From positions 1-35,843 of the forward strand of contig NZ_JAFSNZ010000037.1 of the NCBI RefSeq assembly GCF_017447225.1: DNA of 35,843 nucleotides, in the 5' to 3' direction. The position numbers were made by a program, and so were the translations under genes. Positions 1-35,843 of this stretch are shown one piece after another. Source of the DNA: Methanobrevibacter sp. (GTDB lineage: Archaea > Methanobacteriota > Methanobacteria > Methanobacteriales > Methanobacteriaceae). Under the pieces are notes generated by a model. That model was given only the letters and a program-made list of their open reading frames with translations. It was not told the DNA's origin and did no database searches. How positions within the stretch are numbered: position 1 is the first letter of the stretch; every line of letters begins with the position of its first letter.

Positions 1-102
1 ACAGGAATCCTGACAGAACAGTCAAAGATCCATCAAACAAATTCCCACCATCTCAAAAAAGAGGTGAATAAAAAATATTATCTCAAAAATTTCTTAACTT
101 AA
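1..102 (+). other. Possible 3' end of a gene cut by the left edge
   Basis: Frame 1 is open from the first base to TAA at 100-102 (33 codons), and frame 3 is open to TAA at 69-71. Either could be the tail of a gene starting outside the window. Neither tail is recognisable, and composition does not decide between them. After 102 the sequence becomes very AT-rich and non-coding. Confidence 0.2.
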
Positions 103-155
103 CAGGGTTGACAAAAAACAAAAAATAATATATATTATGACTCACCAAAAATAGT

Positions 156-205
156 AATTGGAGAGGTTTTGTTTTTTGGTTCTATATAATAATATCTCTC
201 CAATT
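156..205. repeat. Inverted repeat with 10-bp arms
   Basis: AATTGGAGAG at 156-165 is the exact reverse complement of CTCTCCAATT at 196-205, separated by 30 nt of T-rich sequence. It could be a transcript-end hairpin for the gene entering from the left, or a degraded element end. The arms are GC-richer than their surroundings. Confidence 0.4.
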
Positions 206-612
206 CATATATAACTATTTCTATAAGCTTTTTTACATCAAATCAATCTTTACAAATACCTAATAATCGCTTGATGGATTATTATAATTTCATATTTGGA
301 TCAAAAAGATTTAATTTAATTAAATAATTGCTCGTTAAAATGGCAATGAAATGATGAGTATTTGGTTTTAATAAACTCTTTGTTTGATTAGATTGGTTTG
401 AACTTTGCATCGATTTATTCATTCTTTTTGAAATTAGGTCAATGTGTAATTTCAACTGATAAGAGCTCTCCTGTTACACATCGACATTAAAATTTAAATA
501 GTGGACAGTCCCAGTAATTTAATTTTTAAAGACCCTATTTGTCTTAAATATTGGATTTTTGGATTTTAACATTGTTTTTTGAAATGTATTTTTAAGTTTA
601 TTTATTGTTTTT

Positions 613-1150
613 TCAATTTTTTATTTTTTTATTGGTGAATGAAGTTTTTATATTTTGTGGCTGATTAGATTCTTTTAAAAATTGTGTAATAGTAGTTTCA
701 TCGCCAGTATCGTAAATAACATTAGTTACAATATAATTAGTGGCCGAATCTAGCAGAGTAGCCCACATTTTCAATTTTCATTAAATTTAAATCCATTCAT
801 ATCAAAGATATAATGTATGAGTAATGACCTAAATTAAACCATAAAATATATTTATTAATAAAAGTCAATTTCAATTGTCTGATGATAAATATTAATTCCA
901 AAAAACTTTTTAAAAGATTTGCAAATATTTTTCAAACTTTCAAGATAATCTGAAATTTAATGCTCTGATTCATTTTTTAATTCGTTAATAAAATTACTAT
1001 TTTATCGACTAGACTTGTCAAATTCTTTTAAAAGGTTTTATTACAACTTTACAACTATAATCTGAACTTTCACATCAGTCTTGCCAATTTTCTTAAATAC
1101 TAAAGTTATTTCAGTAAAACTATATTTAACCACATGGCGTCCAACAATGA
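613..1150 (-). pseudogene. Decayed transposase (DDE type) in several frames
   Basis: On the minus strand a transposase-like protein can be pieced together only by changing frame. From about 1150 down there is a stretch with VVKYSFTEI and then KKIGKTDVKV, resembling the zinc-ribbon/HTH start of archaeal transposases, then stops. A segment containing FFGINIYHQTIE (about 960-860) follows, then YIFDMNGFKFNEN (about 815-775). After another frame change comes WATLLDSATNYIVTNVIYD, ending at TGA 613-615. The WATLLDS...NYIV part resembles the catalytic core of IS6/IS240-like transposases (DDE integrase fold). There is no intact reading frame and no clear terminal repeats, so the element is dead. The exact IS family is uncertain. 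Confidence 0.6.
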
Positions 1151-1565
1151 AGATATTTAGTAAAATTCATTTAAATAATTAATATATTTTTTAAAACTCA
1201 AATTAAAAGATTTAAAAACATTTAGACAAGATTCCTATAACTTCATAAACTAGTAATCTGAATGTATTAATCCATCATTAAAATTACAAAATATATATTG
1301 TTTAATACTAAAATACTATTTTTTGAATTATTTTTATATTTAGTGTGATAAGAGTTTCATTCCATATTTTATTAAATTTAATTATTTTTAAACAAAATTA
1401 AATCAAAAATCAAATTCATCAAAAAATTTTAAATCAACAAAGTTTTTGAAAGACGCATATGTAAAATCACTAAAGTATATTAAATTTGATATAAATAATA
1501 TTATTATAAATGGGATTATCTATTCTGTAGGTGATTACATTTTACTAATTCTTATTTGTGATATT

Positions 1566-2816
1566 ATGAGCAAAGTTAAAGATATATCATTAGCTTCGGA
1601 AGGAGTTAGAAAAATTGAATGGGTTCAAAAACACATGCCTGTTTTGGAATCCATTAAAAAGGAATATGAAGAAACTCAACCGTTTAAAGGAATTACTATT
1701 GGATCATGTTTACATTTAGAGCCTAAAACAATTAATTTGGGTTTGACATTAATGGCTGGTGGAGCTGAAGTCGCAATGACCGGATGCAATCCCCTATCCA
1801 CTCACGATGATGCAGTTGCAGGTGCAGCTGACTTGGGCTTGAACGTTTACGGGTGGAGAGAACAGGACGACGAAGAATACTACCAAACCATTAACATGGT
1901 ATTGGATCACAAACCGGACATAATCATCGACGACGGAGCTGACATGATTATGGTGCTTCACAACGAAAGAAATGAATTGTTAAGCCACATCAAAGGAGCA
2001 TGTGAAGAAACCACAACAGGTGTTCACAGATTACAGGCAATGCACGCAGACGGAGCACTAAAATTCCCAGTAATTGCTGTTAATGATGCTTATACCAAAT
2101 ACTTATTTGACAACCGTTACGGAACCGGACAATCAAGCTTTGACGCAATAATGGGAACAACCAACATGGTAATTGCAGGAAAAACCGTTGTTGTCTGCGG
2201 ATACGGCTGGTGCGGAAGAGGACTAGCACTCAGAGCAGCAGGTCTTGGTGCTGACGTAATCGTAACAGAAGTAGATCCAATCAGAGCACTCGAAGCAAGA
2301 ATGGATGGATACAGAGTAATGACCATCAGAGAAGCAGTAAAACAGGCAGACCTTATCATTACAGTAACAGGAAATGCTGACATTATCTCCGGTGACGACT
2401 TCAAATACATGAAAGACGGATGTATGCTTGCAAACTCCGGACACTTCAACGTAGAAATCAACAGACCTGATCTGGAAGCAATATCCACAGGAGTAAAAGA
2501 AGTAAGGGAAAGTATCGAAGAGTTCACCACAAAAGACGGACGCAAAATATATCTCTTAGCAGACGGTCGTTTAGTAAACTTATCCGCAGCACGTGGACAA
2601 GGGCACCCTGCAGAAATCATGGACATGAGTTTCGCAGTACAGGCACTATCTGCAAAACACATCCTAGAAAACGATTTACCTGTCGGTGTAACCAAAGCGC
2701 CTGACGAAATCGACTACACCGTAGCAAGCATGAAATTAGATGCAATGGGTATTGAAATCGATTCTTTAACCGATAAACAGAAAGCTTATATGGCTAACTG
2801 GCAAGAAGGAACATAA
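1566..2816 (+). CDS. ahcY: Adenosylhomocysteinase family (SAH / S-inosylhomocysteine hydrolase)
   Basis: NAD-dependent hydrolase that removes the homocysteine product of SAM-dependent methylation. The NAD-binding glycine motif GYGWCGRG lies at residues 212-219, the substrate region EETTTGVHR at 147-155, and a conserved ND...K segment near 173-178. The reading frame is open 40 codons further upstream, but GTGAT sits 3 nt before the ATG at 1566, the same layout as metK next door. That gives 416 aa, the usual archaeal length, without the C-terminal extension of bacterial and eukaryotic enzymes. It is 13 nt upstream of metK, so the two probably form one SAM-cycle transcript. In Methanocaldococcus jannaschii the homologue was shown to prefer S-inosylhomocysteine, made by a deaminase, so the true substrate here may be SIH. 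Family assignment is near certain; substrate is not. Confidence 0.93.
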
Positions 2817-2829
2817 TAATGGTGATAAT

Positions 2830-4005
2830 ATGAGTGAACTTTATAGAACTTTTACATCAGAGTCTGTAACTCAGGGACATCCTGATAAAGTTGCAGATAT
2901 AATTTCAGATGCAATATTGGATGCGTATATGGCACAGGATAAAAATTCACATGTCGCATGCGAAACCTGCGTAACAACAGACTTTTGTATGGTATTCGGT
3001 GAGGTAACATCAACAGCTGACCTTTCAAATGAAGACATTGAAAAAATTATAAGAGACACAATCATTGAAATAGGCTATGACAATCCTGATTTGAAATTCG
3101 ATGGCCATAAATGTGAAGTTGTTAACAGACTCCATGCACAGTCTCCTGACATTAATCAGGGAGTGGACCGTGAAGATGCAGAAACTGGTGCAGGAGATCA
3201 AGGAATGATGTTTGGTTATGCAACCAATGAAACGGATTCATTAATGCCGTATCCAATAGATTTGGCACGAAAACTAACCAATAAATTAACAGAACTCCGA
3301 GAATCCGGTGAAATACCATATCTAAGACCAGACGGTAAAGCACAAGTATCACTAAACTATGATGAAAAAGGAAATGTCACATCATTGGATGCAATAGTAT
3401 TGTCAACCCAGCATGATGAGACAATGTCTGATAATCAGGAACAATTAAAAGAAGACATTCGTGAAAAACTCTTCAAAGATGTAGTTCCTGAAGGATTAAT
3501 AACTGATGAAACTGTAGAACATATTAATCCAACAGGAAAATTTGAAATTGGCGGACCCCATGGTGATGCAGGATTAACTGGACGAAAAATCATTGTTGAT
3601 ACCTATGGAGGTTATGCAAGACATGGTGGAGGAGCATTTTCAGGAAAAGACTGCACCAAAGTAGACAGAAGCGCATGCTACATGGCAAGATACATCGCAA
3701 AAAACATAGTAGCAAGCGGATTAGCAGAAAAATGTGAAATCCAACTATCATATGCAATCGGAGTGGCAGAACCAACATCTGTGATGGTAGATACCTTTGG
3801 AACTGGCGCAGATATTGGAGATAAAACCTTCGATGAAATCGTACGCGAAAACTTTAAGCTAACTCCTGATGGGATCATAGAAACCCTAGGTTTAAGGGAT
3901 GTTCAATACAAACAAACTGCAAAATATGGCCACTTTGGTATTGGCGGCCTTCCATGGGAAAAAACAGATAAAATTGGAGATTTAAAAAAATATATTATTG
4001 AATAA
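2830..4005 (+). CDS. metK: S-adenosylmethionine synthetase, bacterial type
   Basis: Makes SAM from ATP and methionine. Signature motifs are those of the bacterial/eukaryotic MAT family: GHPDK at 16-20 near the N-terminus, GAGDQG at 120-125 (ATP-binding hexapeptide), [13 protein letters not shown] from residue 241 and [11 protein letters not shown] about 20 residues later. The length of 391 aa is typical. The start is fixed by GGTGAT with 3 nt spacing. Most archaea use a very divergent archaeal-type MAT, so this looks like an enzyme gained from bacteria. It directly follows the SAH-hydrolase gene and is followed by a strong terminator, consistent with a two-gene operon. Confidence 0.95.
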
Positions 4006-4010
4006 CCTGT

Positions 4011-4040
4011 GAAACTTCTGTTGAAGTTTCTACTTTTTTT
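4011..4040 (+). terminator. Hairpin plus T-run after metK
   Basis: GAAACTTC (4011-4018) pairs perfectly with GAAGTTTC (4023-4030) around a 4-nt loop and is followed by seven T at 4034-4040. It starts 6 nt after the metK stop codon. Confidence 0.75.
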
Positions 4041-4076
4041 ATTTTCTTTTTGAAATGTCTCGAATTAGATGATACT

Positions 4077-4087
4077 TATTTATATTT
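4077..4087 (+). promoter_or_regulatory. TATA box for the dehydrogenase gene
   Basis: A TTATTTATATT-like box is centred about 26 nt before the ATG at 4108. No ribosome-binding site precedes that ATG, so the mRNA is probably leaderless. Confidence 0.5.
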
Positions 4088-4107
4088 TAAACATATAATA
4101 TACATTT

Positions 4108-5412
4108 ATGAATCTGACTGTTATTGGAACTGGTTATGTCGGTCTTGTAACCGGAACCTGTTTTGCGGAAATGGGAAATAAGGTATACTGTGTTGATATA
4201 GATGAAGAAAAAATCAATAATCTCAAAAAAGGTATCATTCCGATTTATGAACCTCACTTGGCAACTATGGTTATTGATAATCAAGCTAAAGAAAACTTAT
4301 TTTTCACTACTAACTTAAAAGAAGCTTTAGATGATTCTAATATCATTTTCATTGCAGTAGGTACTCCAGAAGATGATGGAGGTAAAGTTAATCTAAACTT
4401 TGTTTTCACTGTTGCAAAACAAATCGCAGAAAACATAACTAAGGATTCCTTAATAGTCACCAAATCAACAGTTCCTGTAGGAACTGGCTTTGAAATTAAA
4501 AAATTTATCGATGAAAATAAAGTCAATGATGTACATATCGAAATAGCATCAAATCCCGAATTTTTAAAGGAAGGTGTTGCAATTGAAGACTGCTTACATC
4601 CGGACAGAGTAATTATAGGAACAGAATCCGAAAAAGCAGCTCAAACATTAAAAGAATTATATGAACCATTTGTTGCTAATCACGACAGATTCATTGTAAT
4701 GGATGTTAAAAGTGCTGAGATGACCAAATATGTTGCTAATGCAATGCTTGCAACTAAAATATCATTCATGAATGAAATTGCAAATATCTGCGAGTTAACT
4801 GGGGCTAATGTTCAAAATGTCCGTTTGGGAATCGGATCGGATAAGCGTATCGGATACAAGTTCATTTATGCTGGCTGCGGTTATGGGGGGTCATGCTTTC
4901 CAAAAGATGTTAAAGGCCTAATCAACACTTCCTTGGAAAACGGCTACATCCCAAGCATATTATCAATGGTTGATGAGGTTAACGAAGCTCAAAAAATGGT
5001 CATTGTTGATAAGATTACTAAAAGATTTGGGGATGATTTAAGTAATTTCACATTTGCAGTATGGGGATTAGCATTTAAACCTCAAACCGATGATGTGAGA
5101 TGTGCTCCTTCAATTACCATAATAAGTGAACTGATTAAAAGGGGAGCTCATATAAAGGCATATGATTCCAAAGCAATTGAAACTTTCAGGCAAGTTCTGG
5201 ATGATGAAAATATTGAATTTACAAAATCCAAGTATGATGCTCTTGATGATGCAGATGCATTAATCTTAATCACTGAATGGAAGGAATTCAGAAGCTTGGA
5301 TTTACATGAGCTTTCAAAAAGATTAAATCAAAAGATTATTTTTGATGGACGTAATATCTATCCAAAAAGAATTCAGGATGAAGGATTCGAACTTTACCAA
5401 ATTGGTTGCTAA
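4108..5412 (+). CDS. UDP-glucose 6-dehydrogenase family protein
   Basis: NAD-dependent nucleotide-sugar dehydrogenase. It oxidises the C6 hydroxyl of a UDP- or GDP-sugar to a carboxylate, supplying uronic-acid precursors for surface polysaccharide. The N-terminal Rossmann motif is GTGYVG (residues 7-12), followed by FIAVGTP (81-87), STVPVGT (120-126) and NPEFLKEG (149-156). The catalytic cysteine is C263 in GSCFPKD. Its length of 434 aa matches the TuaD/RkpK-type Ugd group. UDP-N-acetylmannosamine dehydrogenases share this fold, so the exact sugar is not proven. It has its own promoter. It belongs to a different subfamily from the dehydrogenase at 10721-11944. Confidence 0.9.
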   Translation: MNLTVIGTGYVGLVTGTCFAEMGNKVYCVDIDEEKINNLKKGIIPIYEPHLATMVIDNQAKENLFFTTNLKEALDDSNIIFIAVGTPEDDGGKVNLNFVFTVAKQIAENITKDSLIVTKSTVPVGTGFEIKKFIDENKVNDVHIEIASNPEFLKEGVAIEDCLHPDRVIIGTESEKAAQTLKELYEPFVANHDRFIVMDVKSAEMTKYVANAMLATKISFMNEIANICELTGANVQNVRLGIGSDKRIGYKFIYAGCGYGGSCFPKDVKGLINTSLENGYIPSILSMVDEVNEAQKMVIVDKITKRFGDDLSNFTFAVWGLAFKPQTDDVRCAPSITIISELIKRGAHIKAYDSKAIETFRQVLDDENIEFTKSKYDALDDADALILITEWKEFRSLDLHELSKRLNQKIIFDGRNIYPKRIQDEGFELYQIGC

Positions 5413-5915
5413 CATGTAGATTAACTTAAACCGATTTTTATTTTTATTTTAATAGTTTATTTAAATTGAATTTTTGATTGATTATTGTTGTAGTTTTCTT
5501 TTTAAATATTTGTTTTATAAAGTCAATTTTTGATATTTTGATAGTTTGCACATATTGTTCTCATCTTTTTACGTTATTAATCTAGAAATGCAATAATTTT
5601 GGCATTCGGGAGTATGTTAACTAATGTTTGATTTTTTCATAGGCAGTATGCTAAATTGGATATTTTTGATTATTTCTTAGTTAAAATTTTCAGGGAAAAT
5701 TCTATCATACTTGGATTGAATAAATTCAGTATAACAATAAACTATGGAATTTTTTTGTCGCACGAATACTGTTCAAATGCTCTCACCAAATTATTATATA
5801 TTTTATAAACATACCTATTATTATATTTCATAAATGTATTTGTTGTATTTAATAGAAATTTATATATTATAAATTTTTAAAATATAATACCATATTCTTT
5901 TTAAGGTGATTAACC
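5413..5915. other. AT-rich intergenic region with a repeated 29-bp element
   Basis: 503 nt without a supported gene. It holds T-rich sequence downstream of the dehydrogenase, the element at 5756-5784, a TATA-like stretch at about 5793-5803, and a second strong TATA box (TTTATATATTATAAA, about 5858-5872) that probably serves the XRE gene at 5916. Confidence 0.5.
5756..5784 (+). repeat. 29-bp dispersed element, copy 1
   Basis: This 29-mer starts TGTCG and ends ATGCTCTC. It is 26/29 identical to 35711-35739, in the same orientation. Both copies follow a run of T and both are followed 9-11 nt later by TTATATATTTTAT, so not only the 29-mer but its arrangement is conserved. The role is unknown; an upstream regulatory site or a 3'-end signal are both possible. 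Confidence 0.55.
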
Positions 5916-6242
5916 ATGAAAAATGTTGGAGCAAGAATGGAAACTCTCAGAGAAAATATGAATTTGACTCCTCAAGCATTATCTTCATATTTGGACATTC
6001 CAACTGAAGATTTGCTTGACATGGAAAATGGCAACAAGAATATTACTTTATCCATTTTAAACAAGCTATGCTCATTATTCGGATGCAGTGAAAGTTATCT
6101 ACTTTGCAGGAGTGAAGAATTTGATTATACAAAATTTGCATTTAGAAGTAGTAGTATTGAAGTAGCTGACCTTGAAGGTATAGCAAGCATGAATAGAATA
6201 TACATGAATATGAAATACCTAACAAGCAAAATGGATGATTAG
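5916..6242 (+). CDS. XRE-family helix-turn-helix protein
   Basis: 108-aa DNA-binding protein. Residues 5-65 form a Cro/C1-type HTH: RMETLRENMNLTP, then SSYLDIPTEDLLDMENG, then NKLCSLFGCSESYLL. The C-terminal 40 residues have no recognisable fold. The start is supported by GGTGAT 5 nt before ATG and a TATA box near 5865. Its stop codon overlaps the next gene's ATG by 8 nt, so it is co-translated with the ImmA/IrrE protease gene. In XRE-ImmA/IrrE pairs the protease often cleaves the repressor, so this is probably the autoregulator or antitoxin-like part of the cassette (inference). Confidence 0.85.
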   Translation: MKNVGARMETLRENMNLTPQALSSYLDIPTEDLLDMENGNKNITLSILNKLCSLFGCSESYLLCRSEEFDYTKFAFRSSSIEVADLEGIASMNRIYMNMKYLTSKMDD

Positions 6243-6990
6243 TTTGAAAACAGATAACCAGTTAAATGCCGAAGCCATTAAATTAAGAGAAAAATGGGGT
6301 TTGAATCCTTATGGGTCTGTTGATATTACATCAGTGGTTTTATCAAAACTCCCAAACTTAACCTTATTGTACATGCCATTTTCCAAAAACACAAGTGGGA
6401 TGTGCATTAAAGATGAAAATATCGAAATAATTGGGATTAACTCAACAATGACTAAAGGAAGACAAAGATTCACATTGGCTCATGAATTGTATCACTTGTT
6501 AATTGAGGAAAATTCCGGAAAACCTATTGTCTGCAACTATCTTTTAAGAGATGACTCTGAAAGAGAAGCAGATAAGTTCGCTTCATATCTATTAATGACT
6601 GAGGAAGGTCTCAGCCAATACTGTGAAATGAACCATATTAATGAATGGAATTTGGGTAACATTATTTCTGTTGAACAATATTTCCAGATTAGCCATCGTG
6701 CATTATTGACTCGCCTTTTGAACAATGGATTAATTTCTGAAAATGAATATGATGAATATGAATGTAAATATATATCTGATGAAGCGAAAATCAGGGGATA
6801 TAGTGATGAATTATACCGATCATCCCCTAAAGAAGACCAATACATGACCCTTGGAAAATACATTAATACAATTGAATACTTAGATGAAATAGGTAAAATA
6901 AGTCAAAGTAAGAAAAAAGAGCTCCTTCTTGATGGCTATAGGGGAGATCTTGTATTTAATGTGGATAAGGGTGATGATATCAATGACTAA
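6235..6990 (+). CDS. ImmA/IrrE-family zinc metallopeptidase (COG2856/DUF955)
   Basis: 251 aa. The metallopeptidase motif is FTLAHELYHLL, giving ligands H83 and H87, catalytic E84, and a third ligand probably E111 in READKFASYLL. This is the classic ImmA/IrrE layout. Family members cleave XRE-type repressors (ImmA of ICEBs1, IrrE/PprI of Deinococcus). It overlaps the XRE gene by 8 nt and the PIN gene by 8 nt, so all three are one translationally coupled unit. The C-terminal 100 residues, rich in charged helices, have no family I recognise and could sense a signal or bind the PIN partner. Confidence 0.88.
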   Translation: MISLKTDNQLNAEAIKLREKWGLNPYGSVDITSVVLSKLPNLTLLYMPFSKNTSGMCIKDENIEIIGINSTMTKGRQRFTLAHELYHLLIEENSGKPIVCNYLLRDDSEREADKFASYLLMTEEGLSQYCEMNHINEWNLGNIISVEQYFQISHRALLTRLLNNGLISENEYDEYECKYISDEAKIRGYSDELYRSSPKEDQYMTLGKYINTIEYLDEIGKISQSKKKELLLDGYRGDLVFNVDKGDDIND

Positions 6991-7522
6991 ACCTATTTTT
7001 TATGATACTGATTGTTTATCGTCATTTTTGCAGATAAATAGAATAGATTTACTAAAAAAGGAATATTCAAAAATCATCATCTCAGATAAAGTTAAGAGTG
7101 AATTATATAATAAAAACACTCCGGATAAAGTTAAAAAAAGGTTAACATTATTAATTCAGGAAGGATATGTTGAAATTAAAGACTTGGAACTTGGCAGTGA
7201 AGAATTTGATCAATATTATGAATTTATAACTGATGATAAAACTGAAGATATTGGTAAAGGAGAATTAAGTATTATTTCACTTGCAATAACTAAAAATGGA
7301 ATACTTGCAAGCAATAACTTGGATGATGTGTGTTATTTTGTAAAAAAATACAATCTGGAACATGTTACAACATCCAAAATAATAGTAACATGTTATGAAA
7401 AAGGATATTTGACTTTTGATGAAGCAGATAATATATGGAAAAAATTATTAAAAAATCCAAAGCATCCACAGATGTCTTTTAAAGATTTTTATAATAAAGA
7501 TGATAAGATGTGTTATAATTGA
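6983..7522 (+). CDS. PIN-domain-like protein (putative ribonuclease toxin)
   Basis: 179 aa from the ATG at 6983, which is preceded by GGTGAT and overlaps the ImmA/IrrE stop by 8 nt; longer in-frame starts would sit inside that gene. PIN-like acidic residues appear in the expected order: FYDTD (D8/D10) in the first strand, E40 in SDKVKSEL, E94 in GKGELS, and D114/D115 in SNNLDD. PIN proteins are Mg-dependent RNases and common VapC-type toxins. No VapB-type antitoxin is present. Instead the partners are XRE and a protease, so toxicity may be controlled through repressor cleavage (inference). Confidence 0.75.
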   Translation: MTKPIFYDTDCLSSFLQINRIDLLKKEYSKIIISDKVKSELYNKNTPDKVKKRLTLLIQEGYVEIKDLELGSEEFDQYYEFITDDKTEDIGKGELSIISLAITKNGILASNNLDDVCYFVKKYNLEHVTTSKIIVTCYEKGYLTFDEADNIWKKLLKNPKHPQMSFKDFYNKDDKMCYN

Positions 7523-7765
7523 TATTTTCAAATAATCTTTATAAAATTCAATATTGTTTGAAAACTATTAAAATTATATTAATTGGTATTCATATCTATA
7601 TTGATTAACAATATTTTCATTGTATATGCAGGACATACAAATATATAAATGTAATGGTTGATTATAATGATAGTTGTCTCATCAACATATCATTTATATG
7701 TGCACGAAATTATTTTTATCATAATATTTAAATAACACTTAGTTACAATACTAATATACGAGGTG

Positions 7766-7816
7766 ATGAAAAGAATCTTGAAAAAAATAATCGGAAATGT
7801 TGATTCATTATTGTAA
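7766..7816 (+). CDS. Possible 16-residue peptide with strong SD
   Basis: A short ORF (MKRILKKIIG..., 16 codons, TAA 7814-7816) begins inside GAGGTGATG, a near-perfect anti-SD match, though abutting the ATG. A TATA-like TATTTAAATAA lies about 35-45 nt upstream. It may be a genuine micropeptide or leader peptide, or the 5' remnant of a lost gene. The rest of the 7523-8022 gap shows no other credible gene. Confidence 0.25.
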   Translation: MKRILKKIIGNVDSLL

Positions 7817-7900
7817 ACTGGGACCTTACAAATAATGAATACAACAAGCATAAAACCATAAAATAACAACAGAAATAGTTTTATGTATAAAAGTAGAGTA

Positions 7901-7936
7901 ACATCATATTTAAATGTATGTACATCATATTTAAAT
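7901..7936. repeat. Two direct 15-bp repeats
   Basis: ACATCATATTTAAAT occurs at 7901-7915 and 7922-7936, a 21-bp period (about two DNA turns), roughly 90-120 nt before the ATG at 8023. Each copy contains TATTTAAAT, so one is probably the TATA box. The tandem arrangement suggests an operator. Confidence 0.45.
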
Positions 7937-8022
7937 AAACTATTTTTCTTTTGGTTTTTGTGCACTGATAAAATTACCAGTTCTTTTTAATCCTCATTAA
8001 TTAAATTATGGGAGGAAAAATC

Positions 8023-8238
8023 ATGAGTGACATAATTAATAAATTAAAAAGCTCAGATGAGAAAGTAACTAATCTTGAGTTATTGGATTATGTTATTGCA
8101 CTTCAACTTAGCAAAATTGAAGAATATAACGAAGATATGGATTTACCTTCTTCAAAAATTTCTGAAGATGCTGAAAACTCAATGTCTAATCTGATTGATC
8201 TTTTAAAGCTCAGAGAACATTATAAACGTAGAAAATAG
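8023..8238 (+). CDS. Hypothetical protein, 71 aa
   Basis: Small charged helical protein with no family I recognise. The start at 8023 is chosen because GGAGG lies 7 nt upstream; an ATG at 8008 is in frame but precedes the SD. The sequence is rich in Leu, Lys, Glu and Asp with no membrane segment or cysteine, and it ends in a basic tail (KLREHYKRRK). It is 45 nt upstream of the DUF2188 gene and in the same direction, inside the putative defence block. Confidence 0.6.
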   Translation: MSDIINKLKSSDEKVTNLELLDYVIALQLSKIEEYNEDMDLPSSKISEDAENSMSNLIDLLKLREHYKRRK

Positions 8239-8283
8239 TTGTTAAATTAAAGGTCCCAAGTTATACAATTTGTGAGTGATAAA

Positions 8284-8523
8284 ATGAGTAAAAAAGAATA
8301 TATACATGTTGTCAAAACAAAAGATGGGAAATGGGTCAATAAAAAAGAAGGTTCTAAAAGAGCTTCTTCAGTGAGTAACACTCAAGCAGAAGCTAAAAGC
8401 AAAGCAATTGAGCAAGCTAAAAAGCATGGAAATGCTGAAGTAAAGGTTCATGGAAGAGATGGTCGAATTAGAGAGTCAAATACTTACACTAGGAAAAATG
8501 ATCCTAGAAAAACAAAAGGATAA
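8284..8523 (+). CDS. DUF2188 family protein
   Basis: 79-aa very basic protein. Hallmarks of DUF2188 are visible in order: HVVKTKDGKWVNKKEG, RASSVSNTQAEA, then VHGRDGRIRESNTY near the C-terminus. The function of the family is not established; its members are small and often lie in accessory regions. The start at 8284 is chosen because GTGAT sits 4 nt upstream; a GTG at 8272 in the same frame is less likely. Followed by a T-rich stretch and then the next pair of genes. Confidence 0.8.
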   Translation: MSKKEYIHVVKTKDGKWVNKKEGSKRASSVSNTQAEAKSKAIEQAKKHGNAEVKVHGRDGRIRESNTYTRKNDPRKTKG

Positions 8524-8585
8524 AGTACTTTATTTACTTTATCTTTTCAAAAAATCAAAACTAAAAAATTAATATGGTGAATGTA

Positions 8586-9161
8586 ATGCGTATTAAAGAT
8601 ATGGCGAAAGATAAAATTATTATTCAAAAACAAAATGGAAAAATATATGAATGTGATAATGCAGACATACAGAAAACTAAAGCATTCATATTCTGTGGAG
8701 AAATACCTTTAGAAGAATATGATATCATTATTCATAAAATTAGAGAAGGTTATGAAAGAGAATATGTTGTTACAAATGTGGGTTACTATGAAAAAACATT
8801 TGGACCTCATTATCAAGCAGATATTGAATCAAAAAAAGTTTTTGATAACAAACAAAACGAAACATTAATTAATGATATAAATGTCAATGCAAATAATTCT
8901 AAAGTAAATATAAATTCCATAGATAATTCTATAAACTTTATTCAAATACCTTTTGATGAAATATATGAAAAATTAGAGGAAATTGAAGATGAAACTGTTA
9001 GATATGAATCAATAAAATGCTTAAAAGAACTTGAAGAATCTAATGATGGTGAAACCTATAAAAACAAATATGTGGAATTTATTGGTATTCTTTCAGATCA
9101 TATGACTATTATTGCGCCATTCATACCTATATTAACAATTGCATTATCAAATTGCTTATGA
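8586..9161 (+). CDS. Unknown protein paired with the TIR gene, C-terminal hydrophobic segment
   Basis: 191 aa from the ATG at 8586, preceded by GGTGA. The N-terminal half (about 1-85) is mixed alpha/beta with basic and acidic patches. Around residues 100-120 is an Asn-rich beta segment, VNANNSKVNINSIDNS. The C-terminal half is helical (FDEIYEKLEEIEDE..., KCLKELEESN) and closes with DHMTIIAPFIPILTIAL, a probable membrane or oligomer helix. I recall the combination SKVNINSxDNS plus DHxTIIAPFIP from many bacterial accessory proteins, some associated with TRADD-N-like domains, but cannot confirm this here. It lies 71 nt before the TIR gene, suggesting a sensor or scaffold for that effector (inference). 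Confidence 0.6.
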   Translation: MRIKDMAKDKIIIQKQNGKIYECDNADIQKTKAFIFCGEIPLEEYDIIIHKIREGYEREYVVTNVGYYEKTFGPHYQADIESKKVFDNKQNETLINDINVNANNSKVNINSIDNSINFIQIPFDEIYEKLEEIEDETVRYESIKCLKELEESNDGETYKNKYVEFIGILSDHMTIIAPFIPILTIALSNCL

Positions 9162-9232
9162 GAAATTTATAAGCTTGAAATGATAAATTATGATTATATA
9201 AATAGATTTGCAAATTGGGGAGGGTATTTTTA

Positions 9233-10600
9233 ATGGAAGAACTTTTTACAGAAAAAATTGATGAGTTTATCCATCATAATCTTTTAGAAATTCAAAAAAA
9301 GATTAATGCTGAAGATTGTTTGATAATATTGAATAATGATGATGAATACATTAATTCATTAATTAAATCCTATTATTCAAATAATATTGAAGTTGATTTT
9401 GATAAAATTGATTACACTAAAAAAACAGATAAAAAATATGATTATTATGGGAATCCTATAAAGTTAAATAGATATTCATTTAAAGTTCCTTATAAAGGAG
9501 ATTCGCATCTATTGAATTATCGCCCTAAAAAAGGCCTATATAGGGAAAAAACTTATTTTTCAAGGGATAATTATATTTATTTTGAATCACTTAATTTTGA
9601 TATTAATCATCCCAATCCGAAATTTTATAATAGTATAGAAACGTTGAAAAGTATAATTGATAATCTTACTAAAGAGTATTCCTATTGGAATGATTCTTTA
9701 AAAGAATATATTGAGAATAATGTAAATTATAGGAAAAATATTCTTTTAAACTTTAAAAAATTTTGTAAAAAATATGGGTTATCTGAAAAGGAGATTATGG
9801 AAATGGGATTTAAGTTAGCTGCATTAGAAACATTGTCTAAAATTATTGCGGATACATATCCTGGATCTGATATAACTGTGTTATTTAAAAAATCAGGTTT
9901 TCCTGAAATTGTTTATACTGGGGATACAAAATGGAAATTCCTTTGTGAAACATTTGAAATAATGCAAGAAGAATGTATTGAAGGATTTTATAAAATTTTA
10001 AAAGTTATAGAAGTTGTTTGTGACCCTCAAGAATATTTATTAAATCCAGAACTTCATAAAGAAATTCTTGAAAAAATTAATATGATATTGGTTTTTTATG
10101 GATTTAAATTTAATGAGGAAGGAATATTATTAAAATTGGATACAATTAACAATAAATTCAAAAAATCAATTAATAAAAATAGTAATCATGGTGAAGATCA
10201 TTATGATGTTTTTATTTCTCATTCCTCAACGGATAAACCTTGGGTTGATGAACTCAATGAATGTTTATCTAAAACTGATTTAAAAATATGGTATGATGCA
10301 TCAATACTAAAAATTGGAGATAATATTCGTAAAAAAATAAATCAAGGTTTGATCAATTCGGACTATGGAATTATTGTTTTATCGAAAGAGTTTATCAATA
10401 GATCTTGGACAAATTTTGAATTTGATTCATTATATCCATTAATTGCTGAAGAAAAGTTATTACCAATTAATCATGGATTAAGTAGTGATGATTTAGCCCA
10501 ATTTTTCAAACCATTATTGAACACTCAGTATATGGATTCTGATAAATATACTATAAAAGAAATCTGTGATGAAATTTATTCTAAAATTAGATGTCCATAA
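9233..10600 (+). CDS. TIR-domain protein, putative NADase effector
   Basis: 455 aa, start chosen because GGGAGG precedes the ATG at 9233. Residues 324-455 are a TIR domain: YDVFISHSSTDKPWVDEL (strand A and BB-loop region), KIWYDASILKIGDNI, then YGIIVLSKEFINRSW followed by NFEFD with the likely catalytic glutamate E396. Bacterial and archaeal TIR domains of this kind degrade NAD+ or make cyclic ADP-ribose signals in antiphage systems. Residues 1-320 are an N-terminal region I do not recognise. It includes VPYKGDSHLLNYRP near 80 and a helical module before TIR with NPELHKEILEKIN...VFYGFKFNEEG, a pattern seen ahead of effector domains in abortive-infection proteins (recollection). Very AT-rich. 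Confidence 0.82.
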   Translation: MEELFTEKIDEFIHHNLLEIQKKINAEDCLIILNNDDEYINSLIKSYYSNNIEVDFDKIDYTKKTDKKYDYYGNPIKLNRYSFKVPYKGDSHLLNYRPKKGLYREKTYFSRDNYIYFESLNFDINHPNPKFYNSIETLKSIIDNLTKEYSYWNDSLKEYIENNVNYRKNILLNFKKFCKKYGLSEKEIMEMGFKLAALETLSKIIADTYPGSDITVLFKKSGFPEIVYTGDTKWKFLCETFEIMQEECIEGFYKILKVIEVVCDPQEYLLNPELHKEILEKINMILVFYGFKFNEEGILLKLDTINNKFKKSINKNSNHGEDHYDVFISHSSTDKPWVDELNECLSKTDLKIWYDASILKIGDNIRKKINQGLINSDYGIIVLSKEFINRSWTNFEFDSLYPLIAEEKLLPINHGLSSDDLAQFFKPLLNTQYMDSDKYTIKEICDEIYSKIRCP

Positions 10601-10720
10601 AATATATAGATTTCATTTAAAATTTAGTTAATTTCATGGTTCTGAATCTTTAAATAATTCAAAATTTTAGAAGAATGGAAATAATGTTTAAATAGAACAT
10701 GTTTTCCAATTCTATTAACT

Positions 10721-11944
10721 TTAATCTCTCCTAAACAAATCCCTAGTATAAACCTTATCTGCAACATCACCAAGAATATCTGAATCAAATCTATTAGCAA
10801 GAATCACATCACTTCCTGCTTTAAAACGGCCAATATCATTTACAACTTCAGATTTTAAGAACTCACTTCCATCTTCCAAGGTCGGTTCATAGATGATTAT
10901 TGAAATTCCTTCAGCCTTAATGTGTTTCATAACATCCTGAATGGCTGATGCACGGAAGTTGTCGCTGTTACTTTTCATGGTCAACCTGTAAACCCCAACG
11001 GTTTCGGGATTTCTTGAAATAATCTCATCAGCGATGAATTCCTTACGAACGATATTTGAGTCAACCACGGCCTTTATCATTGTCTGTGGGACATCAGCAT
11101 AATTTGCCAGAAGCTGTTTGGTGTCTTTAGGCAGGCAGTATCCACCATATCCGAATGACGGGTTATTGTAGTGTCCGCCGATACGTGGATCCATACATAC
11201 GCCGTCTATAATCATCTGGGTGTCAAGGCCTTTTGTCTGGGCATAGGTGTCAAGCTCGTTAAAGTAGCTTACTCTCACTGCAAGATATGTATTTGCAAAT
11301 AGCTTTATGGCTTCAGATTCAGTTAAATTAGCTAATAAAACCGGAATGTCCTGCTCAGCTAAATCGGCTCTTTTTTCCTCTTCTCTTGCACCTTCAAGAA
11401 GCAGGTCTGCAAACATCTGTCCTTCAGATCTTTGGTCTTCATCGCATCCGACTACGATACGACTCGGATGGAGATTGTCGTAAAGCGCCTTTGACTCACG
11501 AAGGAATTCAGGTGAAAATATAATGTTTCTAACGCCGTACTTTTCACGAACGGACTCAGTATAACCGACAGGAATTGTTGATTTTATGACCATTAAAACG
11601 TCGGGATTGACTTTCAATGTCCACTCTATTGCATCTTCAACAGCTGATGTGTCAAAGAAATGATTGACGTCATCATAGTTTGTCGGTGTGGCTATAATAA
11701 CCAAATCCGCACTCTTATAAGCAGATTCCTTGTCTGTGGTGGTGTGAAGTTTCAATTGCCTTTCGCCTTCACGGGCTTCCTTAAAAAACCTTTCTATCTC
11801 ATCATCCTGAATCGGACTTATGAATTCATTGAGTTTTTCGGCTTTTGACTGCGTTGTTGTAATCGCTGTTACTTCATGTTTCTGTGCCAGGAGTACTGCA
11901 AGGGAAAGCCCCACATATCCAACACCTGCTACTGTAATTTTCAT
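10721..11944 (-). CDS. ugd: UDP-glucose 6-dehydrogenase, enterobacterial Ugd type
   Basis: Converts UDP-glucose to UDP-glucuronate with two NAD+. The Rossmann motif is GVGYVGLS at 7-14; ATPTNYD at 85-91, [10 protein letters not shown] at 121-130, [20 protein letters not shown] at 143-162 and [18 protein letters not shown] with catalytic C270 all match the short Ugd group of E. coli and Klebsiella. The C-terminus [11 protein letters not shown] also matches that group. It is 407 aa, slightly longer because of an insertion near residues 165-195. The start has AGGAGTG 6 nt upstream. Its base composition is less AT-rich than the flanking island. It is convergent with the TIR gene and divergent from the adhesin gene. 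Likely of bacterial origin. Confidence 0.93.
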
Positions 11945-11984
11945 TTAATACACTCCTATCTTCAAAAATTTAAATTTATATTCA

Positions 11985-12012
11985 TTATTTTTATTTAAAT
12001 AGGTATATATAT
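11985..12012. promoter_or_regulatory. Divergent promoter region of ugd and the adhesin gene
   Basis: The 90-nt gap between the divergent genes is almost purely A/T. TATTTAAATA and GGTATATATA lie 23-45 nt before the adhesin ATG at 12035, which has no SD, so that mRNA is probably leaderless or nearly so. On the other strand the AT-rich stretch 11960-11995 can serve ugd. Confidence 0.4.
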
Positions 12013-12034
12013 TAACCACAACATAAACATTTTT

Positions 12035-14374
12035 ATGTCACTTAAAAAATTTTCAATAATTTTTTTAATAATCCTTATCCTGTCCATCAATGCGGTCAGC
12101 GCTGACGATTCACTTTCAGACCTGCAGGTTCTGGTGGACCGTACGGATAATGTGGATTTAAACATGGACTTCTCATTTCAGGGTGATGATTCTAACTCCG
12201 GAGTCCAGGTTTCTGATAAGGATATTAAAATAAACGGTAACAATCATGTAATTGACGGTAGGAATTCATCAAATCTTTTAACATTCAATAATTGTAAAGT
12301 ATACATAGAAAATTTGACACTCACCAACGGATATGATACTAGCGGCGAACTTGCAGGAGCAATTGATTTTTTCAACTCCAATGTCACTCTTAAAAACTGC
12401 ATTTTCACAGGCAATCATGGAAACGATGGGGGAGCAATTCTTTCCTGGCAAAACACTCTCGAAATCGTAAACTGTACTTTCACAAGCAATGCTGGTGGAG
12501 CTATCAGTATTTTCAATTCAAACGGAGTTATCGACAGCTCTTTATTTTTAAATAATTCAGGCTCTACAGTTTCATTTGACTATACTTATGAGCATGATTT
12601 CATAATTTCCAACACAATCTTAAATGATAATTGTGATGCGGATTATCTGAAAATCTTCAAATCATATGAAAACGGCCAGTATTATGCGTATCTGTCAGGC
12701 TACAATAATCTGGCGGACAATCAGATTTCATTATATGTCGACCAGGACAGTTATTTGCCTGTGAGATTCACAAATCTGACTTTCATTAATGTTTCATATA
12801 ACGGATTTAAGAATCTCTCATACAAGGTCAAACCTGAAGACTTAATCACTAATCTGAACAACAGAACAATACTCTTTGAAGTTTTAAAAGATGATGTGAT
12901 TATAATCAATACAACATCCCTTACAAATAATGGGAAAGCCATAATCGATTTGAAAAACTTAACTGCCGGCAACTATCAGTTAAATGCTCATTATAGGGAT
13001 TTGGCTGATTCAATATCAGTTCAGATAAAAAGAGAGGTTAATTTCACAATGTCTGTAGATGATATTGTCTTCGGAGAGGATTTGATAATCGATTTCAACA
13101 TTTCAGATGAAATTGAAAATTACGGCAACGCCAAGGGCAGTTTTGAGATATGGGATGCTGATGCATACGGCAGCAGGTATTATGATGTGCTGGAGTATTA
13201 CGGCGATTTTAAATTCATCGACGATAACATCGCAATCAGGTTCTATCAGGAGGGCACTTTTATAGCATTCCTTGATTTTGGAGGTGATGATGTGTTCTAT
13301 CCCAAAAGAATCAACCAGACTTTCAATGTCATATACAACAGGACTGGAAATTACTCAGTCATAGAGGTCGAACTTTTTGAAAAAACATTTGGGGAAAACA
13401 AAAAACTTTATTTCAATCTGACTGATGAAAACGGTACTGCTCTGCCAAATAGGGATATTCAAATCACAATCAACGGTGTTGACTACACAAGAACAACAGA
13501 TAGTTCCGGACAGGCTTCAATTGCCATAAATCTTGGTTCCGGTTCTTATACTGCGGATTTCCTATTTAAGGGCGATGAGGATTATCTTCCTACCTCCGCT
13601 TATCTGAGCTTTGATGTTTTGCCAACTGTCTATTGTGAGGATATGGAGAAATATGTTGGAGATCCCGGCAGATTCACTGTTACATGCACGGACACTCAGC
13701 ATAACATATTAACTGGTGGTGTTGTTGATTTCAACATCAATGGAGTAATCTATCACAGAAATATTAATGAAAATGGTGAAGCTGGCCTGAACATCAATTT
13801 AAGTCCCGGTGAGTACATAATCACTGCAAAAAATCCTGTAACCGGTGAGTTGAGGTCTGCTGTAATCACTGTTTTGCCGAAAATAGTCAACAATCATGAC
13901 CTGGTGAAATACTTCAGAAACGACTCTCAGTTCACTGTTCGCCTTGACGGATATGGCGATTTGACTGGTCAGACTGTAACATTCAACATAAACGGAGTGT
14001 TATATGAAAGGATAACGGATGAAAAAGGCATCGCTAAATTAAACATCAATCTCTCTCCTGGCCAATACATAATAACTGCAATGTATGGTGGCTGTATGGT
14101 TTCAAATAACATTACTGTACTGCCTGTATTGACTGCTGAAAACATGGAGATGTCTTATTTGGATGGCTCCACATTCAACGCAACAATCGTTGACGGCACA
14201 GGTAAACCGATAAGTGGTGTCAACATAACATTCAACATAAATGGTGTGTTCTACCAGAGAACAACTGATGATAACGGTACCGCAAGGCTCAACATCAGAC
14301 TGATGGCCGGCGAGTACATCATCACGTCAATCTATGACAAGGCCGTCACGTCAAATAAGATTACAATAGTTTAG
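12035..14374 (+). CDS. Secreted adhesin-like surface protein
   Basis: 779 aa. A signal peptide is clear (KK, then a run of Ile/Leu, cut near NAVSA at 20-24). Residues about 70-200 are a right-handed beta-helix with short repeated motifs such as LTNG, CIFTGNHGNDGGAI and CTFTSNAGGAI, as in polymorphic outer-membrane proteins. Residues about 330-779 are Ig-like modules. The last four repeat about every 85 residues (starting near 474, 562, 647 and 730) with the core F-NINGV-Y-R--D--G-A-L-I-L--G-YIIT. This matches the adhesin-like proteins of Methanobrevibacter. No C-terminal membrane anchor, LPXTG-like motif or pseudomurein-binding repeat is visible, so how it is kept on the cell is unclear. A hairpin terminator overlaps its stop codon. 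Confidence 0.85.
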   Translation: MSLKKFSIIFLIILILSINAVSADDSLSDLQVLVDRTDNVDLNMDFSFQGDDSNSGVQVSDKDIKINGNNHVIDGRNSSNLLTFNNCKVYIENLTLTNGYDTSGELAGAIDFFNSNVTLKNCIFTGNHGNDGGAILSWQNTLEIVNCTFTSNAGGAISIFNSNGVIDSSLFLNNSGSTVSFDYTYEHDFIISNTILNDNCDADYLKIFKSYENGQYYAYLSGYNNLADNQISLYVDQDSYLPVRFTNLTFINVSYNGFKNLSYKVKPEDLITNLNNRTILFEVLKDDVIIINTTSLTNNGKAIIDLKNLTAGNYQLNAHYRDLADSISVQIKREVNFTMSVDDIVFGEDLIIDFNISDEIENYGNAKGSFEIWDADAYGSRYYDVLEYYGDFKFIDDNIAIRFYQEGTFIAFLDFGGDDVFYPKRINQTFNVIYNRTGNYSVIEVELFEKTFGENKKLYFNLTDENGTALPNRDIQITINGVDYTRTTDSSGQASIAINLGSGSYTADFLFKGDEDYLPTSAYLSFDVLPTVYCEDMEKYVGDPGRFTVTCTDTQHNILTGGVVDFNINGVIYHRNINENGEAGLNINLSPGEYIITAKNPVTGELRSAVITVLPKIVNNHDLVKYFRNDSQFTVRLDGYGDLTGQTVTFNINGVLYERITDEKGIAKLNINLSPGQYIITAMYGGCMVSNNITVLPVLTAENMEMSYLDGSTFNATIVDGTGKPISGVNITFNINGVFYQRTTDDNGTARLNIRLMAGEYIITSIYDKAVTSNKITIV

Positions 14375-14402
14375 GTTTTCATAACCTAAATCTTATTTTT
14401 TT
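14370..14402 (+). terminator. Hairpin plus T-run after the adhesin gene
   Basis: TTTAGGTT (14370-14377) pairs with AACCTAAA (14383-14390) around TTCAT, followed by a T-run to 14402. The stem includes the stop codon. Confidence 0.7.
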
Positions 14403-14416
14403 AAATTTGCAAAATA

Positions 14417-14881
14417 TTAATTATATTTTTTTTCATATTCAATTCTACGTTCTATTTCAAAAAAAGACCCATATTCTAATTCAATGTCCTTTTCTTCAAT
14501 CGCACTATCCATAATTATTAATGATAATTCTAAAATGAATTTAATTCATCCAAATCTTTTTCATTTTTAATTTTCAATGAATTTTCAAGTTCATTAAGAT
14601 ATATGTTTATAATATTGCTTAATGAATCAGAAAAATCAATCATGTCCTCATTTTTTCCATAAAATCTTGCTAAATTTTCAAACATTTCCATATATTTTAT
14701 ATTAAATAAATTTAAGGTTAATTTAGCAGTATTTAACATTGTTTTTTGATAAATGTTGTTTATCTGTGTTTCAAACTTTGGATTAATGCTGATGGATTTT
14801 GAATCTGCTTGAAATGTGTTCATTATAATTAGTAAATTCTAATTCATTAATTATTTGATTTAATAATTCATTTTTTTCCAT
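14417..14881 (-). pseudogene. Probably frameshifted small gene (about 150 aa)
   Basis: Three abutting open segments on the minus strand read as one protein if two frame changes are allowed. The first starts at the ATG at 14881 (MEKNELLNQIINELEF..., weak SD GGGAT) and stops at 14783. The second is open from 14823 to 14530 (97 codons, MNTFQADSKSISINPKF...) in the adjacent frame and has no SD. The third returns to the first frame (codons for ILELSLIIMDSAIEEKD) and ends at 14417. All are acidic and helical. Either one gene has suffered two compensating indels, or these are separate tiny ORFs. The middle ORF alone could be expressed. No function is recognised. Confidence 0.45.
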
Positions 14882-14926
14882 TAAAATCCCAATTATTAGC
14901 TAGTTAATTGTATAAAGTATAATTAT

Positions 14927-15163
14927 TTATTTTTCAGTCAATCTATCTAATTTTTCTAAAAAATATTTAAATGACTTGTTTCTTTCAATTGCAAGGTTAA
15001 AATCAAAATTTTTTGCAATTTCAATTGGAGCATCTTTTTTAGAATCAAAAATATCTTTAATCATTTTATCAAATATTTCTTTGGTGATGTCTTCTGTATT
15101 GTCTGGAATGTTCAAATTTCTAAACTCAGTTTGTGAAGTGCCGATAAAAAACTCACAATTCAT
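14927..15163 (-). CDS. 78-aa protein coupled to the ATPase, possibly a truncated nuclease partner
   Basis: The ATG at 15163 overlaps the end of the ATPase gene by 11 nt, so it is translationally coupled; upstream in-frame starts lie deeper in that gene. The protein begins MNCEFFIGTSQTEFRNLN and ends with KSFKYFLEKLDRLTEK. OLD-like ATPases of this type are usually followed by a TOPRIM or DUF4276-type nuclease of 150-250 aa, and the end of this protein resembles the tail of such proteins. The acidic TOPRIM motifs are absent, so it may be a remnant or a separate small partner. This is an inference from context. Confidence 0.5.
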   Translation of the reverse strand: MNCEFFIGTSQTEFRNLNIPDNTEDITKEIFDKMIKDIFDSKKDAPIEIAKNFDFNLAIERNKSFKYFLEKLDRLTEK

Positions 15164-16382
15164 TTCCAAACTCCAAATAATCATCAACAAAGATTTGTCC
15201 AATTCCTAACTCATCAACGAATACTTTAATTTCTTCATTATTGATTGGTTTAGATATTTTTGAAAATCCATTACTGTCTCTTGAAATTAGATGAATGTCT
15301 TCTAAGTCACAGTAGTTTAATATTTCGGGACTGTGTGTTGTTATTATTACTTGTTTATTTTGTGAAACTTCTTTCATCATTCCTACGAGCTGAATGAATA
15401 ATGCAGGATGTATATTTCTCTCAGGTTCTTCAATCAATATGATATCTCCTGATTCAAAATATAATGCGCTTATAAGTGCGAGAATATTCATCGTTCCGTC
15501 TGAAATAAATGGGGATAAAACTGGGGATTTCGTATATTTTTCAGATAATCTAAACATTCGACGATTATCTTCAAGGCTGAAAACATCAATTTTCTCAATG
15601 TATGGAAGTAAAATTGAAACAAGGTTTAGATATTTTCTTTGCTTTTCATGGTCATTTAAGATGTTTTCTAAAACTACTGGCAGATTTTGGCCTGATTCAC
15701 TTAATTTTACCTTACCATTCCCATCATCTAATCGACAGAATTTTGGGTCAAAATCATAATAGTTTATTGATTTAAAATAATTGGTCCAGGATATTGGAAT
15801 GGCAGATAATGGAGTGTTAATGATTAATTCATGTTTTTCAGATAAATTGTCATTAACAATGTTTAATAATGATTTAGGAACAAAATACTCCAAGTCAACG
15901 TATTTCTCTTCCCGCTCGAAACTGGCGGTAATATGGCAATTTTTATTGACTAAAAGCAATGAATTTTCATAAATCTTTTCATCATCCCTGCAAATGTTAA
16001 AATTAAACTTAACGCTTTCATTAATCAGTTCCTGTGAATTATCCTTAAAATTAATACATAATTCATATTCAATAGCATTATATCGTATTTTAAAATCCAA
16101 ATCAGGATTTGCTCTGGTTATAAATGAATCATCACTTCCCAATATTACTTTTATGCATGAGGGGGTGTATGATTCTAGATTGAGATTTTGGAAAAATGGT
16201 CCTCCATGTGTATTTATTCCTTTTTCAAAATCGTCACTAACATCTTTTAAAAACTGAAAAGCTTCGACAAAATTTGATTTACCTGATGCTTGTGCTCCAA
16301 CAATAACATTAAAATCATTTAAATCAACATTTGCATTTTCAAAACTTTTAAAATTTTTTATTTCAATTCTTTGGATATGCAT
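15153..16382 (-). CDS. OLD-like AAA ATPase (SMC/ABC-type head)
   Basis: 409 aa from the ATG at 16382; an ATG four codons upstream is also possible. The N-terminus IQRIEIKNFKSFENANVDL is typical of RecF/OLD-type ATPases. Walker A is GAQASGKS at 29-36, the signature-like ISDGTMN is at 293-299, Walker B is IILIEEPERNIHP with E318/E319, and the switch histidine is H350 in TTHSPEIL. There is no C-terminal TOPRIM domain, unlike full OLD proteins. The protein probably drives a separate effector, and the overlapping 78-aa gene is the only candidate here. Such ATPases are frequent in anti-phage or retron/Gabija/AbiE-like contexts; the specific system is not assigned. Confidence 0.82.
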   Translation of the reverse strand: MHIQRIEIKNFKSFENANVDLNDFNVIVGAQASGKSNFVEAFQFLKDVSDDFEKGINTHGGPFFQNLNLESYTPSCIKVILGSDDSFITRANPDLDFKIRYNAIEYELCINFKDNSQELINESVKFNFNICRDDEKIYENSLLLVNKNCHITASFEREEKYVDLEYFVPKSLLNIVNDNLSEKHELIINTPLSAIPISWTNYFKSINYYDFDPKFCRLDDGNGKVKLSESGQNLPVVLENILNDHEKQRKYLNLVSILLPYIEKIDVFSLEDNRRMFRLSEKYTKSPVLSPFISDGTMNILALISALYFESGDIILIEEPERNIHPALFIQLVGMMKEVSQNKQVIITTHSPEILNYCDLEDIHLISRDSNGFSKISKPINNEEIKVFVDELGIGQIFVDDYLEFGNEL

Positions 16383-16692
16383 AATACTCAACATTTATTA
16401 ATATTTCAAGCAATTTAACAAACTCGTTCAAATATTGCCTTAAAGAAGTAAAATTAGCTAATAAAACTTATTTCAAATCTTTGTAATTTGAGGTGGTGTT
16501 GTTAAAAATGGCTTAATAATTATTATGCTTGTTGAACTATTTAAATCATACTTAATATCATTCAAAATATTGTTCAGCCCACAAAATCCAAAGCCATTTA
16601 CATAATTTTATAAGTGTTCAAAATAAAAATAGTATTATTGATTGACTAAGTTTTTACTTTTTCAATTTTTTAAAACCAAGAGGTTATATTTC
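16383..16692. other. Intergenic region upstream of PEP synthase
   Basis: About 310 nt. It contains AAATGGCTT (16506-16514), the exact reverse complement of AAGCCATTT (16591-16599), and a TATA-like TAATTTTATAA near 16602-16612, 80-90 nt before the ppsA start. That spacing implies a leader of roughly 55-65 nt. GAGGTG near 16490 is followed only by a very short ORF. No gene is supported. Confidence 0.4.
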
Positions 16693-18966
16693 ATGTACGT
16701 ACAAAAATTTGAGGATTTAAACAAATCTGATATTGCAATTGCAGGCGGAAAAGGTGCTAATTTAGGTGAATTAACACAAGCAGGCATTCCTGTACCGCCG
16801 GGTTTTGTAGTAACTGCAGAAACTTATCAGAAATTCATGGAAGACACAGGAATTAATGATAAGGTCTTAGACATTCTGGATAAAATCGACATCAACGACA
16901 CTAAAGCTCTTCAAGCTGCAGCTGAAGAAATAAAGTCAATCATTGTCGAAACTCCAATTCCGGATGATATGATCATGTTTATCAAGGAAGCTTACAATCA
17001 GCTCTGTCAGAGGGTTGGCGAAGATGACACTGATGTGGCTATCAGGTCATCCGCTACCGCTGAAGACTTGCCTGAAGCATCCTTTGCAGGCCAGCAGGAC
17101 ACTTTCCTCCACGTAAGCGGAGACGAAGAAGTAATTGAATATGTCAGAAAATGTTGGGCATCACTGTTTGAAGCAAGGGCAATATTCTATCGTGAAGAAA
17201 ACAACTTCGAGCACTCAAAAGTACTGATTGCAGTTGTTGTTCAGAAAATGGCTATTGCAGACAAAGCTGGTGTAATGTTTACCGTAAACCCATCCACAGG
17301 TGAGGACATCGCCTTAATCGAAGGGTCATGGGGTCTTGGTGAAGCTGTTGTATCAGGAGACGTAACTCCAGACAACTATCAGGTCGCTAAGGCAAACAAC
17401 GAAATCATCAACGTCACAATCTCTGATAAGAAGGTAATGTATACCAATGATGAGAAAGGTACCAGCGTAAAAGTTGATGTTCCGGAAGATATGAGAAATG
17501 AACGTGTCCTATCCGACGAAGAGCTAATTGAGCTTACCGAAATGGGTAAAAGGGTACAGGCTCACTACGGAGAACCTATGGACACTGAATGGGCATTTGA
17601 AAGGGACAATCTCTTCCTTTTACAGGCAAGACCAATCACAACCTTAGGCGATGATGCTCCGGCAGAAGAAAGCACAAGCGTTGAAGGAGAAGTCCTGGTC
17701 AGAGGTTTAGGTGCAAGTCCGGGTATTGCAACCGGTAACGTAAAAATCGTTTTAGACATCGATGAGCTTAACAAAATCGAGGAAGGAGATGTTATGGTTA
17801 CAACAATGACCACTCCTGATATGGTGCCTGCTATGAGAAGGGCAAGCGGAATCGTCACAGACGAAGGTGGAGTAACCTGTCACGCTTCAATCATCTCACG
17901 TGAACTGGGCATTCCTTGTGTTGTCGGAACCGGAGATGCTACAAGAACCTTAAAGGAAAACACTGGTGTTACCCTGGACGGTAAAAAAGGTTTAGTATTT
18001 GAAGGAATCACAGAAGTCAAAGAGGAAGCTACCCAAGTGCAGACTGTAGCCGCTGAAGCACCAATTTTAACTGTAACTGAAGTTAAAGCTAACGTAAGTA
18101 TGCCTGAAGCAGCTGAGCGTGCAGCAGCAACCGGTGCAGACGGTGTTGGACTTTTAAGAACCGAACACTTAATGCTTACCGCAGGAATTCACCCTGGAAA
18201 ATTCATTGCAGACGGAAAAGAGGATGAGCTAATCAACACAATCGCTGAAAACGTTCAGATTGTTGCTGATGCATTCTATCCAAAACCTGTATGGTACAGA
18301 ACCCTTGATGCACCGACCGACGAGTTCATAACACTTGAAGGTGGAGAAAACGAACCTGAAGAACACAACCCGATGCTCGGTTGGAGAGGAATCAGAAGGG
18401 AACTTGACCAGCCTGAAATCCTCAAATGCGAATTCAAGGCAATCAAAAAACTCCATGAACAGGGATACACCAACATTGGAATCATGATTCCATTGTCACA
18501 AAGCCCATCTGAGCTAATCCAGGCAAAAGCATTATGTTCTGAAGTAGGACTGGAACCTCACAAGGATGTTGACTTCGGTATGATGGTTGAAATCCCTGCA
18601 GCTGCGCTGACTATTGAGGATTACCTGGAAATCGGTGTTGACTTCGTAAGTCTTGGAACCAACGACTTGACCCAGTACACTCTTGCAGTTGACAGAAACA
18701 ATGAATTTGTAGCAAAACACTACACTGAAGAGCACCCTGCAGTAATGAAACTCATAGAAAGAACCATTAAGAAATGTGCTGAAGCTGGAGTTACCTGCAG
18801 TATCTGTGGTCAGGCCGGTAGTGTACCTCATATCGTTGAAAAACTTGTTAAATTCGGAATTACATCAGTTAGTTCCAATGCAGACGCAGTAGCGGAAGTA
18901 AGAAAAACCGTTGCACGTGCTGAACAGAAAATTATTTTAGAAGCTGCCCGTAAGCGTCTAGAATAA
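16693..18966 (+). CDS. ppsA: Phosphoenolpyruvate synthase
   Basis: Converts pyruvate, ATP and water to PEP, AMP and phosphate, the entry to gluconeogenesis in autotrophic methanogens. 757 aa from the ATG at 16693, which has AGAGGT upstream; an earlier in-frame ATG at 16642 lacks an SD. Three domains are visible: an N-terminal ATP-grasp nucleotide-binding domain (GGKGANLGEL, then RSSATAEDLPEASFAGQQ), a central swivelling domain with the phospho-histidine H397 in GGVTCHASI, and a C-terminal PEP-binding TIM barrel (GADGVGLLRTEHL, then GTNDLTQYTL, with the catalytic cysteine C705 in CSICGQAGS). It has its own promoter and a T-rich terminator. Confidence 0.96.
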   Translation: MYVQKFEDLNKSDIAIAGGKGANLGELTQAGIPVPPGFVVTAETYQKFMEDTGINDKVLDILDKIDINDTKALQAAAEEIKSIIVETPIPDDMIMFIKEAYNQLCQRVGEDDTDVAIRSSATAEDLPEASFAGQQDTFLHVSGDEEVIEYVRKCWASLFEARAIFYREENNFEHSKVLIAVVVQKMAIADKAGVMFTVNPSTGEDIALIEGSWGLGEAVVSGDVTPDNYQVAKANNEIINVTISDKKVMYTNDEKGTSVKVDVPEDMRNERVLSDEELIELTEMGKRVQAHYGEPMDTEWAFERDNLFLLQARPITTLGDDAPAEESTSVEGEVLVRGLGASPGIATGNVKIVLDIDELNKIEEGDVMVTTMTTPDMVPAMRRASGIVTDEGGVTCHASIISRELGIPCVVGTGDATRTLKENTGVTLDGKKGLVFEGITEVKEEATQVQTVAAEAPILTVTEVKANVSMPEAAERAAATGADGVGLLRTEHLMLTAGIHPGKFIADGKEDELINTIAENVQIVADAFYPKPVWYRTLDAPTDEFITLEGGENEPEEHNPMLGWRGIRRELDQPEILKCEFKAIKKLHEQGYTNIGIMIPLSQSPSELIQAKALCSEVGLEPHKDVDFGMMVEIPAAALTIEDYLEIGVDFVSLGTNDLTQYTLAVDRNNEFVAKHYTEEHPAVMKLIERTIKKCAEAGVTCSICGQAGSVPHIVEKLVKFGITSVSSNADAVAEVRKTVARAEQKIILEAARKRLE

Positions 18967-18967
18967 A

Positions 18968-18989
18968 TTTCTTCTTTTTTTCTTTTTTT
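18968..18989 (+). terminator. T-rich transcript end after ppsA
   Basis: TTTCTTCTTTTTTTCTTTTTTT starts two bases after the ppsA stop codon, with no clear stem, which is typical of archaeal intrinsic termination. Confidence 0.55.
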
Positions 18990-19017
18990 AAAATTTTTAA
19001 TGTAATCAGATGATTTT

Positions 19018-20178
19018 ATGAACGATTTACCGATAGATAAAGACGAAATCCTAAAAGAACTTGATTTGATTCAAGATGAAGATTTAAAATACCGTGACGG
19101 AAGAATTCTGGGCTCAATGTGTACAGAAGCACATCCATTTGCAAAGGAAGTCTATATGAGATTTCTTGACAGCAATCTGGGAGATCCCGGACTTTTTAAA
19201 GGAACCAAATCAGTAGAGGAAAAAACAATACAAATCATCGGTAACTTACTAAATCTTGATGAGGCTTATGGAAATATCGTGACGGGAGGAACCGAAGCAA
19301 ACATCATGGCTGTAAGGGCTGCCAGAAATCATGCAAGAAAGTATAAGGGAATCAAAAACGGAGAAATTATCCTTCCGAGATCTGCTCATTTCTCATTTAA
19401 AAAGGCGGCGGACATGATGAACCTTAAAATTGTCGAAGCCGATCTTGATGAAAATTATAAAATTGATGTAAACTCCGTAAAAAGTAAAATCACCGATAAG
19501 ACCATAGCAATTGTGGCAATTGCCGGAACAACTGAACTCGGTTTAATCGACCCGATTGAGGAACTCTCAAAAATCGCTCATGAAAACAATATCTACTTCC
19601 ATGTTGATGCGGCATTCGGCGGATTTTCAATACCGTTTCTTAAAAATATCGGTTATGATTTTCCTGAATTTGATTTTAAACTCAAAGGTGTTTCATCAGT
19701 AACGGTAGATCCGCATAAGATGGGGCTTGCACCGATTCCGGCAGGTGGAATAATTTTCAGGAAAAAGGAGTATCTTGAAGTGATGGCGGTTGACTCACCA
19801 TATCTGACAGTAAAGACCCAGTCAACAATTGTGGGAACACGTCTTGGAGCTTCAACAGTTGCAACTTACGCTCTTTTAAAGTATTTCGGAAAATCAGGAT
19901 ATTCCAAGCTTGCTGATAATCTCATGAAAAACACTCAATTTTTAAAGGAATCCTTAGAAGAAATAGGTTATGATGTCATAGTCGAGCCGGAACTCAACAT
20001 TGTTGCTTTCAATCACCCTGAAAAAAGTCCTGATGTATTATCAGAAGAATTAGAAAAAATAAATGGGTGGAAAGTTTCAGTTGCAAACTGTCCTAAGGCA
20101 ATAAGAATTGTCCTCATGAACCATGTAACCAAAACTCACTTAAATGAATTTATATCTGATTTAAAAAAGCTATACTAA
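19018..20178 (+). CDS. mfnA: L-tyrosine / L-aspartate decarboxylase MfnA
   Basis: PLP-dependent group II decarboxylase. In methanogens MfnA makes tyramine for methanofuran, and the homologous archaeal enzymes can make beta-alanine from aspartate for CoA. 386 aa, the usual archaeal length. The N-terminal [18 protein letters not shown] and [10 protein letters not shown] motifs, [15 protein letters not shown] for PLP phosphate contacts, HVDAAFGGF for the ring-stacking Asp/Ala region, and the PLP-lysine K234 in [11 protein letters not shown] are all present. The start at 19018 follows TGATTTT. It is convergent with mptD, overlapping it by 4 nt at the stop codons, so two C1-carrier cofactor genes sit tail to tail. 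Confidence 0.93.
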
Positions 20179-20528
20179 ATCTCCTCAACATACATGAGAG
20201 GATAGTTAAGCTCTTCAATAAACTCTATTCTGATGACTGCTTTTACATCATCAACTGCGGTATGTATTCTCACGTCAAGCATATCTCCTGAAAGGGAAAT
20301 GTAGTCGAACTCGGTATTGTCATTAAGATTGATTTTAACCTCAACGTCCTCGATTGCAGGCTGCAGTTTAAATGAATCCTCAATTGTCCTTTCAAGATTT
20401 TCTCTTGTTGACTCATTGACCGGCGTTCCTACAAACTGATGGAAAAGGGCGCCCATTGAGATACCCCCTTCAAAGATTGCACGTTCCCTTTTTGTAATGT
20501 TTGAAAAGTATTTTTCGTTAACGTCCAT
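20175..20528 (-). CDS. mptD: Archaeal dihydroneopterin aldolase
   Basis: Acts in tetrahydromethanopterin synthesis, cleaving 7,8-dihydroneopterin to 6-hydroxymethyl-dihydropterin and glycolaldehyde. 117 aa. The segment [18 protein letters not shown] followed by [11 protein letters not shown] is characteristic of the archaeal MptD family, which is unrelated to bacterial FolB. The start at 20528 is chosen because GGAGG lies 7 nt upstream; an in-frame ATG at 20543 is inside the SD region. One nucleotide separates it from the sortase stop codon, so it is translated from the DUF515-sortase transcript. Why a cofactor gene shares a transcript with envelope genes is unclear. Confidence 0.88.
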
Positions 20529-20529
20529 T

Positions 20530-21252
20530 TTAGATTCCTCCATTCAAAAAGATAATCTTGTCGTAAATCACCTGTGAAGACATCGGATTGAAGCAGAAAT
20601 AAAACAGCACTGCTGATACTATAAGCACTGTCGCCAGAATGTAAGGCCTCATTTCCTTAGGATAGATGAATGAAACAATCAGTCCCACAATCAGGAACAC
20701 TCCTGCAATGATAAATGCATAGGACTCCTGCGGATTGTCCTGAACGATTTTCTCGTCAATTCCGCTGACGTTGGTCTCAACACCTTCAATAATCAGTCTG
20801 TTTGCCGTGGAGCCGATTGGATCGCATGTTATCAGAAATATGTGGTCGCTGGACTCTGTAGTTGAGAGATGATAAGTGGCGGGAACGATTGATGAGTTGA
20901 TGACCGTATAGTTGACCTCACCGACTCCCGGCCATTCAAGGGTTATGATGTCGCCCTTTTCAATCTCGTTAAGCCTTAAAAAGGGTGAGCCCTGAAGCGT
21001 CCTGTGCCCGAAAAGCATGACGTCTCCCTCGGTCGGAATGGAGGACTTCTCATCCATCATAACTCCCTGGGAAAGGGAAACGTTGTTGATTTTTTCCTGA
21101 ATTCCAACCTTTTCAAGTATCACGACAGGTGAGGTGATGTTTTTCTCAGTTATTGTCTTTGCTGAGAAATAGTTGACCTCTCCGGCCGCATACAGGGCGA
21201 TTATCAGAATACAAATGATTATGATTATCGTTGTAATATTTGGTTTTTCCAT
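20530..21252 (-). CDS. Archaeal sortase-like transpeptidase (class D/E type)
   Basis: 240 aa. N-terminal membrane anchor at about 8-27, an extracellular sortase domain at about 45-160, and two more membrane helices near 180-235. Catalytic residues of cysteine sortases are all present: H83 in LFGHRTLQG, C143 in ITCDPIG, and R152 in NRLII. The start at 21252 is chosen because GTGAT precedes it by 3 nt. Sortases cleave a sorting motif and attach proteins to the wall or to each other. The C-terminal two-helix extension is common in archaeal members. Its substrate is unknown; the adhesin in this window has no obvious sorting signal. It lies between the DUF515 gene and mptD. Confidence 0.87.
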   Translation of the reverse strand: MEKPNITTIIIIICILIIALYAAGEVNYFSAKTITEKNITSPVVILEKVGIQEKINNVSLSQGVMMDEKSSIPTEGDVMLFGHRTLQGSPFLRLNEIEKGDIITLEWPGVGEVNYTVINSSIVPATYHLSTTESSDHIFLITCDPIGSTANRLIIEGVETNVSGIDEKIVQDNPQESYAFIIAGVFLIVGLIVSFIYPKEMRPYILATVLIVSAVLFYFCFNPMSSQVIYDKIIFLNGGI

Positions 21253-21288
21253 AGTATCACTTTTGTTCAATCAATTAAAATAGCTTTT

Positions 21289-22440
21289 CTATCCAGGTGA
21301 GTATGTTGCGTTAATCTCACCTGCCATCCATGAGGGAGCCTTTGAGGTCGGTATCGTCAATACAATGCTGTCCATATTCTCCAGAATGAAATTCACCTTG
21401 TCCTGCGGAGCCTCAACCAGAAGCATGTACTCAGCGTCCAGATCTCCTAAGTTAATCTGGCGCTCATAGCTTGAAAGCTTGATTCCGTAATCCCTCAGCA
21501 TGTCTATTGTGGCCTCCTCATCATACCCTCGAATTATCGCACCCTTAAGCATCTCTAGGACATTTGAATTGAAGGTCTGGGTGTTTTCAGACGGATTTGT
21601 CATATTTCCCTCAACGATGGTGTTTGCCTTTGAGTATTCGGATTCGATTTCACCGTTATCCTCATATCTCATAATGGATAGAACTGTGCATCCGCTGACA
21701 GCAGCTTCGGTTGAATTGGTAATATTCTCCTCAAAGGTGTCATTGTTGTTTTTATAGATATCAACAATGCTTCCCACACTTATAAGGCCAGCTCCCGCCT
21801 GAAGGCGTGAGACAAGAATCGGAACCGAAACGGTATTCGGCATCTTGAATGTAATTTCACATAATTTTCCTGCATCATTGCCGTTTACAATGTTAACAGC
21901 TTCCTCAGCCGACATTATCATGTTTCTTGATTCGTTGTCATAAACGGCCATCGTCCGGTTGAACTGGTCGGTGTTCGAACGTATGGATTTGAGATGGAAG
22001 TTCTTCCAGTCCTTTGTGGCATACATCATGATATTAATCGATTCAACTTCATAAACGCTGTTTGCGCTGTTTATTTCATCTTCCAGGCTGAAGACTCTTC
22101 CGTCGCTTGCAAGAGGTCCTCTGTAAAGGTCGTGAAGTTCATTGAGCTTTGCCGCTTTGGCTGTGTTGAGCTCCTGCTGTGCCGGTTCATAAATCAAAAA
22201 ATAATAAGCGGATATGATAAGCGTCAGCACGATCAGTGTGGTGATTATCATTCCGATTTTTCGCTTCTTTTCGTCATTTATATTATCGTTAATCTTAAAC
22301 AGTGAACCCAGCTTGTTGTTGAACGCTTCAATTGCAGTTATTTCTTTTTCTTCCTTAAGCTTTGGCCTTGGCATTTCGCCCGTTTTTAAATCTTCAAGCT
22401 CGCCAAAGCTTTTGGGAAAATGTGGATCTTTTCTAGTCAT
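21289..22440 (-). CDS. DUF515-like methanogen membrane protein
   Basis: 383 aa from the ATG at 22440, which has GAGG about 9 nt upstream; earlier in-frame ATGs fall within the leader hairpin region. A cytoplasmic N-terminal tail of about 60 residues, rich in charged residues and Pro, is followed by a single membrane helix (about 62-83) and a large extracellular domain of about 300 residues. That domain has a coiled start (QQELNTAKAAKLNELHDLY) and several NxT/NxS sequons such as NITNST. The overall design matches the DUF515 family of Methanobacteria, of unknown function. It is the first gene of a unit with the sortase, which makes a wall-assembly role likely (inference). Confidence 0.72.
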   Translation of the reverse strand: MTRKDPHFPKSFGELEDLKTGEMPRPKLKEEKEITAIEAFNNKLGSLFKINDNINDEKKRKIGMIITTLIVLTLIISAYYFLIYEPAQQELNTAKAAKLNELHDLYRGPLASDGRVFSLEDEINSANSVYEVESINIMMYATKDWKNFHLKSIRSNTDQFNRTMAVYDNESRNMIMSAEEAVNIVNGNDAGKLCEITFKMPNTVSVPILVSRLQAGAGLISVGSIVDIYKNNNDTFEENITNSTEAAVSGCTVLSIMRYEDNGEIESEYSKANTIVEGNMTNPSENTQTFNSNVLEMLKGAIIRGYDEEATIDMLRDYGIKLSSYERQINLGDLDAEYMLLVEAPQDKVNFILENMDSIVLTIPTSKAPSWMAGEINATYSPG

Positions 22441-22471
22441 TATAAAAGCCTCACTAAGTTTTTTTAAAAAC

Positions 22472-22522
22472 CGGGCACCGGTGTAATTTTTAAAATGCTG
22501 TGACACTATTCGCCGATGCCCG
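22472..22522 (-). ncRNA. GC-rich hairpin in the leader of the DUF515-sortase-mptD unit
   Basis: CCGGGCACCGGTG at 22471-22483 faces CGCCGATGCCCG at 22511-22522. Eleven of twelve opposed positions pair (one G-U, one C-A mismatch) around a 27-nt AT-rich loop. It lies 32-82 nt upstream of the DUF515 start, within the expected 5' UTR, in a region that is otherwise about 80% A/T. No T-run follows toward the gene, so it looks like a leader structure rather than a terminator. No known riboswitch is recognised. Confidence 0.5.
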
Positions 22523-22810
22523 ACAAGCTTTTAGAAAAAATTCTTAAAAACTTTAATATTACTATTAACCTTTTTATTATTAAGTTTAACTTATATTAAA
22601 GCTTTTAATTCTTTATTTATTATATTATGATATTGTTAAGGTTATTTTCAAGAAAATAAGAATTTTAATCTCACCAATAAAAATTGTTCTCACTGATAAG
22701 TATTGCCTTTAAAGATAAAATATATATAACAATTTAAAGTAATTTAATATTGTTAGACCTTAATTAATAGTACCTTAATTCAGCGATTTTTTTCATGCTA
22801 AAATGGGGGT

Positions 22811-22836
22811 TTTAATTAATTTAACTATTAATTAAA
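22811..22836. promoter_or_regulatory. Perfect palindrome upstream of the MreB unit
   Basis: TTTAATTAAT (22811-22820) and ATTAATTAAA (22827-22836) are exact inverted copies with a 6-nt spacer. They sit about 40 nt before the ATG at 22877 and just ahead of a TATA-like stretch (22849-22860). It is a candidate operator, although such AT-only palindromes arise easily here. The rest of the gap 22523-22876 shows only AT-rich promoter-like sequence. Confidence 0.35.
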
Positions 22837-22876
22837 TGTATTTAGAACTTATATTAATATAATTGCGAGTAGTTAA

Positions 22877-23515
22877 ATGATAGAAGATAATATACGCATT
22901 CTCAGACAAGCGGCAAGGGTAGCATCCTCGGATAACCCAATAGATGATAAAGTTTGGTGTGTGATTGCAGGAAATGTTGATTTAGTCGATAATGTTGCAT
23001 ATAAAGCAATTGCATCAAAGAATAGCGTAAAAATTCTATTCAGAGAGCACGTCGTATTGAATGAAGGAAGACTGGACAAAAAATTTGACTTCATCATGTT
23101 ATATGGTAATTCAAGAAGAATTGAAGAGTTCGGCCGCTACTCCCAGGCGAGGGGCGGAGCGTTCATCAGAATCTCACATTACTATACTCAGGAGGAGTCA
23201 AACATAATGGTGTTCGTCGCTCCGGATGATACGATAAGGGATTCAGTCTCAATAATAGAAAAGGGAAGAATTCCATTTGCAATCCTGCAGGAATCACAGA
23301 CAACAGGATATATCGAAGTTGACCTGAACGATTCCGTGAAGCTACCGGGATTTGTTAAATCCGCTTTAAAACCATTTTACAATGCAAATGAGGTTGTCCT
23401 GTCAACAATACTCATTTCCGTAGAAAATGATAAAGACGTTGAAAGGGTTCAAAGTATTGCTACATCTAATAAAATATTTGTTATAGATTTTAAAGATATT
23501 ATAACGGAGGATTAG
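22877..23515 (+). CDS. Unknown 212-aa protein coupled to MreB
   Basis: Soluble alpha/beta protein with no signal peptide, membrane helix, or recognisable catalytic motif. Alternating hydrophobic strands (VWCVIAGNVDL, VKILFREHVVL, FDFIMLYGN, SNIMVFVAP) suggest a Rossmann-like or similar three-layer fold. The conserved-looking RRIEEFGRYSQARGGAFIRI is basic and glycine-rich. Its stop is 2 nt before the MreB start, so the two are tightly coupled. No SD is visible; a TATA-like box about 27 nt upstream suggests a leaderless mRNA. It could be a regulator or adaptor of the MreB filament, but this rests on position only. Confidence 0.7.
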   Translation: MIEDNIRILRQAARVASSDNPIDDKVWCVIAGNVDLVDNVAYKAIASKNSVKILFREHVVLNEGRLDKKFDFIMLYGNSRRIEEFGRYSQARGGAFIRISHYYTQEESNIMVFVAPDDTIRDSVSIIEKGRIPFAILQESQTTGYIEVDLNDSVKLPGFVKSALKPFYNANEVVLSTILISVENDKDVERVQSIATSNKIFVIDFKDIITED

Positions 23516-23517
23516 TC

Positions 23518-24591
23518 ATGAATATTTTCGGAAACGATGAGGAAGAACTAGAAATTACTGATGCAAGAGTTATCAGTAACAGTTTAGGGATAGATTTAGG
23601 AACTTTAAACACTGTAATAGCAAAACCTTCAGGGGATAAATTTGATTTATACCAAATCCCATCTGTGGTTGCTGTCAAAAAAGACGACCCAAGCGAAGTG
23701 CTTGCAGTCGGAGAGGAAGCTAAAAAAATGCTTGGAAGAACTCCGGAAGACATTCTCGCCGTAAGGCCACTCAAAAAAGGAGTAATCGAAAACGTTGTAC
23801 AGGCACAGGCTTTACTTATCAAAGCAATGCAGATAGGAATCAACGAAGGAGAAAGTGTTGGAAGAATCGTTATCGGTATTCCTGGTGATGCATCCGAAGT
23901 GGAAAAGAACGCTGCAGAAGAAATCGGAAGAAAAGCAGGCGCACAAAACATTCTCGTAATCAGCGAAGGTCTTGCAGCAGCAATCGGCGCAGGACTTCCT
24001 ATCGCAGAACCTAACGGAACAATGGTCGTGGATATCGGTGCAGGTTCCACTGATATTGTAATCATCTCATTAGGCGGTATCAACGACATAGAAACCGTAA
24101 GACGCGGTGGAGATGACATCGACAACAAAATCGTCGAACTTGTAGCAGAAAGATACGATGTAGCAATTGGTATTCATGATGCAGAATCTGCAAAAATGGA
24201 AGTCGGAATGGTTCACTGTTCAGAACAGCTGGAAAACCTAAGCGTTGAAGTAATCGGAAAATCCCTTGAAACCAACAGACCTAAAAAAGTCGTCATCGAC
24301 TCCATGCTCGTAGCAGATGCAGTTGAACCGTTCATGAAACAAATCGTCGACGGTTTAAACATCATCCTGGAAAGATTATCTCCGGAATTAATGATGGGCG
24401 TATACAACAACTCCGTTGCAGTCGGAGGAAGCTCAAGACTCAGAGGAATCAAACAGAGAATATTCGATGAAATCGCAATTCCAATCGAAATATCCGACGA
24501 TCCTATGACTGTAGTTGCAAAAGGAACAGCTATTGTAGCAGCTGAACCTCTCGCATTAGAACCGGAAGTACGTTTAAGAGCTATGAAATAA
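23518..24591 (+). CDS. mreB: MreB-like actin-family ATPase
   Basis: 357 aa. The actin/Hsp70 ATPase core is clear: phosphate-1 loop GIDLGTLNT at 24-32, phosphate-2 loop VDIGAGSTDIV from about 171 (acidic residues D172 and D179), and an adenosine-binding segment with AVGGSSRLRG near 305. The length and the absence of the Hsp70 substrate domain favour MreB over DnaK. A 20-residue acidic N-terminal extension precedes the core. MreB in archaea is mostly known from pseudomurein-containing Methanobacteria and Methanopyrus, where a role in wall growth or cell shape is assumed by analogy with bacteria. Preceded by GGAGG and transcribed with the 212-aa protein; divergent from the sortase unit. Confidence 0.88.
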   Translation: MNIFGNDEEELEITDARVISNSLGIDLGTLNTVIAKPSGDKFDLYQIPSVVAVKKDDPSEVLAVGEEAKKMLGRTPEDILAVRPLKKGVIENVVQAQALLIKAMQIGINEGESVGRIVIGIPGDASEVEKNAAEEIGRKAGAQNILVISEGLAAAIGAGLPIAEPNGTMVVDIGAGSTDIVIISLGGINDIETVRRGGDDIDNKIVELVAERYDVAIGIHDAESAKMEVGMVHCSEQLENLSVEVIGKSLETNRPKKVVIDSMLVADAVEPFMKQIVDGLNIILERLSPELMMGVYNNSVAVGGSSRLRGIKQRIFDEIAIPIEISDDPMTVVAKGTAIVAAEPLALEPEVRLRAMK

Positions 24592-24603
24592 TTTTAATTA
24601 ATT

Positions 24604-24625
24604 ATTTCTTTTTTTACTTTTTTTT
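24604..24625 (+). terminator. T-rich transcript end after mreB
   Basis: A T-rich run broken by single C and A bases starts 13 nt after the mreB stop and ends just before the rnhB start, so rnhB may have separate or read-through expression. Confidence 0.4.
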
Positions 24626-24632
24626 GATTTAA

Positions 24633-25268
24633 ATGAATATTTTAGGCATTGATGAGGCAGGACGAGGTTCCGTTTTAGGTCCCCTGGTCATTGCAGGTGT
24701 TGTTATTGACAACCGCAAAGAGGCAATTCTCGACAATATGGGCGTCAAGGACTCAAAAAAGCTCACAGCCAAAAGAAGAGAAGTGCTGTCCCGAAAACTT
24801 AAAAAGATGTTTGAATGGGATACAGTAATCTATTCCGCCCAGGACATCGATGAGATGAGAGCAAATGGTGTAAACCTCAACGAAATTGAACGTAAAGGAA
24901 TGCAGGAACTCCTGTTAAAGCTTGACTGCGACAAGGCCATAGTCGATGCGGTTGACGTAAAGCCACAAAGGTTTGAAGATAAGCTTAAAAGAGCAACAAA
25001 AGTTGACGTTACAGCCGAACACAAGGCAGACGACAAGTATATTGAAGTCAGCGCAGCATCAATCATTGCAAAACAGACCAGGGATGATGCAATTGCTGAA
25101 ATCAACAAGTACTTTGAGGATGTCGGCGGAATCGGTTCAGGATATCCTTCAGATCCCACAACTAAAAAGTTTCTCTCAAATTACACATACAGCGAAATGC
25201 CGGGCTTTGTTAGAAAGTCATGGTCAACCGTTGCAAAGCTTAAGGATGTTCAGACAACACTGATCTGA
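24633..25268 (+). CDS. rnhB: Ribonuclease HII
   Basis: Cleaves RNA in RNA-DNA hybrids, including single ribonucleotides in DNA. 211 aa, typical for the archaeal enzyme. The four acidic active-site residues are visible: D7 and E8 in GIDEAGRG, D105 in KAIVDAVD, and D123 in HKADDKYIEVSAASIIAK. GSGYPSDPTTKKF near 158-170 is also family-typical. The start codon has no good SD, so expression may depend on read-through from mreB or on a leaderless mRNA. Confidence 0.95.
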   Translation: MNILGIDEAGRGSVLGPLVIAGVVIDNRKEAILDNMGVKDSKKLTAKRREVLSRKLKKMFEWDTVIYSAQDIDEMRANGVNLNEIERKGMQELLLKLDCDKAIVDAVDVKPQRFEDKLKRATKVDVTAEHKADDKYIEVSAASIIAKQTRDDAIAEINKYFEDVGGIGSGYPSDPTTKKFLSNYTYSEMPGFVRKSWSTVAKLKDVQTTLI

Positions 25269-25276
25269 TTTTAAAA

Positions 25277-25663
25277 CTATTCTGCAAAGACTTCGTCGTA
25301 TTCGACATCCATGCCGATGCTTGTGTAGAAGTTATACATCATTTCATTTTCCGTCGGTGCATATGGACATTCTTCAAGAAATTTGGCAAATTCAATTACT
25401 TCGGGATCGTTTGTTCCTTTAATGCTTTTGTAGACTTCAGTTTCACTGTTTTCCATGTTTGTGAATTTCGGTTCTGTCGTTTCGCTGTCATCAAAGATTT
25501 CACTATATTCAACATCCATGCCTTCGCTTTTGTAGAAGTTATACATTATGTCCTTTGCTGTTGGGGTGTATGGACATCTTTCGAAAGCTCGGGCAAATCT
25601 GTGTACATTGGGATTGGTTATTATTTTTCTACAATGATAAATAGTGGTTTTTCTATTATTCAT
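25277..25663 (-). CDS. Hypothetical protein with an internal duplication
   Basis: 128 aa made of two related halves. Residues 17-60 and 86-128 share the pattern [ND]P-V--FA---E-CPY-PT---MYNFY-S-GMDVEY-E-F. Each half has one cysteine in a CPYxPT motif. No signal peptide or membrane helix; the protein is acidic. The start is supported by GGAG 7 nt upstream and overlaps the stop of the JAMM-like gene by 8 nt, so the two are co-translated. It may bind or inhibit the upstream-encoded enzyme (inference only). No family is recognised. Confidence 0.65.
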   Translation of the reverse strand: MNNRKTTIYHCRKIITNPNVHRFARAFERCPYTPTAKDIMYNFYKSEGMDVEYSEIFDDSETTEPKFTNMENSETEVYKSIKGTNDPEVIEFAKFLEECPYAPTENEMMYNFYTSIGMDVEYDEVFAE

Positions 25664-26312
25664 ATTGATACTCCAGTTTGGTTAATTGTATATCACTTAT
25701 GTTTTCATCATTTATATATTTTAATAATTCATAACCATATCGTAAATCTTGCATCTTATTGAACACACTTCCTTTTTTATAATGATTTATGCAAAATATG
25801 TAGGATACATCAAAAGCAATTTCCGAAGCTCTATTCATGTCTTCAATTAGATGTTCATGCAAACCTTTAGCTTTTAAAATCCAAAAATATTCTAATCCGG
25901 CAATCAGTTCATAATCATCAAAAGCACGTTTTAAAATTCCAAAATTTTTAGCTGATGGTGGAGATAGTATATTTTTTGGGTGATTATGTATTGATGCAAC
26001 AGGGTTATTTTTAAATTCATTTTCATCAAAAGTAACAATAACTTCTTCTGATTTACCTTTTACACATTTAAGAATTTCACCCGTACAATAATCAAAATAT
26101 AAAATCCATTCGTAATCTAATTGTCTAGTTTTTTCAATGAAATCAATGATGAGATTATATGTTTCATCACTAAATTCATCTGGTAAATTTTCTTTTTTAA
26201 TTATTGGGGATTTATTATTTTTTAAAGTTTTATATTCCTTGAAATCCGAACCTATATTCAACATACTAACTACTAAAATACTCAATATTAAAATGATTTT
26301 TTTAATTTTCAT
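25656..26312 (-). CDS. Secreted or membrane-tethered JAB/JAMM-like protein
   Basis: 218 aa. The N-terminus (KIKKIILILSILVVSMLNIG) is a signal peptide or anchor without a lipobox cysteine. Residues about 65-135 resemble a JAB/JAMM metallopeptidase: EWILYFDYCTGEI, then SIHNHPKNILSPPSAKN with H109, H111 and S120. In classic JAMM motifs the last ligand is Asp and the second His to Ser spacing is seven residues; here the spacing is eight and the position is Asn (N123). Metal binding may therefore be altered or lost, or a loop variant is used as in phage-type JAB domains. Overlaps the duplicated-motif gene by 8 nt. Confidence 0.6.
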   Translation of the reverse strand: MKIKKIILILSILVVSMLNIGSDFKEYKTLKNNKSPIIKKENLPDEFSDETYNLIIDFIEKTRQLDYEWILYFDYCTGEILKCVKGKSEEVIVTFDENEFKNNPVASIHNHPKNILSPPSAKNFGILKRAFDDYELIAGLEYFWILKAKGLHEHLIEDMNRASEIAFDVSYIFCINHYKKGSVFNKMQDLRYGYELLKYINDENISDIQLTKLEYQYE

Positions 26313-26366
26313 GAATTCATATCTTGTTTAAACAACAAATAAATGTTTATTTAAGAATTAAAAAGT

Positions 26367-26387
26367 AAATCATTTAATAAATGATTT
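26367..26387. repeat. 21-bp palindrome
   Basis: AAATCATTTA and TAAATGATTT are exact inverted copies around a single A, followed on the plus strand by more T. It lies 55-75 nt upstream of the JAMM-like gene (minus strand), so it could be an operator for that gene or a terminator-like hairpin. Confidence 0.4.
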
Positions 26388-26507
26388 TTTTAGAGCAATT
26401 TGGTGGAGTTAAAGTAATAGTTTGCAATGAAATTATTTTTCACGGCTGATTATAATTTATTTTTTGAGGAAGATATTTTAAAATCAACATTATTTCTAAA
26501 ATATAGA

Positions 26508-26571
26508 AATATTTAAATAGTATGTTTTTCTCAGGACAATTTTTCACGGTCAGAACAATTTTTCACGGTCA
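26508..26571 (+). promoter_or_regulatory. TATA box with two 17-bp direct repeats (candidate operator)
   Basis: ATATTTAAATAG (about 26508-26519) is a good TATA box. ACAATTTTTCACGGTCA occurs exactly twice, at 26536-26552 and 26555-26571, a 19-bp period, covering the expected transcription start. A shortened copy, ATTTTTCACGG, lies upstream at about 26434-26444. This spacing relative to the TATA box is what a repressor operator would show. It controls the micropeptide at 26633. Confidence 0.6.
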
Positions 26572-26632
26572 AATAATCCTTAAATTTAAATATTAGAATG
26601 AATAACATAATTTTGTAGGAGGTGATACTGCT

Positions 26633-26722
26633 ATGGATGATGAAAAAATGAGACTCATTTCAGCAATCCTTATGTTAATCACAGCATTATTGGAATTGCT
26701 GAAATGCATATTATGGGATTAA
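26633..26722 (+). CDS. 29-residue hydrophobic micropeptide
   Basis: The ORF is preceded by GGAGGTGAT, a perfect anti-SD match, 6 nt before ATG. This is one of the strongest ribosome-binding sites in the window. The peptide starts MDDEKMR, continues as one Leu/Ile/Met-rich helix of about 17 residues, and ends KCILWD. That acid-tipped single transmembrane design resembles type I toxin peptides or small membrane regulators. It has its own TATA box and operator-like repeats, and a hairpin overlaps the stop codon. Too short for family assignment, but the expression signals make it convincing. Confidence 0.6.
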   Translation: MDDEKMRLISAILMLITALLELLKCILWD

Positions 26723-26734
26723 TTTCCCATAATA
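26709..26734 (+). terminator. Hairpin overlapping the micropeptide stop codon
   Basis: TATTATGGGA (26709-26718) pairs exactly with TCCCATAATA (26725-26734) around a 6-nt loop. A T-rich stretch follows after about 12 nt. It could end the micropeptide mRNA or protect its 3' end. Confidence 0.5.
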
Positions 26735-26804
26735 ATTACTCATATTTTTCTTGTCTAATAGTATATAATACTTCCTACCATTTAATAAAAAAGAGTTGAT
26801 TATA

Positions 26805-26933
26805 TTGCTAAAATCATTATTAACATTAATTCAAATAATTTTGTGCATTATAATAATATTTTTAGGATATCGAAATAAGGAATATCTAAATATTCTAATT
26901 GGAGTATGTTTGCTGATAATATCATTTATCTAA
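26805..26933 (+). CDS. Possible 42-residue membrane peptide
   Basis: Read from a TTG at 26805, preceded by GTTGAT at 4 nt, the frame gives two hydrophobic helices (about 3-20 and 29-42) joined by a polar turn GYRNKEYLN. An earlier in-frame TTG at 26796 is possible. There is no ATG, so translation is less certain than for the upstream micropeptide. The hydrophobic two-helix pattern is stronger than expected from AT-rich noise, though A/T bias favours Ile/Leu codons. Confidence 0.35.
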   Translation: MLKSLLTLIQIILCIIIIFLGYRNKEYLNILIGVCLLIISFI

Positions 26934-26961
26934 TAAGTACTAGAACACAGATCTTTAATGC

Positions 26962-27007
26962 AGAGATGAATTGCACGACGGGACACGAAATGCAGTTCAT
27001 ATTCTCT
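26962..27007. ncRNA. Stable hairpin between micropeptide ORFs
   Basis: AGAGA plus TGAATTGCA (26962-26975) pairs with TGCAGTTCA plus TCTCT (26991-27007): 14 pairs including one G-U, with a 3-nt bulge and a GC-rich 15-nt loop, CGACGGGACACGAAA. A T-rich stretch follows near 27018-27032. It could be a terminator with an unusually long stem or part of a small RNA. Confidence 0.35.
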
Positions 27008-27085
27008 TCGGACTTATTTTAGTAATTTTTTCAAAGCAATTTCTATGAGTTAAAGTATTCTATAGGTTAATAACTATTGTTTATA

Positions 27086-27163
27086 ATGACTTTAGTTGTG
27101 ATGAGCGGCGAATCAGGTGCTATATGGGTTTTTTATCTGCTATTATCACTAATTTCTAAATAG
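27086..27163 (+). CDS. Possible 25-residue hydrophobic peptide
   Basis: ATG at 27086 (or 27101 in the same frame, overlapping GTGATG) runs to TAG 27161-27163. The peptide is MTLVVMSGESGAIWVFYLLL and five more residues, a single hydrophobic helix after a polar start. There is no strong SD. It is listed because it is the third tiny hydrophobic ORF in this 0.9-kb gap; it could also be chance. Confidence 0.25.
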   Translation: MTLVVMSGESGAIWVFYLLLSLISK

Positions 27164-27237
27164 CTATTTTTAAGTATAGGAATAAATATACTATTCTTAT
27201 AAAGGATTATTTAATATAATTTTTATAGAGGATAAAT

Positions 27238-28077
27238 ATGATTATTGAGTATATCTCGCCAATTTTTGATGGAGTAATGGACATCTTTACCCAGGGGGGA
27301 ATTATCACTTACATAATTCTTTTCATAGGTATCTACGGTCTTATTATTTCACTTAGAAAAATTGCGTATTTAAGAAAAATCAGTCGTGTTGACACCACTG
27401 AAATATTCGGTGTTGTCACTGCGTCTATGGAAAGAGGAGGGGCTGTAGAGGCTTTAAAGCAAATCAACCGGTTTAAAAACCCCGTGTCAAGAATCATTTC
27501 CGAGACATTAAAAATCGGATACAAGAACAAGACAGAAGTCGAGGAAAGTATGGAGCAGATCTTCATCGTTGAAGTCGCAAAAATGACAAAGGGATTAAAC
27601 ACTATCAAGACCATTACAGAGCTTGCTCCTTTCATTGGATTGATCGGTACCGTTATCGGTATCTGGATGACCTTCAAGTCCTTAGGGGTCAACCCTAACT
27701 CAGCTGCCATGGCTGAAGGTATTTACGTGGCACTCACCACCACCATCATGGGTCTTTTCGTTGTAATTATCTTATTGCCTATCTACACTTACATTCAGGG
27801 ACTCATAGAAGCGGAAATGGATAAAATCGAGCTTGCTACAAAGATGACCAACTGGGGATTTGCTGTCGTTAAGGTTAGAGTCGAGGCTAACGTGGAATGC
27901 GCTGTTGCTGCGCTTCAGGAAGCTGAAGGTGTTGTAAACACCCGTCTCATTTCAGACCCTTACGCAAATATCAAGGTCTCATTCAAGCCAAGTATGTTGG
28001 ACAAGAGTATTGCCAACATCATTTTAGAGAAATGTAATGTGAATGCAGAGATTACTGAGAGTAAACTGAGACAATAA
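27238..28077 (+). CDS. MotA/TolQ/ExbB-type proton channel protein
   Basis: 279 aa with three membrane helices at about 20-40, 125-148 and 162-185 and a large cytoplasmic loop between the first two, as in ExbB/TolQ. The channel-lining motif TELAPFIGLIGTVIGIWMTF (T138) and the third-helix ALTTTIMGLF (Thr 167-169) match the conserved threonines of the family. A C-terminal tail of about 80 residues is longer than in bacterial ExbB. The start has GAGG 6 nt upstream. It is followed 9 nt later by an ExbD-like gene, giving a complete proton-driven motor. No TonB- or Tol-like partner is seen here, and an archaeon has no outer membrane. Confidence 0.88.
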   Translation: MIIEYISPIFDGVMDIFTQGGIITYIILFIGIYGLIISLRKIAYLRKISRVDTTEIFGVVTASMERGGAVEALKQINRFKNPVSRIISETLKIGYKNKTEVEESMEQIFIVEVAKMTKGLNTIKTITELAPFIGLIGTVIGIWMTFKSLGVNPNSAAMAEGIYVALTTTIMGLFVVIILLPIYTYIQGLIEAEMDKIELATKMTNWGFAVVKVRVEANVECAVAALQEAEGVVNTRLISDPYANIKVSFKPSMLDKSIANIILEKCNVNAEITESKLRQ

Positions 28078-28086
28078 GTGGTTATT

Positions 28087-28494
28087 ATGGCAATTGACAT
28101 TAAATCTTACAAGAAGAAGGTTTTGGGCGATACCAAACCGAATATTAATTTGGTTCCATTTATTGATATTCTGTTTACAATAATGATTTTTCTAGTTGTA
28201 ACTAGTAACTTTTCAGCTGTCGACATGCCGACCGATGCTACTGACGGCGGAACTGGTAAGCCTAACGTAACTGACGTTTCGGGAGATGCTGAATATTATA
28301 TTGTGCCTGTTGCTAATCTGCACAAGGTCACCGTCAACGGCGTGGACAAGTCCGATGCCATAAGCGGAAGTGCCGTAGGTGTTCTGGCGCAGGTTATGGA
28401 TGAGGGACAGATATCGATCAGGCCGGGAGAGATTGTAATTACCACTCCTGCAGGAATTGATCCGAATAAGGCCGTTCAACGTCCAAACGTTTAA
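28087..28494 (+). CDS. ExbD/TolR-like protein
   Basis: 135 aa. The single membrane helix carries the essential aspartate D27 in INLVPFIDILFTIMIFLVV, the signature of ExbD/TolR. A periplasm-like extracellular domain of about 90 residues follows, Gly/Asp-rich at first (TDATDGGTGKPN). The start at 28087 is chosen because GTGGTT precedes it; a GTG at 28078 is also in frame. Forms a pair with the ExbB-like channel and probably converts ion flow into conformational change across the single membrane. What it energises is unknown; pseudomurein growth is a guess. Confidence 0.85.
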   Translation: MAIDIKSYKKKVLGDTKPNINLVPFIDILFTIMIFLVVTSNFSAVDMPTDATDGGTGKPNVTDVSGDAEYYIVPVANLHKVTVNGVDKSDAISGSAVGVLAQVMDEGQISIRPGEIVITTPAGIDPNKAVQRPNV

Positions 28495-28510
28495 TTAAAG
28501 AGGAGATTGT

Positions 28511-29137
28511 ATGTATACTGGGAGGATATTATCAATTGGGATGAATAGTGATGGAAAACCGTTTGCTGCTTACAGGGTGTCAAGCAGGTCATTTCCTAAC
28601 AGGCAATGCCTTAAATTCGACACAAGAGCAGCAATCGTTCCTAAGGAAGGTTTTGAAAAGGACATCTACGAAAACACATATATTACCTATAACTGTCTTC
28701 GTATTGTCCGTGACACCGCAATCGTGTCAAACGGGTCTCACACCGACGTGATTGCCGATAAGATTTCCTTGGGAATGAACATAAAAGATGCAATAGCATA
28801 TTCCCTGCTTACAATGGATTATGAAAAGGACGATTATCATACTCCAAGGATTGCAGGTGTTGTGACATCCACAAATAAGAAGGATGAATACGGATGCTAT
28901 GTCGGTATAGCAAACGACAAGAAACTGTTGGTCGAGCAGGTGCCTTACGGCGATGCAGTGTTCATATCAACTTACGGCAGTCAGGTTCATGACTCTGTAG
29001 AGTTCACAGCCAAAACCGCAAGTGAAGCTGCAAAATTTATTTTTGATGAAGGAACCTTTGCAAACTACAAAAAACCGGTAACCTCTTGCGCTACCGTTTT
29101 TGATGGAGAATGGACTATAGACGTTCATAATCCATAA
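28511..29137 (+). CDS. purO: Archaeal IMP cyclohydrolase PurO
   Basis: Closes FAICAR to IMP, the last step of purine synthesis. 208 aa, as expected. The N-terminal [10 protein letters not shown] and [11 protein letters not shown] (residues 21-31) are diagnostic of PurO, which replaces the cyclohydrolase half of bacterial PurH. The start has AGAGGAG upstream. It follows the exbD-like gene by 16 nt, so it may share that transcript, and it is followed by a long T-run. Confidence 0.94.
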
Positions 29138-29154
29138 TTTTTTTATTTTTTTTT
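29138..29154 (+). terminator. T-run after purO
   Basis: Seven T, one A, then nine T directly follow the purO stop codon. This is likely an archaeal T-rich terminator, perhaps partial since the cofE start is only about 10 nt beyond. Confidence 0.5.
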
Positions 29155-29166
29155 AAGATGATTACT

Positions 29167-29931
29167 ATGCAGATTAATTTAACAGGCTTAGAAGGCATTC
29201 CCTTAGTTAAAGCAGGGGACAATATTGCCGAAATTATAAAAGATGCTATTTTACAGCAGGATTATGATTTAAAAGACGGGGACATTATTTTAATAGCCGA
29301 AACTCTGATTTCAAAAGCTGAAGGAAACATCGTAAGGATTGATGATATAACTCCATCTGAAAAGGCTTTTGAAGTGGCCGGGATATGCAAAAAGGACCCG
29401 AAACTTGTGGAGCTGATTTTGGAAAATTCAACTGAAATCGTTGAGGTCGGACCCAATTTCATCGTAACCGAAACCAAGCACGGCTTTGTGTGTGCAAATG
29501 CGGCAATTGACGAGTCAAATGTGGATGACGGTCTTGCAACTCCGGTTCCTGAAAATCCTGACGAGTCAGCATCAAAAATAAGGGAATTTCTGGAAGATGA
29601 ATTCGACAAAAAACTGGCTGTTATCATAACCGACACCCAGGGAAGGGCATTCAGGGTAGGCGCCATCGGAACCGCAATAGGATGTAGTGGAATGAATCCC
29701 TTATGGGTAAGAATCGGCGAAAAGGATTTATATGGAAGAGAGCTTGAAACCACAGAAATCGCAAGTGCCGATGAGCTTGCAAGTGCAGCGTCACTTATTA
29801 TGGGTCAGGCTGACGAGGGCCTTCCGGTTGTTATCATTTCAGGCTTTGCAGGATTCGATTACTTGAGAGATGAAAACTCAAACATCAAACCTCTGCTCAG
29901 GCCGAAGGAATTTGACGTATTCAGGAAATAA
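29167..29931 (+). CDS. cofE: Coenzyme F420-0:L-glutamate ligase
   Basis: Adds gamma-linked glutamates to F420-0 with GTP. 254 aa from the ATG at 29167 (GATGAT 4 nt upstream; the ATG at 29158 is also possible). Family features include the N-terminal [39 protein letters not shown], the central [19 protein letters not shown], and C-terminal [15 protein letters not shown]. Followed 9 nt later by cofD, the enzyme that supplies its substrate, so these two F420 steps are co-expressed. Confidence 0.95.
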
Positions 29932-29940
29932 GTGATATTC

Positions 29941-30843
29941 ATGATTACTGTTTTATCCGGAGGAACCGGTACTCCAAAGCTTCTGCAGGGAATAAAAGAA
30001 ATCGTCAACCCCGAGGATTTGACCATAATCGTCAACACTCTTGAAAACGACTATTTTGCAGGAGTCTATGTTTCAGCAGACATCGACACGGTATTATACA
30101 CAATGGCTGACATGATCAATGAGGAGACATGGTATGGTGTTAAGGGCGACACGTTCATCACTCACGAAAGGCTTGAAGAATTATCATGTCCGGAGCTGCT
30201 CAGAATTGGGGATATCGACAGAGCCACCAAAATACAGAAGACTCTTTTAATGCAAAAGCACTCTCTTCAGGAAAGTGTTGATATTCAGTCAAGACATATG
30301 GGTATAGCTTCAAAAATTATCCCGATGAGTAATGAAAACTCCGAAATCAAGATAGTCACAGACATAGGCGAGCTTGATTTTCATGACTTTTTGATAAAGC
30401 ATCAGTCAGAACCGGAAGTTCTTGATGTGAAATTCTCAAAAGTCAAACCTGCCGAGGGCATAATCGATGCAATAAGAAATTCCGATGCAGTAATAATCGG
30501 ACCGTCAAATCCGATAACATCAATATTACCGATACTCTCACTTGAAGGGGTAAAAGAGGCTTTAAAAGAAACTCAGGTAATAGCAGTTTCACCGATAATT
30601 GGAAACGATTCCGTTTCAGGGCCCGCTGCAAAATTTATGAAGGCAATGGGAATTGAAGTCTCATCACTTGGTGTTGCAAAATTATACAAAGATTTTTTAG
30701 ATGTAATTGTAATTGACAGTCAGGATGAAAATATGAAAGATGCTTTAGGCGAAATTATTAATAAAGTAATAATTACAAATACTATAATGAATAGTTCAGA
30801 TACCAAATTTAGTTTGGCCAAAAAAATTCTAGATGGTATCTGA
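29941..30843 (+). CDS. cofD: 2-phospho-L-lactate transferase
   Basis: Joins the lactyl (or related) phosphate donor to the deazaflavin Fo to make F420-0. 300 aa from the ATG at 29941, with GTGAT 4 nt upstream; a GTG at 29932 is in frame but forms the SD. The N-terminal [15 protein letters not shown] (glycines at 7, 8 and 10) contacts the substrate, and [14 protein letters not shown] and [17 protein letters not shown] are conserved in the family. Same direction and tight spacing with cofE and the GTP cyclohydrolase III gene. Confidence 0.95.
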
Positions 30844-30863
30844 TGAAGTTAGGCGGTAATGCA

Positions 30864-31625
30864 ATGATACAAATGACATTGATACAAATAGACAATTATG
30901 GTCCTTGGACAGTCACTCCAAGACCACGTACTGAATCAGATTTACAAATGTTACAGGCAAGCTTATTTGCAGATTTAAACAACCATTTTGGAAACAAAAA
31001 AGGTTTGGTTTTCTTCACAAGATTCGACAATCTGCTTGCAATCTCAAACGGTCTTGATGAAGAGGACCACCTCAGAATCCAAAGATCCATCAGAAACAGA
31101 TACCCAATCACAGTAAGTATGGGTGTCGGAGCTGCTGAAACTCCTCACGAAGCCCAAAGACTGGCTACCGTAGCACTGCAGGAAAAAGGAGGAGCACAAT
31201 CCTCACAAAGAAAAGAAATCCTGGCTATCGACAGTTTAGTGTCCGAGGAAGACAGCTACGTTCAGGCAGCACACATCGATATCAACAGCGTAACAGAAAC
31301 CCTAACTGATATCGAATCAGCATTCGACACAAGCTTCATGGTCAACAAGGCCCAACATTACCTTATGACAAAACTCATTAAAAAAGGAGCATTATTGTTC
31401 TTCATAGGCGGAGACAACTTCATGGCACCGTGCAACGGACTCACCGAAGAGGAAATCAAGGAAATCCTTGTTGAAATCGATGATGAAATCGGAATCGGTC
31501 TTAAAGCAGGTATCGGAAGAGGCAAAAACGCTGAAGATGCAGCATATATGGCTGACATTGGTCTTGAAGAAATCCGTGACCGCAACAACGAACCTTGGAC
31601 CTGGGTAATCGAAAAGGAATACTAG
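30864..31625 (+). CDS. arfA: GTP cyclohydrolase III
   Basis: Opens GTP to the formylamino-pyrimidine that feeds archaeal riboflavin and Fo (F420) synthesis. 253 aa. The start at 30864 is chosen because homologues begin at [19 protein letters not shown] and GGCGGT lies just upstream; an ATG at 30843 overlaps cofD. Two related halves are visible, each with a nucleotidyl-cyclase-like core: [16 protein letters not shown] in the first and [16 protein letters not shown] in the second. This fold is related to GGDEF/cyclase domains. Its place after cofE-cofD fits deazaflavin supply. Confidence 0.94.
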
Positions 31626-31637
31626 GGGGATTTAAAG

Positions 31638-32366
31638 ATTAAAGTAGTTGCACCAATGGCCGGAATAACAGATGCGGAATTTTTGAATAAAGTTATTCCA
31701 TACGGATTTGATGTAGTTACTTTAGGCGGATATAGCCTTGACGAAAAGACTATTGAAGCATCCCGAAAGATAATCGAAAGGGGAAGAAAGGAATTCCACT
31801 TTGAAATCGATGAGGTCATTCCCCACATTGAAAGTGAAGTAAATCTAATCAAAAATAAATATCCCGACATCCGAGTAAGCGCAAACGTGCGCTCAACTGT
31901 TCCCGAACCAATAATTGAAGCATCAAAAATAGAAAAACTTGATATAATAGAAATAAATTGTCATTGCCGTCAGGATGAAATAACAGCTATTGGTTGCGGC
32001 CAGGAGATGCTGAAAAGACCGGATCTTTCAGACTACATCTCCCAAATTGTTGATGGCGCCGAAAGCGAAGTGTCAGTCAAAATCCGTGCAAACGTCGAAG
32101 GGATAGACACTCTTGATATTGCGCACAAAATAGAGGATGCCGGAGCGGACTATCTGCACTTGGATGCAATGGATCCCAATGTGTTTGATGCCGACTGGAA
32201 ATTGCTGAGAAATGTTTGCGGCAATACTGATATTAAAGTTATTGGAAACAATTCAATTGATTCTGCCGAAAAAATCCAAAAAATGTATGACTGCGGCGTT
32301 TATGGCTTTTCAATAGCCCGTGGAGTAATTTCCGGAAACCTAAATTTTAATATTGCTGATTTTTAA
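31638..32366 (+). CDS. Dus-like FMN TIM-barrel protein, apparent ATT start
   Basis: 242 aa if started at ATT 31638. It resembles the tRNA-dihydrouridine synthase superfamily: VVAPMAGITDAEF at the N-terminus, CHCRQDEI where Dus enzymes have their catalytic Cys region, SVKIRANVEG, YLHLDAM, and the phosphate-binding VIGNNSI and FSIARGVISG. It is shorter than true Dus and lacks the C-terminal tRNA-binding domain, so the substrate is unknown. A related gene neighbours GTP cyclohydrolase III in Methanocaldococcus (recollection). No ATG, GTG or TTG lies between the in-frame stop TAG at 31623 and the ATG at 31656, yet the conserved first strand (IKVVAP) is encoded before that ATG, with GGGGGA 7 nt ahead of the ATT. 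Confidence 0.8.
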   Translation: MKVVAPMAGITDAEFLNKVIPYGFDVVTLGGYSLDEKTIEASRKIIERGRKEFHFEIDEVIPHIESEVNLIKNKYPDIRVSANVRSTVPEPIIEASKIEKLDIIEINCHCRQDEITAIGCGQEMLKRPDLSDYISQIVDGAESEVSVKIRANVEGIDTLDIAHKIEDAGADYLHLDAMDPNVFDADWKLLRNVCGNTDIKVIGNNSIDSAEKIQKMYDCGVYGFSIARGVISGNLNFNIADF

Positions 32367-32429
32367 AACAAAAGTATTATTAATACTCAAAATTAAAACA
32401 TTAATTATTTAAAAATAGGTGAGTTATCT

Positions 32430-34034
32430 ATGAATTTTATAACACTCAAAAACATTACTAAATCATTTAATGGAGTAGATGTTTTAAAGGATATTAACTT
32501 GGAGATTGATGAAGGAGAGACTTTAGGTATTTTAGGACGTAGTGGTAGTGGTAAATCCGTTTTAATCAACATGCTCAGAGGTACACTCGATTACAAGCCT
32601 GATGGCGGTAAAGTACTGATTAATGTTGCCGTATGTCCTAACTGTCTGACAATCGAATCCCCATCCCATGACGGAGAAAAATGTTCCTGCGGATGCGAAC
32701 TCTCAGTTCAGGAAGTGGATTTCTTCAACTGTGACAGAAAACTCTTCGCAGCTATTAAAAGAAGAATTTCCATCATGCTTCAACGTAACTTCGCATTATA
32801 TGACGAAGAAACAGTTATTGAAAACGTCATGAGAGCTATGGGAGACGAAATAGATTACGAGGAAGGTCTCTACAAAGCTTTAGAATTATTGGAAATGGTT
32901 CAGATGAACCACCGTATCACACACATTGCACGTGACCTGAGTGGGGGAGAAAAACAAAGGGTTGTTCTTGCAAGACAGCTTGCTAAAGATCCTATGATGT
33001 TTCTGGCAGACGAACCAACAGGTACTCTTGACCCTCAGACTGCTGTAAAACTTCACAATACATTAAAAGAAGGCGTAAAGGATGAAGGAATCACAATGCT
33101 CATCACATCCCACTGGCCTGAAGTAATGACTGAGCTTGCAGATAAAGTTGTATGGTTTGAAAACGGTGAAATCAAAGAGGAAGGTGACCCTCAAACCATT
33201 GTGGACAACTTCATGGCTACCGTACCTGTTCCGGAAAAACCTGAAATCCCTGAATTCGGTGAACCTGAAGTGGTATTGGAAGACGTTAAAAAACATTACT
33301 ATTCCATCGAAAGGGGAGTCATCAAAGCTGTTGACGGCGTTTCAATCACAATCAACAAGGAAGAGATTTTCGGTATAGTAGGTTTAAGCGGATCCGGTAA
33401 GACCACAACAACCAGAATGCTTATGGGACTGACAGATCCGAGCAGCGGTAAAATCGAAATCCGCTTGGGAGAAGACGAATGGGTCGATATGACTAAAGTA
33501 GGTCCTTTAAACCGTGGACGTATCATGCCTTATATAGGTCTGCTCCACCAGGAATACTCCTTATATCCTCACAGAACCATATTGGGTAACCTGACTGATG
33601 CTATCAGTCTTGAACTGCCTGCAGAGTTCGGTAAGATTAAGGCAATTGATGCACTGACCACAGTAGGATTCAGCAGCACAACTGCAGTAGGTATTTTGGA
33701 TAAATATCCTGATGAGTTAAGTGTGGGGGAAAAGCACAGGGTAGCTCTTGCACAGGTGCTGATTAAGGAACCTAAACTCATTGTATTGGACGAGCCTACA
33801 GGTACAATGGATCCGGTCACTCGTGTAGTTGTTACAGATTCAATCCTAAAAGCACGTACTGACTTGGAACAGACATTCATTATCATTTCACACGATATGG
33901 ACTTCGTATTGGATGTTTGTGACAGAGCCGCTTTAATGAGAGGAGGAAAACTATTGGATATAGGCACTCCTGAAGATATCGTTAAACAGCTCACACCAGA
34001 CGAAAAAGAAGATATGCTTAAAAGGGAAGAATAA
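32430..34034 (+). CDS. atwA: Methyl-coenzyme M reductase activation component A2
   Basis: ATP-hydrolysing protein needed for reductive activation of methyl-CoM reductase. 534 aa with two ABC-type nucleotide-binding domains. In the first, Walker A is GRSGSGKS at 36-43, then the signature LSGGEKQRV and Walker [14 protein letters not shown]. In the second, Walker A is GLSGSGKT at 318-325, the signature is LSVGEKHRV and Walker B is [13 protein letters not shown]. The first domain carries a cysteine-rich insertion (C69, C72, C85, C87, C89) that could bind zinc or an iron-sulfur cluster. No membrane helices. The start has GGTGAG about 8 nt upstream. It is transcribed in line with the F420 genes, 63 nt after the Dus-like gene. 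Confidence 0.95.
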
Positions 34035-34041
34035 TTCTCTT

Positions 34042-34707
34042 TTAGCTATTTAACATTTTTTTTATGTCCCTCCAGTTGGGACAGTTCTTATCCATCAGCA
34101 TTTTAAAATTTTTCCCATGATTGAACTCTATGAGATGGCACAGCTCATGGATAAAGACGTATTCAAGACAGATTTTAGGCTTTTTTGCAAGGTTCAGGTT
34201 AAGTGTAATCACTCTGTTCTGCTTGCAGTTTCCCCAGTTCTTCATTTTACGGATTTTAACTTCCCGGGGCTTCACACCGACAATCCCGCAGCACTTGTCA
34301 TAGATTTCATCAATCTCTCTGGATAATTCGAGGCGATAGAAATCTTCCAAAGTCTTCTGGCGCCTTTCCATTTTGCTTCTTTTGGAAACGGGCAGATAAA
34401 TCGTGCCGTCCTTTAAAAATGCTCTTTTTATATTGTTTGCAATCAGCTGCAAATCATATTCCTCACCCCAGAGAGGATGCTTCTCGCCATTGACATATTT
34501 AAGTTTAGGCAGATAATTGCCGTTAGCTATCTTAAAGCGCTTTTCTATAATCCAGTCCATTCTTGAACGGATGAAATCAATTATCTGCTCGTCGCTTACA
34601 TGGTATGGTGCGGAAATCTTAACAGTACCTTCAGGCGGAACAACACGAAGATACATGTTCTTGATGTTTTTCCTTTGGATGACAATGTCAATGTCGTTGA
34701 TTTTCAT
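34042..34707 (-). CDS. YgjP-like zinc metallopeptidase (DUF45)
   Basis: 221 aa. The C-terminal gluzincin-like motif HELCHLIEFNHG gives ligands H187, H191 and H197 with catalytic E188, followed by FKMLMDKNCPNWRDIKK, where the P-x-W pattern is typical of the SprT/YgjP group. The N-terminal part (VISAPYHVS-type strand, then RSRMDWIIEKR) also matches. Its ATG shares one base with the stop codon of the upstream membrane-protein gene, so the two are translationally coupled. The substrate is unknown. Convergent with atwA, 7 nt between stop codons. Confidence 0.9.
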   Translation of the reverse strand: MKINDIDIVIQRKNIKNMYLRVVPPEGTVKISAPYHVSDEQIIDFIRSRMDWIIEKRFKIANGNYLPKLKYVNGEKHPLWGEEYDLQLIANNIKRAFLKDGTIYLPVSKRSKMERRQKTLEDFYRLELSREIDEIYDKCCGIVGVKPREVKIRKMKNWGNCKQNRVITLNLNLAKKPKICLEYVFIHELCHLIEFNHGKNFKMLMDKNCPNWRDIKKMLNS

Positions 34708-35141
34708 TACTGTGCCTCAGGGTCAAAATTGAATAATTTAATAGATAATTTGAAAGCGAGAGGCCTTACAATGAAATTGACCAGACAGTATGCAACAAAC
34801 CAGCGTATAGGCCAGGTCAGGAAGAAGATATCTGCAGGCAGGTTAGTGGTAACTCCGAATATCAGTGGTATGATAAAACTCATCTGCAGGCTTATGAAAA
34901 ACGGCACAGGGTTGAAAAGGCCGGTTTTTTGACCAGGTTCAAATCCGAATACCTTAACGGCCAGTTTGAATCCTAAAGGATTGCAGATGAAATTAGCAAA
35001 AAAGTATGCTACAGGCCAACGTACAGGCCATAACGCCAAACATAACCATACAGGCATTCCCATCGGATATGAAAAGATTAAAGCCATGATTCCGCTCATA
35101 AAAAAACTAATAAAAAATGCGATTGGGTTCCATAATTTCAT
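34707..35141 (-). CDS. DUF2798-like membrane protein
   Basis: 144 aa with four predicted membrane helices in two similar halves. Each half starts with NP[IV][AP]FFIS, continues through a hydrophobic pair of helices around W-[VI]RW[PF]VAY, and ends with [CR]PL[GA]FKL, as in the DUF2798 family. The two halves are an internal duplication. No function is established. No SD is visible before ATG 35141. Co-translated with the YgjP-like peptidase, which may act at the membrane with it (inference). Confidence 0.78.
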   Translation of the reverse strand: MKLWNPIAFFISFFMSGIMALIFSYPMGMPVWLCLALWPVRWPVAYFFANFICNPLGFKLAVKVFGFEPGQKTGLFNPVPFFISLQMSFIIPLIFGVTTNLPADIFFLTWPIRWFVAYCLVNFIVRPLAFKLSIKLFNFDPEAQ

Positions 35142-35269
35142 AGGTTAATATATGTGGTTATTATGTACTAGTAATTTTTGTTATTTTAGGTAATGCATTT
35201 GATTATCTATTTTTTTTAGCCATATGACGTGTTCAAAACTTTTTAATATTATGATATCAATATAATCAG

Positions 35270-35295
35270 ATAGCATCTTTAGATGAGGATGCTAT
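35270..35295. other. 8-bp hairpin
   Basis: ATAGCATC (35270-35277) and GATGCTAT (35288-35295) pair exactly around a 10-nt loop. It lies upstream of the DUF2798-like gene on the minus strand. Possible leader structure or small RNA; no further evidence. Confidence 0.3.
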
Positions 35296-35411
35296 TACAA
35301 GCCAGATTTGTGTGTTGAATAGGGATGTGTCAAAATTTGTTAATTCAAATTTATCCTTATTCTTTTAATAAAAATTTTTGTGTTTTTAGAGTGGAAAAAT
35401 TATAATTTTTC

Positions 35412-35504
35412 ATGGCTATGTGTAAAAAAGGAAGCTATAAAACACATATTAAAGCTAATTATCATATAAATGGTCAATTTATTAAATTAGAAAATTTCGT
35501 ATAA
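35412..35504 (+). CDS. Doubtful 30-residue ORF
   Basis: ATG at 35412 gives MAMCKKGSYKTHIKANYHIN and ten more residues, then TAA. The composition is more protein-like than its surroundings, so it may be the remnant start of a lost gene. No SD. Confidence 0.2.
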   Translation: MAMCKKGSYKTHIKANYHINGQFIKLENFV

Positions 35505-35710
35505 ATCAAACTGTGCTTCCTATTTAACATCATAGATTGTTAACTCATTAGCAGGTTAATGGCCAACAATATGTAGTAACTTGCTAACATCAAATACGAT
35601 AGTGCAAGTACTATATTTTCCACTACCATGTTTTTGTTCTCCAAGTGTTAATCGGAGTGTTTTTATTATAGTATATTACTAAAAGTTTTTACCATTTTTA
35701 TTTTTTTTTC

Positions 35711-35739
35711 TGTCGAACGAATAGTGTTCAGATGCTCTC
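35711..35739 (+). repeat. 29-bp dispersed element, copy 2
   Basis: Differs from 5756-5784 only at positions 6, 14 and 21. Preceded by a T-run and followed by TTATATATTTTAT, as in copy 1. Whatever gene follows lies beyond the window. Confidence 0.55.
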
Positions 35740-35789
35740 TTTGATTTTATTTATATATTTTATTTTAATTATATAATTATTGTAATTTA

Positions 35790-35816
35790 TTTAGAGAATT
35801 TTTTTTGTTCTCTAAA
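35790..35816. terminator. Hairpin at the right edge
   Basis: TTTAGAGAA (35790-35798) pairs with TTCTCTAAA (35808-35816); the loop is mostly T and a run of A follows, which reads as a T-run on the minus strand. It could end a minus-strand gene located to the right. Confidence 0.4.
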
Positions 35817-35843
35817 AAAAAATATGTGTGTTAGATTAAATAA

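Follow-up and report, generated by a model that had tools for sequence, protein, structure and literature searches.

A candidate archaeal unit that resembles type I toxin-antitoxin systems, with a predicted self-locking mRNA, in Methanobrevibacter

We analysed a stretch of 35,843 nucleotides from Methanobrevibacter sp. (contig NZ_JAFSNZ010000037.1; "the window" below refers to this whole stretch) and observed that it carries a conserved unit in which a promoter is followed by a folded mRNA containing a first small ORF (ORF1), and then by a second small ORF (ORF2). The reading that explains it best, to which we give a probability of roughly 0.6, is an archaeal module that works like the hok/aapA-type type I toxin-antitoxin systems and has a companion membrane peptide. 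According to this scheme, transcription from the proximal TATA box (TATA2) would yield an mRNA whose 5' end is the Shine-Dalgarno (SD) of a 29-aa membrane peptide, the candidate toxin. In the complete segment the SD, the start codon and the codons just after it would be masked by base pairing with the 3' anti-SD and the downstream arm, giving a silent mRNA (as prediction and covariation suggest), and the SD is predicted to open once the 3' end is lost. An antisense RNA from within the 3' part of the mRNA would normally neutralise the opened form (the conserved TATA-like element on the opposite strand points to this). ORF2 may act as a partner with an immunity-like role, or may itself be membrane-active, in the way that yoyJ accompanies yonT. 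In this scheme we infer the toxicity of ORF1, the antisense RNA, the 3' processing and the role of ORF2. The coordinates of the features are given in the table.

Table 1. Features of the unit and its immediate surroundings (positions in the window)
Feature	Position	Strand	Remarks
Distal TATA box (TATA1)	26512-26519	+	In most, not all, unit copies
Tandem repeat, two copies at 19-bp spacing	26536-26571	+	Dispersed intergenic repeat, consensus about TCAGAACAATTTTT
Proximal TATA box (TATA2)	26585-26592	+	Likely core promoter; 29-32 nt before the RNA start in nearly all unit copies
Structured mRNA segment	26613-26781	+	36-bp closing helix around two hairpins; from folding and covariation
Shine-Dalgarno GTAGGAGGTGAT of ORF1	26615-26626	+	Paired in the full-length fold
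ORF1, 29-aa hydrophobic single-helix peptide MDDEKMRLISAILMLITALLELLKCILWD	26633-26722	+	Candidate toxin
TATA-like element ATTATATA	26762-26769	-	Candidate promoter; antisense RNA start about 26737-26742
Anti-Shine-Dalgarno ACTTCCTAC	26770-26778	+	Closes the RNA
ORF2, 42-aa two-helix membrane peptide	26805-26933	+	Companion; open in 15/15 copies that reach ORF2
Third ORF, 25-aa	27086-27163		Without homologues

The central feature is the RNA fold. The preliminary description, made from this DNA alone, had correctly placed an SD (GGAGGTGAT, shortly 5' of the ORF1 ATG) and a hairpin over the ORF1 stop, and had missed the long-distance closing helix of 36 bp that hides the SD. In the predicted fold 26615-26652 pairs with 26739-26778, so that the 5' end GTAGGAGGT (the SD of ORF1) is held by the 3' tail ACTTCCTAC, and the helix encloses two inner hairpins, one inside ORF1 (26656-26706) and one over its stop (26709-26734). 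The fold energy was -62.5 kcal/mol (z -7.9), and none of 200 shuffled sequences folded as well. The same fold was obtained for all eleven intact copies (z -5.5 to -10). In the aligned copies the DNA between the ORFs was as strongly conserved as the coding parts, because the RNA folds across this region.

We also compared the pairs between copies. The consensus fold has 57 pairs, with 96.6% of the pair cells kept (39-54% in slid controls), and two-sided changes were seen in 6 pairs (shuffles gave 2.5 +/- 1.1, slid controls 0-3). The alignment thus indicates that the base pairs are maintained through compensatory changes, and this includes the stop hairpin (26709-26718 with 26725-26734), which is conserved in this way. 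Since the pairs are conserved and both ORFs show coding signatures (see below), the locus is under selection as RNA and as protein.

With the SD paired to the anti-SD, the full-length mRNA is predicted to be translationally inert. In silico truncation of the 3' end by 15 nt raised the mean probability that the SD is unpaired from 0.10 to 0.83 in the window copy, and from 0.10-0.38 to 0.77-0.97 across the eleven intact copies. Two relatives behaved differently in these predictions: in the diverged copy L146 the SD stayed closed after truncation, and in L212, from a family in another genus (described below), its accessibility shifted the wrong way.

ORF1, whose single hydrophobic helix was recognised by inspection, showed conservative substitutions in frame 0 only (z 4.2, reached in 0 of 400 column shuffles; z at most 1.3 in the other frames). 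The pN/pS ratio was 0.40 overall and 0.29 in the second half, and these values argue for purifying selection at the protein level. The 29-residue single-helix ORF of the preliminary description is hence both present and coding by this score. Not every copy keeps it, as 7 of 16 encode the canonical 29-aa peptide, 3 have an altered C-terminus, 1 is truncated and 5 are broken or start-less. Frequent loss of ORF1 with retention of ORF2 would be expected if ORF1 is costly; some of the lesions could also be assembly errors in metagenome-derived genomes.

In about half of the copies ORF1 is altered but the fold persists. This is one point against the toxin reading, and the RNA itself could be the product. 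The locus would then encode a structured non-coding RNA, with ORF1 as a passenger or minor product and ORF2 as a linked gene. Three copies with a shifted or truncated ORF1 frame (L122, L146 and L151) keep the structure, and the ends of the RNA coincide with the closing helix and the predicted transcription start, both as such an RNA would have it. The protein-level conservation of ORF1 in a single frame is against it, as are the fixed spacing between SD and start codon and the fact that the tightest pairing lies over the SD, which suggests translational control. We consider a purely non-coding product unlikely.

ORF2, the two-helix ORF of the preliminary description, starts with TTG in the window and with ATG in most relatives. 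Its pN/pS was 0.34, compared with 0.68 and 2.03 in the shifted frames, and 38 of its 39 third positions were variable, so that it too is under protein-level selection. Within this family ORF2 is the more stable of the two ORFs and invariably lies a short distance 3' of the RNA. The RNA might therefore be a cis-regulatory leader, with ORF2 as the real effector, controlled either by the translation of ORF1 or by some signal under which the fold melts; the TATA-like element or read-through could serve ORF2 in that case. However, the SD that is hidden is that of ORF1, the stretch from the RNA to ORF2 falls mostly outside the locked helix when the whole 329-nt segment is folded, and the family in the other genus has a similar fold without ORF2. 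We regard a leader as rather improbable.

Homology of the unit ends just past ORF2. The genus DNA search returned no homologues beyond 26939 other than the exbB promoter from about 27150. A 25-residue ORF and a bulged downstream hairpin had earlier been counted as parts of the locus; because conservation stops just after ORF2 and they have no homologues, both fall outside the unit and were rejected as parts of it.

The type I-like reading also draws on the opposite strand. The octamer ATTATATA or ATTAAATA was found there at one aligned position in 10 of the 11 intact copies, and in these, as well as in L146 and L151, it sits 9-12 nt inside the 3' end of the RNA. The latter two share the exact element TTTATATA at the same position, and in the other-genus family TTTATATA occurs on the opposite strand at the very end of the RNA. 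An exact TATA-like match is expected by chance at about 0.1% of positions in the AT-rich DNA of the window. The sequence upstream of the octamer is purine-rich, because the anti-SD lies there, and the octamer itself overlaps the closing helix. A transcript from this element would start just before the stop hairpin and would be antisense to ORF1. Alternatively, or in addition, the element might act as a sense promoter for ORF2.

On the sense strand, TATA2 lies about 29 nt upstream of the RNA start in the window and 29-32 nt upstream of it in nearly all copies, and is likely the core promoter of the unit. The TATA box that had first been pointed out, TATA1, does exist, but it is absent from several of the aligned copies and is probably not the core promoter, TATA2 being better placed. 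Two exact copies of a 17-bp repeat, ACAATTTTTCACGGTCA, are present as described (26536-26552 and 26555-26571). They had been taken to lie over the start site; since TATA2, and not TATA1, fits the RNA start, they are rather upstream of the likely start.

When we searched the genome for the repeat, as the preliminary description had suggested, the 19-bp-spaced tandem CAATTTTT was found at 11 sites, compared with 0 for the reversed pattern, which exceeds chance in this genome. The sites are at several unrelated intergenic places, and some are inside genes. Among the unit copies the repeats number 2 to 4, are inverted, or are absent. The tandem may be an upstream regulatory site that tunes transcription, but it does not define the unit.

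These repeats bear on another explanation, an operator-regulated pair of membrane peptides (for sensing or stress) with a repressor or activator bound at the 17-bp repeats and the RNA fold as a secondary feature. Most unit copies do have tandem repeats upstream. Their number and orientation vary, though, some copies lack them, they recur at unrelated intergenic sites of the same genome instead of being specific to a promoter and positioned over its start, and it is the RNA fold, unlike the repeats, that is kept throughout the copies. We rejected the operator repeats as the explanation on account of this dispersal and variability, and think such a pair very unlikely. Of the roles proposed in the preliminary description, a type I-like toxin fits well with the SD-hiding fold, the two selected peptides and the opposite-strand TATA, but not by way of operator repeats; a sensor or small regulator is still conceivable. 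The unit is also flanked by two more, diverged copies of the AGCAATTT...GAGTTAAAG repeat, each 33 nt long and 82% alike, at 26384-26416 and 27025-27057.

We next consider the distribution of the unit. When the genus was searched at the DNA level, the same genome proved to have the unit a second time, at C43:7527-7975 (an alignment of 449 nt that spans 26490-26936, 91% identical), and eleven other genomes also had copies (best 74-85% identity). With a covariance model, the RNA was detected in 12 of 67 genomes of the genus and in none of the other families of the phylum sample; the ORF2 profile matched the same 12 genomes. The copies occupy unrelated sites, near argS/uvrA-like genes, adhesins, an MFS transporter, glutamate dehydrogenase or an integrase, and two genomes have the unit at the same place, beside an aspartate-kinase-like gene (gene names by inspection). 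Several copies are decayed, L130 and L132 among them; in L130 (4482-4569) the two inner hairpins and the greater part of ORF1 have been lost, with the anti-SD segment and ORF2 intact.

The patchy presence and the decayed copies would suit a chance arrangement, or a mobile repeat that has no function and whose hairpin is incidental. Against this speak the selection seen at codon level in both ORFs, the compensatory changes and the exact co-occurrence of the RNA with ORF2. It is already contradicted by the tests of selection, covariation and co-occurrence, and we find it hardly credible. An origin from phages, plasmids or viruses was also rejected, as the presence is patchy and chromosomal, with ORF2 absent from phages, the RNA absent from plasmids and neither peptide found in viral contigs.

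More distant matches scored 27-34 bits with the covariance model, the same as the reverse strand of true copies. Because of this, L145, L146 and L151 were assessed by their SD, ORF, fold and opposite-strand TATA and not by this score. The diverged L146 and L151, from the same genus, retain the SD, the fold, the stop hairpin and a following two-helix peptide, and the frame of ORF1 is disrupted in both. Where the ORF1 or ORF2 profile matched other places weakly (E > 0.0005 per genome), we took the matches for noise; a scan of some of them for SD and fold gave nothing beyond L145, L151 and L195 (the last being the place of L146).

In another genus of the same family, three genomes carry a gene for a 28-aa peptide, MGEAISVITCISLVISAIFAILNYMQDK, without ORF2. 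It has an in-ORF hairpin, a stop hairpin and a closing helix, with compensatory differences between copies. This hydrophobic peptide gene with its closed RNA fold (L212-L214, minus strand, about 1524-1681) may represent another family that follows the same design independently, and its relation to the unit could be either homologous or convergent. A merged covariance model across both genera aligned poorly and gave no base pairs, and was left out. More tentatively, and at somewhat short of even odds, we propose that these loci form the first archaeal type I-like toxin-antitoxin family, a micropeptide superfamily of the Methanobacteriaceae with SD/anti-SD self-locking mRNAs under antisense RNA control, one branch of which has a protective two-helix membrane partner.

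The known systems offer several points of comparison. The aapA peptides are about 30 aa long and hydrophobic, like ORF1, while hok, unlike the unit, encodes a longer peptide and is overlapped by the mok frame. The mRNAs of aapA3 and hok are inert at full length, with 5'-3' closure and SD/anti-SD pairing that 3' trimming opens, and are controlled by an antisense RNA (PMC6733600). The unit resembles aapA/IsoA of Helicobacter pylori in a long-distance 5'-3' interaction by which an anti-SD encoded at the 3' end hides the SD, in activation by 3' trimming (a prediction for the unit), in compensatory changes among copies and in having several chromosomal copies (PMC6733600). It differs in its archaeal host and promoters and in its second membrane ORF; we found no sequence similarity, and the antisense RNA and toxicity of the unit are putative. 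With hok/Sok it shares a stable, inert full-length mRNA, a downstream anti-SD that sequesters the SD and a requirement for 3' processing (PMC6733600), all on the side of the unit as predicted; no homology between the two was found.

A second ORF is found in yonT/SR6/yoyJ of the Bacillus subtilis SP-beta prophage. There one polycistronic mRNA carries a toxin ORF and, after it, another small toxin ORF, and the antisense RNA SR6 overlaps the former at its 3' end and the latter at its 5' end (PMC5848175). The order of a toxin-type ORF and then a second small ORF is also that of the candidate toxin ORF1 and ORF2. It is, however, a bacterial prophage system with a 58-aa toxin, and the likeness seen is one of layout. 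We know of no SD-sequestering fold of the unit's kind in yonT.

The cyanobacterial msoT1/msoA1 of Microcystis recently extended type I systems beyond the classical phyla, such systems having been known from three bacterial phyla only before that 2025 paper (PMC12390103). It is bacterial, whereas the unit is archaeal. In the literature that we searched, no report of a type I toxin-antitoxin system in archaea was found. Neither was there a match to a described toxin or RNA family: the RNA had none in Rfam, ORF1 none in Pfam, NCBIfam, PADLOC or PHROGs, and ORF2 none above the curated limits in Pfam, NCBIfam or PADLOC, with only a weak match in PHROGs to a family of unknown function. The best-supported view is that the unit works like a type I toxin-antitoxin system; membership, which calls for toxicity and an antisense RNA, is not claimed. 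An archaeal module with the same mRNA logic, if true, would mean that self-locking toxin mRNAs are convergent or very old. The host group comprises the dominant gut methanogens. Being small, concrete and open to testing, the locus would also allow post-transcriptional control by RNA to be studied in archaea, and it is a candidate on which genetic tools for Methanobrevibacter, or ways of controlling its growth, could be based. Its architecture (an SD at the extreme 5' end, an anti-SD at the 3' end and an opposite-strand TATA beside the anti-SD) can be searched for elsewhere.

In the window the unit lies between rnhB and exbB, in a gap holding about 1.85 kb of extra DNA. These two genes are directly adjacent in nearly all relatives inspected, and among the exbB loci compared the unit is between them here only (none of 62 exbB loci fetched from relatives had it upstream); a functional tie to ExbB/ExbD was rejected on these grounds. 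The exbB of the window is 99% identical to that of Methanobrevibacter sp. RGIG4352 (L043). The same insertion contains genes for a 218-aa lipoprotein-like protein (25656-26312, minus strand), with an IHNHP motif reminiscent of JAMM domains and no Pfam match, and for a 128-aa protein with two similar halves (25277-25663, minus strand); in L043 the 128-aa gene is reduced to a part and the 218-aa gene to its end.

Elsewhere in the window, a trio of XRE-HTH, ImmA/IrrE-like peptidase and PIN-like genes occurs at 5916-7522, and three other copies of the unit (in L120, L121 and L128) have genes like these, the full trio or part of it, within 1-4 kb. Candidate anti-phage defence genes lie at 8574-10600 and 15153-16394: one for a TIR-domain protein (ThsB/PDC-S66-like), next to which a small protein is encoded on the upstream side, and one for an OLD/HEC-01A-like AAA ATPase.
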